Source: Gammaproteobacteria bacterium (GTDB taxonomy: Bacteria; Pseudomonadota; Gammaproteobacteria; Nitrosococcales; Methylophagaceae). Taken from it: a DNA stretch of 57,769 bases. Both the position numbers and the translations under genes were made by a program. The stretch spans positions 1-57,769 of the forward strand of contig JARGFJ010000012.1 in NCBI GenBank assembly GCA_029210875.1, read 5' to 3'. Below the pieces are notes generated by a model. It saw nothing but the letters and a program-made list of their open reading frames with translations, made no database searches and was not told where the DNA came from. Below are positions 1 to 57,769 of the stretch, piece by piece; position 1 is the first letter of the stretch, and each line of letters opens with the position of its first letter.

Positions 1-76
1 AGATCCTGCTCAAGGGGGTCAAATTTAAACCGGTGTTTTAAAGCCAAAAGGGGTCAATTTTAAAGTGTTGTTGACA
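1..76. mobile_element. terminal segment of an IS21-like insertion sequence (rest lies outside the window)
   Basis: Read on the minus strand this segment starts with TGTCAACAACAC at position 76 and carries two spaced copies of a TTGACCCC-containing repeat (about 36-57 and 14-28). A TG start with several internal sub-terminal repeats is typical of IS21-family ends. Immediately after position 76 an open GGDEF reading frame begins in mid-domain, so the segment behaves as an insertion that removed the 5' part of that gene. No transposase is visible because the window begins inside the element, and the other end and any target duplication cannot be seen. Family assignment is inferred from the end structure only. 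Confidence 0.5.
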
Positions 77-77
77 A

Positions 78-1403
78 TTAATCTGGCATCAAGCGAATTA
101 CGATGCCTTAACTGGCCTACCAAATCGCCGTTTATTTCAAGAGCATCTTTTACAAGAAACCAAAAAAGCTGAACGCACGCATCAATTATTAGCCTTATTA
201 CTGCTTGATATCGATCATTTCAAAGAAGTCAATGATACCTTAGGCCATGATATGGGGGACACACTTCTACAGGAAGCAGCACAACGTATTAAAAATTGTG
301 TCCGAGAAACCGATACTGTTGCCCGATTAGGTGGCGATGAATTTACTGTTATTTTATCTGGCGCATTATCGTCGTATGACGTCGATCTAATTACTCAAAA
401 AATTCTACATGCGTTAGCGAGGCCATTTCAATTAGGAAACGACCTGTCTTATTTATCTGCCAGCATTGGTATTACTCTTTATCCAGATGACACCACATCA
501 CTCAAAACACTACTCAAAAATGCCGATCAGGCAATGTATGCTGCTAAGGCAGCTGGTCGTAATCGTAGCCAATATTTCACCTCGTCTATGCAAGATGCAA
601 TGCAAAATAAAACCATTCTGGTCAAAGGCTTGCACGAAGCCATCAAAAAACAGCAATTCGAAGTGTATTATCAACCCATCATCCAAATTAAAACCGGACA
701 TATTGATAAAGCAGAAGCATTGATCCGCTGGCAGCATCCTCAGAAAGGTTTAATCAGTCCAGCCGAATTTATTCCTCTTGCAGAAGAAACTGGACTTATT
801 AACGATATTGGTGATTGGGTGTTTATGCAAGCAGCTCAACAAGCAAAATCATGGCGTGAAACCTATAACCCCAATTTTCAAATTAGCGTGAATAAATCGC
901 CAGTTCAATTTAATCATGGATCAAACAATGCTCATCACGCCTGGTGTGCCTATCTAGAAAAACTTAACTTACCAGGCCAAGGTATTGTGATTGAAATCAC
1001 AGAAAGCGTGTTAATGAAATCCGATGACTGGATTCAAGATAATTTACTCTTGTTTCGTGATGCTGGCATTCAAGTTGCCCTTGATGACTTTGGTACAGGT
1101 TATTCATCGCTTGCTTATCTGAAGAAATTTGATATTGACTACATCAAAATAGATCAGTCTTTTGTCCTTCATTTAAAATCAGGTTCAGACGATCTGACAC
1201 TGTGCAAAGCAATTATTGTCATGGCTCATACCTTAGGGATTAAAGTTATTGCCGAGGGCGTCGAAACGCAGTCCCAACTGGAATTATTACAATCGATTGA
1301 TTGTGATTATGCTCAAGGTTATTTATTCTCAAGACCTATACCCACAAATGAATTTGAGCAGTTATTACTCGCTAACCTGGATAAACCACTTACCGGAAAT
1401 TGA
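78..1403 (+). pseudogene. 5'-truncated GGDEF-EAL cyclic-di-GMP protein
   Basis: The frame opens at an in-frame stop (72-74) that belongs to the adjoining insertion-sequence end. It continues as LIWHQANYDALTGLPNRR, the usual beginning of a GGDEF domain after a sensory region. The GGDEF motif is intact, followed by a complete EAL domain with EALIRW, DDFGTGYSSL, KIDQSFV and AEGVET. Both diguanylate cyclase and phosphodiesterase active-site motifs are therefore kept, but the N-terminal sensor part is gone. The first ATG in frame is at 252, inside the GGDEF domain, and would remove its start. The gene is best read as a remnant; an outward promoter in the insertion element could still express the EAL part. 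Confidence 0.8.
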
Positions 1404-1465
1404 CAGTAACGCTATAAATGAGCAGTATGTCAATATATTAACAACTACTAATATAGGAAATTATT

Positions 1466-1666
1466 ATGAATATTGACCGTATTGTTCTTGCCTTCGCTGG
1501 CAGTGCTATTTTATTAAGTTTGTTACTATCTCAATATCACAGCCCATACTGGCTTTGGTTTACAACGTTTGTCGGTGCCAATCTATTACAAAGTGCGTTC
1601 ACTGGTTTTTGCCCGCTTGCAAAAATACTTCAAAGCTTAGGTAAACCATCTGGCAATGCTTTTTAG
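1466..1666 (+). CDS. small DUF2892 (YgaP-type) inner membrane protein
   Basis: A 66-residue protein starting [10 protein letters not shown] with two hydrophobic stretches (about residues 5-22 and 28-45) and a C-terminal [14 protein letters not shown]. This is the layout of DUF2892 proteins, which occur alone or fused to rhodanese domains as in YgaP. The conserved cysteine in TGFCP is present. A purine-rich stretch (ATAGGAAATT) precedes the ATG at 1466. It lies between the truncated GGDEF-EAL gene and the cyd operon, and 118 bases separate it from cydP, so it is probably transcribed separately. Its function is unknown. Confidence 0.75.
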
Positions 1667-1784
1667 TGTAAAAGCTATTGAGAGATTTGGTTGAAATAAC
1701 ACAAACTTAGCCTAAATAACACAATTACAACTTAAAATACCCCTTAAAATGTAAGCGTTATTACGATATTGAGAGCTTTGCACG

Positions 1785-1967
1785 ATGAATAAGCAGTCTA
1801 ACGATAAACTATTACTAAGAGAAATCATTCTTATTCTGGTGATTAAAGTGATGGTATTGTTTGTTATTTGGCATAGTTTTTTTGATGAACCGACTTCAAT
1901 AGATAGCCCCAAGACAGTGGCTGACTCAGTATTAGGCCATGATTTAGAACAAGGAGAACCGCTTTGA
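1785..1967 (+). CDS. cydP: cytochrome bd oxidase putative small subunit CydP
   Basis: A 60-residue single-span protein. A polar N-terminus (about 15 residues) is followed by a hydrophobic helix with [13 protein letters not shown] and a soluble tail, matching the small CydP proteins encoded just upstream of cydAB in many gammaproteobacteria. Its TGA stop overlaps the TTG start of cydA, so the two are translationally coupled. The role of CydP is thought to be an accessory oxidase subunit; that comes from its conserved position and not from anything in this sequence. Confidence 0.75.
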
Positions 1968-3520
1968 TTTCAGAATCTTTAGTCGATATATCCCGATTAC
2001 AATTTGCTATCACGGCAATGTACCATTTTTTGTTTGTTCCCTTAACCTTAGGCCTATCTTGGATGCTGGTTATTATGGAATCGGTTTATGTCATGACCGG
2101 CAAGCAAATCTACAAGGATATGACCAAATTCTGGGGCAAGCTATTTGGAATTAACTTCGCTTTAGGTGTCACCACCGGCCTCACCATGGAATTCCAATTT
2201 GGCACCAACTGGGCGTATTACTCGCATTATGTTGGGGATGTTTTTGGTGCACCTCTAGCAATTGAAGGCTTGATGGCCTTTATGCTCGAATCAACTTTCG
2301 TTGGTATGTTTTTCTTAGGCTGGGACAGGTTAAGTAAACAACAACATCTTTTAACTACGTTCCTGGTTGCTATCGGCTCCAATATGTCGGCATTATGGAT
2401 TTTGATTGCCAATGCATGGATGCAAAATCCAGTGGGTGCTGAATTCAATTATGAAACCATGCGTATGGAAATGACTAACTTTGCTGAAGTCATTCTAAAT
2501 CCAGTCGCTCAAGTTAAGTTTATCCACACCGTTGCTGCGGGTTATGTAACCGGTGCGATGTTTGTACTGAGTATTAGTGCCTATTATTTATTAAAAGGTC
2601 GTGATATTGGTTTCGCTCGTCGTTCATTTGCAATAGCTGCCGGGTTTGGTTTTGCTTCGATCTGCTCTGTTATTTTACTTGGTGACGAAAGTGGCTATGA
2701 AGTGGGCGATGTTCAACAGACCAAACTTGCTACAATCGAGGCTGAATGGAATACCGAAGAACCTCCTGCCGCCTTCACCTTATTCGGTTTACCCAATGAT
2801 GAAACAATGGAAACAGACTATGCCGTCAAAATTCCTTATTTAATGGGACTGATTGCAACTCGTTCGTTTGATACACCAGTCACAGGAATCAAGGACATTA
2901 TTGCTGAAAACGAAGAACGAGTTCGTAATGGTATCGTTGCTTATGGTCTTTTACAGCAACTACGTGCGGGTCAAAAGGACGAAGCAACACTAGATGAATT
3001 TGAGTTGGTAAAACATGATTTAGGTTATGGTTTATTACTTAAAAAATATACGGACGATGTCATTAATGCGAGTGATGAGCGAATAAAAATGGCCGCTCGT
3101 GATACAGTACCACCGGTTGCACCCTTATTCTGGAGTTTCAGGATAATGGTTGCCAGTGGCTTTATTATGTTTGTGATCTTTACTTTAGCGTTTTATCACT
3201 GTGCTAAACGTCAGGAGTATAAAAAACGTTGGTTATTACGTAGTGCATTGCTAGCATTACCTCTGCCTTGGATTGCCGCTGAAACAGGCTGGTTTGTTGC
3301 AGAATTTGGACGTCAACCATGGTCTATCAGCGGGATATTACCCACTCATTTATCCACATCAAGTTTATCTGTAGATACCGTTTTTAATAGCCTTATGGCA
3401 TTTATTGTGTTTTATACCGTGTTATTGATCATTGAAATGTATTTAATGATTCGTTTTACTCGATTAGGTCCAAGCAGTTTACATACTGGCCAATACCATT
3501 TCGAAAATAAACATAATTAA
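1964..3520 (+). CDS. cydA: cytochrome bd ubiquinol oxidase subunit I
   Basis: The heme-bearing subunit of the quinol oxidase that reduces oxygen to water in the inner membrane. The 518 residues match the E. coli length. The axial ligands are recognisable: His in [14 protein letters not shown] (heme b595), His in [13 protein letters not shown] (heme b558) and Met in [10 protein letters not shown] long Q-loop lies between the middle helices (about residues 250-390), as in the E. coli-type long-Q-loop enzymes. Translation starts at TTG (1964) behind AAGGAGA, overlapping the cydP stop; the first residues [15 protein letters not shown] fit the family start. It is followed closely by cydB. Confidence 0.97.
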
Positions 3521-3532
3521 GGACCAAACACC

Positions 3533-4675
3533 ATGATCTTAGATTACGAAACTCTCAAATTAATCTGGTGGGCTTTAATAGGCGTGTTACTGATTGGTTT
3601 TGCCTTAACTGATGGCTTTGATATGGGCGTTGGTGTCTTACTTCCCATCATCGGTAAAACAGATGAAGAACGTCGGATCATGCTTAATACTGTCGGCCCG
3701 CATTGGGAAGGCAATCAAGTATGGTTAGTCACAGCTGGTGGCGCCTTATTTGCGGCTTGGCCGTTAGTTTATGCCATGGCATTTTCTGGCTTTTATCTGG
3801 CAATGATGATCACCTTGTTTGCATTGTTCTTACGGCCTGTTGGCTTTGATTATCGCAGTAAATTAAGCAATACATCATGGCGCTCTGGCTGGGATTGGGG
3901 CTTATTTATTGGCAGCGCTATTCCACCTGTTATCTTTGGTGTTGCCTTTGGTAACTTGTTATTAGGTGTTCCCTTTCATTTTGATGAATTTATGCGTCCA
4001 ACTTACACCGGCACATTCCTGCAACTACTCAGTCCATTTGCCTTATTAGCCGGCATCATTAGTCTAACGATGTTCATTATGCATGGCGCTGTTTGGGTAC
4101 AAATGCGTTGCTTGGATAGTTTAGAAGGTCGTGCGCGTGCTGTTGCTAAATTAGCTGCCGTCACTTTAGTCATACTCTTCGCTGTAGCAGGGTTTTGGTT
4201 AAATATCGGTATTGACGGATTTATCATTGAACACATGCCAAGTGCTAACAGTGCCTTTACTCCAGACCACAAAATTGTCAGTCAACACGCTGGAGCATGG
4301 ATGATGAACTATCAACTTTATCCTTGGATGATAATTGCACCCATTGCTGGTTTTGTTGGAGCCATTAGTGTGTATTTTTTTGCTGAGGCAGATCGTTCAG
4401 GTTTTGCATTTATTGGAAGTAGTTTGTCTCTGACAGGCATTATTCTCACCGCTGGCTTTTCCTTGTTCCCATTTATCATGCCATCTACAACTGATTTGAA
4501 TAGTAGTTTGACAGTATGGGATGCCACATCGAGTTTATTAACACTTAAAATCATGTTTTGGGTAGCGGTTGTGTTTGTTCCAATTATTATTATCTACAGC
4601 ACATGGACGTATCGCAAAATGTGGCGGCGTATTGATACCCATTTTATTCGTGGTAATCAACATACAACCTATTAG
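3533..4675 (+). CDS. cydB: cytochrome bd ubiquinol oxidase subunit II
   Basis: The 380-residue partner of CydA, with about nine predicted membrane helices. The N-terminal half carries family signatures such as FALTDGFDMGVG and VGPHWEGNQVWLV. Length equals that of E. coli CydB. It begins 13 bases after cydA behind a GGACC ribosome-binding stretch and is followed 11 bases later by cydX, giving a compact cydPABX-ybgE operon. No missing motif or frameshift is visible. Confidence 0.97.
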   Translation: MILDYETLKLIWWALIGVLLIGFALTDGFDMGVGVLLPIIGKTDEERRIMLNTVGPHWEGNQVWLVTAGGALFAAWPLVYAMAFSGFYLAMMITLFALFLRPVGFDYRSKLSNTSWRSGWDWGLFIGSAIPPVIFGVAFGNLLLGVPFHFDEFMRPTYTGTFLQLLSPFALLAGIISLTMFIMHGAVWVQMRCLDSLEGRARAVAKLAAVTLVILFAVAGFWLNIGIDGFIIEHMPSANSAFTPDHKIVSQHAGAWMMNYQLYPWMIIAPIAGFVGAISVYFFAEADRSGFAFIGSSLSLTGIILTAGFSLFPFIMPSTTDLNSSLTVWDATSSLLTLKIMFWVAVVFVPIIIIYSTWTYRKMWRRIDTHFIRGNQHTTY

Positions 4676-4686
4676 GAGCAACAATC

Positions 4687-4785
4687 ATGTGGTATTTCGC
4701 TTGGGTTTTAGGGGTTTTATTGGCCGTAGCCTTTGGCATTATTAATGTCATGTGGCTAGAATCAGATATGGATATACCTGATTAA
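4687..4785 (+). CDS. cydX: cytochrome bd oxidase small subunit CydX
   Basis: A 32-residue peptide beginning MWYFAWVLGVLLAVAFGIIN, a single membrane helix with the conserved MWYF-W-LG start, and ending in an acidic tail. CydX stabilises the hemes of the CydAB complex in the families where it has been studied. AGGAGC lies just upstream of the ATG. The TAA stop abuts the ATG of the next gene (TAAATG), so the two are coupled. It was identified by reading the gap between cydB and ybgE. Confidence 0.93.
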   Translation: MWYFAWVLGVLLAVAFGIINVMWLESDMDIPD

Positions 4786-5067
4786 ATGAGCTGGAATGTT
4801 TATGGGGCTTTTAGTCGAGTATTGTCATTGATCATGGCAAGTTCTGCTTCGTTAGCGATATTACTCATGCCCCATGCAGTAACATCAGTCGATAACAAAA
4901 TTGATCATAGTCTATTAATGACAGTTATGCTGGGGACGATGATAGGTTTTATTCACGGTGTTGGCTTTAAACCGCAATCAACTGTGTATCGCACGCTTTT
5001 TCATCCACTATTGGGCTGGTTTTTGATATTGGCTGGCTTTTTATCACTTCTGATTCCTATTGGATAA
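4786..5067 (+). CDS. ybgE: cyd operon protein YbgE
   Basis: A 93-residue membrane protein with three hydrophobic segments (about residues 12-30, 40-60 and 70-92). The second contains GFIHGVGFKP, a signature of the YbgE family that is regularly the last cyd gene in gammaproteobacteria. Its ATG directly follows the cydX stop. The biochemical role is not established; position argues for assembly or stability of the bd oxidase. Confidence 0.85.
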   Translation: MSWNVYGAFSRVLSLIMASSASLAILLMPHAVTSVDNKIDHSLLMTVMLGTMIGFIHGVGFKPQSTVYRTLFHPLLGWFLILAGFLSLLIPIG

Positions 5068-5072
5068 TTGCT

Positions 5073-5642
5073 ATGAGAATTATTCTATCTATACTGATTT
5101 TTTTATTGTCATCTCAGGCAGCAATCTCGGACGAGTTCGACACGTTTAGTCGGCAAGGACAACAAGCAATCAAAGAGTTTGCAACGGCATTAAAAGCATC
5201 ACTTACAACAGCAATGCAATCGGGTGGTTCAGTTGAAGCAATCACCGTGTGTAATAGTGTCGCACCAACACTTTCGTCAGAATTATCCAAAAAGTATGGA
5301 ATGAGAATTGCCCGTACAAGTTTAAAAGTACGTAACCCAGATAATGCACCGGATGAGTGGGAACTGGGTGTGTTAAATCATTTTGAACAACGTAAAAAAA
5401 ATGGCGAGTATTTAAACAAGCTGACCTTTAAAACTATTATAAACAATGAACAAGGCCTGCAAATGCGTATGATGAAAGCCATTGCCACCGATAAAATATG
5501 CTTAATTTGTCATGGCACATCAATCAGTGAGCCTACACAAGCTGTGCTTGATAAATATTATCCAAATGATCAAGCAACAGGCTATAAACTAGGCGATATT
5601 CGCGGTGCTTTTACTGTTCAGAAAATACTTAATAACAAGTAA
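5073..5642 (+). CDS. periplasmic DUF3365 (Tll0287-like) c-type heme protein
   Basis: A 189-residue protein with a clear signal peptide (MRIILSILIFLLSSQAAIS, cleavage near residue 19). The domain resembles DUF3365, with a single CLICHG heme-binding motif near residue 147. It starts five bases after ybgE, so it is part of the cyd transcript. DUF3365 folds resemble PAS-like sensor domains that bind heme, and known members include electron-transfer or redox-sensor proteins. A role as periplasmic heme protein serving or reporting on the quinol oxidase is inference from position. Confidence 0.8.
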   Translation: MRIILSILIFLLSSQAAISDEFDTFSRQGQQAIKEFATALKASLTTAMQSGGSVEAITVCNSVAPTLSSELSKKYGMRIARTSLKVRNPDNAPDEWELGVLNHFEQRKKNGEYLNKLTFKTIINNEQGLQMRMMKAIATDKICLICHGTSISEPTQAVLDKYYPNDQATGYKLGDIRGAFTVQKILNNK

Positions 5643-5675
5643 CAGGTTCATCAATTTATTGAATGAACCTGTTAC
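5639..5675 (+). terminator. inverted repeat at the 3' end of the cyd operon
   Basis: GTAACAGGTTCAT at 5639-5651 pairs perfectly with ATGAACCTGTTAC at 5663-5675, with an 11-base loop; the first bases overlap the stop codon of the DUF3365 gene. It sits between convergent genes and probably ends both transcripts. It lacks a strong T-run, so it may act as an RNA-stabilising hairpin and not only as an intrinsic terminator. Confidence 0.7.
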
Positions 5676-5686
5676 GTAATATGCTT

Positions 5687-5884
5687 TTATTTCAATGCGA
5701 TAGTTTCTGTTCGACCTTTCATTTCAAACATCAACTTACCCTCAGCGGCTAACCATCCTATGGCACGTTGTGCAAGTTTAGTCTCAAGCCCTGTATCTTT
5801 TGTTAACTTAGATACACTAGTTGCACCATTTGCATCTAGGAATTTCCAAATCACGCCTGCAGCGTTGCCAATTGAATCTGACAT
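5687..5884 (-). CDS. small winged helix-turn-helix protein (DUF2582 type)
   Basis: I place the start at MSDSIGNAAG (5884), where GGAGAG lies seven bases upstream; this gives 65 residues. The sequence IWKFLDANGATSVSKL followed by LAQRAIGWLAAEGKL is the pattern of a single small winged helix, as in DUF2582. No ligand-binding or other domain is present. It is convergent with the cyd operon and stands alone, and its own promoter would lie in the 5885-6323 gap. DNA binding is plausible but targets are unknown. Confidence 0.7.
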   Translation of the reverse strand: MSDSIGNAAGVIWKFLDANGATSVSKLTKDTGLETKLAQRAIGWLAAEGKLMFEMKGRTETIALK

Positions 5885-6323
5885 ACAATTACTCTCCATA
5901 ACAACCAAACCAGGTAGTAAATAATACAGCATTGTCTATGCCATATAAATAATTATTTGTTATTTCAATATGTTACAAAAATATTACACTAAAACTTAAT
6001 TATAAAACGCCCAGAAATGTAGCAAAATCTTCACGTCCGCACCAAAATAACTCATTAAAACAATAGGTTGCACTTAACCTACATACCATCAAAAGACTGA
6101 GACCGCTCCTGAATCATCAAAGCCAATCACACTAAAACAACATAAATCCATTACATCAGTGATTCAGCCACTATGCTGTTTTTGAATAATTTGAGCCTAG
6201 CCCACCCAAATAAATATGTAATATTGTTCCTATTTTAAATAAAAAAATGTCGTGATAGTGTTACGCAAATAAAAATAAACCATTTAAATATGCATATATA
6301 TTCATATATCGGGGAGACTAGGC
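5885..6323. promoter_or_regulatory. 439-base divergent intergenic region upstream of the formate dehydrogenase operon
   Basis: No convincing reading frame is present. The region is very AT-rich and must hold the promoters for the leftward winged-helix gene and the rightward fds operon. At 6288-6309, just upstream of the fdsG ribosome-binding site, ATATGCATATATATTCATATAT contains two CATATAT repeats and nested palindromes, a candidate operator. A short hairpin TAGGTT-GCACTT-AACCTA lies near 6065-6082. I cannot assign a regulator; no fdsR-type gene is adjacent. Confidence 0.45.
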
Positions 6324-6815
6324 ATGAGTAGCTTTACTCAATGGACGACTGATTCGATTCAAAAAATAATCGATGATTTAAAACATAAACCAGGCGCATT
6401 GTTACCCATTTTGCATGCCATTCAGGATGAATTTGGGTTTATACCTGAAAAATCAATTTCACTCATTGCCGATGCACTACTACAAAGTCGTGCAGAAATT
6501 CATGGTGTGGTCAGTTTTTATCACCATTTCCGCACCACTGCACCCGGTAAAAATAGAATTGAAATATGCCGTGCAGAAGCATGTCAATCCGTTGGGGCAC
6601 GGTCATTGGAAGCGCATGCAAAATCATGTTTAAACATTGATTATCACCAGACGACTAACGATCATGCTTTTAGTTTAGAACCTGTTTATTGTCTGGGAAA
6701 CTGTGCAACCGGTCCGTCTATCCGTATTGATGATGACATTCATGGGCGTGTTACAACAGAAAAATTCGATGCCTTGATTGCACGTCACCGTCAAACAATT
6801 AAGGAGGCGGTGTAA
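6324..6815 (+). CDS. fdsG: NAD-dependent formate dehydrogenase gamma subunit
   Basis: A 163-residue NuoE-like subunit. A helical N-terminal part with PILHAIQDEFGFIP is followed by the thioredoxin-like domain carrying a 2Fe-2S cluster; the ligands are in CRAEACQSVGA and CLGNCATGPS. It passes electrons between the formate-oxidising alpha subunit and the FMN/NAD beta subunit in the cytoplasm. GGGGAG precedes the ATG. Its TAA overlaps the ATG of fdsB (TAATG), so the two are coupled. First gene of fdsGBA-fdhD-fdsD. Confidence 0.95.
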   Translation: MSSFTQWTTDSIQKIIDDLKHKPGALLPILHAIQDEFGFIPEKSISLIADALLQSRAEIHGVVSFYHHFRTTAPGKNRIEICRAEACQSVGARSLEAHAKSCLNIDYHQTTNDHAFSLEPVYCLGNCATGPSIRIDDDIHGRVTTEKFDALIARHRQTIKEAV

Positions 6816-8356
6816 TGACTCAGCGTATTTATGTCCCATGCGATACCACCGCTTTATCATTAGGGGCAGATGATGTTGCCGCGGCTATCAAAATTGAGGC
6901 TGCCAGCAGAGGATTATCCGTTGAAATTATTCGCAACGGCACTCGCGGTATGTTGTGGCTGGAACCTTTAGTTGAAGTTGAGACGGATAATGGACGGATT
7001 GCTTATGGTCCGGTATCCGCTTCTGATGTTGCCAGTTTATTTGAGTGCGATTTCACCACAGGTCAGCCACACCATAACTTATATATCGGACGTGTTGATG
7101 AGTTGCCATTCCTTACAAAACAGCAACGTCTCACCTTTGCCAGAGCAGGCATAAGCGATCCTGTTTCTATTGATGACTATTGTGCACTGGATGGTTTCAA
7201 TGGACTCAAAAATGCACTGGCACTGAATCAACAAGCGATCATTGATGAAGTAAAAGTTTCTGGTCTGCGTGGTCGTGGTGGTGCAGCCTTCCCTACTGGC
7301 ATCAAGTGGCAAACGGTATTAGATGCGCCAGGACAACAAAAATACATCGTCTGTAATGCAGATGAAGGTGACTCAGGCACATTTGCTGATCGTTTAGTCA
7401 TGGAATGTGATCCTTATATGTTAATCGAAGGCATGACAATTGCCGGATTAGCAGTGGGAGCAACTCAAGGTTATATCTATCTTCGTTCAGAATATCCTGT
7501 TGCTCACAAACTAATGAATGAAGCTATTAAACGTGCTTATCAGGCAGCATATTTAGGCAACGATATTCTCGGTTCAGGACGACAGTTTGATTTGGAAGTC
7601 AGATTAGGTGCCGGTGCCTATATTTGTGGCGAAGAAACATCGTTACTTGAAAGTCTGGAAGGGAAACGAGGTCTGGTTCGTGCCAAACCACCATTGCCTG
7701 CAATTGTTGGACTTTTCGGCCAGCCAACTGTTGTTAATAACGTCTTATCGTTAGCTGCTATTCCATACATTTTAGATAAAGGTGGTCAGGCCTATGCAGA
7801 TTATGGCATGGGACGTTCGCGCGGCACCTTGCCACTACAACTTGCAGGAAATGTGAAACAAGGCGGCTTGGTTGAACTGGCTTTTGGAGTAACACTACGT
7901 GAATTAATGGATGATTTTGGTGGCGGAACGTTAACCGGGAGACCATTAAAAGCAGTACAAGTCGGTGGCCCACTTGGTGCTTATCTTCCAGAACACCAAT
8001 GGGATACACCTCTAGACTATGAACAATTTGCACAAGTCGGTGCTGTGCTTGGTCATGGTGGTGTAGTCATGTTTGATGACACGGTTGATATGGGCGAACA
8101 GGCGCGTTTCTCAATGGAATTTTGTACTGTCGAATCCTGTGGTAAATGTACGCCTTGCCGAATAGGCTCAACACGCGGAGTTGAAGTGATCGACCGCATT
8201 CGAGCAGGTGAAAACCCAGATGCAAATCTCGAATTATTGTCTGATTTATGTGACACCATGCTTGATGGTTCTCTATGTGCAATGGGTGGCATGACGCCAT
8301 ATCCAGTAAGAAGTGTGATGCACTATTTCCCTAACGATCTCAGTCCACGCGACTAG
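6815..8356 (+). CDS. fdsB: NAD-dependent formate dehydrogenase beta subunit
   Basis: A 513-residue NuoF-like subunit that reduces NAD. An N-terminal ferredoxin-like region of about 100 residues precedes the flavin/NAD domain with GLRGRGGAAFPTGIKW (FMN site) and NADEGDSGTFADR. Near the C-terminus ESCGKCTPCRIGSTRG supplies 4Fe-4S ligands. Length is normal for FdsB. It sits between fdsG and fdsA with a one-base overlap upstream and ten bases downstream. Confidence 0.96.
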   Translation: MTQRIYVPCDTTALSLGADDVAAAIKIEAASRGLSVEIIRNGTRGMLWLEPLVEVETDNGRIAYGPVSASDVASLFECDFTTGQPHHNLYIGRVDELPFLTKQQRLTFARAGISDPVSIDDYCALDGFNGLKNALALNQQAIIDEVKVSGLRGRGGAAFPTGIKWQTVLDAPGQQKYIVCNADEGDSGTFADRLVMECDPYMLIEGMTIAGLAVGATQGYIYLRSEYPVAHKLMNEAIKRAYQAAYLGNDILGSGRQFDLEVRLGAGAYICGEETSLLESLEGKRGLVRAKPPLPAIVGLFGQPTVVNNVLSLAAIPYILDKGGQAYADYGMGRSRGTLPLQLAGNVKQGGLVELAFGVTLRELMDDFGGGTLTGRPLKAVQVGGPLGAYLPEHQWDTPLDYEQFAQVGAVLGHGGVVMFDDTVDMGEQARFSMEFCTVESCGKCTPCRIGSTRGVEVIDRIRAGENPDANLELLSDLCDTMLDGSLCAMGGMTPYPVRSVMHYFPNDLSPRD

Positions 8357-8366
8357 GAGAAAGATA

Positions 8367-11243
8367 ATGAAAATAAACTATTTTAATCCTAATAAAGACT
8401 ACGGAACGCCAGCTCGTTTATCTGAGAATTTAGTCACGCTTGAAATTGATGGTGTGGAAGTAACTGTACCCGAGGGTACGTCGGTCATGCGAGCTGCGGC
8501 ACTTGCCGATATCACTATTCCTAAACTGTGTGCATCCGATAATTTAGAATCCTTTGGTTCTTGCCGTTTATGTGCGGTCGAAATAGAGGGCAGACGTGGT
8601 ATGCCTGCTTCTTGCACCACACCAGTCGATGCTGGCATGAAAGTTACAACTCAAAATGGCAAACTTGCCAAACTGCGTCGTAATATTATGGAACTCTATA
8701 TTTCCGATCACCCGCTCGACTGCCTAACCTGTCCAGCCAATGGCAATTGTGAATTGCAAGATATGGCTGGTGCGGTTGGTCTACGTGAAGTACGTTATGG
8801 TTTTGAAGGTAAAAATCATCTTGACAGTGAAAAAGATCATTCCAATCCTTATTTCAGTTTTGATCCCAGTAAATGCATCGTCTGTTCTCGTTGTGTACGT
8901 GCCTGCGAAGAGGTTCAGGGTACATTTGCACTAACCATTGATGGTCGTGGCTTTGATTCAAAAGTGTCTCCCGGCCAAAATGAAAGTTTTATGGGCTCCG
9001 AATGTGTGTCCTGTGGTGCCTGCGTACAAGCTTGTCCAACATCAACATTAATGGAAAAAAGCGTTATTGAAATGGGACAGCCCGAGCACAGCGTAGTTAC
9101 TACCTGTGCCTATTGTGGCGTCGGTTGTTCATTCAAGGCTGAAATGAAAGGTGATCAAGTCGTTCGGATGGTGCCGTATAAAGGTGGTGATGCCAATCAT
9201 GGTCATTCCTGTGTCAAAGGTCGTTTTGCCTTTGGTTATGCTACACACAAAGATCGCATTACCTCACCCATGATCCGCAATGCTATCAATGAACCATGGC
9301 AACAGGTAAGTTGGGATGAGGCTATCGATTTTGCTGCCAACCGTCTTCAACAAGTACAACAACAGTATGGTAAAGACAGCATTGGTGGCATTACCTCATC
9401 ACGTTGCACTAACGAAGAAGCCTATCTGGTTCAGAAATTAGTACGTACCGCTTTTGGAAATAATAATACCGATACGTGTGCTCGGGTTTGTCATTCACCA
9501 ACTGGTTATGGTTTAAAAATGACTTTGGGTGAATCTGCGGGTACTCAAGATTTTGATTCGGTGATGAAATCTGATGTCATTATCGTCATTGGTGCCAATC
9601 CGACCGATGCTCACCCGGTATTTGGCTCATTAATGCGACGTCGTTTACGACAAGGTGCCAAACTTATCGTGGTCGATCCGCGTCATATTGATCTACTCAA
9701 AACACCGCACCTTAAAGAAGCACATCACCTCGCATTACGCCCAGGTTCGAATGTTGCTTTAATCAATGCCATTGCCCATGTCATTATTACTGAAGGTCTT
9801 GAAAATAATGAATTTATTACAACACGCTGTGATAGTGATAGCTATCAAGCCTGGCGAAACTTCATCATTGAATCAAGCAACGCACCTGAACAGGCTCAGA
9901 TAATTACCGGCGTATCAGCACAGGCTATCAGAGAAGCCGCACGTACTTTTGCCAATGCTAATAATGGCGCAATTTACTACGGTCTGGGTGTTACCGAACA
10001 TAGCCAGGGTTCAACAATGGTAATGGGTATCGCTAACTTGGCAATGATAACGGGCAATATTGGCCGAGAAGGTGTCGGAGTTAATCCACTTCGTGGTCAA
10101 AATAATGTGCAAGGCTCATGTGATATGGGCTCATTTCCACATGAGTTACCCGGTTATCAACATGTATCCGACCCGATTGCACGCACCCGGTTTGAGAAAG
10201 TTTGGGGCGTTACACTTGATGATGAACCCGGTCTTCGCATACCTAATATGTTTGATTCAGCCATTGCTGGTGAATTTAAAGGCCTGTATGTACAAGGTGA
10301 GGATATTGCTCAATCTGATCCCGATACGCAACATGTTGAACAGGCTTTACGTTCACTCGACTGTTTAATTGTGCAGGATTTATTTCTAAATGAAACTGCC
10401 AAGTTTGCTCATGTTCTATTGCCTGGTTCATCATTTTTAGAAAAGAATGGTACTTTTACCAATGCCGAGCGCCGTATCAATCGTGTCAGAAAAGTAATGG
10501 CACCGATTGCCGGTAAAGAAGACTGGCAAATTACCGTCGCATTATCCAATGCATTAGGTTACCCCATGCATTACAACCATCCATCAGAAATTATGGATGA
10601 AATTGCCAGCCTGACTCCAAGCTTTACCGGTGTTAATTATGATCGACTCGAGCAATTAGGCAGTATTCAATGGCCGTGTAACGAGCAACACCCAAGCGGC
10701 ATGCCAACCATGCATGTTGATGACTTTCCAATCGGCAAGGGTCGTTTCAGTATCACCGAATATGTGGCAACCGATGAACGTACTAATGGTCGATTCCCGC
10801 TTTATCTGACAACCGGTCGTATTCTGTCGCAATACAATGTCGGTGCTCAAACTCGCCGTACTGAAAATCAATCATGGCATGATGAAGATCTATTGGAAAT
10901 TCATCCTCATGATGCCGAGGTCAGAGGAATAAAAGAAAACGATTGGCTAGGCATCACCAGTCGGGCAGGACAAACTGTATTACGAGCACGCATTAGCGAT
11001 CGCATGTTACCGGGTGTGGTTTATACCACCTTCCACCATCCTGGAAGCGGTGCCAATGTGATTACTACTGACAATTCAGATTGGGCGACTAACTGTCCTG
11101 AATATAAAGTCACTGCCGTGCAAGTGGAACGTGTAAGCCAACCCTCGGAATGGCAAAAGAACTTTACTAATTTCAACCAGCTTCAACTGCAATTACTTCA
11201 ATCAAGTAGTGGCGTGTTGCATTCTCACACCGAGATTGAGTAA
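8367..11243 (+). CDS. fdsA: NAD-dependent formate dehydrogenase alpha (molybdenum) subunit
   Basis: The 958-residue catalytic subunit that oxidises formate to CO2. In order: a 2Fe-2S ferredoxin domain (CRLCAVEIEGRRGMPASC), a His-Cys cluster region (DHPLDCLTCPANGNCELQ), two 4Fe-4S sites (CIVCSRCVRACEE and CVSCGACVQACPT), then the molybdopterin domain beginning with a further cluster motif CAYCGVGCSF. The metal ligand is a cysteine, not selenocysteine, in CARVCHSPTG. The C-terminal MopB-type domain is complete. Its TAA overlaps the ATG of fdhD (GTAATG). Confidence 0.97.
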   Translation: MKINYFNPNKDYGTPARLSENLVTLEIDGVEVTVPEGTSVMRAAALADITIPKLCASDNLESFGSCRLCAVEIEGRRGMPASCTTPVDAGMKVTTQNGKLAKLRRNIMELYISDHPLDCLTCPANGNCELQDMAGAVGLREVRYGFEGKNHLDSEKDHSNPYFSFDPSKCIVCSRCVRACEEVQGTFALTIDGRGFDSKVSPGQNESFMGSECVSCGACVQACPTSTLMEKSVIEMGQPEHSVVTTCAYCGVGCSFKAEMKGDQVVRMVPYKGGDANHGHSCVKGRFAFGYATHKDRITSPMIRNAINEPWQQVSWDEAIDFAANRLQQVQQQYGKDSIGGITSSRCTNEEAYLVQKLVRTAFGNNNTDTCARVCHSPTGYGLKMTLGESAGTQDFDSVMKSDVIIVIGANPTDAHPVFGSLMRRRLRQGAKLIVVDPRHIDLLKTPHLKEAHHLALRPGSNVALINAIAHVIITEGLENNEFITTRCDSDSYQAWRNFIIESSNAPEQAQIITGVSAQAIREAARTFANANNGAIYYGLGVTEHSQGSTMVMGIANLAMITGNIGREGVGVNPLRGQNNVQGSCDMGSFPHELPGYQHVSDPIARTRFEKVWGVTLDDEPGLRIPNMFDSAIAGEFKGLYVQGEDIAQSDPDTQHVEQALRSLDCLIVQDLFLNETAKFAHVLLPGSSFLEKNGTFTNAERRINRVRKVMAPIAGKEDWQITVALSNALGYPMHYNHPSEIMDEIASLTPSFTGVNYDRLEQLGSIQWPCNEQHPSGMPTMHVDDFPIGKGRFSITEYVATDERTNGRFPLYLTTGRILSQYNVGAQTRRTENQSWHDEDLLEIHPHDAEVRGIKENDWLGITSRAGQTVLRARISDRMLPGVVYTTFHHPGSGANVITTDNSDWATNCPEYKVTAVQVERVSQPSEWQKNFTNFNQLQLQLLQSSSGVLHSHTEIE

Positions 11244-12076
11244 TGAACGTCTCTGAACAAGCTGTAGTCAACGCCATGATCACACCCGGTCATGGTGTTG
11301 TCATGGACAGTAATTTGATGTGCGATGATATTGCGGTAGAAGTGCCTATCGCGCTTGTCTACAACTGCATTTCACATGCTGTCATGATGGCTTCACCTGC
11401 CGATTTGGAGGATTTTGCACTTGGCTTTAGCCTGACGGAAAACATTATTCAGCACAAAAATGAAATCAGTCATATTCATGTTCATCACGGTAAATTGGGC
11501 ATTACTGTTCGTATGCAAATCAATGACGAACGATTTGAAACGCTCAAAACATTACGCCGCAACATGGTGGGGCGTACTGGCTGCGGCTTATGTGGCACCG
11601 AAACACTAAAACAGGCGATACGCCCGGTTCCACAAGTACAGGCACCCGCACTTGAAAATAACGCTATTCAACAGGCATTAACCGCAATAAAAAATCATCA
11701 ACCATTGCAACAGACAACAGGTGCCACACATGCCGCTGCCTGGTGTAATTCCAATGGTCAGATCATCTTGGCGAGAGAAGATGTGGGTCGCCACAATGCC
11801 TTGGATAAATTAATTGGTGCTATTGTAAAAACAGATATCAGCCACAATAAGGGCTTTGTATTAGTCACCAGCAGAGCGAGTTATGAAATGGTGCAAAAAA
11901 CAGCTATGGCTGGGCTGGGCTGTTTAGTGGCGGTTTCAGCCCCCACTTCATTAGCCATCGAAATGGCAAAACAAGCAGGTTTAATGTTAGTTGGCTTTGC
12001 ACGTAATAACCGTCATGTTATCTACCATGATCCCAAACAAATTTCAGCGTTAGAACACGTTAAAACAGCTATTTAA
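11243..12076 (+). CDS. fdhD: formate dehydrogenase accessory sulfurtransferase FdhD (FdsC)
   Basis: A 277-residue protein with the FdhD motif GRTGCGLCGTET, whose CxxC accepts sulfur from a cysteine desulfurase and delivers it to the molybdenum cofactor of the formate dehydrogenase. Other family blocks are REDVGRHNALDKLIGA and SRASYEMVQKTA. It is often called fdsC when located inside an fds operon, as here between fdsA and fdsD. It overlaps the fdsA stop by one base. Confidence 0.93.
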   Translation: MNVSEQAVVNAMITPGHGVVMDSNLMCDDIAVEVPIALVYNCISHAVMMASPADLEDFALGFSLTENIIQHKNEISHIHVHHGKLGITVRMQINDERFETLKTLRRNMVGRTGCGLCGTETLKQAIRPVPQVQAPALENNAIQQALTAIKNHQPLQQTTGATHAAAWCNSNGQIILAREDVGRHNALDKLIGAIVKTDISHNKGFVLVTSRASYEMVQKTAMAGLGCLVAVSAPTSLAIEMAKQAGLMLVGFARNNRHVIYHDPKQISALEHVKTAI

Positions 12077-12086
12077 GGAAAAAATC

Positions 12087-12350
12087 ATGAGTCACAATCA
12101 ACTTAATACATTGATTCGCATGGCAAATCAGATTGCAGACAATAATCATCATTATCCCTTTGAACAGGCTGTGGCGCTAGTATGCAATCACCTACAGAAA
12201 TTTTGGGCTAAAGCTATGAAAATGAAAATTATTGCTTATTATCATAACGACGGTTCTGAATTAAATCCGGTTGTCACAGCAGCTATTAAACAATTGGACG
12301 AACACTACCAAACAAAATCAGCAAGCAATGCTGAATCGAGCATAGCTTAA
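12087..12350 (+). CDS. fdsD: formate dehydrogenase delta subunit
   Basis: An 87-residue protein with the FdsD pattern: LIRMANQIADNNHHYP near the N-terminus and KMKIIAYYHNDGSELNPVV in the second half. In related enzymes FdsD stabilises or helps insert cofactor into the alpha subunit. It follows fdhD by ten bases behind AAGGAAAAA and is the last gene of the operon; the next gene converges on it ten bases away. Confidence 0.88.
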   Translation: MSHNQLNTLIRMANQIADNNHHYPFEQAVALVCNHLQKFWAKAMKMKIIAYYHNDGSELNPVVTAAIKQLDEHYQTKSASNAESSIA

Positions 12351-12354
12351 AGCG

Positions 12355-12381
12355 CACGCATTATTTTTCGTTTAATGCGTG
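12355..12381. terminator. bidirectional hairpin between fdsD and the convergent malY-like gene
   Basis: CACGCATTA (12355-12363) pairs perfectly with TAATGCGTG (12373-12381) across a nine-base T-rich loop. It straddles the ten-base gap between the convergent genes and includes the last codons of the minus-strand gene. No strong U-run follows on either strand, so termination efficiency is uncertain. Confidence 0.5.
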
Positions 12382-13536
12382 TTGAATCTGCTTACATGCC
12401 TGCAGTATTAATGCTCGAGGAGCGGCTATATTTAAACGCATAAAACCACTTCCCTCTTCACCAAAACTAATACCTGGATTTAGGCCTAATTTAGCTTTTT
12501 CAATAAATACGCGTTTGAGCTCATCATCTGTTAATTTAAGCGCTCGACAATCAAGCCAGACAAGATAGGTTCCTTGTGATGGAATAACCTTAATGGGGGA
12601 TAATGCTTTTTCAAAAAACAGACTAACTTGTCGCCTTGTTTCGTCCAAATAAACCATAAGTTGGTCTAACCATTGCTCACCATCACGATAAGCAGCTTCA
12701 AATGCCACAATACTAAAAGGATTACAGGCACTAACATGCCATTGTTCAAACACGGCATTAATCGCGTCTCGGTATTGCTTGTTATCAACAATTAAACTTG
12801 ATAAACCAAGTCCGGGGATATTAAAGGTTTTACTGGCTGAAACAGCAGTCACTATTTCGACATCATTTGTCATGGTTGCCAATGGAATATGTCTATAGTC
12901 TGGAAATACAAGATCAGCATGGATCTCATCAGAAATGAGTGTGATGTGATAGCGTTTGGCAATAGCTAAAACAGCCTCTAATTCGTCTTTTTGCCAAACT
13001 CGCCCGACCGGATTATGTGGTGAACAGAGTAATAATAAGGTCGCACCATCGGCTGCACATTGTTCCAAATGCGCCAGATCCATCTTGTAATGATCACCAT
13101 CCAGCACCAGTGGATTGACTAGTAACTCTCGTCCTGTTTGGGTCACGGCTGAGAAAAAAGGTGGGTAAACAGGTGACTGCACAATGACTTTATCGCCCGG
13201 TTTTGATAAAGCCAAAATTGCTGCATGCATCGATGGCACAACGCCCGGACACATAACAATTGATTTGCGTTCTATCGACCAATTATGCCGATATTGAAAC
13301 CATGATTGTATGGCGTGATACATTGATTCTGGATATAAGGTATAACCAAAAACCGGATGTTTGGCACGTTCAACTAACGCCTCAGTCACCGCCTTTGGTG
13401 TAGCAAAATCCATATCCGCGACCCACAATGGCGTTAGATCTTCCCGACCAAATACAGCTTTACGTGCATCGTATTTAACACTTGCAGTATTGCTTCTATC
13501 AATAATTTGGTCGAAATCTATAATAGCCGTGGTCAT
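12361..13536 (-). CDS. MalY/PatB-family PLP-dependent aminotransferase (probable C-S lyase)
   Basis: A 391-residue fold-type I PLP enzyme. The cofactor lysine is in SASKTFNIPGLGLS; other family blocks are LWVADMDFATP, LLLCSPHNPVGRVW and SDEIHADLVF. These match PatB/MalY proteins, which cleave cystathionine or other cysteine S-conjugates to pyruvate, ammonia and a thiol. I start at MTTAIIDFDQ (13536). A longer frame upstream encodes DSRFCGDDG, which is only translation of a dispersed repeat and should not be included. It sits downstream of ovoA; a link to thiol metabolism is possible but not shown. Confidence 0.85.
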   Translation of the reverse strand: MTTAIIDFDQIIDRSNTASVKYDARKAVFGREDLTPLWVADMDFATPKAVTEALVERAKHPVFGYTLYPESMYHAIQSWFQYRHNWSIERKSIVMCPGVVPSMHAAILALSKPGDKVIVQSPVYPPFFSAVTQTGRELLVNPLVLDGDHYKMDLAHLEQCAADGATLLLLCSPHNPVGRVWQKDELEAVLAIAKRYHITLISDEIHADLVFPDYRHIPLATMTNDVEIVTAVSASKTFNIPGLGLSSLIVDNKQYRDAINAVFEQWHVSACNPFSIVAFEAAYRDGEQWLDQLMVYLDETRRQVSLFFEKALSPIKVIPSQGTYLVWLDCRALKLTDDELKRVFIEKAKLGLNPGISFGEEGSGFMRLNIAAPRALILQACKQIQHALNEK

Positions 13537-13562
13537 TGGATTTGCCGATAAATTACTAGAGC

Positions 13563-13676
13563 CGTCATCCCCGCAAAAGCGGGAATCCAACGATAGCGAC
13601 TAGTTTCACCGCCCATAGATCCCCGCAGTCGCGAGCAAGACAAAACATGATCTTGTGCAGATTGAAGTTTCATGGG
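13563..13676 (-). repeat. dispersed ~110-base repeat, copy A
   Basis: Read on the minus strand it runs from CATGAAACTTCAATCTGCA to a hairpin GATTCCCGCTTTTGCGGGGATGACG. The same order and most bases recur at 35184-35295 on the plus strand. The best conserved block is about 35 bases centred on CGCTATCGTTGGATTCCCGC. The two copies differ mainly in the middle, where each holds a different GC-rich inverted repeat. It lies directly after the ovoA stop codon. No reading frame or terminal inverted repeats are seen; it may be a non-autonomous element or an extended REP-like sequence. Confidence 0.75.
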
Positions 13677-13680
13677 CATA

Positions 13681-15789
13681 TCAGTTTTTTTTAACCCAAA
13701 GCGTGACATCTGACAGCGTATGTTGAAATTTGCGACTGGTTTCTCGAATCACAAAGGGTACTTGTTGCGGTGGCGCCATTAACTCAAAGTGTTTGCCAAG
13801 TATGGTTTTAAGCCCATCTAATGTTGAGAAATTTTCGCCATCTTGTTTAAAGCCACCAATCCAATGTTGTTTTTTAGTATGCTCTTCCAGCCAAGTATAA
13901 GGCGAAGCCAACATCAAAATACCCCCATCATTTAAACGTTGATGTATTGATTCCAAAAATAAACGTGGTTCATAAAGTCGATCAATTAAATTAGCTGCCA
14001 AAATCAAATCATAACCCGTGTAAATCGATTTTAAATTACAGGCATCGCCTTGCAGGAACGTCACTTTATCTTTGACATCATCCAAACCAAGCTGATCTAA
14101 ATGCCGTTCACGATACAAACGTAAATCACCTTCATCAGCAATGCTATAACGCACAACACCTTGCTGGGCTAATTGCACACCAAGATTAATCAGTCTTGCC
14201 GAGAAATCAATACCGGTTACATCATCAAAATGTTTGGCCAGCTCAAAACTGGCTCGACCGACAGCACAGCCTAAATCCAGGGCTTTATGGGCAGGTTTAT
14301 CTGCCATGGCTTTAATGGCAATGTGTGCCAATGTTTTGGGGAAATTAGCCACGCCATAATAACTATCGCCATAATGGAATTCAGCATATTCAGATAACAT
14401 TTTATCGTCTTCGTACTGTGACATCGGTTGCTCCGGTAGCGCTTTTGCAACAACATAACGAAAACCGGCATGTTGGAAAAAATGTTGGCGAAATGCATAA
14501 CGTGACGAACGGCGTGTTTCATTGCCACATGATACCCATGAACCACCCTTAAACAGGTTGTGGCGACCGTCATACGTTGGCATCGTAAAATCATCATAAA
14601 ATGGATGCACTTTAAAGCCATCAAACGGATAAATCGGGGTTTCTGTCCATTGCCAGACATTACCGACCACATCATTAAGATCACCATGTGAAAATAATGT
14701 GACTGGACACGATGATGCAAAATGATCTAAATGCAGATTAGATTTAGCAGGCTTACTATCAAGTTCAGTTAGGCCGACATGATCATACATACGATACCAC
14801 TCGTCTTCAGAAGGCAATCGCACTGCAAGTCCTGTTTTCTGAGCTTTCCAATTACAAAATGCTTTGGCTTCATGGTAATTGACATCAACCGGCCAATCCC
14901 AAGGCATAGGCACAAGCTCCGTCATCAAACGACATTGCCACCCTTGTGCTGATTGAATCCAAAATGTTGGATGTTTGGCTTTAGTAAAATTGCGCCATTT
15001 CAAACCTTGTTCTAACCAAAAACTGTCTTCTTGATAACCGCCATCTTCAACAAATGCCAGAAACTCGTGATTGCTAACCAGAAATTTACTGGCTTGAAAG
15101 GCATTAACGTCTGACTGATGCTGACCATATTCATTATCCCAACCATAAATATCATCATCATACGACTTGCCTAAGGTGACCCGTCCTGCCGGAACAGCAA
15201 CCAATGTATTGTTTGGCGGCTGATTACTGATAGTGCACGGCTGCCAATCAGAATGCGATTGCAACCAATCAAGATTTTGCTGACGAATTAATACTGATGA
15301 GGTTTCAATGTGAATTTGTTCATGCTCAATTCCCATCAATAGTGTCCACCATGAGTTATCCCAATCAATAGGCAATGTTAATGGTGCTGAAGCGATAATC
15401 TCATTAATGAGAGCACGTACTTGTTGGCGGTAGTCTTTTACCGCTTCAATTGATGGCCAATCATAATTAGCTTCATTGAGATCATCCCAACTCATTTCAT
15501 CAACACCGATGGCAAATATTGATTCAAATTCAGGGTTAATACGTTGTTCAATTAAACCGGCTAAAATCAGTTTATTAACAAAAAAAGTGGCGGTATGGCC
15601 ATAATAAAAAATCAGTGGATGGCGTAATGGAATGGCTGGTTGATAGAAAGCACGCGGATCGTTTAGTGTTTCAAATAAGGATTCATATCGATCAGATGTT
15701 GCATTGAAGTAAGTTGCAATTTCTTGACGTTTCGCTTCGATATCGCTGCCTGATAACAACGGCGTTCTCAAATACTGAGCGGCTGACAT
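13681..15789 (-). CDS. ovoA: ovothiol synthase OvoA (5-histidylcysteine sulfoxide synthase / N-methyltransferase)
   Basis: A 702-residue two-domain protein. The N-terminal DinB-like and sulfatase-modifying-like regions form the non-heme iron sulfoxide synthase; the iron ligands are His64 (YYGHTATFF) and the HX3HXE motif at 156-162 (HEQIHIE). The middle region has DVVGNVWQWTETP and a RxxSRYAFRQHFFQHAGFR block as in EgtB/OvoA. The last ~200 residues are a SAM methyltransferase with ALDLGCAVGRASFELA. OvoA joins cysteine to histidine and, after C-S cleavage, methylates the imidazole to give ovothiol A. The C-S lyase step could be done by a PLP enzyme; a MalY-type enzyme lies just downstream. Confidence 0.93.
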   Translation of the reverse strand: MSAAQYLRTPLLSGSDIEAKRQEIATYFNATSDRYESLFETLNDPRAFYQPAIPLRHPLIFYYGHTATFFVNKLILAGLIEQRINPEFESIFAIGVDEMSWDDLNEANYDWPSIEAVKDYRQQVRALINEIIASAPLTLPIDWDNSWWTLLMGIEHEQIHIETSSVLIRQQNLDWLQSHSDWQPCTISNQPPNNTLVAVPAGRVTLGKSYDDDIYGWDNEYGQHQSDVNAFQASKFLVSNHEFLAFVEDGGYQEDSFWLEQGLKWRNFTKAKHPTFWIQSAQGWQCRLMTELVPMPWDWPVDVNYHEAKAFCNWKAQKTGLAVRLPSEDEWYRMYDHVGLTELDSKPAKSNLHLDHFASSCPVTLFSHGDLNDVVGNVWQWTETPIYPFDGFKVHPFYDDFTMPTYDGRHNLFKGGSWVSCGNETRRSSRYAFRQHFFQHAGFRYVVAKALPEQPMSQYEDDKMLSEYAEFHYGDSYYGVANFPKTLAHIAIKAMADKPAHKALDLGCAVGRASFELAKHFDDVTGIDFSARLINLGVQLAQQGVVRYSIADEGDLRLYRERHLDQLGLDDVKDKVTFLQGDACNLKSIYTGYDLILAANLIDRLYEPRLFLESIHQRLNDGGILMLASPYTWLEEHTKKQHWIGGFKQDGENFSTLDGLKTILGKHFELMAPPQQVPFVIRETSRKFQHTLSDVTLWVKKN

Positions 15790-15863
15790 TTAAACTTCCT
15801 TTCTATTTCAAAAATTATAAGACTCGACTGCATAGCTAACGTTACATTAAGCACCATGGGCAA

Positions 15864-16424
15864 TTAGTTTAATTGTCTGGCTAACCATGCCGTTTTAGCC
15901 GATAACTCAACCGAACAACTCCACTTATACGCAAGATTGATCGTCGTTGCACTGGCATAGACACCATGGCCACGAACTACAGCCACTTTATGCGTTTTAA
16001 GTGATTCACTCACAGCCGCTGGTGCCAGTTCAACATAACGTTCAAATGGAATTGAAATCACAGGCACATTGGGAAAGTAATATTGCCCTTCAAAGTCTAC
16101 TGGAACAAAGTCATTGCCATTTAGTGTTAAGGCTACAGTGTGTGGGCCATGACTATGAAATAGCGCACGTGCCTGTGGATTGCGTTGATAGGTTTGAATA
16201 TGCAATGGTGCATCCAATGATGCCCCTGTTTCAACCAGACCATCACTATGACAACACACTAAATCATCAACATGTAAGGTATCAGCACAACATCCGGTTG
16301 GTGTAACCCAGATTTCATCATGCCAACGAAATGAGGCATTACCACTATGTGAGTCATTACAACCGTACTGTCGTAACCACACATAATGTTGTACCAAGTC
16401 TCGTTTTAATTGTTCACGACTCAT
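15864..16424 (-). CDS. class II aldolase/adducin-family protein
   Basis: A 186-residue single domain. It has the phosphate-loop block SGNASFRW, the zinc-binding HSHG (about residue 94) and a third histidine in VVRGHGVYA, so a metal-dependent aldolase, epimerase or dehydratase activity is likely. The substrate is not evident; methylthioribulose-phosphate dehydratase and fuculose-phosphate aldolase belong to the same superfamily. Its ATG at 16424 lies inside the end of the upstream TPR gene (11-base overlap) with GGAGGTAAC as ribosome-binding site, so it is translated with the TonB2 operon. Confidence 0.8.
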   Translation of the reverse strand: MSREQLKRDLVQHYVWLRQYGCNDSHSGNASFRWHDEIWVTPTGCCADTLHVDDLVCCHSDGLVETGASLDAPLHIQTYQRNPQARALFHSHGPHTVALTLNGNDFVPVDFEGQYYFPNVPVISIPFERYVELAPAAVSESLKTHKVAVVRGHGVYASATTINLAYKWSCSVELSAKTAWLARQLN

Positions 16425-17649
16425 TTTCAGTTACCTCCTGCAACTGTTGTTCAACATGACGTAACCATTGCCCTGCTTGAAAGCGTTCATTTTCATAGGC
16501 AACGGCTTTACTAAATAAAGACTTGGATTCAGTTAACTCGCCCAGATGAAACTGGGTCATGCCTAGTAATAACAATGCAGCACCTTTTTTGTCATCTTTT
16601 AGCTTTTCGACACTTTTAGCTAACGGTTCGCTGGCTTTTTGCCACTGTTCAAGTGCAAATAACACCCGACCATATTTCAAATAGGCATCACCGCTATCGT
16701 CCAATTGCGCTATTTTCTCTAATACCTCTGCTGCTTTTTCAGTTTCTTTTGCGGCAAGCCAGCTATCGGCTAGTCGATTCAAGTTTTCACTATTAGTTTG
16801 AATAATGCCTTTATTAATTGCATCTGAAAGTAGTTGAGCTGATTTGAATGGTATAGCTAAATAACGATACATATCCGCCAAGCTAATCAGAGTTTTACTA
16901 TCACCTAGCTCTAAACGTTGTGCCAATGATTTAACTGCCAATGCACTAAATTCTTTGCTTTGTTGTAAATACAAAGCCGTTAATTGCTGCCAATAATTTT
17001 CTTGATAGGGATAGCGAGTAATCAAGGTTTCCAATACCTTAATAGCCGCTTTATATTGCTTTAGCTCTAAGTGGGCTGATAATAAAAGCTGAAACCATGA
17101 CTCTTTGGCAGAAGGATCATTTTTAATTGCAGTTGCTATATGCGTTATCGTATTTTTATATTTTTTAATTCTATAGTTGGCACTGGCTAATAAAACATAG
17201 GCACTATTCGGTGGTTTTTTCTCAGCTTTTAACCACTGTTCTAATAAGGCAATGCCTGCTTTATAGTCTTCATCAGCTAATACTATCTGTGCCAAATTAT
17301 AACGCAGGTCATGACTGACTTTTTCTGGCAAGGCATTACTCGCCAACGCTTTTTTGAATGCAATTGCTGCATTCTTATAGTCTTCTTTTGATGAGAATAA
17401 ATAGCCCAGCGTTTGTTCAACAACCGCACGGTCATAACTATCCTCAGGTGTTTGTTTGATCAATGCATTTAATTTGGCCTCTGCATCCGCATAGTTTTCT
17501 GCCGCCATATATTCTTGAGCCGCACTGAGTGCTTTATAGGTTTTTTCAGTCAATAAGTACTGCTTGCCCTCATCATTTTTTGCCATAGCAGGCATTGACG
17601 ATAAGGTCAGAACTATAAGGAACCATACTAATCGACTCATATTCACCAT
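16414..17649 (-). CDS. TPR protein of a TonB2-type energy transduction system
   Basis: About 411 residues: a signal peptide (MSRLVWFLIVLTLSSMPAMA) and then around ten helical repeat units with TPR-like spacing, including ALEQWQKASEPLAKS near the C-terminus. A TPR protein is the usual last member of TonB2 clusters in Vibrio and relatives, where it supports TonB2-dependent uptake. The start is at 17649 (MVNMSRL) or 17640 (MSRL); both follow the tonB stop directly. The 3' end overlaps the aldolase gene by 11 bases. Confidence 0.8.
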   Translation of the reverse strand: MVNMSRLVWFLIVLTLSSMPAMAKNDEGKQYLLTEKTYKALSAAQEYMAAENYADAEAKLNALIKQTPEDSYDRAVVEQTLGYLFSSKEDYKNAAIAFKKALASNALPEKVSHDLRYNLAQIVLADEDYKAGIALLEQWLKAEKKPPNSAYVLLASANYRIKKYKNTITHIATAIKNDPSAKESWFQLLLSAHLELKQYKAAIKVLETLITRYPYQENYWQQLTALYLQQSKEFSALAVKSLAQRLELGDSKTLISLADMYRYLAIPFKSAQLLSDAINKGIIQTNSENLNRLADSWLAAKETEKAAEVLEKIAQLDDSGDAYLKYGRVLFALEQWQKASEPLAKSVEKLKDDKKGAALLLLGMTQFHLGELTESKSLFSKAVAYENERFQAGQWLRHVEQQLQEVTENES

Positions 17650-17650
17650 G

Positions 17651-18310
17651 TTACTTTGATAATGTAAACACAATTTCTTGTGTTGCTTGGCGTTCTACAG
17701 GCTGACCATCAATGACCTGTGGTTTAAATTTCCATTTCAAAATCGCAGTTAATGCCGATTGATCAAATATATTTTCGGGTGTTGCTTTAACCACAACAGG
17801 ATCACGGACCTGTCCATCTTTTGTAATCGTAAATGATACTGTAACCACACCTTCAATACCTCTACGCTGAGCGGCACGAGGATATTTCGGAGGCATACGA
17901 ACCAGCGGTACAACCTCATCATTCATAGCAGGCATCGCTGTCGGTGCTGGAGGTGCAGGCGTTGTTACTGGTGCAGCTGAAAAATCACCAATATAAGGTC
18001 CACCAGCAATATTAAGTGGCACATCAATACGAGGCATATCCAATTTCGGCGTTGGTGCTTTGGGTTTATTCGCCTGGGGCGCAGGTACTTTAGGTGGCGG
18101 TGGCGGTTTTTTGGGTGGTGGTGGTTTTTTAGGTAGTTCGCGTTTTTTAATCTCTGGTGTTGTTTCACGTTTTAAGCGAACAAAATCCAATAAGCGAATA
18201 TCTTCCATCACATGCCGTTCAATGCTATTTGATGATGTCATGTGTTGCATCAATGCAAACAACCCAAAATTGACCAGCAACGCAATAATGAGACCTATAG
18301 TTAAACGCAT
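17651..18310 (-). CDS. tonB2: TonB-family energy transducer (TonB2 type)
   Basis: A 219-residue protein: a membrane anchor at residues 4-24, a proline-lysine rich stretch from about 55 to 90 (KKPPPPKKPPPPP), and a C-terminal TonB domain with PRAAQRRGIEGVVTVSFTI and ILKWKFKPQVIDGQPV. It spans the periplasm and couples the proton-motive force, harvested by ExbB/ExbD, to outer-membrane receptors. The short length and gene order (exbB-exbD-tonB-TPR) match the TonB2 class. No receptor gene is present nearby. Confidence 0.93.
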   Translation of the reverse strand: MRLTIGLIIALLVNFGLFALMQHMTSSNSIERHVMEDIRLLDFVRLKRETTPEIKKRELPKKPPPPKKPPPPPKVPAPQANKPKAPTPKLDMPRIDVPLNIAGGPYIGDFSAAPVTTPAPPAPTAMPAMNDEVVPLVRMPPKYPRAAQRRGIEGVVTVSFTITKDGQVRDPVVVKATPENIFDQSALTAILKWKFKPQVIDGQPVERQATQEIVFTLSK

Positions 18311-18322
18311 TAATGTTGTTCC

Positions 18323-18730
18323 TTAATCGCGTTCAGCAGCGATCGAAACATTAGCAACTCCAGCAAGACGCGCTTGATCCATCACTTCAATTAACAAGCC
18401 GGTTTTAGCCTCTTTATCAGCTAATATAATGACAGATCCTTCAGGATTTTCTGCATGCATACGTTCAACATTGGCACGCACAGCACGTTGTTCTATCTGA
18501 CGACCGTCCATCCATACTTCACCATTGGGCTTAATTGCAATCAGGATATTAGCCAACTCTTTTTGTACGGCAGTTTTGGCTGAAGGACGACTGATATCAA
18601 CCCCGGTTTCTTTAACAAAAGAAGTAGTTACAATAAAAAATATCAATAATATAAATACCATATCAATCAATGGCGTCATATTAACTTCAGCTATAGCACC
18701 ACTTTGGCGGCGTGAGTGACGATGTCTCAT
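18323..18730 (-). CDS. exbD2: biopolymer transport protein ExbD (TonB2 system)
   Basis: A 135-residue protein with an N-terminal cytoplasmic tail, one membrane helix containing the essential acidic residue in MTPLIDMVFILLIFF, and a periplasmic domain. Family blocks GEVWMDGRQIE and VIILADKEAKTG are present. It forms the proton channel with ExbB and drives TonB. It lies 16 bases after exbB and 12 before tonB. Confidence 0.94.
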   Translation of the reverse strand: MRHRHSRRQSGAIAEVNMTPLIDMVFILLIFFIVTTSFVKETGVDISRPSAKTAVQKELANILIAIKPNGEVWMDGRQIEQRAVRANVERMHAENPEGSVIILADKEAKTGLLIEVMDQARLAGVANVSIAAERD

Positions 18731-18746
18731 AATCTATGCTCTACCT

Positions 18747-19271
18747 TTAATCTCGACGTAAGGCATCGGCGACATTATCAACCGTACGTGCCACACGCTG
18801 TTCTAATTGAGTACTAAAATACATGCCTGACAATGCTGCCAATAAGCCACCCATAGTAGTAATTAATGCGACCGAAATACCGCCCGCCATACCTCGTGCA
18901 TTACCTGTACCAAATACAGTTAACACATCAAAGGTTTGAATCATGCCCGCGACAGTGCCTAACAGACCCAGCATAGGCAAGGCAACAATTAAAGTACGAA
19001 TCGACATCAAATAACGTTTTAGTTCTATCGCATTTTCAGCAATCATGCCTTGACGAATTTGTTGTGCATACCAGCTAATGCGATCAGAACGTGCATACCA
19101 TTCATTGATATATTTTTTTACCTGTTTAGGGTGAATAAAATAAACAAACACATAACGTTCAACGATTAGCGTCCACATCACTATTGAGGTCAATAAAATG
19201 ACCCACAATATCACTCCGCCACTTTCCAGCAGCAGTTGAATATCAAATAGACTAGTTGCCAGTGTTTCCAT
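18747..19271 (-). CDS. exbB2: MotA/TolQ/ExbB proton channel protein (ExbB2)
   Basis: I choose METLATSLFDI (19271) as start, giving 174 residues, the usual ExbB2 size; a longer frame from TTG at 19292 is less likely. Three membrane helices are visible, with the conserved block LPMLGLLGTVAGMIQTFD and the GGISVALITTMGGLLAA helix. The start overlaps the end of ttpC by 20 bases, so translation is coupled. Confidence 0.9.
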   Translation of the reverse strand: METLATSLFDIQLLLESGGVILWVILLTSIVMWTLIVERYVFVYFIHPKQVKKYINEWYARSDRISWYAQQIRQGMIAENAIELKRYLMSIRTLIVALPMLGLLGTVAGMIQTFDVLTVFGTGNARGMAGGISVALITTMGGLLAALSGMYFSTQLEQRVARTVDNVADALRRD

Positions 19272-20610
19272 ACTGCTCTGCATTTCGTGCAACTAAGGAC
19301 GCACTTTCTTCATCTAAAATTTGTACTAAACGATTACTTTTGCTTGATAGTGCGCTGTGCATTAACAAAATAGGAATAGCTACTGCTAACCCTAACTCAG
19401 TCGTGACCAATGCTTGAGAAATACCACCCGACATTAGTTTTGGATCACCCGTACCAAACAAGGTAATTGACTGGAATGTTTCAATCATGCCCGACACTGT
19501 ACCTAATAATCCCAGCATCGGTGCAATTGCAGCCAAAATAGCCAAGGTAATCAAACCTCGTTCAATTTTAGGAATTTCTCGCAAGATAGCTTCATCCAAT
19601 TTCAACTGTAAGGTTTCAAAATCGTGAGCAAGACTATCGTTATAAACAGCCAGGATACGACCCAATGGGTTTGAAGGACTCGCCTGTTTTTGTTTTTGTT
19701 GCCTGGCAACACCACGACCAACCAGTAACAATGTTACAAAGCGTTGTATCGCAACCAATAAACCAATTGCACCTAAGCCCAGGATAATAAAGCCGATCCA
19801 ACCTCCTTGTTCAATACGTTCTTTCAGATCGGGTGCTTGTACTAACAGTGCCATAATCGCACCACGGGTGGGGTCAACCACTGCAGCGTGCAAACGTCCA
19901 TCAGTCGTACTTTCAAAGTCGGAAACGACATGTCGTAAACGATCAACTGGTTGACGGCCAAGTTCAACCAAATTTCCTGTTTCTGATAAATAGCGTAAAA
20001 ACTTGCCTTCACTAAATGCTGAGAACACGCCAATACGTGTTACTTCGCGATCTTCAACTTTTCCTTCTGCCGTAATCACTGGTGATTGAAAACGCGTTAC
20101 TTTGGCTGATTCCGTCATCTCTTCCTGTAACAATAACCATAATTCGCGTAATTCTGAAATTGTAGGTTGTTGTTTGCGTTCAGCAAGCGATTTTAAAAAA
20201 CCGGCTCTATGTGGTTTTTGAACAGAAATCATTGAGCTTTCTAACACGCCACGACTGTCATTAGCCATTTGTCTAACTGTGCCAAACAACTCACCTAAGG
20301 AGCCTGATTTTTCTTGTAATAATGTTTCACGATTTGCCAAGGCTTTTTCCTGATCTTGAAAGGCCAAATTAAGCAATTCGGTTTGCTGCTCTTCAAATGC
20401 TAATTGCGCTTTTGCTTGTGCTAACAAGCGGGCTTGATCATCTCGTGCAGTAACAAATTCTACTTCACGTAATTTGTTTTGTTGTTGTTCCAATACTCGT
20501 TCACGTTTTACTTGCTCAAGCAAGGCATCAAGATCGCCCGGCTTATCGGCGGCATAACTTAAAGAACCAGAAAACATAAACATTACTATAACTGAAATTA
20601 GTTGTTTCAT
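19252..20610 (-). CDS. ttpC: TtpC-like MotA/TolQ/ExbB protein with periplasmic coiled-coil domain
   Basis: A 452-residue protein with a signal peptide (ending near SLSYAA), a long charged coiled-coil region (about 25-105), a periplasmic domain, and a C-terminal ExbB-like part with three helices and LAAIAPMLGLLGTVSGMIETF. This is the architecture of TtpC, the extra ExbB-like component needed by Vibrio TonB2 systems. Its ATG overlaps the TGA of the DUF3450 gene (ATGA), and its end overlaps exbB2. Confidence 0.9.
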   Translation of the reverse strand: MKQLISVIVMFMFSGSLSYAADKPGDLDALLEQVKRERVLEQQQNKLREVEFVTARDDQARLLAQAKAQLAFEEQQTELLNLAFQDQEKALANRETLLQEKSGSLGELFGTVRQMANDSRGVLESSMISVQKPHRAGFLKSLAERKQQPTISELRELWLLLQEEMTESAKVTRFQSPVITAEGKVEDREVTRIGVFSAFSEGKFLRYLSETGNLVELGRQPVDRLRHVVSDFESTTDGRLHAAVVDPTRGAIMALLVQAPDLKERIEQGGWIGFIILGLGAIGLLVAIQRFVTLLLVGRGVARQQKQKQASPSNPLGRILAVYNDSLAHDFETLQLKLDEAILREIPKIERGLITLAILAAIAPMLGLLGTVSGMIETFQSITLFGTGDPKLMSGGISQALVTTELGLAVAIPILLMHSALSSKSNRLVQILDEESASLVARNAEQYGNTGN

Positions 20611-21398
20611 TGTGCAACCTCCACCGTGTTAACTGGTAACACCAGTAAATCAGGAGGTAATTGTTTGCTTGCAACCTTCAAAGCTTGATCGACAGATTGT
20701 CGATAAGAATTATCTAACTGTACCCATTGCTGAGATTTTTTATCCCACATGCCAACTTCTTGTCCATCCAGGGTTAAATAATACAAACTGACTCGCCCGA
20801 TCCGAACAAAATCAACAGTTCTAGTGTTATCTGCCATGGTCATTTCACCTTGATAGGCTTCAATAGTACGACCATATTCTGTTTCAACTTGATAAGCCTC
20901 TAAAATGCGACGGTACTTTTCTGAAATGGTCACATCAGCTCGTTCCATCAATGTTTGCAACTGAACAACGCGAGCATGACGCTCTTCCGGTAAGAATGGA
21001 ATATCAAGCGCAACAAATTGCGCCATGACATCAATCATATTAAGCATTAATGGCACAATCTCGCGTTGCGTACTTTCAATGTTACGCAATTGCAGATCGA
21101 TTGAATCCAGTTCTTTTTTTTGCGAGACCACTAATTTATCAAGCTGATCGTTATAAGCATGAAGACTATCTGTTTGCCGTAAAACATCACGATATTCAGC
21201 CAACATTTGTTGCGTTTCATCTGAAAGCGTATCAATTTGTTGTTGCGACTTTTGCGCTGCTATATCTGTTTCAACCTGAGTCGAGATTGCTTGTTCAAGC
21301 GTATCGGCTGAGGACATAATTGGGAGTAAGACGACCAGAAGGGCACCGAACCAGTATAACTTGCCCCATTTGTTTCTATTCTGCATAACTGTTTCCAT
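20607..21398 (-). CDS. periplasmic DUF3450 protein, first gene of the TonB2 operon
   Basis: A 263-residue protein with a signal peptide (LYWFGALLVVLLPIMSSA) followed by a predicted coiled coil (about 35-115, with DETQQMLAEYRDVLRQTD) and a C-terminal domain with YYLTLDGQEVGMWD and WVQLDNSYRQSV. DUF3450 proteins regularly precede TtpC-ExbB-ExbD-TonB-TPR. The start may be METVMQNRNK (21398) or MQNRNK (21386). Its molecular role is not established; position argues for a structural partner of TtpC. Confidence 0.87.
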   Translation of the reverse strand: METVMQNRNKWGKLYWFGALLVVLLPIMSSADTLEQAISTQVETDIAAQKSQQQIDTLSDETQQMLAEYRDVLRQTDSLHAYNDQLDKLVVSQKKELDSIDLQLRNIESTQREIVPLMLNMIDVMAQFVALDIPFLPEERHARVVQLQTLMERADVTISEKYRRILEAYQVETEYGRTIEAYQGEMTMADNTRTVDFVRIGRVSLYYLTLDGQEVGMWDKKSQQWVQLDNSYRQSVDQALKVASKQLPPDLLVLPVNTVEVAQ

Positions 21399-21657
21399 TT
21401 AATTTAGGAATGCCAACTACTGTTGCACGTCAAATTCAAACAGCAATAGTAACAAGAGAAATCGATACTGGGAACGCAAAATGTGATCAAAAAAGAAGTT
21501 GATCGTCGAACAGCGGGGAATGTAGATCTAATTTTTACGAAAAAGTAGCAACCAGAATCACTTGTTCTAATTGTCGGTGGTGGTGTTGAGTTAAAACCCA
21601 ACCCACAACCGAGTTGTCATCCTATGTTTGCAGTTGATACCATGCTATGACGTGGTT

Positions 21658-21666
21658 GGGGGGGGG
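21658..21666. repeat. homopolymeric G9 tract
   Basis: Nine consecutive G residues in an otherwise AT-rich spacer between the TonB2 operon start and the terminator of the first two-component operon. Tracts like this are prone to slippage. The tract is about 260 bases from the TonB2 start codon, so a promoter-spacing effect on that operon is only a possibility. Confidence 0.8.
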
Positions 21667-21675
21667 ATTACAAGC

Positions 21676-21706
21676 AAAAAAAAGCCAGACTATAAAAGTC
21701 TGGCCT
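21676..21706 (-). terminator. intrinsic terminator of the first sensor kinase/regulator operon
   Basis: On the minus strand GCCAGAC-TTTTATA-GTCTGGC is followed directly by a run of eight T (plus strand A-run 21676-21683). It lies about 165 bases downstream of the response-regulator stop, so the transcript has a long 3' segment (21707-21869) without an obvious gene. Confidence 0.85.
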
Positions 21707-21717
21707 AACACCTTCAA

Positions 21718-21856
21718 AGAAGGAGAGAGAAATATTAAGTCATACAGAAGCTGAATTCTTTAAACTTGCTGCTAATGATACGGACAACACGTTATTTAGA
21801 AATGAGCGACTTATCCCAATTAATCGGGAATAGTTTCCTAATGTTCTCTCCTTTAT
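21718..21856. repeat. facing inverted repeats with ribosome-binding-site-like cores
   Basis: GAAGGAGAGAGAAATATTAAG on the plus strand (from 21719) and AAAGGAGAGAACATTAGG on the minus strand (ending at 21837) are imperfect inverted copies bounding about 100 bases. The plus strand between them is open for 33 codons (21732-21830), reading protein-like (SHTEAEFFKLAANDTDN), but only ATA is available as start. The centre contains TCCCAATTAATCGGGA, a near palindrome. I cannot tell whether this is a structured RNA, a degenerate gene or a small element. Confidence 0.35.
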
Positions 21857-21869
21857 GTATTTACTTGGC

Positions 21870-22505
21870 TTAAGACGATAATCCATGACTGATTGCAAAG
21901 CGCATTAACTCAGCTGTTTTATTAATATCAAGCTTACTTTTAATCTGAGTCAGATTATTTGCGACAGTTTTATAGCTAATTCCTAAGACATCAGAGATTT
22001 CATTCATGCTTTTGCCTTCACCAACTAAACGCAGAATTTCCAGCTCGCGCCGAGAAAGATCACTCAAGGCACTGGTGCCGGCTCCGATATTTAGCATCGC
22101 TAATTGTTGGGCTGTATCAGGGCTAAGGTAGGTTTTGCCTTCCAACACTTTTTCAACTGCTTCAACTAAATGGTCAGCCGCATTATTTTTGGTGATATAG
22201 CCTCGTGCTCCAGCCTGCATCGCACGAGAAGCAAATACTGGATCCTCATGCATACTAAACATCAGGACCTTGGTATTTTCTCTATTGGCTCGCATTTTAC
22301 GAAGCACTTCCAAACCACCAATACCTGGCAAGGTAATATCTAACAACACCATATCCGGATAAAATTCCTGGAATAGTCGGTAGCCTTCTTCTCCCGTTTC
22401 AGCTTCAATTACCTTTGCTGTCGGAATTTGTTGTATTAACTGACGACATCCTGCTCGAACTATTGGATGATCATCAATGACGAGAATCGTTACTGATTGC
22501 TTCAT
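21870..22505 (-). CDS. NarL/LuxR-family response regulator (MoxX-like), first pair
   Basis: A 211-residue regulator: receiver domain (1-120) with the acidic pocket in VIDDHP, phospho-acceptor Asp56 in LLDITLP and the conserved lysine in YITKNN, then a LuxR-type helix-turn-helix (about 145-205) with LSRRELEILRLVGEGKSMNEIS and KTVANNLTQIKSKL. Its partner kinase lies three bases upstream. It is a clear paralogue of the regulator at 41134-41772. Targets are unknown; in methylotrophs such pairs control methanol oxidation genes. Confidence 0.9.
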   Translation of the reverse strand: MKQSVTILVIDDHPIVRAGCRQLIQQIPTAKVIEAETGEEGYRLFQEFYPDMVLLDITLPGIGGLEVLRKMRANRENTKVLMFSMHEDPVFASRAMQAGARGYITKNNAADHLVEAVEKVLEGKTYLSPDTAQQLAMLNIGAGTSALSDLSRRELEILRLVGEGKSMNEISDVLGISYKTVANNLTQIKSKLDINKTAELMRFAISHGLSS

Positions 22506-22508
22506 GTA

Positions 22509-23837
22509 TTACTTTTCCTCTAATGGAATGATAACGCGAACTTGCAAGCCTCGACCTTCTGTCGTATCAAAGGCAATACGCCCTCGCAAAGCCGAAACAC
22601 GTTCTCGCATCCCGATTAAGCCGAAACCTCTCACTACATTTGCACTTAAACCTTTACCATCATCGGTGACCGATACTTTTAAGGTTTCTTTTTCTCGACG
22701 GACTTCGACTTTAACGTGTTTGGCTTGTGCATGTCTGACACAGTTAGTTGTACATTCTTGCACTAATCGATAGACAGTCACCTGCAAGGTATCGGGTAAA
22801 TCTGAAAAATCACCAACCAAATCCCATTCCCAGTCGATTTCTGGCTGCCTTTCACGCCAATTTCGAATCATATCGCGAATCGCATCAGCCAGGCCCAGAT
22901 CATCTAAGGTCATCGGTCTTAAACGACTTAACATTTTACGTACTAAGGACTGAATGTGATTAGTAATCGTTTTAACTGAAGCCACTTTTTGTTCGACTTG
23001 AGTTAATAAATGTTCATTTGCAATCCGCTCAATATCAGCCAAATCAACACGGATACCGAACAGACACGGACCTAATTCATCATGAAGTTCACGCGCCAAA
23101 TCACGCCGTTCTGATTCTTGTACGGTGAGCATATTGCCGGCCAGAGCATGGTTTTCTGCAATGGTTTTTTCCAAAACGCTGGCCATATGATTAAAGCGGA
23201 TTTGGATCGGTGAGACCTCTTTTACCACCGAGGCTTCGACCCTGGCAGAGAAATCACCTTTTTCTAATTTACCCAATGCATTAGCCAAGGTTTCCAGCGG
23301 TTTTAAACCTTGCCTTAAGGCCATATAAATCAGCCCAACAATCAAAACCAAAAAGAAGGATCCCAACCAAAACAACACTTGCACATCTCGCCATACCTCG
23401 GTGATTTCATCACTTGGATCAGCCTCAACCACCAGATAACCATATGATTTACTGCCTTTAGTAATCAAGCGTCGGAATGCAACTGCTTCCGGTTTCATGA
23501 TTTTAATAAACCAATTTGGCGCATCTGGAATATTGATAAAATTTGAACTTTTTTCATGACCAATTAAAGCTTGACCATGCATATCTTCAAACCAGGCTCT
23601 GATGTGACGGGTATCTTTTACACTATCAACAATCAACGTAAGACGCTCACCCAGATCATTAGAAAAACGTAAGGTAGGCAGAGCATTTATCAATAAACCC
23701 TTCGCTAATTGTGTGCTCGACTCCATTTCAGAAACCACAGCTTGGCGGGCATTTTTGACCATAAAAAACCCTGCGACTGTAAAGTTGGTCAATAAAATGA
23801 TAGTAACAATCACGACTATGCGAAATTTTAAGCTCAT
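22509..23837 (-). CDS. MoxY-like sensor histidine kinase, first pair
   Basis: A 442-residue kinase. Membrane helix 1 at about 6-26, a periplasmic region to about 150, helix 2 at 156-173, HAMP at about 174-226, then a HisKA_3 dimerisation domain with phospho-acceptor His252 (ARELHDELGPCLFG) and an HATPase with DDGKGL and GLIGMRERV. The periplasmic part contains PNWFIKIMKPEAVAFRRL, a counterpart of which occurs in the kinase at 41769-43484, and resembles the LapD/MoxY-type N-terminal domain. No PAS domain is present in this copy. It diverges from hemL, with 73 bases between the start codons. Confidence 0.87.
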   Translation of the reverse strand: MSLKFRIVVIVTIILLTNFTVAGFFMVKNARQAVVSEMESSTQLAKGLLINALPTLRFSNDLGERLTLIVDSVKDTRHIRAWFEDMHGQALIGHEKSSNFINIPDAPNWFIKIMKPEAVAFRRLITKGSKSYGYLVVEADPSDEITEVWRDVQVLFWLGSFFLVLIVGLIYMALRQGLKPLETLANALGKLEKGDFSARVEASVVKEVSPIQIRFNHMASVLEKTIAENHALAGNMLTVQESERRDLARELHDELGPCLFGIRVDLADIERIANEHLLTQVEQKVASVKTITNHIQSLVRKMLSRLRPMTLDDLGLADAIRDMIRNWRERQPEIDWEWDLVGDFSDLPDTLQVTVYRLVQECTTNCVRHAQAKHVKVEVRREKETLKVSVTDDGKGLSANVVRGFGLIGMRERVSALRGRIAFDTTEGRGLQVRVIIPLEEK

Positions 23838-23910
23838 AAAAATCGGTAATCCGGCAAAGATGAGCTAGAATTATCGCATATCTTTAGATTTAACCTGTCA
23901 GGAATTCACC

Positions 23911-25191
23911 ATGCATACAAATCACGACCTTTTTACTCACGCCCAACAACATATTCCAGGTGGCGTCAATTCACCCGTTAGAGCATTTAAAGGTGTCGGT
24001 GGTGATCCTGTTTTCTTTCGTGAAGGCAAAGGCGCATGGTTAACAGACGCTGAAGGCAAACGTTATATCGACTATGTTGGTTCTTGGGGGCCGATGATTT
24101 TAGGCCATGCTCATCCAGACGTTATCAAAACTGTTCAAGAAGCGGTATCACATGGTCTTGGTTTTGGTGCACCGACTGAAATTGAAATTGAAATGGCAGA
24201 GACCTTATGTCGCCTAGTACCATCAATGGAAATGGTGCGTATGGTCAGTTCTGGTACCGAAGCAACCATGAGTGCGATCCGTCTGGCACGCGGTTTCACT
24301 GGCCGCGACAAAATCGTTAAATTTGAAGGCTGTTATCACGGTCATGCTGATTCGTTATTAGTCAAAGCGGGTTCTGGTGCATTAACCTTAGGTGTGCCCT
24401 CTTCTGCTGGTGTGCCAGCGTCACTCGCCGAACATACCTTAACCTTACGTTATAACGATCTTGATTCTGTTCGTGACTGCTTTACTGAGTTGGGTAACCA
24501 AATTGCCTGCATCATTGTTGAACCTGTTGCTGGTAATATGAATTGTGTTTTACCTAGTGAAGGTTTCTTGCAAGGTTTACGCGACATCTGCGATCAATCG
24601 GGTGCCGTGTTAATTTTTGACGAAGTAATGACCGGATTTCGGGTGGCATTGGGTGGTGCCCAGCAACATTATGACGTGAAGCCGGATCTAACAACGTTAG
24701 GTAAAGTTGTTGGCGGCGGTTTGCCTGTGGGTGCTTTTGGCGGTAAGCGCGAAGTGATGGAACATATCGCACCATTGGGTCCGGTTTATCAGGCAGGCAC
24801 CTTATCAGGTAACCCGATTGCGATGGCGGCAGGACTGAGCACCTTAAACTTAATTCAAACGCCTGATTTTCATAAAAAACTGGATCAAACGGCCAAATCA
24901 TTAGTTGAAGGTTTACAACAACGTGCCGATGCTGCTGGTATTGGTTTTGCGACTAATCAAGTTGGCGGTATGTTTGGCCTTTTCTTTACACAAGAAAAAA
25001 ACATCCGTTTCTATGAACAAGTGGCTGAGTGTGATCAGGAACGCTTCAAAAAATTCTTCCACGGCATGTTAGATCAAGGTGTCTATCTGGCACCCTCTGC
25101 ATTTGAAGCCGGCTTTGTGTCAGCTGCACATGGTGACCATGAAATTCAAGCAACATTAGATGCTGCAGACAAAGTATTTGCGACGCTCTAG
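23911..25191 (+). CDS. hemL: glutamate-1-semialdehyde 2,1-aminomutase
   Basis: A 426-residue PLP enzyme of tetrapyrrole synthesis converting glutamate-1-semialdehyde to 5-aminolevulinate. Diagnostic blocks are [17 protein letters not shown] at the N-terminus, [31 protein letters not shown] and the cofactor lysine in [18 protein letters not shown]. Length is standard. A candidate -10 box (TAGAAT at 23865-23870) lies in the short spacer to the divergent kinase gene. It supplies heme for the cytochromes encoded elsewhere in the window. Confidence 0.98.
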
Positions 25192-25206
25192 CGCCATAAG
25201 GCAACT

Positions 25207-25563
25207 ATGCTAACGTTATTGATACGATTATTATGGCTGGCGATGTGCCTGTTAATGGCCATCGCTTGGATCGTACAATTACCACTCGGCCCTTTTGGGC
25301 TGATGTTGCCCTATGCAACCATGTTGTTATCTTTGCGCGTGTTTCACTCCAGCCCAAAAACCTTTCGCTATATACACCACAGCTTTATTGCTTCAACCAT
25401 TATTATTTCGCTGATATTTGTCATCAGATTTTTATTCTATAGTGGCGACCAAGGTGGTATCGCAGCATTTTTCTTAGTGTATGGTGTGGGAATGGGTTAT
25501 TTACTCTTCATTGCCTTGTTTGGCCTGTTGTTAAAACTTAATTTTCAGATGAGACCATCATGA
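25207..25563 (+). CDS. small integral membrane protein of unknown function
   Basis: A 118-residue protein made almost entirely of hydrophobic segments (about 4-24, 28-46, 58-80, 88-112), so three or four membrane helices. I do not recognise a family. It lies 15 bases after hemL and its TGA overlaps the ATG of sbcB (ATGA), which makes it a real, translationally coupled gene. No functional residue stands out. Confidence 0.7.
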   Translation: MLTLLIRLLWLAMCLLMAIAWIVQLPLGPFGLMLPYATMLLSLRVFHSSPKTFRYIHHSFIASTIIISLIFVIRFLFYSGDQGGIAAFFLVYGVGMGYLLFIALFGLLLKLNFQMRPS

Positions 25564-26999
25564 ATACACTTTATTGGCACGACTATGAAACCTTTGGCAT
25601 CGATCCGCGTTACGATCGCCCATCGCAATTTGCAGGTATTCGCACCGATGAAGATCTCAACGTCATTGGCGATCCGTTGATGATTTATTGCAAACAAGCA
25701 CATGATAGTTTGCCCTCGCCCGAAGCCTGTTTAGTCACAGGTATCACACCACAACAAGTTAATGAAAAAGGCATGCCCGAAGCCGAATTTATCAAACTGA
25801 TCCACGATGCGTTTTCACAACCTAATACCTGTGGCGTTGGTTATAACAGTCTACGCTTTGATGATGAATTCACGCGTTTTACGCTGTATCGTAACTTTTA
25901 TGATGCCTATGCCCGTGAATGGCAAAATGGTAATTCACGTTGGGATATTATTGATATGGCGCGCCTGACTCGGGCGTTACGCCCCGAAGGTATCAACTGG
26001 CCTGATCGTGAAGATGGCAAACCCAGTTTTAGATTAGAAGCACTTACTGCCGCCAATAATATTGAACACCTTGGTGCTCATGATGCCTTAGTCGATGTTT
26101 ATGCCACCATCAATCTAGCCAAACTGATTAAAACAGCACAACCCAAACTCTATGATTTTGTCTATCAACATCGTGGTAAACATGCAGTTGCACCGTTACT
26201 GAATATCAAACAACGCACCCCTGTTATTCATGTGTCACGCATGTACCCAAGTGACTATTGTGGCACGGCTCTGGTTGTGCCGATTGCTCACGATCCAACC
26301 AACAATAATGGCATTATCGTTTATGATCTTCGGCATGATCCAAGCGATCTGATTGAGCTTGATGCCGATACCTTGCGTGAACGTTTATTTACACCGACAG
26401 CTGAGTTGCCAGAAGGTGTATCAAGACCGGCATTAAAAACCTTACACATTAATAAATGTCCAGTTGTTGTACCTGAAAATACCCTAAATGATGCTGCCGC
26501 CGAACGTTTGCAGATAGATCGGGCACAACATTACCAACACCTACAACAACTCAATGCTGCCGGTGATTTAACGGCAAAAATTAACGCCATCTTCACCAAG
26601 CCAGACTATGAAGACAATGATGATCCTGATGCCAGTTTATATTCAGGTGGCTTTTTCAGTGCTAATGACAAACGCAAAATGGAACTGATCCGCACTGCCG
26701 ATGCCGATGCACTGCGTGTATTAAAAGTGCCGTTTGAAGATCATCGCCTGCCAGAAATGCTATTTCGTTATCGTGCTCGCAACTGGCCAGAAAGCTTAAC
26801 TGCTGACGAACAAAAGCAATGGCAACAGTATCGCCAACAGCGACTCACATCAGATGAAAATGACAAAATTTTAAGTTTATCGCGTTTTTTTGAAACGATT
26901 AACACATGTCGAGAACGTGAACTAACAGAAAATCAGAATGCCGTTTTGGATCGGTTGGAAGAGTATGGGCGGAAAATTAAAGATTCGTTAACCGTATAA
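25560..26999 (+). CDS. sbcB: exodeoxyribonuclease I
   Basis: A 479-residue 3'-5' single-strand exonuclease. The DEDD catalytic motifs are visible: YWHDYETFGIDPRYDRP near the N-terminus, GYNSLRFDDEFTR, and AHDALVDVYATI. The middle carries the SH3-like region and the C-terminus the YRARNWPESL block typical of ExoI. Length agrees with E. coli SbcB (475). It acts in recombination and mismatch repair. It overlaps the upstream membrane-protein gene by four bases. Confidence 0.96.
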   Translation: MNTLYWHDYETFGIDPRYDRPSQFAGIRTDEDLNVIGDPLMIYCKQAHDSLPSPEACLVTGITPQQVNEKGMPEAEFIKLIHDAFSQPNTCGVGYNSLRFDDEFTRFTLYRNFYDAYAREWQNGNSRWDIIDMARLTRALRPEGINWPDREDGKPSFRLEALTAANNIEHLGAHDALVDVYATINLAKLIKTAQPKLYDFVYQHRGKHAVAPLLNIKQRTPVIHVSRMYPSDYCGTALVVPIAHDPTNNNGIIVYDLRHDPSDLIELDADTLRERLFTPTAELPEGVSRPALKTLHINKCPVVVPENTLNDAAAERLQIDRAQHYQHLQQLNAAGDLTAKINAIFTKPDYEDNDDPDASLYSGGFFSANDKRKMELIRTADADALRVLKVPFEDHRLPEMLFRYRARNWPESLTADEQKQWQQYRQQRLTSDENDKILSLSRFFETINTCRERELTENQNAVLDRLEEYGRKIKDSLTV

Positions 27000-27424
27000 C
27001 TCAGTAAGCATAAAAAAGAGAAAGTATGGAATGGGTTCATAGTACCTATCCTTTATTCCCATTATCGGGTTAATGACAGGCAGATACACAATTAAATTTA
27101 CAGTCTCTTTGATCATTCACTTCTTGCGATGCTCGGCTTCGCATACACGGCATCCATAGGGATTTGCTTAAAGTTCAGCTTCAGCCAACTTCCCATGTTA
27201 TCGCCACCCAAAAATATGTTTTTTGGTGGATATCGCACAAACGGGCACAGATTTATTTTTAGTTATCGTTGGTGAATTCAGCTTGATTTAACCTTGCCTT
27301 GCTAATCTGTTCACTAAGAAGTCGGATTAGTCATCGTGGTTATTAACAGCTAATGATACAACTACCATAACGCCGAACTTCAGAATCTGACTTTACCTTA
27401 GGTATTTATTTTAGGAGGTGTGAA
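27000..27424. other. 425-base intergenic region without a recognisable gene
   Basis: No reading frame of protein-like character is present on either strand. The one clear structure is a hairpin at 27204-27229, CCACCCAAAAA-TATG-TTTTTTGGTGG with one mismatch. It could hold a small RNA or the remains of a gene. The last part contains the ribosome-binding site TAGGAGGTG for the gene at 27425. Confidence 0.45.
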
Positions 27425-27697
27425 ATGGAAACTCAAAATAACACGCTCAATATGGTTATCCTTGTTTTAACACTGATTACAATCGGTGCTTTAGCAGTGT
27501 CATCTACCAGCGTCATTATCGAAAGCGTGATAGCACTGTATTTCTGGTATGTGGCATTGGCGAGTATGTCGTCACTTTTAATATTGTGGGCGGTAATGTT
27601 TCTGATGTTATCAGCTAAGACGTTCGTAAAGTGGTATCAACAAAAATATAACCACGAAAATGAAACCATGCGTTCATGGAAGTGGTTGCATAAATAA
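27425..27697 (+). CDS. small two-helix membrane protein of unknown function
   Basis: A 90-residue protein with membrane segments at about 8-32 and 38-66 and a basic cytoplasmic tail ending in KWYQQKYNHENE. A near-perfect TAGGAGGTG ribosome-binding site lies eight bases before the ATG, and an intrinsic terminator follows, so it looks like a genuine single-gene unit. I do not recognise a family. Confidence 0.65.
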   Translation: METQNNTLNMVILVLTLITIGALAVSSTSVIIESVIALYFWYVALASMSSLLILWAVMFLMLSAKTFVKWYQQKYNHENETMRSWKWLHK

Positions 27698-27718
27698 TAT
27701 CAGCGAATTTAATCGTTT

Positions 27719-27752
27719 AAGGGGAAAGGCGTGTAAGTCTTTCCCCTTTTTT
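27719..27752 (+). terminator. intrinsic terminator
   Basis: GGGGAAAG (27721-27728) pairs with CTTTCCCC (27739-27746) and is followed by six T. It ends the transcript of the small membrane protein on the plus strand and separates it from the convergent glutathione peroxidase gene. Confidence 0.9.
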
Positions 27753-27760
27753 GTGACTAT

Positions 27761-28246
27761 TTACTGTGCTTCCAATGCCTGTTTAATATATTTCTCTAGC
27801 TTATGTGGTTTGGTAATCGGTGCAAAACGACTGATTGGCTTACCATCACGACCGATTAGGAATTTGGTGAAATTCCACTTTATTTTGTTACCGATTAAAC
27901 CTGGCAGCGCATCACGCAGATAGGTGAAAATAGGATGACTGCTTGGTCCATTGACATCAACTTTTTCAGTGATTAGAAAATCAACTCCATAGTTGATCAG
28001 ACAGCCTTCAGAAATCACTTTGGCATCGCCCGGTTCTTGCTGACCAAACTGGTTGCAAGGCACTCCGATAATGACCAGCCCTTTATCTGCATATTTCTGA
28101 TGCAAAAGCTGGAGTCCTTCATATTGGGGAGTGAAACCACACTGACTGGCAGTATTGACCAGCAGGATGACTTTGCCTTTATAGGAAGACAGGTTGATAT
28201 CCTCACCCTTTAGGCTCTTGATTGTAAAATCGTAAATTTGAGTCAT
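27761..28246 (-). CDS. glutathione peroxidase family protein (cysteine type)
   Basis: A 161-residue thioredoxin-fold peroxidase from MTQIYDFTIK. The peroxidatic residue is cysteine in NTASQCGFTPQYEGL; the partner Gln and Trp lie in VPCNQFGQQEPG and KWNFTKFLI. Such enzymes reduce hydrogen peroxide and lipid peroxides with thioredoxin or glutathione. A longer upstream frame adds 14 residues without a ribosome-binding site, so I use the start at 28246, preceded by AAGGAATA. Confidence 0.95.
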   Translation of the reverse strand: MTQIYDFTIKSLKGEDINLSSYKGKVILLVNTASQCGFTPQYEGLQLLHQKYADKGLVIIGVPCNQFGQQEPGDAKVISEGCLINYGVDFLITEKVDVNGPSSHPIFTYLRDALPGLIGNKIKWNFTKFLIGRDGKPISRFAPITKPHKLEKYIKQALEAQ

Positions 28247-28352
28247 AGCACTATTCCTTGTCGCGACTAAAACCAGAGTATGTCGCATGCGGTTTAATTA
28301 TGTAAGGTGATTTTAAGCTATGGTGTTGACTGAATTAAGCTAAAATAGTTCG

Positions 28353-29864
28353 ATGAAATCGAGCACCCCCATTATTCTCAGCACGCTTAATGCCCGTTAT
28401 ATGCATACTGCATTTGGTTTGCGTTATCTTTATGCCAACCTCGGTAACTTACAGCAACAGACCAAAATTATTGAATTTACGATTCAGGAATTGCCAATCA
28501 ATATTGCTGAACGTTTATTATCAGAACAGCCCAAAATTATTGGTTTTAGTGTCTACATTTGGAATGTTGCTGAAGTCACTAAAACCGTAGCTATGCTTAA
28601 ACAAATTGCACCTGAAGTTACGATTATTTTAGGTGGTCCTGAAGTCAGCCATTTTCCCGATGTGCCTGCTGTCGCTGAGTTGGCCGATTATGTTATTTCT
28701 GGTCAAGGCGAGGCGACTTTACCTGAATTGTGCCAGCAACTTTTAGCTGGTGAAGTACCTGAACAGAAGTTTATTGAAGCTAAGCCTTTACCACTTGAAC
28801 AGCTGGTTTTGCCTTATCGCTATTACGATGATGACGATATTCGTAATCGTCTGATTTATGTTGAAGCATCACGTGGTTGTCCGTTTAAATGTGAGTTTTG
28901 TTTATCTGCTTTAGATAAAACAGCAACTGCATTTCCATTAGCGCCCTTTCTGGCTGAAATGAATACGCTTTTAGAGCGCGGTGTGCGTAATTTTAAATTT
29001 ATTGACCGTACCTTTAATTTAAAAATTGCCACCAGCATTCAAATATTGGAATTTTTCCTAGAGCGCATGGCTGATGATTTATACCTACACTTTGAGGTGG
29101 TGCCGGATCATCTTCCCGATAAATTAAAAGAGGTATTACAACGCTTTCCAGCCAATAGTTTGCAATTTGAAATTGGGGTTCAAACCTTTGATCCCGATAT
29201 TCAGAACTTAATTAGTCGCAGGCAAAATAACCAAAAAACCAAAGAAAACATTATCTGGTTGCGCCAAAATACTGGAGCACATTTACATACTGATCTGATT
29301 TTTGGTTTACCCAGTGACACCCTTGAAAACTTTGCTGAGAGCTTTGATCAATTAGTTGCACTTAATCCCCATGAAATTCAGTTAGGTATTTTGAAACGTT
29401 TGCGTGGTGCGCCAATCAACCGTCATACAGATGCGTTTGAACTACGTTATAACCCTGAAGCACCCTACAATATCTTGACCAATAAAGATGTCGATTTTTC
29501 AGCAATGCAGCGCGTGAATCGCTTTGCTCGTTATTGGGATATGATTGGCAACTCGGGTCGATTTGCCAACACGCTTCCACTGATACTTGCAGACAAACCG
29601 TTTCAACGCTTTATGGCATTATCTGACAGCCTGCATTCTACCGAAGGTAGCACCTGGAAAATTGCCTTAAAACGTTTATTTGAATTGTTGTATCGCGTGA
29701 TGACCGAAGAGTTTAATTTACCATCACAACAGGTTAAAGATCATTTAGCTGTAGATTATGAGCGCGCCAAACTGAAAGGATTACCCAGTTATGAAATGGC
29801 CGTACCTGTAGTTAAAACCAGGAGACAAGGTGTCGCTAACAAGCGGCAGCTAATGCACGGCTAA
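28353..29864 (+). CDS. B12-binding-domain radical SAM protein (DUF4080 C-terminus)
   Basis: A 503-residue protein. The N-terminal ~150 residues resemble a cobalamin-binding domain (STLNARYMHTAFGLRYL, IILGGPEVSHFP), followed by a radical SAM barrel with CX3CX2C in RGCPFKCEFCLSALDK near residue 178, and a C-terminal DUF4080 region. Substrate is unknown. It is transcribed alone, with an eight-base gap to the convergent isochorismatase gene. Related proteins are widespread in bacteria as putative methyltransferases. Confidence 0.88.
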   Translation: MKSSTPIILSTLNARYMHTAFGLRYLYANLGNLQQQTKIIEFTIQELPINIAERLLSEQPKIIGFSVYIWNVAEVTKTVAMLKQIAPEVTIILGGPEVSHFPDVPAVAELADYVISGQGEATLPELCQQLLAGEVPEQKFIEAKPLPLEQLVLPYRYYDDDDIRNRLIYVEASRGCPFKCEFCLSALDKTATAFPLAPFLAEMNTLLERGVRNFKFIDRTFNLKIATSIQILEFFLERMADDLYLHFEVVPDHLPDKLKEVLQRFPANSLQFEIGVQTFDPDIQNLISRRQNNQKTKENIIWLRQNTGAHLHTDLIFGLPSDTLENFAESFDQLVALNPHEIQLGILKRLRGAPINRHTDAFELRYNPEAPYNILTNKDVDFSAMQRVNRFARYWDMIGNSGRFANTLPLILADKPFQRFMALSDSLHSTEGSTWKIALKRLFELLYRVMTEEFNLPSQQVKDHLAVDYERAKLKGLPSYEMAVPVVKTRRQGVANKRQLMHG

Positions 29865-29872
29865 ATCGTGTT

Positions 29873-30445
29873 TTAAATAATCAATTTTGCCAAGGTTTTA
29901 AACTCTGGATGCTTGGCATCACCCAACCATTCAAACAAGGCAGATTCGACATTGGTGATCACTACGCCAGAAGAACGCATACGTTGCAAGGCATTGTATT
30001 GATTGGCTTTTGAACGTGAACTGACCGCATCTTCAAGCACATAAACCTGATAGCCCTGACCTAATAAATCCAAAGCGGTTTGCAAAATACAAATATGGCT
30101 TTCCATGCCCGTTAAAATAACTTTATTGCGTCCAACCTGTTCAAGGTGTTGCTTAAATTGAGCGGACTGAACGCATGAAAAGCAGGTTTTCTCTATAACA
30201 GGTACATCTGGAGCCAGCATTGTTGTTATGCCCGATTCAGTTGGGCCAAGTCCGTTAGGATATTGTTCTGTCACCATCACTGGAACCGACAGCACATTTG
30301 CCGCTGTTAATAATATCGACATTTGCTCAAGAATACGCGAGCGCACACCATCAGGCATTGCTTGCATTAATCGTTGTTGAATATCAACGATTACAACTAC
30401 GCTATTTTCAGCATCTAATAGTTCAACTTTTTTTCTTCTATCCAT
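29873..30445 (-). CDS. isochorismatase-family cysteine hydrolase (YcaC-like)
   Basis: A 190-residue single domain with the catalytic triad Asp in VVIVDIQQRLM, Lys in VIEKTCFSC and Cys in GMESHICILQTALDLL. This subgroup (YcaC-related) has no well-defined substrate. It follows tolC by 21 bases on the same strand and may be in that transcript. Confidence 0.85.
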   Translation of the reverse strand: MDRRKKVELLDAENSVVVIVDIQQRLMQAMPDGVRSRILEQMSILLTAANVLSVPVMVTEQYPNGLGPTESGITTMLAPDVPVIEKTCFSCVQSAQFKQHLEQVGRNKVILTGMESHICILQTALDLLGQGYQVYVLEDAVSSRSKANQYNALQRMRSSGVVITNVESALFEWLGDAKHPEFKTLAKLII

Positions 30446-30466
30446 TTTAGTTCTTGTATGATGACC

Positions 30467-31795
30467 TTAGTTTGACTCTAACCACTGATTGATTTGAACC
30501 AAGTCATCAACTGAGATAATACCAGCGGCTTGTTTCAAGCGAAGACTCGATAAAATATAGTCATAACGTGAATTAGCATAGTCACGTTTGGCACTAAATA
30601 AATCACGACGTACGTTTAATACATCGACCGTTGTACGCGTACCTACTTCATAGCCGGCCTCTGTTGATTCCAACGCTTTTTCATTTGAAACCACCGCTTG
30701 TTTCAATGCTTTAACACGACTGATGCCTGAAATCACACCGTTATAGGCTTCCCGGCTTTGGCGCACTACTGCACGGCGTTGTTGCTCTTCATTTTGCATT
30801 GCCTGATCAAGGCGATGGCTGGCTTCACGGATCCGTGACATTACACTGCCACCACTATAAATCGGCAAGTTAAATTGTAATCCAATACTTCTTTGATGTG
30901 TCTTGCTACTGCCAGTGAAATTACTATCACTTTGTGAATCAAAACTTTTTTGCGCAACCAGATCAAGATTGGGGTAATGATCGCTTTTTTGCAGTTCAAT
31001 ATTCTGTCTGGCACTATCAACATTGCTACTGGCTACCATCAATGTCGGGTTCTGAATCAACGCAGTTTGACTCCACTGATCAATATCGACAGGTTCAGGA
31101 TTGACCAATGGCGAGTCGCCATCAAGTCCTGATAAGGTATTAATATAACGACCTGAAGTTTCGCGCAATTGTTCCTTGGCATTGGCTAAGGTATTTTCTG
31201 CTTCAACCACTGAAGCATGGGCTAAATCAAAGGCGGCTTGCGACTCACTGACATCAGTAATCGTCGCTATACCGACATCGAAACGCTGTTGGGTTTGTTC
31301 TAATTGCTTGGCAATTGCCTCTCGCTCAGCCAGGGCAAATGTCAAATCATCCTGGGTAGCCAATACTTCAAAATAGCGTTCTGCGACTCTGATAATCAAC
31401 GCCTGTAGCACAGATTCATAACTGGCTTCAGCCTGTTCGATAGCAATATCGGCCTGATCTTTTTGTACATAATTATGTCGACGATACAGAGGCTGTACCA
31501 GGCTCAGTGTATAACCATGATCGTTAAACTCGACATTGCCCGCAGTAAAACGCTGTGCAGATGCCTCGGTTCGGACTTTTGTCGTGTTGGCAGTTAAATC
31601 CACTTGTGGTAGAAAATTGGCATTAGCCTGATCTTCCAATTCGCTCACGGCCTGTCGTGATGCTACTTCCGCCAGCAATTGCGGATCGCTCTGCAACGAC
31701 ATGTTATAAACCTCGAGCAGATTTTCAGCCCAAGCTGCACTAGTCAGGCTCAAAAAAGTAGATGTAATTAATGCACTAATGGCAATTTTTTTCAT
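30467..31795 (-). CDS. tolC: TolC-family outer membrane efflux protein
   Basis: A 442-residue protein with a signal peptide (MKKIAISALITSTFLSLTSAAWA) and two homologous TolC repeats of long alpha-helical hairpins. Blocks such as SLVQPLYRRHNYVQKDQADIA, GLQFNLPIYSGG and YEVGTRTTVDVLNVRRDLF are characteristic of TolC itself. It forms the outer-membrane channel for tripartite efflux pumps and type I secretion. The upstream order pcm-rhodanese-tolC is a common gammaproteobacterial arrangement. Confidence 0.93.
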   Translation of the reverse strand: MKKIAISALITSTFLSLTSAAWAENLLEVYNMSLQSDPQLLAEVASRQAVSELEDQANANFLPQVDLTANTTKVRTEASAQRFTAGNVEFNDHGYTLSLVQPLYRRHNYVQKDQADIAIEQAEASYESVLQALIIRVAERYFEVLATQDDLTFALAEREAIAKQLEQTQQRFDVGIATITDVSESQAAFDLAHASVVEAENTLANAKEQLRETSGRYINTLSGLDGDSPLVNPEPVDIDQWSQTALIQNPTLMVASSNVDSARQNIELQKSDHYPNLDLVAQKSFDSQSDSNFTGSSKTHQRSIGLQFNLPIYSGGSVMSRIREASHRLDQAMQNEEQQRRAVVRQSREAYNGVISGISRVKALKQAVVSNEKALESTEAGYEVGTRTTVDVLNVRRDLFSAKRDYANSRYDYILSSLRLKQAAGIISVDDLVQINQWLESN

Positions 31796-31900
31796 ATTCC
31801 TTCCTTAGGCTTGCTTAATAGCTTTCTACAATTATTAATGAAATTGGACAGGACAACTTAGCATACCAACTATTCTTCAATGAAAAGTGCGTTTTTAATA

Positions 31901-32224
31901 TCAATATACAACCATACTGGTATCAACATCAGTAGCCCAGGCATTCATGCCACCAACAAGGTTTATAATATTAGCAAAGCCCATTTGTTCCAGAAATTGG
32001 CCAATCTGCTCGCTACGTTTACCACTACGGCAAATTAAAACGATAGGGTCATTTTTATGTTTTTCAAGCATATTAAGTTGATTGGGTATGGTTTGCATCG
32101 GAATATGGATCGCATCTTCAATCATGCCATATTCCAGTTCATGTGCTTCACGTACATCAATCTTTACAGTCGAAACGCCTGTGGCTAAATAATCTCGTAG
32201 CTCAGTTGCTGTCATCTGTTTCAT
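31901..32224 (-). CDS. single-domain rhodanese-like protein
   Basis: A 107-residue rhodanese fold from MKQMTATELRDYL. The active-site loop CRSGKRSEQ carries the sulfur-accepting cysteine, and VDVREAHELEYG-type residues are present as VKIDVREAHELE. It may transfer sulfane sulfur or bind anions. It sits between pcm and tolC on the same strand. The start at 32224 is chosen over an upstream ATG because AGAGAAACAAGA lies just ahead of it. Confidence 0.88.
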   Translation of the reverse strand: MKQMTATELRDYLATGVSTVKIDVREAHELEYGMIEDAIHIPMQTIPNQLNMLEKHKNDPIVLICRSGKRSEQIGQFLEQMGFANIINLVGGMNAWATDVDTSMVVY

Positions 32225-32241
32225 TCTTGTTTCTCTCAAAG

Positions 32242-32901
32242 TTAAAATTCAAATTCAGGTTGGGGCTCTGCATTCACCATTGGTGGAATGACTGTTTCAA
32301 ACATACTTTGTGTTTGCCATTCTCGTTCTGACACTCGGGTAATCAGCTGTGCTGTCATCATCGTTGCCTCACCAACAACCGCAAGCATTCTGCCTCCGAC
32401 CTTCAAGGCATGGAAATAGGCTTCTGGCACTAAAACAAAGGCTGCTGTTATTACAATGACATCAACTCTGTCAGGTAGTACCCACGCTTTTGACGCGTCA
32501 CCGATTGCAAACGTGACATTATTAATGTTGCACTTTTCAAAACACTGTTGTGCACCTGCTGATAACTCAGGCACGATCTCAACCGAAATAACCTGTTGTG
32601 CCAACTGTGCCAATAAGGCAGTGAAATAACCGTTACCAGTACCTATTTCCAAAACGGTTTCATGTGTTTTAACATCAAGTGCTTGCAACATCCGCCCTTG
32701 GGTAACAGGAGACAACATGACTTGACCAAACCCTATCGGTAAAGCCGTATCAGCATAAGCAAGTCCAACCAGATAGTCTTCAACAAACAGTTTACGATCA
32801 ATTTTATCGAAGGCATCTAATACACGTGGATTTAACACATCGCTCGGTCGAACTTGTTGTTCAAGCATATTAAAACGAGCATTATTTTCATTTTTCGCCA
32901 T
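32242..32901 (-). CDS. protein-L-isoaspartate O-methyltransferase family protein
   Basis: A 219-residue SAM methyltransferase with the PCMT signature: MLEQQVRPSDVLNPRVLDAF at the start, the SAM loop VLEIGTGNGYFTALLAQLA, and SVEIVPEL. It matches the Pcm-like protein found upstream of tolC in many gammaproteobacteria and is shorter in the N-terminus than some Pcm enzymes. Repair of isoaspartyl residues is the family activity; this subgroup may differ. Confidence 0.88.
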   Translation of the reverse strand: MAKNENNARFNMLEQQVRPSDVLNPRVLDAFDKIDRKLFVEDYLVGLAYADTALPIGFGQVMLSPVTQGRMLQALDVKTHETVLEIGTGNGYFTALLAQLAQQVISVEIVPELSAGAQQCFEKCNINNVTFAIGDASKAWVLPDRVDVIVITAAFVLVPEAYFHALKVGGRMLAVVGEATMMTAQLITRVSEREWQTQSMFETVIPPMVNAEPQPEFEF

Positions 32902-32907
32902 CTTGAT

Positions 32908-32935
32908 CCCTTGTTATCTCGCCCTTGTTATCTCG
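32908..32935. repeat. perfect 14-base tandem duplication upstream of the pcm-like gene
   Basis: CCCTTGTTATCTCG occurs twice in a row. On the minus strand this places two AACAAGGG sequences ahead of the pcm-like start codon, so the ribosome-binding region has been duplicated. It is small and may be a recent slippage event. Confidence 0.85.
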
Positions 32936-32954
32936 TTAGAGTAATCGGACTGTA

Positions 32955-34640
32955 TTATTGATCACTATTTCCCCATGTATCTCTTAGGGTTACGGTTCTA
33001 TTAAATACCAGGTTTCCATTTCTGCACAACTCACTATCAGCACAGAAATAGCCTTCTCGTTCAAACTGATAAACAACACCTGCTTCAGTTAACGCTAAAC
33101 TTGGTTCAACCACACTGTCAGTCAAGGTAATGAGTGAGCCTGGGTTAAGTAGCTCGGTAAAATCATCGGCTGATTTATCACTGTCGGGATGAGGTACTGT
33201 AAATAAACGGTCGTACAGTCTGACCTCTGCTTTTACACCATGTTCAGCTGAAACCCAGTGAATGACACCTTTTACTTTTCGACCTTCAGGATTTGCACCT
33301 AATGTCGCCGAATCATAACTGCAACGTAACTCGATGATCTCACCATTGTCATCTTTGATAACGTCATCACAACGAATGACATAGGCATTTCGAAGCCGTA
33401 CTTCTTTATCTTTAACCAGGCGTTTGAATTTATTATTGGCTTCTTCTTTAAAATCAGCACGATCAATATAGATCTCACGTGTAAACGGTACGATTCGAGT
33501 GCCCATTTCTTGTTTTTGTGGATGATTTGGCGCAACTAATTGTTCAGTTTGTCCTTCTGGGTAATTAGTAATAACGACTTTAAGCGGATCAAGCACAACC
33601 ATTGCCCTTGGTGCGGTTTCATTTAATTGTTCACGAATGCAGGCATCCAAAATTTCCATCTCAACTGAGTTATCAGCTTTGGTGACACCAATGCGCTCAC
33701 AAAACTCACGAATAGCAGCAGCGGGATAACCTCGACGACGCATACCTGAAATGGTCGACATTCGGGGATCACTCCAGCCATCAACAAAGTTTTCTTCAAC
33801 CAGACGGGTCAATTTGCGTTTGCTAGTTATCGCGTATTGTAAATTAAGACGAGAAAACTCAATTTGTTGTGGATGACATGGTACTTTCAGAACATCCAGG
33901 AACCAATCATATAAAGGTCGATGATCAGCAAATTCTAAAGTACAAATAGAATGTGTTATGCCTTCGATAGAATCTGATAAACAATGGGTGTAGTCATACA
34001 TCGGATAGATACACCACTCGGTGCCTGTTTGATGATGAATAACGCCATGACGAATGCGGTAAATCGCTGGATCACGCATATTGACATTGGGTGAAGCCAT
34101 ATCAATTTTTGCTCGTAATAACTTGGAACCATCAGGAAATTCACCGGCACGCATCCGATTAAATAAGTCCAGGTTTTGTTCGATGCTGCGATCGCGATAC
34201 GGGCTATTTTTACCTGGCTCAGTCAATGTACCCCGGTATTCGCGGATCTCTTCAGCGTTCAGATCACAGACATAGGCATCGCCCTGTTTAATCAACTGTA
34301 GCGCATAATCAAACAGTTTTTGGAAATAGTCAGATGAGAAATATAAACGGTCTTGCCAATCAAAGCCTAACCAACGCACATCCTGTTCAATCGCGTTTAC
34401 AAATTCTTCATTTTCTTTATGTGGATTTGTATCATCAAAACGAAGATTGCATAAACCATCATATTGCTGTGCTAAACCAAAGTTTAGGCAGATAGATTTA
34501 GCATGACCAATATGTAAATAGCCATTAGGTTCGGGTGGAAAACGAGTATGTACTCGTCCTTGATTCTTACCTTCAGCAAGATCAGCATTGATAATAGTAC
34601 GAATAAAATTATTCGATTTTGTGGTAACGTCGTCGTTCAT
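32955..34640 (-). CDS. glnS: glutaminyl-tRNA synthetase
   Basis: A 561-residue class I synthetase charging tRNA-Gln. Signatures: [17 protein letters not shown] (HIGH motif), [11 protein letters not shown], and the KMSKS counterpart in [12 protein letters not shown]. The two beta-barrel anticodon-binding domains follow. I start at [10 protein letters not shown] (34640); a longer frame reaches 34778 but overlaps the divergent msrA gene and is not protein-like. Confidence 0.97.
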
Positions 34641-34725
34641 TGTAATCTCTAGTGTTTGTACTTTTACACAAGGTAATAATGTAAAGTATTGTAGCATGTA
34701 CTGGTCACACAAATAGTGAGATTTA

Positions 34726-35190
34726 ATGATGAACATAGCGACGTTTGCAGCGGGGTGTTTTTGGGGTGTTGAAGCCAAATTTCGTCAATTAGAAGGTGTT
34801 GTGTCAACGCGTGTTGGTTATTGTAATGGTCATGTTCCTGATCCAAATTATAAATTAGTCTGTACCGGCACAACGGGTCATGCTGAAGCTATTGAGGTGA
34901 CCTTTGCTCCAAGTATTATCAGCTACGATCAGTTACTGACTTTTTTCTGGAAGATGCATGATCCAACAACCTTAAATCGCCAGGGTCCAGATAGTGGCAC
35001 CCAATACCGTAGTGCTATTTTTTATCACGATGATGAGCAGCAGCAAATAGCACTCGCATCAAAACAAGCGATGGATAATAGTGGTTATTTTAGCCACCCA
35101 ATCATGACTGAAATCACTGCTGCAACCACCTTCTATCCTGCTGAAGGCTATCACCAGTGTTATTTGGACAAACAAGGCATACACCCATGA
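34726..35190 (+). CDS. msrA: peptide-methionine (S)-S-oxide reductase
   Basis: A 154-residue MsrA with the catalytic [16 protein letters not shown] block and [17 protein letters not shown] and [12 protein letters not shown]. It repairs oxidised methionine. The C-terminus is short ([12 protein letters not shown]) and its stop codon lies inside a dispersed repeat beginning at 35184, so the last few residues may have been replaced when the repeat arrived. The start may be the first or second of two adjacent ATG codons. Confidence 0.94.
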
Positions 35191-35295
35191 CACTTCAATC
35201 TGCAGAAAACCATCTTTTGTCCCCATGAATATGGGGGGCCATGAGCAGTAAAACTAATCGCTATCGTTGGATTCCCGCTTTTGCGGGAATGGACG
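35184..35295 (+). repeat. dispersed ~110-base repeat, copy B
   Basis: Begins CCCATGACACTTCAATCTGC, passes through a GTCCCCATGAATATGGGG hairpin and ends in GATTCCCGCTTTTGCGGGAA. It matches 13563-13676 (opposite strand) at both ends and across the central CGCTATCGTTGGATTCCCGC block, while the inner hairpin differs. It overlaps the msrA stop codon. Between it and 35385 I see no gene. Confidence 0.75.
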
Positions 35296-35384
35296 AGTTC
35301 TCTTAAATTTAACTTGAACACTGGATAAGGGATAGTGCAAGACTAAATTTTTCTAGCGTAATCAGTCTTTTACACACAGTAACC

Positions 35385-36170
35385 TTAGGGGCGCTTGGTC
35401 ACTCTATGGAATAAGGGTTCGTGCACAGATTCACGCGAGAATCGCCAACACGCAATTAAAATTGCTACTGCTGAAAAGCCGATAAGCACAGCTATATCTG
35501 TTGTGATAGAAAAATCAGTATCCACATTTGGTACCGCATGTTTTAGTAAATCAACGCCATAACTGAACGGGTTGATTTGTACAATATAGTGCAAGTAAGC
35601 GGGTAATTGATTAACTGGATATAAGGCACCACTTAAGAAAAACACTGGGAAAATAAAGAAATTCATAATCACAGCAAAGTTATCAATACTCTTTGACCAC
35701 ACTGCAATTAAGCCGCCAATCGCAGCACAACAAATCGCTGTTAATAAAGCGGGTAATAACAACATTACAGCAATTTTAACGGATATCAATCCTAATATAA
35801 GAAGCAAAACCAATAGTAAAATTGCCTGTACCATAGCAGTCAATGTGGCTGCGATTAACTTTGAAATGACGATCCAATAATGTGCAATCGGTGCAATCAT
35901 CATCATTCGCATCACACCAAATTCTTTGTCATAGACCAAGGTCAACGCTGATAACAAGGATGCAAATAACAAGGTCATCGCCAAAATGCCTGGCACCAGG
36001 AAAGTTAAATAACCTTCTTGTTGAGAACCTTGCAGCATACTGCCAACCCCCGAACCGATAACTAACAACCAAATCATCGGCCGTACCATTGAACTAATTA
36101 AACGAGCACGTTGACGGAATAATTTGCTTAATTCTCGACCAACAACTGCTTTGACTGGGCGCCAACTCAT
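35385..36170 (-). CDS. ABC-2 type transporter permease of the pqq operon
   Basis: A 261-residue permease from [14 protein letters not shown], with six hydrophobic segments and the ABC-2 C-terminal block FFLSGALYPVNQLPAYLHYIVQINP. Its ATG overlaps the TGA of the ATP-binding gene (ATGA), so the two form one transporter. It is the last gene of the pqqBCDE-ABC transcript. Export of PQQ or a precursor is a natural inference from this coupling but is not proven by sequence. Confidence 0.88.
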   Translation of the reverse strand: MSWRPVKAVVGRELSKLFRQRARLISSMVRPMIWLLVIGSGVGSMLQGSQQEGYLTFLVPGILAMTLLFASLLSALTLVYDKEFGVMRMMMIAPIAHYWIVISKLIAATLTAMVQAILLLVLLLILGLISVKIAVMLLLPALLTAICCAAIGGLIAVWSKSIDNFAVIMNFFIFPVFFLSGALYPVNQLPAYLHYIVQINPFSYGVDLLKHAVPNVDTDFSITTDIAVLIGFSAVAILIACWRFSRESVHEPLFHRVTKRP

Positions 36171-37102
36171 ACTTGGTTTCCTTTGCTTGGATGACACACT
36201 ACCCATAAATAGACATCGTTTAAATTGGGACGACGCCATTGCATAGAAGAAATTGTGTCACCTAATGTCTTTTGTAACTGGAAAAAATCAACATCGTGCG
36301 CCGCGATTTTAAAACTCAATTGTTGATCTTCTTGAATTGGCGTCCCAAATAATGGTGATAGCTGGGCTATCGTTTGTTGCGGATCTGGCGAATTTATTTC
36401 TAAAATATATTCGGCTAATTGCTCAATTAATGTGCTCGGCTTACCACCCGATAAAAGTTGACCTTTCTGGAAAAAATCAACATGGTCACATGCTTCAGCC
36501 TCTTCCAAATAATGTGTTGTTAAAAACACCGTCATACCTTCATCTCGACGAAGTTGTTCAACAAAGCGCCAAATAGCACGTCGATTTGGCAAATCCAAAC
36601 CAATAGTCGGTTCATCAAGAAACAATACTTTAGGTTTATGCAGCACACCGCGAGCGATATCAACTGCACGACGTTGTCCGCCAGATAATGCCAGCAGTTT
36701 CTGTTTGCGTTTTTCCTGCAACCCAAACACGGACAATAACTCATCTATACGTTCATTTGCTTGCTTGGGAGGCAGGTTATACATCGCGGCTGCAAACTGT
36801 AGATTTTCATCAATCGACATGGTGCGATCAAGTGCCGAATCTTGAAACACTAATCCTACCATTCCTCGAATCGCTACCGGATTTGCTGACACTTGCTTGT
36901 TATCAATCCACGCTTCACCCGAGGTCGGTGATGTCATGGTTGTTAGCATGTGAATCGTTGTGCTTTTGCCAGCACCATTAGGCCCTAATAAGCCATAAAA
37001 TTGGCCTGCTTCGATGTCCAGATCAAGATTATTTACTGCCGTGGTTTGACTACCATAGTGTTTTGTCAAACCACGGGTACGTATCGCTAAATTAGAGTCC
37101 AC
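36167..37102 (-). CDS. ABC transporter ATP-binding protein of the pqq operon
   Basis: A 311-residue ATPase of the DrrA/CcmA type. Walker [10 protein letters not shown], signature LSGGQ, Walker B VLFLDEPT and the switch histidine in [12 protein letters not shown] are intact. The C-terminal ~70 residues form the extra domain usual in drug or lipid exporters of this class. It overlaps the end of pqqE by 11 bases, giving translational coupling to cofactor synthesis. Confidence 0.92.
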
Positions 37103-38276
37103 AGATTTGTTTGGAGTTTTTAGGGTTACGGAATACTAGAGGCTTGGCTTCAGTAATTGGTTTCTCAGCTTCTAGTCGACCACGTTCAAGTGCTTCTTCG
37201 ATTAGATGATGGTGTGGTGATTTAGAACACACTGGATCGGCATTAGTAGGATCACCTGTTAACATAAATGCCTGACAACGACAGCCACCAAAGTCTTTTT
37301 CTTTTTCATCACATGAACGACATGGTTCTGTCATCCAGTCAAAACCACGGAATCGATTAAAGTCATCAGACCCATTCCAAATTGCATCAATCGACATGTC
37401 TTTGACATTCGGTAATGACATACCCGGCAATTCACGCGCAGCATGACAAGGTAACGCTGTACCATCAGGCGTTACAGTTAAGAAGACATTACCCCAACCA
37501 TTCATACAGGCTTTAGGACGTTCTTCATAATAGTCAGGCACAACATAATATATTTTCATGTTGCCTTTTTGCTGTTGCTGATAGCGATGAGCAACTGCTT
37601 CTGCTCTTTCTAACTGTTCTTTCATTGGTAACAGTTGATCACGGTTATGCATGGCCCAACCATAATATTGTGTGGTTGCAAGCTCTACATAATCAGCATC
37701 AAGATTGATAGCAAGATCAAGGATATCTTCCATTTGATCAATATTTTGACGATGTGTTACAAAACACAACACCATTGGATAACCGTTGGCTTTCACTGCT
37801 TTCGCCATTTCAATTTTGTGTTGGAAAGCATCGGTACCAGCAATAAGATTATTTAAATCTTCTGAACTTGCCTGAAAACTAACTTGGATATGATCCAAGC
37901 CAGCTTGTTTTAATTCAGCTACTTTAGATGCATCCATACCAACACCTGATGTAATCAGGTTAGTATAGAATCCCATCTTCCGTGCTTCAGTAATCAGTTC
38001 AACCAAATCTGGACGGGTTAGAGGTTCGCCACCTGACAGCCCTAATTGAGTCGCACCCATTGCTCTGGCTTGACGGAATACATCAAGCCATTCTTCCGTT
38101 GTTAATTCTTTCTTAACACTGGCAAAGTCCATTGGATTTGAACAATAGGGACATTGTAAAGGACAGGCGTAAGTAAGTTCCGCCAACAACCATAAAGGCT
38201 GACGGATCTGATCGCGAACACTACCAATTGATCCGCCAATACTACCTGGGGCTTTATTCTGGTCTGATCCAGTCAT
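37092..38276 (-). CDS. pqqE: PqqA peptide cyclase PqqE (radical SAM)
   Basis: A 394-residue radical SAM SPASM enzyme that links the glutamate and tyrosine side chains of PqqA, the first step of PQQ synthesis. The CX3CX2C motif is in [12 protein letters not shown] near residue 40; auxiliary cluster cysteines appear in [34 protein letters not shown] and PVCSKSP. It overlaps pqqD by 23 bases, which fits the need for PqqD as peptide chaperone. Length is normal. Confidence 0.97.
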
Positions 38277-38538
38277 TGTTGTAGGCCTCCTCTAAAAATG
38301 TATAGACATCATCATCTAAATCCGCACCGTTGAAAGCAACTTTTAATTCTGCAATAAGTTCAGCAACGGTTTGTTTTTTTTCACTGATACGTTGCAAAAT
38401 TTCGCCAGCAGCGCCATTTAATTTGACCATACCTTCAGGGTATAACAGCACATTACAATTTTGAGCTGGCTCAAATTGAAAACGATAGCCAAGAGCTAAT
38501 ACAGGAACGCTTTCAGCATTAAAGACTGGTTCAGCCAT
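38254..38538 (-). CDS. pqqD: PQQ biosynthesis peptide chaperone PqqD
   Basis: A 94-residue protein with the PqqD/RiPP-recognition fold: [31 protein letters not shown] followed in shorter blocks by VAELIAEL and [14 protein letters not shown]. It binds PqqA and presents it to PqqE. It begins three bases after pqqC and overlaps pqqE. It is a separate gene here, unlike genomes with pqqC-pqqD fusions. Confidence 0.95.
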
Positions 38539-38541
38539 AAT

Positions 38542-39306
38542 TTAGTCCCACTGCCATCTTTCGACATTAACTTCAGTGCAATAGGGTGGACGATTTTCAA
38601 CATAAGCCATCCACATGGCATCACACATTGTCCATAAAACATCCAGTTTAAACTGTAAAACGCCTAGCATAAACTCTTGTTGTTCACGTGTTTTGTAGTA
38701 GTCCATAGTAATTTTCAGACCATTTAATACATCACGCGGTGCTTCGTGTAGACGCTTCTTAAAATAGCTATAGCCTTTCTCTTCAATCCAGGGATATTGA
38801 GAAGGCCAGTGATCAAGACGGTGTTTGTGAATAGTAGGTGCAAACAGTTCTGTTAAGGATGAACTTGCCGCCACTTGCCATGGTTGCTGTTTAGCAAAGT
38901 TGATGTAAGCATCAATCGCAAATCGTACCGCTGGTAACACATGTTGTTCCGACTCTAATTCTTCACGTGTCAGTCCAACGGCTTCGCCCAGTTGTAACCA
39001 CGCTTCTATACCACCTGGATCAGCTGGTTCACTACCATGACCTTCATGACCGTCATGATCCAAAATACGTTGCACCCAATGTCTACGTACTTCACGGTCA
39101 GTACAGTTAGACATGATCGCTGCATCTTTTACTGGGATCGCTGTCTGATAGTAAAAACGGTTTGCCACCCAGCCCTGAACTTGTTCTTTGGTCATCTTAC
39201 CGTCATGCATTAATTGATGAAACGGATGATGAAAATGATAAAGACTCGATTTCTCGCGAAGTTTCGCTTCAAATTCTTCATGTGTCCAAGGTGTTCTATC
39301 TGACAT
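38542..39306 (-). CDS. pqqC: pyrroloquinoline-quinone synthase PqqC
   Basis: A 254-residue cofactorless oxidase performing the last ring-closing oxidation in PQQ synthesis. Conserved blocks: [52 protein letters not shown] and [10 protein letters not shown]. Length equals the typical enzyme. It lies 37 bases after pqqB behind GAGGAATAATC. Confidence 0.97.
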
Positions 39307-39343
39307 GATTATTCCTCATACTATTTTTAATATTCAGTATTTT

Positions 39344-40258
39344 TTAGATCTCGAATTCCATGCCATCGTATGACGCTTCAATTCCGGCTGCTTCCAGCGT
39401 TTTACGCTGTGGCGATTCTTCATTCAAAATCGGATTGGTATTGTTAATATGGATCAGTATTTTGCGTGGTCTTTCCATGCTTTTTAAAATATCCATAATG
39501 CCACCTTCACTCGATTGATCGAGATGACCCATTTCTAATGCACGCTTATCACTAATACCTTCGTGAGACATTTCATCATCTGTCCACACCGTTCCATCAA
39601 CTAATACACAGTCGGCATTACGCATATACTCAAGTACATGCGGTTCTGCTTCACCTAACCCTGGAGCGTAAAACAGGTTTTTACCTGTACGTGTATCTTC
39701 AATTTTCATTCCGATATTATCGCCAGGAACTGTATTGTGACGATGCGGTGAATAAGGTGGCGCTTCACTCTTCAATGGTACTGCGGTGAAAATAAGTCCT
39801 TGTGCACTTGGTATCGTAAATGAGGATTCATCGGTAGCAATTTCATGATGATTGATCCCGCGGAAATGCCCAAGAATATTAAAAAGAGGGTAAGCCGTTG
39901 TTAAATCTTGTCTTACTGCTTCAGTTGTGTAGATTTCCCAAGGTGCAATATGTTCGCGTAATGTTAACAAGCCAGTGGTGTGATCTATCTGGGCATCAGT
40001 AATGACTATCGCGCTAATACCTGTATCTCGTACTGCCCTACCCGGCTGCAAAGCAGGAAAATCATCTATTTGTTTTTTAATATCAGGCGACGCATTAAAT
40101 AGAATCCAATCTGCGCCATTTGCACTAATGGCAATGGATGACTGGGTTCGACGACTTGCTTTAATCGTGCCTTCACGTACACCTTTACAGTTAACGCAAT
40201 TACAGTTCCACTGAGGGAAACCACCACCAGCACCAGACCCCATGACATGTATAAACAT
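39344..40258 (-). CDS. pqqB: PQQ biosynthesis protein PqqB
   Basis: A 304-residue metallo-beta-lactamase-fold protein that hydroxylates the tyrosine of the cross-linked precursor. It starts [21 protein letters not shown], diagnostic for PqqB, with later blocks [15 protein letters not shown] and [16 protein letters not shown]. It is preceded by an 18-base perfect hairpin and, further up, by three pqqA genes. Confidence 0.97.
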
Positions 40259-40279
40259 AATTTCTCTTCCGTCGTGTTC

Positions 40280-40326
40280 AAATTAAATCAGATGATTCTA
40301 CTGTCCAAAATCATCTGATTTAATTT
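40280..40326 (-). promoter_or_regulatory. 18-base-stem hairpin in front of pqqB
   Basis: Positions 40280-40297 and 40309-40326 are perfect complements (18 base pairs, containing AAATCAGATGATT) around an 11-base loop. The hairpin ends 21 bases before the pqqB start codon. There is no T-run, so it is more likely an RNA processing or stabilising structure than a terminator. It would separate the amount of pqqA message from that of pqqBCDE. Confidence 0.75.
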
Positions 40327-40336
40327 GATGAATTGC

Positions 40337-40361
40337 TTGGGGTTTCTTAATGAAACCCCAA
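40337..40361 (-). terminator. hairpin directly after the third (proximal) pqqA gene
   Basis: TTGGGGTTTC pairs with GAAACCCCAA around TTAAT. It lies 19 bases after the pqqA stop on the minus strand and is followed by a purine-rich stretch without a T-run. A partial terminator or 3'-stability element is likely, allowing some read-through into pqqB. Confidence 0.6.
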
Positions 40362-40379
40362 ACAAACATCAGATCGCTA

Positions 40380-40451
40380 TTAACGGTTGCAGATGTACAT
40401 TGTTACTTCAAAACCGAAACGCATGTCTGAATATTCTGGTTTAGTCCACAT
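40380..40451 (-). CDS. pqqA: PQQ precursor peptide PqqA, copy 1 (nearest pqqB)
   Basis: A 23-residue peptide starting [11 protein letters not shown] and containing the FEVTMY core, whose glutamate and tyrosine become the PQQ skeleton. The protein is identical to the two other copies (40665-40736 and 40925-40996), although the DNA differs at several third codon positions. The leader is different from those of copies 2 and 3 and uses GAGAGAAAATATT before the ATG. This copy is the only one not followed by a strong intrinsic terminator, so it is probably the one continuous with pqqBCDE. Confidence 0.97.
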
Positions 40452-40568
40452 AATATTTTCTCTCTTATAGTTAAAAGTTAATAAAAAACTGTATGCGTTA
40501 TTTCATACAGCGAGAGTCATCTTACTCGCTAGTGTTAGAGCTTACTTCAGGAATAACCGCCACTACAC

Positions 40569-40579
40569 TCAGGATTTTC
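40569..40579 (-). promoter_or_regulatory. shared upstream element of pqqA copy 1
   Basis: AAAATCCTGAG on the minus strand, 118 bases upstream of the pqqA start codon. The same 11 bases occur upstream of copies 2 and 3 at about the same distance (117 and 114 bases). A block CTCTAACAC resembling the downstream part of the other leaders follows at about 30 bases. A binding site for a common activator is likely. Confidence 0.55.
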
Positions 40580-40605
40580 CTGAATAACCTTAAAGCAGGT
40601 TCTGG

Positions 40606-40647
40606 AAATAAAAAAGGCTCTAATATCTTACGATATTAGAGCCTTTT
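40606..40647 (-). terminator. intrinsic terminator after pqqA copy 2
   Basis: AAAAGGCTCTAATATC (40612-40627) and its perfect 16-base complement (40632-40647) enclose TTAC; on the minus strand the stem is followed by TTTTTTATTT. It lies 17 bases after the stop of copy 2 and should end most transcripts there. Confidence 0.92.
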
Positions 40648-40664
40648 AGCGCTTTTCTACAATC

Positions 40665-40736
40665 TTAACGATTGCAGATGTACATTGTAACTTCGAAGCC
40701 GAAACGCATATCTGAATATTCTGGTTTAGTCCACAT
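40665..40736 (-). CDS. pqqA: PQQ precursor peptide PqqA, copy 2 (middle)
   Basis: The same 23-residue peptide as the other copies ([11 protein letters not shown] ... [10 protein letters not shown]). Its DNA is nearly identical to copy 3, including the ribosome-binding region GAGGTAATTATC before the ATG. It has its own leader (40795-40863) and its own terminator (40606-40647), so it is an independent transcription unit. Confidence 0.97.
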   Translation of the reverse strand: MWTKPEYSDMRFGFEVTMYICNR

Positions 40737-40794
40737 GATAATTACCTCTATTTATGATATTTAGTGTTAGTTATTCGGTTATTACCGATAACCT

Positions 40795-40863
40795 ACGATT
40801 GATACTTTACGCTTAGTGCCAAATAACCATTAGAGGAAAACACTCGACATTTCTCAGGATTTT
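40795..40863 (-). promoter_or_regulatory. duplicated promoter/leader block of pqqA copy 2
   Basis: Contains AAAATCCTGAG (40853-40863), TTTTCCTCTAA and an 18-base block GCGTAAAGTATCAATCGT (40795-40812), in the same order and spacing as at 41052-41120. Bases between the blocks differ, so selection appears to keep these parts. TATCAAT may be a -10-like box without a good -35, which would suit an activator-dependent promoter. Confidence 0.65.
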
Positions 40864-40866
40864 ACT

Positions 40867-40906
40867 CAAAAAAAAACCTGATACTTTTCAGTACCAGGTT
40901 TTTTTA
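40867..40906 (-). terminator. intrinsic terminator after pqqA copy 3
   Basis: On the minus strand AACCTGGTAC-TGAAAA-GTATCAGGTT, with one mismatch in the stem, is followed by a run of nine T (plus-strand A-run). It lies about 20 bases after the stop of copy 3 and separates it from copy 2. Confidence 0.9.
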
Positions 40907-40924
40907 TTGTTTTTAAACCGTTTA

Positions 40925-40996
40925 TTAACGGTTGCAGATGTACATTGTAACTTCGAAGCCGAAACGCATATCTGAATATTCTGGTTTAGTCCACAT
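40925..40996 (-). CDS. pqqA: PQQ precursor peptide PqqA, copy 3 (nearest the regulator)
   Basis: A third identical 23-residue PqqA. GAGGTAATTATC precedes the ATG exactly as in copy 2. It starts 137 bases after the stop of the response regulator at 41134 on the same strand, with its own leader block and terminator. Several pqqA copies are known in some methylotrophs, where the peptide is consumed stoichiometrically during PQQ synthesis. Confidence 0.97.
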
Positions 40997-41051
40997 GATA
41001 ATTACCTCATAGTTAATTAAATTTAAGCTTGACCGGCATTAACCGGTAACC

Positions 41052-41120
41052 ACGATTGATACTTTACGCCTGATAGCAAATAGATGTTAGAGGAAAATAC
41101 TCGATGTAACTCAGGATTTT
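41052..41120 (-). promoter_or_regulatory. duplicated promoter/leader block of pqqA copy 3
   Basis: AAAATCCTGAG (41110-41120), TTTTCCTCTAA and GCGTAAAGTATCAATCGT (41052-41069) are arranged with the same 40-base interval as in the copy 2 leader. AGGAAAATCCT at the upstream edge is a small inverted repeat. The block begins only 13 bases after the response-regulator stop codon, so pqqA has a promoter of its own and need not depend on the regulator transcript. Confidence 0.65.
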
Positions 41121-41133
41121 CCTTAGTGCCATT

Positions 41134-41772
41134 TTAAGCTTCTAATAACCCGCTTCGAATGGCCAATCGTGCTAATTCGGCAGAGTTTGACACATCCAAT
41201 TTTTGCTTAATACTGGTATGGTGTGTTCCTACTGTTTTAGGACTTAGGCTCAATACCTCGGCGATTTCATTGACGGTTTTGCCTTCTGCTAACAAGCGAA
41301 AAACTTCAAACTCACGTTGACTCAATACATCAAGCACATTGTCTGAGCCAGTCAATTTTTGCATTGCAATTTGTTGTGCAATCGCTGGATCAATACTCAT
41401 TTTACCTTGCGCTACCAACATCACGGCTTTAAGCATTTCTTCTGGCGCACTGCGTTTAGGTATAAATCCTTTTGCGCCAGCTTGTAAGGATCGAGATGTG
41501 AAGACACTATCTTCATGCACACTCAAAATGAGAATTTTTGCATCTGGATCGCGTGCAATAATCCGTTCGACAGCACCAATACCACCTATGCCTGGCATTG
41601 AAATATCCATGACAACGACATCTGGCTTATATTTTATGTAATCTTGTACCGCCTGCTCACCACTGTTGGCTTCAGCGACCACAGTCACATTATCACCATC
41701 CTCTAATAATCGGCGAAACCCCGCTCGCACTAACTCATGATCATCAACTAGCAATAAAGTCGTTTTATTCAT
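41134..41772 (-). CDS. NarL/LuxR-family response regulator (MoxX-like), second pair
   Basis: A 212-residue regulator with receiver domain (phospho-acceptor Asp56 in VMDISMP, lysine in FIPKRS) and a LuxR-type helix-turn-helix with LSQREFEVFRLLAEGKTVNEIAEVL and KTVGTHHTSIKQKL. Its start overlaps the kinase stop (ATGA). It lies immediately upstream of the pqqA array, making those promoters the first candidates for its targets. Similar LuxR-type regulators control pqq and alcohol dehydrogenase genes in other proteobacteria. Confidence 0.9.
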   Translation of the reverse strand: MNKTTLLLVDDHELVRAGFRRLLEDGDNVTVVAEANSGEQAVQDYIKYKPDVVVMDISMPGIGGIGAVERIIARDPDAKILILSVHEDSVFTSRSLQAGAKGFIPKRSAPEEMLKAVMLVAQGKMSIDPAIAQQIAMQKLTGSDNVLDVLSQREFEVFRLLAEGKTVNEIAEVLSLSPKTVGTHHTSIKQKLDVSNSAELARLAIRSGLLEA

Positions 41773-43484
41773 GATTTCTCTTCCTCTAATGGGATAGTGA
41801 CAACAATAGCAAGCCCTTGACCTAAGGCACTTGTTAATTCAAACGTGCCGCCCATACTACGGGCACGTTCACGCATTCCTAATAAACCAAAGTCTACGTC
41901 AGAATGAAAATCGTGTACTTCCATTCCTTTACCATTATCACTAATTTCAATCACTAACTGTTGTTTTAACAATTTCAGATTAAATTCATTCGCGACAGAA
42001 ACCTTAATTTCAGACGCATTGGCATGTCTGACAGCATTCGTTATGGATTCCTGTATCACACGAAATACGGTCATATTAATCGATTCATTCAGGCTATCTA
42101 ATTTGCCAGAAAAATCGACTATAAAACTAATCTCCGGTTGACGCTGGCGCCAGGCTTCGATGCTACCTTCAAGTGTGGGCACCAAACCTAAATCATCAAG
42201 CGGACTCGGTCTTAGTCGGGTAATCATATTGTGCACAACATCGTATATATGACTGGCAACATCAATAATCGCTTGTGCGCTTGCATGAATTTTAGGTTCA
42301 GTTTCCTGGGTTCGATTACGAATAAGCACCGCATCTGTTTTAATTGCAGTTAAACATTGACCCAATTCATCATGTAATTCACGGGCCAAGTGACGGCGTT
42401 CTTTCTCTTGCACTTCCGCCATATGCTTGGTTAATAACTGGGTTTCAATCAGTTGAAGTTTGGCCTTTTCAGCATGTTTATGTTCGGTTATGTCTCTAAG
42501 CGTACAAATCACACCTCGAACAACCAAATCAGAATCAAGCAATGGCACCGAAGAAAATAATAGTGATACTAATTCCCCCGATGTTTTTTGGAGCGTTGTT
42601 TCCAAATTTTCTATGGTATCGCAGTTTTCTAAAATACGCGCTATTTCAGTCCGTTGCCCAGCAAAGCCAAGATTAGCTAATTCTTCGCCCAATAACAGCG
42701 GCGTTTGGTCACTAAATAAGTGTTCTGCTGCTGGGTTACAAAACGTAATATGACCGGTGTGATCAAGTGATAAAATGGCATCTCCCGACTGTTTAACCAA
42801 TACGGCCAGACGACGATTTTCTTCAGTGCTTAATTCCAGAGCTTGCCCCATTCGATTGAATGTCTGGCTAATTTGATTCATTTCCTTCAAGGTAGATCGA
42901 GGTAATCTTAAATGGAGTTCCCCACGTTCAAAACCGGCTAAAGCCGTTAATAAGCCTTGCAGTGGACGCATTAACAAATCAACGCCCCAGTATAAAAACA
43001 GCCCGACAAATACCAAAACGCCTAAACCTAATTGAGAAATACTACGGACATCTAACCAGCGCTCGGCAATTTCCTGCAACGGTGCGGCATAAATAACCAT
43101 ATGACCATTGCCGAAGCGTTTAGTTAAGGGTTTGACTCGTGGAAAAATAACATTGATAAACCAGTCAGGCGGCTGAATTTCAACATCTGCCTTCGGCTCA
43201 CCTTCAAACAGTAGCCCATCGCCATCAAACACCAGAATGTGAAGACTACGAATTTCACTTAATGCCTTGACCATTTCATGCATTTGCTCATACACCGGCA
43301 AATCACGATTAAACGATACGCCGATTAATGACACTGAAATCAGGCGTGCCGCTGCGGTCATTGTCTCTTCGACTTCTGCTTGTACTGATTGACGAGCATT
43401 AGAAATTAAAACCCACGTGCTGGCAAATAAGGTAATGGCTAACAATACAGCAAAATATAAATTAACTTTTAACTTGAAGTTCAT
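41769..43484 (-). CDS. MoxY-like sensor histidine kinase with PAS domain, second pair
   Basis: A 571-residue kinase. Helix 1 at about 8-28, periplasmic region to about 148, helix 2 at 150-172, HAMP to about 222, a PAS domain (about 223-340, ILSLDHTGHITFCNPAAEHLF), HisKA_3 with His371 (LARELHDELGQCL) and HATPase (DNGKGMEV, GLLGMRERAR). The periplasmic PDWFINVIFPRVKPLTKRF parallels the other kinase at 22509-23837. Its start overlaps the soxZ stop (ATGA), tying the sensor to SoxYZ translation. Confidence 0.88.
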   Translation of the reverse strand: MNFKLKVNLYFAVLLAITLFASTWVLISNARQSVQAEVEETMTAAARLISVSLIGVSFNRDLPVYEQMHEMVKALSEIRSLHILVFDGDGLLFEGEPKADVEIQPPDWFINVIFPRVKPLTKRFGNGHMVIYAAPLQEIAERWLDVRSISQLGLGVLVFVGLFLYWGVDLLMRPLQGLLTALAGFERGELHLRLPRSTLKEMNQISQTFNRMGQALELSTEENRRLAVLVKQSGDAILSLDHTGHITFCNPAAEHLFSDQTPLLLGEELANLGFAGQRTEIARILENCDTIENLETTLQKTSGELVSLLFSSVPLLDSDLVVRGVICTLRDITEHKHAEKAKLQLIETQLLTKHMAEVQEKERRHLARELHDELGQCLTAIKTDAVLIRNRTQETEPKIHASAQAIIDVASHIYDVVHNMITRLRPSPLDDLGLVPTLEGSIEAWRQRQPEISFIVDFSGKLDSLNESINMTVFRVIQESITNAVRHANASEIKVSVANEFNLKLLKQQLVIEISDNGKGMEVHDFHSDVDFGLLGMRERARSMGGTFELTSALGQGLAIVVTIPLEEEKS

Positions 43485-43798
43485 TGCACTTTGGTTTCCA
43501 CTTTGCCTTTTTCCCCAAGGTTATCAACCCACCTAATCACAATAGTGTCATCACTAGCACCGCCAGCTATAACAAATGAAAAATAGGGATTACGCGACGT
43601 TGCTGTACCACATTTAATCGTCAGCACTTCTTCTTTATTACGCCAACATCGAATATCCTGAATAAAGTGAGCCGGGATCAATTCACCTTGTTCATTGTTT
43701 GCGCGTCCAGTATCCATAGGATGAGCAAGTAGAATTCGAACGGTGGTATCTCCCCCTTTTAACTTGGCACGTAAGCGATCTTTTACAGCGAGTCCCAT
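43481..43798 (-). CDS. soxZ: SoxZ-like sulfur carrier partner
   Basis: A 105-residue immunoglobulin-like protein. Blocks VRILLAHPMDTGRANNEQGELIPAHFI, NPYFSF and IVIRWVDNLGEKGKVE are diagnostic for SoxZ, which forms a heterodimer with SoxY in the periplasm. No signal peptide is present, as is normal since SoxZ travels with SoxY. It overlaps soxY by one base and the kinase by four. Confidence 0.93.
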   Translation of the reverse strand: MGLAVKDRLRAKLKGGDTTVRILLAHPMDTGRANNEQGELIPAHFIQDIRCWRNKEEVLTIKCGTATSRNPYFSFVIAGGASDDTIVIRWVDNLGEKGKVETKVQ

Positions 43799-44289
43799 TA
43801 TGCACAGCCTCCAATATCAACTTCGACAAATCGCGAGGCTTTATAGAGTTTTCCCTCAGCACGTATGACTGCAATCACATTTGAATCTTCAGCAATTTTT
43901 ATCATGGTTTTAAATGGTAATTTGATTGCTGAACTAAAGTCCAAACTCATCGCAAGAGGAAAGGGGTTTTTTTCCACAACAATGGCAACGCGTTCAATAT
44001 TGGCTAAATCACTATGGATTTCGATAGGAACAGAAGCCCCATTGACCGCATAACTTGGTGGCGAACCAACCTTAAATTTAACCACTGAACTATCAACCAC
44101 TTCCGCTTCACCCAATAAGGCTAATAATGCATCTTCCATCGTTTCAGCAGTAAAAGCGTCAGTTGGCCAATGAGCTAATAGTATTCGAGGCAGCAACAAA
44201 CCACTTGTTGCAATTAATGCCAAAGTGGATACTGATATCGCTTTTTTGAGAACACTGCGGCGCTGAATGTGTGTCGTATTATTCGCCAT
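43798..44289 (-). CDS. soxY: SoxY-like sulfur carrier protein
   Basis: A 163-residue protein with a twin-arginine-type signal (QRRSVLKKAISVS, hydrophobic to about residue 39). The mature domain has the SoxY pattern with VEKNPFPLAMSLDF. The C-terminal swinging arm ends VDIGGCA, so the cargo-bearing cysteine is present one residue before the end; the arm is shorter than the GGCGG of thiosulfate-oxidising SoxY. The soxAX, soxB and soxCD genes are absent from the window. SoxYZ-like carriers associated with quinoprotein dehydrogenases are known, and this pair may be of that kind. Confidence 0.9.
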   Translation of the reverse strand: MANNTTHIQRRSVLKKAISVSTLALIATSGLLLPRILLAHWPTDAFTAETMEDALLALLGEAEVVDSSVVKFKVGSPPSYAVNGASVPIEIHSDLANIERVAIVVEKNPFPLAMSLDFSSAIKLPFKTMIKIAEDSNVIAVIRAEGKLYKASRFVEVDIGGCA

Positions 44290-45731
44290 TATTTTTCCAT
44301 TTGAGCTAATACCCGTTCAATTTCTCGTAAGCGTGAACTGATCTTTGCCAATTGATAATCATCATCTTTAGCATAACCCGCTGCTATTCGTAACTGATCC
44401 GCTGCCTGATTTAAGCGACCAGATGCATAATAATACTCTGCAAACCAGAGATGAGATTCACTTTTTTGCCCCATGTCTCCGGTTGTTCTGGCTAATTGTT
44501 GATATAAACGACGTGACGAATTGCCCAGTTCTAATTGTCGTAACAATAAGTCTGTTGCCTTTTTAGGGTTATTGGCCTGAATCAGTGCTGCGACTTGATC
44601 TAATGATAAAGCCTGATCATCTGGATACAGACGCTGATTACGTTCATAAATATCTAATGCGGCTGATAATCGCCCGACGGCTATTTCAATTTTAGCCAAG
44701 GCTAATTGGTAACTTAATCGATCATCATCGGCATCAATTAAAGGCTGTAAAACCTGTCTTGCCTTCGTGGTATTACCTGCGGCTAATAACGCTAAACTAT
44801 AGCCATAACGTGTCGCTGACTCATTAACTGCATTGCCTGATTTTAGCGCACCTTCATAATATCGAATTAATTGATCCAGATTATCGGTTGTTAACACTCG
44901 GACTTTTTCACGCATCAAATAAAAGTGTAATGTATCGCCCAACTGTCGTTTTAATGGATAGGTTACTGCCCGACCTCGTGCATCAGCAATACGCTCTGTA
45001 GTCACAGGATGTGTGCGTAAAAAGTCGGGCACCGCAGCAGACGAATAAAACCGGCTTGTTTGCTGCAAACGTTCAAAAAAGCTTGGCATTGCTTGTGCGT
45101 CAAAACCAGATCTAACCAATGTCAACATACCTAAATTATCGGCCTCGGCTTCATTGCTACGTGTAAAGTTAATTTGTGACTGAATACCACCCGCTTGCAC
45201 CGCCATAAGTGCAGCTGTTCCAGCTCTAGGGTCAGCCGCTCCTAATAAAGCAGCAGCAATCATCGCCACGGTCATCGGAACACTCATTTGTTCCTGTTTT
45301 TCAAAACTTCGCAATAAATGGCGTTGAGTAATATGGGCAATCTCATGGGCTAATACCGATGCAACCTCATCCTCGGTTTGACTGGTTAATAACAATCCAC
45401 TATGCACACCAATAAACCCACCAGGTGCAGCAAAGGCATTAACAGAAGAGTTAGGCACCATAAAAAAAGTAAAAGGCAAATTAGGTGCATCACTATTAGC
45501 AACTAATCGATATCCAAGTAACTGTATGTAATTCACAATCTCAGGATCATCAATCAAATCAAAAGCATGTTGTAACTGCCAAAAATAAGATAAGCCGACA
45601 GCATATTCTTGTTGCGGTGAAATCAATGCGCCAGCACTATCACCAATTTCAGGCAAGGCAATATCACTGGCAGCATTGAGTGACGACTGCCAGTAAACCA
45701 AACCTGCTAAAAAAATGATAATTTTTTTCAT
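44289..45731 (-). CDS. BepA-like periplasmic M48 metalloprotease with TPR repeats
   Basis: A 480-residue protein with a signal peptide (FLAGLVYWQSSLNAAS), an M48 protease domain with zinc motif HEIAH (about residue 129, VLAHEIAHITQRHLL) and the third ligand region SNEAEADNLG, then C-terminal TPR repeats. This is the BepA (YfgC) architecture, which controls outer-membrane protein quality. It is the first gene of the minus-strand operon and overlaps soxY by one base (TAATG). Confidence 0.9.
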   Translation of the reverse strand: MKKIIIFLAGLVYWQSSLNAASDIALPEIGDSAGALISPQQEYAVGLSYFWQLQHAFDLIDDPEIVNYIQLLGYRLVANSDAPNLPFTFFMVPNSSVNAFAAPGGFIGVHSGLLLTSQTEDEVASVLAHEIAHITQRHLLRSFEKQEQMSVPMTVAMIAAALLGAADPRAGTAALMAVQAGGIQSQINFTRSNEAEADNLGMLTLVRSGFDAQAMPSFFERLQQTSRFYSSAAVPDFLRTHPVTTERIADARGRAVTYPLKRQLGDTLHFYLMREKVRVLTTDNLDQLIRYYEGALKSGNAVNESATRYGYSLALLAAGNTTKARQVLQPLIDADDDRLSYQLALAKIEIAVGRLSAALDIYERNQRLYPDDQALSLDQVAALIQANNPKKATDLLLRQLELGNSSRRLYQQLARTTGDMGQKSESHLWFAEYYYASGRLNQAADQLRIAAGYAKDDDYQLAKISSRLREIERVLAQMEK

Positions 45732-45833
45732 AGCTGATAGACAGTAAATGTTTAAACGGGTTCCAACAAGACAAGTGTATCGTTTCGGTTTATCATTAGT
45801 ACAATTATTTGCTTATAAACTATAGGAAATACC

Positions 45834-46064
45834 ATGTCAGAATATGATGTAGAACTTGATACGTCAGGCTTAAATTGTCCATTGCCCGTATTAAAAGCGC
45901 GTAAATCCTTATCAACTATGGAAACAGGTCAACGCCTGCATTTAATTGCAACCGATGCTGGCGCCAAAATGGATATTCCAGCCTTCATCAAAATGACAGG
46001 CAATGTATTAGTTGAAACGTCAGAACAAGATGGCAAACTACATTTTGTGCTGGAAAAAGGATAA
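45834..46064 (+). CDS. TusA-family sulfurtransferase
   Basis: A 76-residue TusA/SirA fold with the catalytic CPLP motif in GLNCPLPVLKARKSL and the C-terminal LHFVLEKG strand. These proteins hand on sulfane sulfur as a persulfide. AGGAAATACC precedes the ATG. It is divergent from the BepA-soxYZ operon and five bases upstream of a DsrE-like gene. Confidence 0.92.
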   Translation: MSEYDVELDTSGLNCPLPVLKARKSLSTMETGQRLHLIATDAGAKMDIPAFIKMTGNVLVETSEQDGKLHFVLEKG

Positions 46065-46069
46065 GCATA

Positions 46070-46534
46070 ATGGCTAAGAAACTTGCAATTATTGCTAGCA
46101 AAGGCACGTTAGATGGTGGTTATCCTCCCTTTATATTGGCATCAACTGCGGCAGCACTTGGCTTTGAAGTAAAAATTTTCTTTACCTTCTACGGCCTGCA
46201 ACTATTGAAAAAAGACTTATCGTTAAAAGTGTCACCGTTAGGCAATCCAGCCATGCCGATGCCCGTTCCGGTACCAAGCATTATTCAGATCATTCCTGGT
46301 CTTGAATGGTTTGCCACCTGGATGATGAAACGCAAACTCAAACAAAAAGGTGTTGCCAGCATCGAACAACTTCGTGAAATCTGTCTGGAATCAGATGTTG
46401 AACTGATCGCTTGCCAAATGACGTATGATCTATTTGATTTTAAACCAGACGATATGATCGAAGGCATCAGCCATGGTGGTGCAGCAACATTCCTCGAATT
46501 TGCTGGTGATGCTGACGTAACCCTGTACATGTAA
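46070..46534 (+). CDS. DsrE/DsrF/DrsH-like sulfur transfer protein (DsrE2 type)
   Basis: A 154-residue protein with the pattern LAIIASKGTLDGGYPPFILA, FYGLQLLKKDLSL and a C-terminal cysteine region VELIACQMTYDLFDF, then GGAATFLEFAGDADVTLYM. DsrE2 proteins pair with TusA in sulfur trafficking. A hydrophobic stretch around residues 60-80 (VPSIIQIIPGLEWFATWM) is also typical of this subgroup. It follows tusA by five bases and is probably co-transcribed. Confidence 0.9.
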   Translation: MAKKLAIIASKGTLDGGYPPFILASTAAALGFEVKIFFTFYGLQLLKKDLSLKVSPLGNPAMPMPVPVPSIIQIIPGLEWFATWMMKRKLKQKGVASIEQLREICLESDVELIACQMTYDLFDFKPDDMIEGISHGGAATFLEFAGDADVTLYM

Positions 46535-46545
46535 TTCAATAAAAC

Positions 46546-46622
46546 TGGCGTCCCCGACAGGAGTCGAACCTGTGACCTTCCCCTTAGGAGGGGGACGCTC
46601 TATCCTGCTGAGCTACGGGGAC
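46546..46622 (-). tRNA. tRNA-Arg (anticodon CCT)
   Basis: A complete 77-base cloverleaf on the minus strand: acceptor GTCCCCG/CGGGGAC, D-loop with GCTCAGCAGGATAGAGC, anticodon stem TCCCC/GGGGA with loop CTCCTAA (anticodon CCT), T-arm ACAGGTTCGACTCCTGT, discriminator G and an encoded CCA. It decodes AGG. It stands alone and converges with the DsrE-like gene. Confidence 0.97.
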
Positions 46623-46633
46623 ATTGGCTGGGC

Positions 46634-46639
46634 ATTATA
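46634..46639 (-). promoter_or_regulatory. -10 box of the tRNA-Arg promoter
   Basis: TATAAT on the minus strand, 11 bases before the mature tRNA 5' end, followed by the GC-rich discriminator GCCCAGCC typical of stable-RNA promoters. No strong -35 box is evident. Confidence 0.7.
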
Positions 46640-46773
46640 GCAGGGCTGTGTTAGACCGACGAATCCAAAATAGTCGATCGGTGGCGGACAGGCAGTAATG
46701 AGGCTCTTGTTGCCAGTTTGCACTATTTCCATGACGTTATGCTAACTCAAAATTTTAGCCAAAATATGAAATA

Positions 46774-47754
46774 TCACGACATCAACGCTTTGATGTGTGC
46801 AATAACGGCATTTGCATTACCCTCAATGTTATAGCCGCCTTCCAAAACCGACACAATTTTTCCACCAGCATGACGTTGTGCAATTGTTTTGACCATTTCT
46901 GTCAGTTCAAAAAAGCCTTTATCGCTAATATCATGACAGCCCAACAAGTCATCTTTGCGGCTATCAAAACCAGCTGAAATCATCACCAGGTCGGGTTCAA
47001 AGCCAGTAGCAAGAGGTAATAATCTATCTCTAAACACAGAAATGATATCGTGATCTGTCGCTCCGCAGCCCAGATGAACATTGATATTAAATCCTTTGCC
47101 TTTTCCTTCGCCTATCCTCTCTGGTAAGCCAGTGCCTGGATAGGCAAACATGTCATGTGTAGAAAAATACAACACACTCGGATCTGAATAAAATGCCCAC
47201 TCGGTGCCGTTACCGTGATGATAATCCCAGTCAATTATCAGTATTTTCTTTTGCTGATAGTGCTGCTGTGCATAACGCGCTCCAATCGCGACATGGTTGA
47301 AGTAACAAAAGCCCTCTTCTTGCCCTGTGTTTTTTGCATGATGGCCTGGTGGACGAGAGGCACAAAACGCATTATTTACGTTGCCCATACAAACAGCATC
47401 TATTGCAGAAAGCACGCCCGAAGTCGCCAGCAAAGCCTGTTTATATGCCGTTAGCTGATGCGTTTTAATTTTATGTATGTGTTCGACTGAATGAATCTTT
47501 GTCAGCCAGGTTTCAGCATCACCTGTTGGAGAAATCAAGCTCATTTGTTTGTGAAGGTTTTCAGCTAATAGGTGTTGCTTTATTGCCTGATAACGCGCTG
47601 GAGATTCCGGGTGTGCATTCGATATTTTATGTGGCAAGAAGCCATCATCGATGACCAGGCCAGTATTACTAAGCTGTTGATTGGCTCGAACATCAGCGGC
47701 TAAAGCGCTGGATGCAGATAACTTAAGAAACTGTCTTCTACTCAATACAGACAT
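46774..47754 (-). CDS. histone-deacetylase-family protein with a Tat-like signal
   Basis: A 326-residue class II-type deacetylase fold. Active-site blocks: RPPGHHAKNTG, IDWDYHHGNGTEWAFY (zinc Asp and His) and SAGFDSRKDDLLG. All zinc ligands appear present. The N-terminus MSVLSRRQFLKLSASSALAA is a twin-arginine-type signal with possible cleavage after VRA near residue 25. Most bacterial relatives are cytoplasmic and act on acetylated polyamines or proteins; a periplasmic acetyl-amide hydrolase would be unusual. The gene is alone, divergent from the efflux operon. Confidence 0.88.
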   Translation of the reverse strand: MSVLSRRQFLKLSASSALAADVRANQQLSNTGLVIDDGFLPHKISNAHPESPARYQAIKQHLLAENLHKQMSLISPTGDAETWLTKIHSVEHIHKIKTHQLTAYKQALLATSGVLSAIDAVCMGNVNNAFCASRPPGHHAKNTGQEEGFCYFNHVAIGARYAQQHYQQKKILIIDWDYHHGNGTEWAFYSDPSVLYFSTHDMFAYPGTGLPERIGEGKGKGFNINVHLGCGATDHDIISVFRDRLLPLATGFEPDLVMISAGFDSRKDDLLGCHDISDKGFFELTEMVKTIAQRHAGGKIVSVLEGGYNIEGNANAVIAHIKALMS

Positions 47755-47878
47755 GTCATTTTCCTCTCATAGTCAAACAGCATTTCAAACTCAATCTTAA
47801 CAAAATCAGTTCATTTTAAAGAGAGTGACTTCAGTGTCAGAACACACGTCAATTAGACCAGAGTTTATCGTTTTAAAA

Positions 47879-47892
47879 GTGTAAATTTACAC
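47879..47892. promoter_or_regulatory. perfect 14-base palindrome, candidate operator
   Basis: GTGTAAATTTACAC lies in the 265-base divergent spacer between the deacetylase and the metal-efflux operon. A perfect palindrome of this size is the usual form of a dimeric repressor site. A further AGGTTAACCT palindrome is at 47979-47988, nearer the efflux genes. No regulator gene is adjacent. Confidence 0.5.
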
Positions 47893-48019
47893 CTACTTGG
47901 TGGCTAATATGACACTGATATATGATATGCATTGATGCCTCGCTCTTTCATTAAGTTGTTGCTGACTTGAATTTAAAAGGTTAACCTAAGTCCTCGATAA
48001 CTCGGTCACAATCCTATAA

Positions 48020-48334
48020 ATGCGATCTTTCACGTCTCTATTTTTTCTTTTAATCCTATGTATGGCCTTCTCTGGCACTGCAAGCGCATATTTGCATCTG
48101 GAGCAGCATGAGAGCGATCACCATTCTGAACAACATGGCTTGGATCATGGGCATGGGCATTTTAATGACATGGAAACGGAGCATGACCATCACTTTAATC
48201 TGCATGTGATCGGTGATTTGGTTGAGCATGATTCAATTTCAATTGATAGTCACCGTAACATTATCTTTGGCGAGTCCAATACCCGCCTAATTTTTCGTAG
48301 TTATATTCCACCTATCCCACCACCAAACGCGTAA
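48020..48334 (+). CDS. small histidine-rich exported protein preceding the metal-efflux genes
   Basis: A 104-residue protein with a signal peptide (FLLILCMAFSGTASA, cleavage near residue 23). The mature part is rich in His, Asp and Glu (EQHESDHHSEQHGLDHGHGH, then MHD-type HDHHFNLH) and ends IPPIPPPNA. It is probably a periplasmic metal-binding or metal-sensing protein. Position first in the czc-like operon recalls CzcI or CopL-type proteins, but I cannot assign a family with certainty. Confidence 0.7.
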   Translation: MRSFTSLFFLLILCMAFSGTASAYLHLEQHESDHHSEQHGLDHGHGHFNDMETEHDHHFNLHVIGDLVEHDSISIDSHRNIIFGESNTRLIFRSYIPPIPPPNA

Positions 48335-48398
48335 TTTCATCGCTTTAAATTCTTTGATATTCGCCTATCAGGCATAGGCATTGCTATGAGAGTTAATC

Positions 48399-49670
48399 AT
48401 GAAATTACATACCTTATTAGGATGCTTGCAATACAGCGTTCTGGCGATAGGGCTATCTTTACCTGGTATCGCTACCGCCATTGATCTACCGACTGCGGTC
48501 AGAAAAACACTGGAGAATAGTCCCCGGTTACAACGTTATCCTTTCCATATCAGAGCACTGGATGGCGAAGCTATTCAGGCCGGATTAAAACCCAATCCGA
48601 CCCTTCATGTCGATATAGAAAATGTACTCGGCACAGGTGGCAGCCGTTTCCTTGCTGGCACTGAATTGACATTGTCATTAAGTCAATTGATTGAGCTCGG
48701 TAACAAACGCGAGAAACGAATCAACATCGTCGATCAGAAATCTGCCGCTATTCAGCGCGACTACGAAGTGAAGCGTTTAGATGTGGTCGCAGACATGATG
48801 CGACGTTTTTATGACGCATTGAGACTGCAATATCTCATTGACTGGAATAAAACACGCATTCAATCAGAACAATCAGCGCTGGATGTTATCATTCGTCGAG
48901 CTCAAGCCGGTGTCGTTGGTCAAGCAGATGTGATGCGTATGCAACTAAGGCTTGCCAAGTCAAAAGTAAAGCAGGCTGAGTTAAAACAGCAACACCAACA
49001 GGCATTGATTGTTCTGGCTACGCATTGGGCCGCGTCTGCTGACTTTGAAAAGACTGAAGGTCAGCTAGAACAAGTGCCTGAACTACCAAGCGAAACCATG
49101 CTGATGTCAGCGCTAGATCAGACGCCAGACTACTTGCTCGCACAGGCTGAAACACGAATCAACCAGGCTCGGTTATCACTTGCTCAAGCTGAAAGTCAGG
49201 CTAACATCACGGTGGGCGGTGGTATCAGACGCATGGAAGCGATTGATGATAATGCCTTTGTCTTTAATTTTTCTATGCCCTTACAATGGCATAACCGTAA
49301 TCAAGGCAACATCGCCCTTGCTCAAGCACAGTACGAAGAAAAATTGGCAAATCAAGACATCTTGATACGTCAACTTGAACTGACGCTGGGTCGAATTCGC
49401 TCGGCCATGAACACCAGACTTAATCAAATACAACGGCTTGAAACCGAATTACAACCTGTTGCCAGCTCACTATTAGCTGAGATCAAACAGGGTTACCAAT
49501 TAGGTCAATACACTGTTTTGCAATGGGTCGATGCTCAAGATGAACTTTTCTCTATTGAACGTGACGTGATTGAATCTCAATACGCTGTTCACATGCAATT
49601 TCTCGAATTAGAACGCCTGAGCGGCAATAGCCTAATCAACACTGCCAAAGCACCCGCTCACAAGGAATAA
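48399..49670 (+). CDS. CzcC-like outer membrane factor of a heavy-metal RND pump
   Basis: A 423-residue TolC-superfamily protein with a signal peptide (ending near GIATA) and two long coiled-coil hairpins. Blocks GLKPNPTLHVDIENVLG, ELTLSLSQLIELGNKREKRI and the C-terminal GQYTVLQWVDAQDELF match CzcC/CusC-type metal efflux channels. It is followed four bases later by the adaptor gene. Confidence 0.88.
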   Translation: MKLHTLLGCLQYSVLAIGLSLPGIATAIDLPTAVRKTLENSPRLQRYPFHIRALDGEAIQAGLKPNPTLHVDIENVLGTGGSRFLAGTELTLSLSQLIELGNKREKRINIVDQKSAAIQRDYEVKRLDVVADMMRRFYDALRLQYLIDWNKTRIQSEQSALDVIIRRAQAGVVGQADVMRMQLRLAKSKVKQAELKQQHQQALIVLATHWAASADFEKTEGQLEQVPELPSETMLMSALDQTPDYLLAQAETRINQARLSLAQAESQANITVGGGIRRMEAIDDNAFVFNFSMPLQWHNRNQGNIALAQAQYEEKLANQDILIRQLELTLGRIRSAMNTRLNQIQRLETELQPVASSLLAEIKQGYQLGQYTVLQWVDAQDELFSIERDVIESQYAVHMQFLELERLSGNSLINTAKAPAHKE

Positions 49671-49674
49671 GCCA

Positions 49675-50889
49675 ATGAAAACCTATCTATTTATAGTAGC
49701 TCTATTAGTGCAAAGTCCTGTTTTTGCTGCAGGAGGTCATGATGGTTCTGTGCCAGAACAAATACCCGAAGGCCCACATGGTGGCAAGTTGTTGCAAAGT
49801 GATGAACTTAATCTGGAAATCACTATTTTTGAAACGGGTATTCCACCGGAAATGCGTGTTTATGCCTACCTGCCTGAAGGTAGTGCCATTTCACCTGATG
49901 ACATTGAGATGACCGTTACCCTCCATCGTACTGGTGGTCAACACGATCTTGTCGACTTTAGCAGCGAACGTGATTATCTGGTCAGTGATATGGTTATCAC
50001 CGAGCCTCACTCATTTGAAGTAGAAGTCGCGGCACAGTATCAAAATAAAGCGTATCACTGGCACTTTGAAAGTTTTGAAGGACGAGCAGAAATTTCTGAT
50101 CGTCTGCTTGAACTGACTGACGTTGAAACAGAAACAGTTGGACCACAAACTCTCGCTATCACCAATACCGTCTATGGCGTGATTAGCAAAGCAGAAGATC
50201 GGGTGTTTCATGTACATGCGCCCTATCCCGGGATTATCGAAGCCGTTTATGTCGAAACAGGTGATAAAGTAAAGAAAGGTCAACGTCTTCTGACCGTTCG
50301 TAACCAACAAACACTACAAAGTTACGCCATAAACAGCCCGTCATCTGGCGAAGTTACCTTACGACCAGCCAAACAGGGCGATCATTCTGATATGGGTACG
50401 CTGGTTGAGATTAGCGATTTATCCAAGGTCTGGGTTGAAATGTCGATGTTTCCTAATGACATTGAGCAAATTACTCAAGGCATGACCGTTACCGTTAACG
50501 ATCTGCATGGCGATCATACTGCCGAAGGCAAACTGGATTATCTATCACCTCAAATGACTGGCGGACACATTGCTCGTGCCAGAGCGACAATTAATAATAC
50601 CGATGGTGTCTGGCGACCAGGCATGCATGTTAAAGCCAAGGTCATGATTGAGCGTATCGACGTACCTCTCGCCGTTAAACGCACAGCTCTGCAATCTTTC
50701 CGTGACATGTCGGTAGTCTTTGGCCGTTTCGGCAATGTATTTGAAGTCAGAATGTTAGAACTTGGTCGACAAGATAAGGAATACGTTGAAGTAATTGGCG
50801 GGATCAATGCAGGCACTGAGTATGTGATCAACAACAGCTATCTGCTCAAAGCAGAAGTCTTAAAAGATGGCGCAAGCCACGATCACTAG
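49675..50889 (+). CDS. CzcB-like periplasmic adaptor of a heavy-metal RND pump
   Basis: A 404-residue membrane-fusion protein. It has a signal peptide, an N-terminal extra domain with HGGKLLQSDELNLEITIFETG as in CzcB, a lipoyl-like domain (VYVETGDKVKKGQRLLTV) and beta-barrel (WVEMSMFPNDIEQI). No canonical lipobox is evident. It joins the inner-membrane transporter to the outer-membrane channel. Nine bases separate it from czcA. Confidence 0.9.
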   Translation: MKTYLFIVALLVQSPVFAAGGHDGSVPEQIPEGPHGGKLLQSDELNLEITIFETGIPPEMRVYAYLPEGSAISPDDIEMTVTLHRTGGQHDLVDFSSERDYLVSDMVITEPHSFEVEVAAQYQNKAYHWHFESFEGRAEISDRLLELTDVETETVGPQTLAITNTVYGVISKAEDRVFHVHAPYPGIIEAVYVETGDKVKKGQRLLTVRNQQTLQSYAINSPSSGEVTLRPAKQGDHSDMGTLVEISDLSKVWVEMSMFPNDIEQITQGMTVTVNDLHGDHTAEGKLDYLSPQMTGGHIARARATINNTDGVWRPGMHVKAKVMIERIDVPLAVKRTALQSFRDMSVVFGRFGNVFEVRMLELGRQDKEYVEVIGGINAGTEYVINNSYLLKAEVLKDGASHDH

Positions 50890-50898
50890 GAGCGATAC

Positions 50899-53800
50899 AT
50901 GATTGATTCTATTATTCGCTTTGCGATCAATCAGCGCTGGTTAGTGCTGATGTTGACCTTCATTATCGCAGGGCTGGGTGTCTATAACTCCTATAAATTA
51001 CCGATTGATGCCGTTCCTGACATCACCAATAAACAAGTCCAAATCAATACCGAAGTGCCGGGCTACTCTCCTTTGGAGTCCGAACAACGGGTGACCTACC
51101 TTGTAGAAACAGCTATGGCTGGTTTGCCCGCTATTCTTTATACACGGTCGATTTCACGTTATGGTCTGTCACAAGTGACAGTGGTATTTGAGGATGACAC
51201 TGATATTTACTTGGCGCGACAACAAATTAGCGAACGACTAATTGCTATTCGCAGTGAACTGCCAGTAGGAGCTGAACCACAATTAGGCCCTGTCGCCAGT
51301 GGTTTAGGTGAAATAGTGACGTATGCTGTCAGCGCTGAAGACGGTGCCGTCAATGAAAATGGACAGCCCTACACGGCAGAAGATCTACGCACGATTCAAG
51401 ACTGGATCATTCGCCCGCAATTGGTCAAAGTGCCCGGTGTAACTGAAATAAACAGCATTGGTGGTTTTGAGCGTGAGTATCAGGTTGCACCTGATCCTGC
51501 CAAGTTAATCGCCTACAAACTAACCCTGTCTGATGTTTCATCCGCGCTTTCTAACAATAATCAGAACGTGGGTGCAGGTTACATTGAGCGCCATGGCGAA
51601 CAGTGGTTAGTACGTTCACCCGGTCAGTTGCAAAGCTTGGATGACATTCGTAAGGTTGTCGTTGCCAAACGTGATGATATGCCGATTACCATTGGTGATG
51701 TCGCTGAGGTTTTACTGGGAAAACAGCTCCGTACCGGCGCTGCCACCCAAAACGGTAAAGAAACCGTGCTCGGTACAGCATTAATGCTAATGGGTGAAAA
51801 CAGCCGGATTGTTGCTAAAGCTGTGGCTAATAAGTTAGAAGCCGTCAGCCGCAGTTTGCCAGAAGGTATCAAAGCCGAGGTTGTCTATACTCGCACCACC
51901 TTAGTGGAACAAACCATTGCCACAGTGCAAAAGAACTTGTTTGAAGGTGCCTTACTGGTCATCGTGGTGTTGTTCGCGTTACTCGGCAATTTCCGTGCAG
52001 CCTTTATTACCGCCCTCATTATTCCATTGAGTATGTTGTTTGCGGTAACTGGCATGGTGCATAACCGTGTTTCTGGCAACCTGATGAGTCTTGGTGCAAT
52101 TGACTTCGGTCTGATTGTCGATGGTGCAGTGATTGTGGTGGAAAATGCCCTTAGAAGAGTGGGAATTGCACAACAACGACTTGGACGATTGTTGTCATTA
52201 CAAGAGCGGCTGCAAGAGGTGGCTGAGAGCACGCGTGAGGTATTTAATCCTGCCGTATTTGGTGTGCTGATCATTATGTTGGTATATCTACCTTTGTTTG
52301 CTCTGGGTGGCGTCGAAGCCAAAATGTTTGAACCGATGGCATTTACCGTTGTTGCGGCACTGACAGGTGCATTACTATTTTCAATGACCTTTGTCCCTGC
52401 TGCCATTGCTATCTTCGTTGGTGGTAACGTCCGGCACAAAGAAAATATGCTGATGCGTGGCGCTCGCCATATCTATAGCCCTTTTCTGACAGTCGCGATG
52501 AAAGCACCGATGTTACTGACGTTAGCGGCTGTGTTGTTTGTTGTGTGGACGGCAAGTTTGTCTAACCGGATGGGAACCGAGTTTCTGCCAAAATTGGACG
52601 AAGGAGATATTGCTTTGCACGCCTTAAGGATCAGCGGTACTGGTCTAGAACAGGCTGTTGGTATGCAAAATCAGCTTGAAGCTATTATCCGTGAGTTTGA
52701 TCAGGTAGAACGGGTCTTTGCCAAAATTGGCACACCTGACATTGCAACCGATCCAATGCCACCAAGCGTTGCCGATACCTTTCTTATAGTCAAACCTCAA
52801 TCAGAATGGGCTGATCCAACTCAAACCAAAGCTGAATTCCTGGCTGAGTTACGTAAGGCAGTCGAAGCTGTGCCGGGTAATAAATATGAGTTCACCCAAC
52901 CGATTGAGATGCGTTTTAACGAACTGATTGCCGGAGTCAGGGCTGATGTTGCTGTGAGGATTTACGGTGATGATCTGGAACGGCTTAATGAAGTAGGTGA
53001 ATCTGCAATAAATCTTATCTCTGCTATCGACGGGGCGGCTGATGTTCGTATGGAACAAATCACTGGTCTGCCAATGTTATCAATTGAGCCAGATCGTGAG
53101 CATCTTGCTCTGTTGGGTCTCAGTGTCAGTGATATGCAGCAAACCATTCAAACCGCTATTGGTGGTGAACAAGTCGGCTTGATCTATGAAGGTGACAGAC
53201 GTTTCCAACTGATTGTCAGACTCGCTGAACAACAACGTCGTGACGTCGATTATTTATCCAAGTTACCAGTATCACTTAGTCGCAGTGACGATCCCGAATT
53301 GTCGTATGTGCCACTTGGTGAAATCGCTCAAATAAAAGAGTACATTGGTCCGAATCAAATCAATCGTGAGAGTGGAAAACGTCATGTGCTGGTATCAGCA
53401 AATGTTGTCGGTCGTGACTTAGGGTCATTTGTTAGTGAGATTCAAACTACCATTAACCAACAGCTGGATTTACCGGTTGGCTACTGGGTTGACTATGGCG
53501 GTACGTTTGAACAACTGCAATCAGCCACTAAACGGCTATCGATTGTTGTACCGATAACACTGTTGCTCATTCTGGGTTTATTGATTAGTGCTTTTAAATC
53601 TGTCAAAGATGCGTTATTGATTTTTACCGGTATCCCACTGGCATTGACTGGCGGGATTTTGGCATTGGTGATCAGAGACATGCCATTATCTATTTCAGCA
53701 GCAGTTGGATTCATTGCGCTTTCAGGTATCGCGGTATTAAATGGCATTGTGATGTTATCGTTTATCAGACAACTGCGAGATAACGGTGAAGCATTATTGA

Positions 53801-54036
53801 TTGCTATTAGAAGTGGTGCAATGCAGCGTTTACGTCCTGTTTTAATGACAGCATTAGTTGCCAGCCTTGGCTTTCTACCCATGGCATTGAATACCGGAAC
53901 GGGTGCTGAAGTACAACGCCCACTTGCCACGGTAGTCGTTGGTGGGATAATCTCATCAACATTACTTACCCTGGTCGTATTGCCAGCATTATATTTACTG
54001 GCTCATCGTCGACAAGCGCGTCGTTCTGATAAATAA
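50899..54036 (+). CDS. CzcA-like heavy-metal efflux RND transporter
   Basis: A 1045-residue proton-driven transporter with twelve membrane helices and two large periplasmic loops. The helix 4 signature DFGLIVDGAVIVVENAL is of the CzcA type (Zn/Co/Cd/Ni) rather than CusA (Cu/Ag), as far as this motif can tell. Other blocks: AVPDITNKQVQINTEVPGYSPLE and MGTEFLPKLDEGDIALH. Complete and without frameshift. It forms an operon with the outer-membrane factor, the adaptor and a DUF3147 gene. Confidence 0.94.
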   Translation: MIDSIIRFAINQRWLVLMLTFIIAGLGVYNSYKLPIDAVPDITNKQVQINTEVPGYSPLESEQRVTYLVETAMAGLPAILYTRSISRYGLSQVTVVFEDDTDIYLARQQISERLIAIRSELPVGAEPQLGPVASGLGEIVTYAVSAEDGAVNENGQPYTAEDLRTIQDWIIRPQLVKVPGVTEINSIGGFEREYQVAPDPAKLIAYKLTLSDVSSALSNNNQNVGAGYIERHGEQWLVRSPGQLQSLDDIRKVVVAKRDDMPITIGDVAEVLLGKQLRTGAATQNGKETVLGTALMLMGENSRIVAKAVANKLEAVSRSLPEGIKAEVVYTRTTLVEQTIATVQKNLFEGALLVIVVLFALLGNFRAAFITALIIPLSMLFAVTGMVHNRVSGNLMSLGAIDFGLIVDGAVIVVENALRRVGIAQQRLGRLLSLQERLQEVAESTREVFNPAVFGVLIIMLVYLPLFALGGVEAKMFEPMAFTVVAALTGALLFSMTFVPAAIAIFVGGNVRHKENMLMRGARHIYSPFLTVAMKAPMLLTLAAVLFVVWTASLSNRMGTEFLPKLDEGDIALHALRISGTGLEQAVGMQNQLEAIIREFDQVERVFAKIGTPDIATDPMPPSVADTFLIVKPQSEWADPTQTKAEFLAELRKAVEAVPGNKYEFTQPIEMRFNELIAGVRADVAVRIYGDDLERLNEVGESAINLISAIDGAADVRMEQITGLPMLSIEPDREHLALLGLSVSDMQQTIQTAIGGEQVGLIYEGDRRFQLIVRLAEQQRRDVDYLSKLPVSLSRSDDPELSYVPLGEIAQIKEYIGPNQINRESGKRHVLVSANVVGRDLGSFVSEIQTTINQQLDLPVGYWVDYGGTFEQLQSATKRLSIVVPITLLLILGLLISAFKSVKDALLIFTGIPLALTGGILALVIRDMPLSISAAVGFIALSGIAVLNGIVMLSFIRQLRDNGEALLIAIRSGAMQRLRPVLMTALVASLGFLPMALNTGTGAEVQRPLATVVVGGIISSTLLTLVVLPALYLLAHRRQARRSDK

Positions 54037-54045
54037 GGAGAATAT

Positions 54046-54387
54046 ATGTGGCTTTACATCACTAAGTTGTTAATTAGTGCCAGCCTGATTGTTATTATCT
54101 CAGAACTGGCAAAGCGAAGTTCTGTGCTGGGAGCAATCGTGGCCTCAATACCACTTACCTCTGTTATCGCTATGATTTGGTTGTATCACGATACGGGTGA
54201 TACAGCCAAAATCATTGCACTGGCATCGACTATTTTTTGGCTGGTCATTCCATCATTAGTGCTATTTATCGCACTGCCCATATTACTACGCTATGGTGTT
54301 CACTTTTATCTAAGCATTGGACTATCGGTGGGTCTGACCAGTTTGGCATATTATCTTATGTTAATAATAATGAAACAGGCTAACTAA
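54046..54387 (+). CDS. DUF3147 membrane protein
   Basis: A 113-residue protein with four hydrophobic segments (about 4-22, 28-46, 56-78 and 84-108) and the block SELAKRSSVLGAIVASIPLTSVIAMIW, cut here by chance at a family-conserved part of DUF3147. Such proteins often follow RND metal pumps. It starts nine bases after czcA behind AAGGAGAAT. The function is unknown. Confidence 0.82.
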   Translation: MWLYITKLLISASLIVIISELAKRSSVLGAIVASIPLTSVIAMIWLYHDTGDTAKIIALASTIFWLVIPSLVLFIALPILLRYGVHFYLSIGLSVGLTSLAYYLMLIIMKQAN

Positions 54388-54639
54388 TGACATACACGCA
54401 ACACCACAATTTTCGTATGAACCACACTGTTTAACTATCTGTCATTTTTTAAACATATCTTGTTTTAGATCAACACAACGATGCAATGACATAGCTGTAT
54501 TATTGCTATTATGCCTGGCTCATCTAAAGAGCAATTTAGTGATATAGTGTCATGCAGAATAAATATAGATCCGTCAGTTATGTCGTTATTAAACTACCAA
54601 ACATTTTTAATACGATATTTGGTTAAAGGATGATCCCGG

Positions 54640-57600
54640 ATGTCTGAAAAAATCATTGATATATTCCCGTGGAATAAACATTTCTTCACCGGAATATCAC
54701 TTGTAGATCAACACCATCAAAAACTGGTTAATATTCTTAACCGGCTGGCTAATCGTATTGCCTTTCAATCATCAAAAGATGAAATTCATGGCTTATTTGA
54801 TGAACTGAGCGATTATGTTATCTATCATTTTGACGCAGAAGAAAAAATCTGGAACGCCTATCTTGAACATGATGATTTATCATTAAATCACAAAGACGAA
54901 CACCAACAGTTTAGCGATCAACTTGCACAACTAAAACATGCAATAGATGCCAAACCAGAGGATGAACTACTTAGCTCAACCTTGCGGTTTTTAACACGCT
55001 GGCTGGTTTCTCATATCTTAAAAAATGATCTGTATATGGCCTATGTGATCCGGTTTATCAAGACGGGTTCCACAACGGAACAAGCCAAAACTGAAGCTGT
55101 TAATAAAATTAATGATTCAATGAAATCCATGATTGATTTCATCCTGACTATTTATGAAACACTGTCCAATAATACCTTTCATCTTGTTCAGGAAATACAC
55201 CATCTCGCTGAAAAAGATAAGCAACTGTTATTTATTACCAAGCATATCCCTGTTTTCATTGCCTATAGTGATCAAGAGGCACGCTATCGATTTGTAAATC
55301 AGCAATATGCTGAACTGTATGGCTATGATCCTGCAGCAATAGTAGGACTACATGCACGAGATGTTTTAGGCGAAAAGCTCTACGCTGATACAAAACAATA
55401 TATAACGAGAGTACTATCAGGCGAAAAAGTCCGTTTTATTCGGCATCAAGATAAAGCACCGCTTGACATACTGGTGAACTATGTACCGGAGTTTGACGCC
55501 AATAATAACGTCACTGGCTTCATTGCATCGCTAGTAGATATTTCAGAACGTTTTGAAACCGAACGCTTTGAACAATTCTATACATCAATTTTAGAATTGT
55601 TAACATCTGACTATGCTTTGGATGCAATTCTTAATGAGATCATAAAAGGTCTGGAAAAACTTTACCCAGAGATGTTATGCAGTATTAATTTGCTAGATAA
55701 AACAGGGCATGGTTTTGAAAAAGTCATCGCACCTAGCCTGCCAGAGTTATGCAATAAAGGAGCACAAGATGGTGAACTCGCTGCCTGTGTCCATTGTTGT
55801 GATACATCCGTTGCTACAGGCAAAATCACCATTGCCGAAGATATAATGTCACACCCCGATTGTGCCTTGTTTAAATATCTTGCCCAGTCTGCCAATTTAG
55901 CTTCATGCTGGTCGCATCCAATCATTTCGAATATCAATGATGTATTAGGCGCATTCACTATCTATCATCGAGGGCAACACACGCCTTCTGACAAGGATAT
56001 TTCCCTGATTGAACGTTGTGCTCATTTAGCCAGTATTGCCATTACTAACTGCCGCTATCGCCAACAATTGCAAATTGCTGCTACCGCATTTGAAAATGAG
56101 CAGGAAGGCATGATGATTGTCGATACTAATCTTCGTATTATTCAAGTTAATAAGGCATTTAAGAAGATTACGGGTTATAGCAATGACGAAATTATAGGCG
56201 CATTGCCTAATAAACTTAGCTCAGGTCAGCATGATAAGCAATTTTATGCCGATATGTGGCGAGATATTAATCAAAATGGTACCTGGGCTGGTGAGATTTA
56301 CAATCGCCGAAAAAATGGTGAAATCTATCCAGAGTTTCTTCGTATATCGGCTGTCTATGATTCTGACCATACAACTGTTGTGAACTATGTCGCCACATTT
56401 AGTGATATGACATCGGATAAAAAAGCAGAAGAAACGATAGAACGACTGGCTTTTTTTGATCCACTAACGGGTTTACCTAATAGACGACTAACCCATGAAC
56501 GTCTGGAAAGAGCCCTATCAGTCTCATCTCGCAATAACAGTTATGGTTTTTTAATATTAATAGATATCGATAAATTTAAACTGTTCAATGAGATTCATAA
56601 CCACGCGTTTGGTGATGCCTTTTTATGCCAGTTTGTCAGCCGTTTGCAGCTCTGTTTGCGTGAACAGGATACCTTATCTCGTATGGGCGGTGATGAGTTT
56701 GCCATCATTTTAGAACAACTCTCTACTAACAAATTTGAAGCAATAGAACACGTTAATACTATTGTCGAAAAAATTCTCGCCACAATGAATGAAGAGTTTG
56801 ATATTGATGATATTTCATGCAGCTGCACGTTGAGCATCGGTATCACTTTATTTATAAACCATACCCTTGAATTATCAGAGTTGTTAAAACAAGTTGATAT
56901 TGCCTTGGTCCATGCAAAAAATATAGCGGGTAATAGTTACAGTTTTTTTGACCCCCAAATGCAGGAAATGATTAATAACCAAATTATGCTCGAAACAGCG
57001 TTATCAAACGCAATTAAATCTGATCAATTGGAACTGTACCTGCAATCTCAAGTGGATCAAACAGGCAAAATTGTGGGCGCTGAAGCATTAATTAGATGGA
57101 ATCATCCTGAACAAGGCTTAATTAATCCCGCTGACTTTATCCCGTTAGCTGAAGAAACCGGACTTATTATTCCCCTAGGTGAATGGGTATTAAATGAGGG
57201 CTGCAGACAACTTCAATGTTTACAACAAAACGAGAACACTCAAACACTGACACTTTCAATCAATGTCAGCGCTAAACAGTTTTATCAAGACAATTTTAGT
57301 GACGTTGTGAAGTCAGCCATTAAACACAATGACATTAATCCCGAACAGCTTAAACTTGAGCTGACAGAAAGCATATTAGTCACTAATATTGATAAAACAG
57401 TTGCTGTCATGAATGAATTAGCCAGTCTTGGCATTAAATTTTCTATGGATGATTTTGGAACGGGCTATTCCTCTTTACAGTATTTAAGCAGATTACCACT
57501 AAACCAACTTAAAATTGATCAATCGTTTGTTCGTGATATTCATTCTAACAATCATAATTTAGTGATTACTCGAACCATTATTGCCATGGCTAAAAACCTG

Positions 57601-57711
57601 GGCCTGGATGTTATTGCTGAAGGTGTCGAAACACTGGAGCAACGAGAGGCTTTATTTGCTGAAGGTTGTACCAACTATCAAGGTTATTTATTTAACCTCA
57701 GCTCGGGATAA
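54640..57711 (+). CDS. hemerythrin-PAS-GAF-PAS-GGDEF-EAL cyclic-di-GMP protein
   Basis: A 1023-residue cytoplasmic multi-domain sensor. Bacteriohemerythrin domain (about 5-135) with all expected di-iron ligands (LVDQHHQKL, YHFDAEE, NHKDEH, SHILKND); PAS (about 195-305); GAF (about 310-470); second PAS (about 480-595); GGDEF (about 605-765, MGGDEF intact); EAL (about 785-1020, EALIRW, DDFGTGYSSL, AEGVET). The di-iron site suggests control of cyclic-di-GMP by oxygen. The EAL C-terminus stops early at GYLFNLSSG, about 15-20 residues short of the usual end. No membrane segment is seen. Confidence 0.92.
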   Translation: MSEKIIDIFPWNKHFFTGISLVDQHHQKLVNILNRLANRIAFQSSKDEIHGLFDELSDYVIYHFDAEEKIWNAYLEHDDLSLNHKDEHQQFSDQLAQLKHAIDAKPEDELLSSTLRFLTRWLVSHILKNDLYMAYVIRFIKTGSTTEQAKTEAVNKINDSMKSMIDFILTIYETLSNNTFHLVQEIHHLAEKDKQLLFITKHIPVFIAYSDQEARYRFVNQQYAELYGYDPAAIVGLHARDVLGEKLYADTKQYITRVLSGEKVRFIRHQDKAPLDILVNYVPEFDANNNVTGFIASLVDISERFETERFEQFYTSILELLTSDYALDAILNEIIKGLEKLYPEMLCSINLLDKTGHGFEKVIAPSLPELCNKGAQDGELAACVHCCDTSVATGKITIAEDIMSHPDCALFKYLAQSANLASCWSHPIISNINDVLGAFTIYHRGQHTPSDKDISLIERCAHLASIAITNCRYRQQLQIAATAFENEQEGMMIVDTNLRIIQVNKAFKKITGYSNDEIIGALPNKLSSGQHDKQFYADMWRDINQNGTWAGEIYNRRKNGEIYPEFLRISAVYDSDHTTVVNYVATFSDMTSDKKAEETIERLAFFDPLTGLPNRRLTHERLERALSVSSRNNSYGFLILIDIDKFKLFNEIHNHAFGDAFLCQFVSRLQLCLREQDTLSRMGGDEFAIILEQLSTNKFEAIEHVNTIVEKILATMNEEFDIDDISCSCTLSIGITLFINHTLELSELLKQVDIALVHAKNIAGNSYSFFDPQMQEMINNQIMLETALSNAIKSDQLELYLQSQVDQTGKIVGAEALIRWNHPEQGLINPADFIPLAEETGLIIPLGEWVLNEGCRQLQCLQQNENTQTLTLSINVSAKQFYQDNFSDVVKSAIKHNDINPEQLKLELTESILVTNIDKTVAVMNELASLGIKFSMDDFGTGYSSLQYLSRLPLNQLKIDQSFVRDIHSNNHNLVITRTIIAMAKNLGLDVIAEGVETLEQREALFAEGCTNYQGYLFNLSSG

Positions 57712-57769
57712 GAAGGGAACTAAAAGCCTGTTAACCGATCAGATCTTTTACCACAAAAGATTTTGATGA

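Follow-up and report, generated by a model that had tools for sequence, protein, structure and literature searches.

A SoxYZ carrier pair sharing an operon with a sensor kinase and response regulator, mostly beside pqqA, in the Methylophaga family

Introduction

SoxYZ is the carrier of the Sox pathway, and PP_2677 is an example of the fused, quinoprotein dehydrogenase-associated form of SoxYZ-like carrier. We describe a locus from a window of 57,769 nucleotides (the whole stretch of DNA analysed, contig JARGFJ010000012.1 of the Methylophagaceae assembly GCA_029210875.1) in which a SoxYZ pair is encoded with a two-component system and PQQ biosynthesis genes. The truncated gammaproteobacterial Sox operon, bepA-soxXYZAB, often with divergent tusA-dsrE2, shares with the window these flanks, the order of bepA, soxY and soxZ, and the SoxY carrier cysteine; the window locus differs in lacking soxX, soxA and soxB (and its genome SoxB), in a SoxY arm shortened to GGCA, in a cysteine gained by SoxZ (Cys63), and in a kinase and regulator at the soxA-soxB position. 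TspS/TspR of Acidithiobacillus, a sigma54-type system, is likewise a kinase-regulator pair beside sox genes, whereas the window regulator is of LuxR type, its kinase combines HisKA_3 with a LapD/MoxY-like domain, and the pair occupies the downstream part of the soxYZ operon, in most loci immediately ahead of pqqA. The window system has a HisKA_3 kinase and a LuxR regulator in common with MoxY/MoxX and related methylotroph kinases, as well as a candidate LapD_MoxY_N-like periplasmic domain; the window kinase adds a PAS domain with near-invariant cysteines and its coupling to soxYZ. The quinoprotein dehydrogenase-associated carrier shares a SoxYZ-type carrier in a PQQ setting, but is a single protein; the window has two genes, whose products score far below the model for the fused carrier. 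Finally, a sulfur signal acting on PQQ genes, as proposed below, would have a parallel in Hyphomicrobium denitrificans, where, in the available part of PMC12423496, the sulfane-sulfur repressors SoxR and sHdrR control a second pqqADE cluster; these differ in being cytoplasmic ArsR-type repressors that act with no kinase. Among the open-access papers that our searches listed, none describes the present arrangement.

Results

Gene organization

The features of the locus are as follows, with scores in bits.

46070..46534, plus strand: dsrE2, divergent sulfur carrier (NCBIfam SulfCarrDsrE2 256.7, passing the cut-off of 210)
45834..46064, plus strand: tusA, divergent, sulfurtransferase-like (Pfam TusA 75.6; NCBIfam TusA equivalog 54.1, below the cut-off of 78)
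44289..45731, minus strand: bepA-like gene opening the operon, M48 metalloprotease with TPR repeats (Pfam Peptidase_M48 119; NF052400 394.9, cut-off 570)
43798..44289, minus strand: soxY (Pfam SoxY 87.4; twin-arginine-type leader, by eye; single Cys in a C-terminal GGCA arm)
43481..43798, minus strand: soxZ with the family-specific Cys63 (above the SoxZ_true cut-off)
41769..43484, minus strand: sensor histidine kinase with LapD/MoxY-like periplasmic domain, HAMP, PAS, HisKA_3 and HATPase (Pfam)
41134..41772, minus strand: LuxR/NarL-type response regulator (Response_reg 96.5, GerE 68.1)
41111..41124, minus strand: pqqA box 1, conserved near-palindromic element (exact match)
40925..40996, minus strand: pqqA copy 1 (read from the sequence)
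40854..40867, minus strand: pqqA box 2 (two mismatches)
40665..40736, minus strand: pqqA copy 2 (read from the sequence)
40569..40582, minus strand: pqqA box 3 (exact match)
40380..40451, minus strand: pqqA copy 3 (read from the sequence)
39344..40258, minus strand: pqqB (TIGR02108 408.4, cut-off 245)
38542..39306, minus strand: pqqC (TIGR02111 347.5, cut-off 240)
38254..38538, minus strand: pqqD (TIGR03859 93.2, cut-off 46)
37092..38276, minus strand: pqqE (TIGR02109 568.1, cut-off 381)
36167..37102, minus strand: ABC transporter ATPase, PQQ-cluster type (TIGR03864 PQQ_ABC_ATP 207.7, below the cut-off of 302)
35385..36239, minus strand: ABC-2 permease (ABC2_membrane 102; TIGR03861 PedC 155.6, below the cut-off of 241)

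The first-pass annotation had read the bepA-like gene, soxY, soxZ, kinase and regulator as one overlapping chain, which is borne out by overlaps of 1, 1, 4 and 4 bases, all on the minus strand. The coordinates and NCBIfam scores likewise agree with its three pqqA genes followed by pqqBCDE and an ABC pair, and with the divergence of tusA and dsrE2 from the protease gene (from 45834 and 46070, plus strand). It also placed the regulator close before the pqqA leader, correctly, but at 13 bases; the regulator stop is in fact 9 bases from the conserved box. The three pqqA genes are identical, at 23 residues each, and together with PqqB, C, D and E, all above their cut-offs, they make this a PQQ biosynthesis operon. 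The protease has the M48 and TPR architecture of BepA while remaining under the BepA cut-off.

SoxYZ pair

Window SoxZ exceeds the SoxZ_true cut-off (TIGR04490, 100.5 vs 76), while window SoxY, whose arm ends in GGCA and not GGCGG, falls under that of SoxY_true (TIGR04488, 110.1 vs 125), as do five family relatives, two of them with no cysteine. The carrier cysteine itself is present, as the single Cys of the C-terminal arm. Cys63 of SoxZ occurs in 43/43 and 8/8 family loci, in 0/39 other gammaproteobacterial loci and in 0/8 true Sox loci within the family. The separate window genes lie far under the model for the fused quinoprotein-associated SoxYZ (TIGR04557, 57.7 and 52.3 vs 140), and such a fused SoxYZ-like carrier is encoded elsewhere in the same genome (contig C6), beside a SoxH-related gene (276.7 vs 140). 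That the Sox enzymes are absent, as first annotated, stands for SoxB, which has no match in the whole window genome (and is found in 9/57 family genomes), and for soxX and soxA, which were sought only at the loci of the relatives; soxX, soxA and soxB occur in 0/51 fetched family loci, some of them short stretches. A search of plasmids for SoxY gave no match.

Conservation in the family and origin

The order bepA-soxY-soxZ-kinase-regulator, with tusA (mostly joined by dsrE2) diverging, runs through the Methylophaga family (51 fetched relatives), and the arrangement is not confined to one genome. Relatives of four genera keep it, even where kinase identity falls to 57%, and this is more than chance would give. 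Conserved adjacency of soxYZ and kinase had been set beforehand as a test of the annotation's proposal: the kinase follows soxZ in all 42 relatives whose stretch reaches past soxZ and whose SoxY bears the cysteine, with the 4-base overlap in 39. Of 57 family genomes, 43 have the kinase ortholog, and these same 43 have the regulator ortholog (80% identity or more). The further adjacency to pqqA held in part, since pqqA directly follows the regulator in 32/40 testable loci and does not in 8/40. The tightest link is that of soxZ to kinase, regulator to pqqA being looser; genes downstream of the regulator vary between loci, while bepA-soxYZ-kinase-regulator is constant. dsrE2 is present in 34/40 testable kinase-type family loci and missing in 6/40.

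Among other gammaproteobacterial loci, 14/40 have bepA-soxX-soxY-soxZ-soxA-soxB, often with tusA-dsrE2 diverging; tusA, dsrE2 and bepA are part of this older sox neighbourhood, dsrE2 being found in other gammaproteobacterial sox loci as well. In the Methylophaga family, kinase and regulator occupy the place of soxA and soxB and are translationally coupled to soxZ. The structural steps are close to certain: the locus derives from a thiosulfate-oxidation operon that has been dismantled.

Stand-alone soxYZ pairs of other gammaproteobacteria lie within 5 kb of a kinase and regulator in 14/26 cases, as compared to 4/46 with sox genes; the loci are the best 80 of the listed SoxY matches, with G223 (contig end) passed over and L294, which duplicates the stretch of L091, left out. 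Window proteins and those of L086, L087, L096, L109 and L113 went into the kinase and regulator profiles, so these five loci match by construction. Among the 39 loci fetched later, the system is near 8/12 stand-alone pairs, 1/22 with sox genes and 0/5 with bepA only. The Fisher value of 4e-5 is a guide only, since sox genes may lie beyond a contig end and loci sharing a genome or family are not independent. Those two-component systems that were checked are of a different, sigma54-type kind.

A clade without the kinase

Kinase, regulator, PqqC and methanol dehydrogenases are all missing from one clade of eight genomes (8/8). In all eight of its loci BepA and SoxYZ persist, and soxZ is followed by msrA in place of the kinase. 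The SoxY arm cysteine is kept in 44/44 kinase-type loci (window included) and replaced by D, N, V or A in 8/8 kinase-less loci. Its loss is a single event (FastTree trees, support 0.996 and 0.986) that coincides with the loss of PqqC and methanol dehydrogenases, which ties the cysteine to the whole block and not to the kinase alone. The cysteine-less SoxY remains a full-length frame in seven of the eight loci (a contig end truncates the remaining one) and therefore seems to serve some other function. We considered whether redundancy with a true SoxYZ could be the sole cause of the loss, and it is insufficient: G012 and G030 retain both cysteine and kinase despite having SoxB and a second SoxY, so a true Sox system alone does not remove the cysteine, and G017 and G018 (67% and 81% complete) have lost it, yet show no SoxB match.

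Kinase and regulator

LapD binds a periplasmic protein through a LapD_MoxY_N-type domain. The periplasmic domain of the window kinase scores 24.8–24.9 against that model (Pfam cut-off 25), which 23/28 kinase homologs match at E 0.01 or better. A PDB sequence search with this domain gave 4u64 as its sole match (E 0.11), and modelled alone it reached a mean pLDDT of 46, too poor for structure search. The whole-kinase model (pLDDT 73, pTM 0.34) backs only the PAS and kinase parts, which resemble solved histidine kinases; the structure matches shown include none for the periplasmic domain alone, which says nothing on its fold. In the PAS domain, Cys327 is kept in 42/42 and Cys249 in 41/42 kinases, and the 21 kinase paralogs compared have gaps at this extra domain. 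No cysteine is conserved in the periplasmic part of the kinase, so sulfur is unlikely to be transferred onto it. The regulator has receiver and GerE domains and no sigma54 domain, and is thus not of the sigma54 (NtrC) type. The window genome holds seven regulator matches at E 1e-40 or better. It also encodes, on contig C19, a related kinase of ∼450 residues with its regulator beside a dehydrogenase gene.

Candidate pqqA box

The candidate box is found within two mismatches in 57/58 family leaders and in 0/58 shuffled leaders, and exact sites number 115 in 57 genomes, while the reversed pattern has 8. The same box precedes orphan pqqA genes located at a distance from the soxYZ locus, and the bepA promoter has no match when two mismatches are allowed. 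The eight kinase-less clade genomes have neither the box nor the regulator ortholog, and pqqC is gone there too. Four further genomes (G005, G025, G046 and G050) have the box and lack kinase and regulator, as well as the bepA ortholog, dsrE2 and a window-type SoxY; their completeness is 82%, 69%, 83% and 99% (the last in 8 contigs), respectively. The contig starts 523 bases before the box in G050 and 127 bases before it in G025, so unassembled DNA is possible there. This argument does not apply to G005, where the boxed pqqA is preceded by ∼1.8 kb of contig that encodes a complete reductase-like frame and not the window-type regulator. We set aside G050 as a clean natural loss of SoxYZ and kinase with PQQ kept, given its missing bepA ortholog and dsrE2 and its contig start. 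It may be a true loss or a matter of unassembled DNA; a true loss would favour a bond between SoxYZ and kinase and speak against the box being read by the window regulator alone.

Discussion

Our leading reading, a tentative best guess already proposed in the first-pass annotation, is that the dismantled operon was turned to signalling, with SoxYZ informing the kinase and the kinase in turn setting PQQ supply. SoxYZ would be loaded or oxidised on the single SoxY cysteine by periplasmic sulfur species, and would then dock on the LapD/MoxY-like domain and tune the kinase; the phosphorylated regulator would act on the pqqA boxes, and thereby set PQQ precursor supply for periplasmic methanol dehydrogenases. 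The first-pass annotation added TusA-DsrE as a putative cytoplasmic sulfur branch; both genes, like bepA, come from the older sox neighbourhood, and dsrE2 is lacking in 6/40 kinase-type loci. We hold the leading reading rather unlikely in the fuller form in which SoxYZ is an accessory periplasmic sensor showing its arm cysteine to a LapD/MoxY-type kinase, with sulfur from dimethylsulfide or thiosulfate setting PQQ precursor and methanol oxidation. We count for signalling the conserved gene order and soxZ-kinase overlap, the shared occurrence of kinase and regulator, the distribution of the SoxY cysteine, the pqqA boxes, the LapD_MoxY_N matches among kinase homologs and, in the available part of PMC6548844, the higher levels in M. 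thiooxydans of some Sox proteins and of the transcripts of pqqB, D and E on dimethylsulfide than on methanol; the same part reports PQQ genes as induced on methanol too, so the substrate effect is not clear-cut. Counted against signalling are the loss of the cysteine together with PqqC and methanol dehydrogenases, so that the kinase is not separable from the quinoprotein system, the eight loci in which pqqA does not follow the regulator, the box-less bepA promoter, the kinase's periplasmic domain with no conserved cysteine, the full-length SoxY frames that have lost the cysteine, the seven related regulators, and G050 and G005 with the box but neither kinase nor regulator.

The main alternative, which we rank next and consider quite possible, is that the two-component system is an ordinary regulator whose kinase senses a small molecule itself, SoxYZ being its output, a co-transcribed periplasmic sulfur or thiol carrier needed under the same conditions, for instance alongside XoxF-type quinoproteins in the chemistry of thiosulfate and tetrathionate. 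There is precedent for regulators next to sox genes in TspS/TspR, which adjoins a sox cluster in Acidithiobacillus (PMC6335251, in its available part), stand-alone soxYZ pairs elsewhere are often near a kinase and regulator, and the joint disappearance of SoxY cysteine, PqqC and dehydrogenases fits an output as well; moreover, PMC6548844, again in part, has Methylophaga without soxAB keeping soxYZ, and XoxF proposed to act on thiosulfate. Yet the same genome already has a fused quinoprotein-associated carrier, whose model window SoxY falls far below, and it is soxZ to kinase, not regulator to pqqA, that is the tightest link. An historical accident, in which a block of kinase, regulator and PQQ genes came to lie behind a sox operon in decay and stayed with no functional contact, would explain why eight genomes keep BepA and SoxYZ although the block is absent, but is improbable in view of the order and overlap kept across four genera, the retention of the cysteine only with the block, and the constancy of bepA-soxYZ-kinase-regulator where the genes after it vary.

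Compatible with both signalling and output, and so not exclusive of either, is the possibility, which we regard as somewhat doubtful, that the box is read by another LuxR-type regulator, such as one beside methanol dehydrogenase genes, and that the soxYZ-linked system has another target. Any of the seven related regulators could read the candidate box; the distant orphan pqqA genes share it, and the four boxed genomes lack kinase and regulator, with no trace of either in G050 or G005, the latter having its reductase-like frame before the boxed pqqA. Against this stand the other losses of these four genomes, the incompleteness of three of them (69–83%) and the nearby contig starts in G050 and G025, as well as the position of the box just past the window regulator and the joint absence of box and regulator ortholog from the kinase-less clade.

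Methylophaga keeps soxYZ without its loading enzymes, and the family provides a clean case of this, in which the operon has lost its loading genes and kept the carrier, with a kinase in the enzymes' place; the SoxY cysteine persists only where kinase and PQQ block persist. Because stand-alone soxYZ adjoins two-component systems of another type in many other gammaproteobacteria, signalling use of orphan SoxYZ pairs may be wider. The locus suggests that sulfur chemistry may help control methanol metabolism, and the link, if true, would mean that in marine methylotrophs the oxidation of methanol is connected with the chemistry of dimethylsulfide and thiosulfate.

Locus organisation and conservation

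The genome holding the window comprises 2.44 Mb and belongs to the Methylophaga family, from which the named relatives found include M. thiooxydans, M. sulfidovorans, M. aminisulfidivorans, M. muralis, and M. lonarensis, the remaining ones being metagenome bins. Re-reading of the window sequence bore out the gene list and coordinates of the first-pass annotation: bepA-like, soxY, soxZ, sensor kinase, and regulator genes, three pqqA genes, pqqBCDE, and an ABC pair on the minus strand, with tusA and dsrE2 divergent. Overlaps join bepA to soxY (1 base), soxY to soxZ (1 base), soxZ to the kinase gene (4 bases), and the kinase gene to the regulator gene (4 bases). By family models SoxZ is a clear SoxZ, while SoxY is SoxY-like, scoring under the curated cut-off and carrying the arm GGCA. 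In the kinase, a LapD/MoxY-like periplasmic domain (just below cut-off) is combined with PAS, HisKA_3, and HATPase domains; its HAMP domain is under the cut-off in the window and over it in five relatives checked. The regulator consists of a receiver and a LuxR-type helix-turn-helix, and PqqB, PqqC, PqqD, and PqqE each exceed their own cut-offs. The window also encodes, at 46774–47754, a histone-deacetylase-fold protein (PF00850) whose start resembles a twin-arginine export signal, and which lies near dsrE2 in some relatives too.

Of the 57 family genomes, 56 encode SoxY-family proteins, which fall mainly into a fused form (open frames of ∼265 residues or more) and a separate one; the 51 relatives' loci that we fetched have the separate, bepA-linked form. 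The order bepA-soxY-soxZ-kinase-regulator was found across four genera wherever the stretch was long enough, the exception being one kinase-less clade. Among kinase-type loci, in which soxZ is followed by the sensor kinase gene, 41 of 44 have tusA divergent from bepA, with contig ends cutting the remaining three, and dsrE2 follows tusA in 34 of the 40 able to show it and is absent in six. The one-base soxY-soxZ overlap is present in 45 of 50 loci. The kinase was detected in 43 of 57 genomes (E 1e-60 or better) and the regulator, at ≥80% identity, in the same 43; in a 44th kinase genome, G024, the kinase is truncated by a contig end. The soxYZ-kinase-regulator adjacency originally noted is confirmed and much strengthened, recurring in four genera and with the four-base soxZ-kinase overlap in 39 of 42 relatives. 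Of 40 testable loci, 32 have a pqqA start ≤320 bases from the regulator (two further loci are at contig ends), and therefore soxYZ, kinase, and regulator form the tight unit, to which pqqA is more loosely attached.

Origin from a sox operon

For comparison we collected SoxY neighborhoods of other gammaproteobacteria and scored the first 40 loci for gene order. bepA is upstream in 23 of these, tusA diverges from bepA in 18, and 14 contain the complete order bepA-soxX-soxY-soxZ-soxA-soxB; NCBIfam models confirmed SoxX, Y, Z, A, and B in L095, SoxA and SoxB in L119, and SoxX in L093. TusA, DsrE2, and BepA are part of the old sox neighborhood rather than new wiring. None of the 51 family loci of the bepA-linked form has soxX, soxA, or soxB, so that kinase and regulator occupy the soxA-soxB position of relatives, and a search of the window's whole genome found no SoxB. 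There is good support for the locus being a sox operon put to a new use. The SoxY arm differs as well, being GGCGG in 40/40 outside loci and GGC followed by A, G, or S in the family loci of this form that keep the cysteine.

Two loci from another family, L088 and L097, have bepA-soxY-soxZ with no soxX, soxA, soxB, or kinase (in L088, uvrB, at 1080 bits, follows); they represent a halfway stage in the dismantling of the operon. In L112 (genome G150), bepA-soxX-soxY-soxZ is followed within 3 kb by kinase- and regulator-profile matches in place of soxA-soxB, in frames of 498 and 971 residues, perhaps a single hybrid kinase.

Conserved cysteines and the kinase-less clade

Residue 63 of SoxZ (soxZ, 43481–43798) is a family-specific cysteine, present in 43/43 kinase-type and 8/8 kinase-less family loci, and in 0/39 outside loci and 0/8 true Sox loci of the Methylophaga family; in other SoxZ proteins the usual residue there is tryptophan. 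Cys63 and Cys51 are a possible redox pair.

In eight genomes (G015, G017, G018, G021, and G026–G029) soxY-soxZ is kept and followed directly by msrA, a junction read in detail in one genome, with bepA in 7/8 (where visible). Their loci have no kinase, regulator, pqq genes, or ABC pair, and searches of the clade found no kinase ortholog, PqqC, exact pqqA box, or fused SoxYZ, and no methanol-dehydrogenase match above cut-off. In all eight the SoxY arm cysteine has given way to D, N, V, or A; 44/44 other loci (window counted) keep it, 43 of them with the kinase visible in the same stretch. The clade, seven of whose eight members were usable in trees, is monophyletic (support 0.996 for BepA, 0.986 for SoxYZ) and nested within the kinase-bearing family, and the cysteine loss therefore counts as one event. 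This ties the SoxY cysteine to the entire block of kinase, PQQ genes, and dehydrogenases, the part that requires it not being separable. Six of the eight genomes have soxXYZAB elsewhere. The presence of SoxB alone does not account for the loss, since two genomes with SoxB, G012 and G030, retain both cysteine and kinase.

A conserved box in pqqA leaders

The near-palindromic pqqA box, core (A/C)AGGAAAATCCT(G/T)A, lies 109–136 bases upstream of the pqqA ATG. At ≤2 mismatches it occurs in 57/58 leaders as compared to 0/58 shuffled leaders, and the 57 genomes hold 115 exact sites (≥1 in 46 genomes) against 8 for the reversed pattern. The window alone gives weak evidence, with 5 sites at ≤2 mismatches against 1.67 expected, a number that 3/100 shuffles reach. 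Among 20 sites whose context was read, 16 precede pqqA or a pqqA-like gene and four precede other genes, and the box is largely pqqA-specific. Eleven of the 16 belong to orphan pqqA genes and two to the pqq clusters of G005 and G050; the other three precede a pqqA-like gene that in two of these loci heads a second cluster, where PqqD and PqqE are over cut-off. One boxed orphan pqqA, outside the pqq cluster, is in the window's own genome (L240, contig C27, ∼24585); ten further loci are alike. The accessible text of PMC12423496 records a second pqqADE cluster in Methylophaga, and one in Hyphomicrobium affected by sulfur-responsive repressors.

The other four exact sites (L251, L252, L253, and L256) lack a pqqA-like gene in the adjoining 330 bases; inspection by eye places one before a cytochrome b561-like frame and one before a receptor-like frame. 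They are possibly further regulon members, or chance. From its position, we guess that the regulator described here reads the box; G005 and G050 have the box, and the regulator is absent from their assemblies.

Possible signaling role

The first-pass annotation proposed that SoxYZ may load or report a periplasmic sulfur or redox signal to the kinase, which would then set PQQ precursor supply. On the plainer reading, the two-component system just regulates its neighbors, which would speak against signaling by SoxYZ; TspS/TspR, for one, regulates sox genes in Acidithiobacillus (PMC6335251, as far as its accessible text goes). Across 79 outside loci, a kinase and regulator lie within 5 kb of stand-alone soxYZ in 14/26, of soxYZ with sox genes in 4/46, and of bepA-only loci in 0/7. 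The 14 stand-alone pairs so placed (L087, L091, L096, L109, L113, L116, L288, L292, L296, L299, L305, L306, L311, and L312) often have kinase, response regulator, soxY, and soxZ in that order, all on one strand. In Pfam checks the kinases of L113, L096, and L087 are dCache + HAMP + HisKA and the regulators of L113, L096, L087, and L109 are of sigma54 type; at the sox-gene locus L086 the kinase is instead of phosphonate-binding type and the regulator of LuxR type. Four genomes carry two soxYZ copies, one in a bepA-sox locus and the other elsewhere, beside a two-component system in G193, G150, and G080. The copies are 99–100% identical in G193 (L113/L119), G150 (L108/L112), and G185 (L121/L115), and 89–93% in G080 (L109/L105); near identity suggests recent duplication or gene conversion. 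Adjacency by itself cannot separate SoxYZ as input from SoxYZ as output.

The kinase periplasmic domain resembles LapD_MoxY_N in 23/28 homologs, and its sole sequence match among solved structures is 4u64 (E 0.11), which we take to be a LapD-type periplasmic domain. The LapD periplasmic domain holds a periplasmic protein, and a protein partner such as SoxYZ is therefore plausible. No conserved cysteine was found in the periplasmic domain of the compared kinases. Conserved ones lie instead in the cytoplasmic PAS domain, Cys327 (42/42) and Cys249 (41/42), both positions being gapped in 21 paralogous kinases, and in the kinase core, Cys377 (42/42). Two routes are therefore open: SoxYZ may dock on the kinase from outside, or sulfur may reach it from inside.

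The proposed chain from SoxYZ through the kinase to PQQ is partly supported, by the conserved soxYZ-kinase-regulator unit and the cysteine tied to the block; the cysteine loss does not single out the kinase, and pqqA is the looser neighbor. Full-text searches of open-access papers turned up none that recognizably describes a soxYZ pair joined to a kinase gene ahead of pqqA. In M. thiooxydans, according to the accessible part of PMC6548844, soxAB is missing, and transcripts of pqqB, D, and E, like some Sox proteins (which ones is not specified), are higher on dimethylsulfide than on methanol; induction of PQQ genes on methanol is also mentioned there. The missing soxAB and the higher levels on dimethylsulfide fit a sulfur link to PQQ, but with methanol induction the picture is mixed. 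Our best single guess for the role of this locus in the family, at somewhat less than even chances, is sulfur signaling to PQQ.
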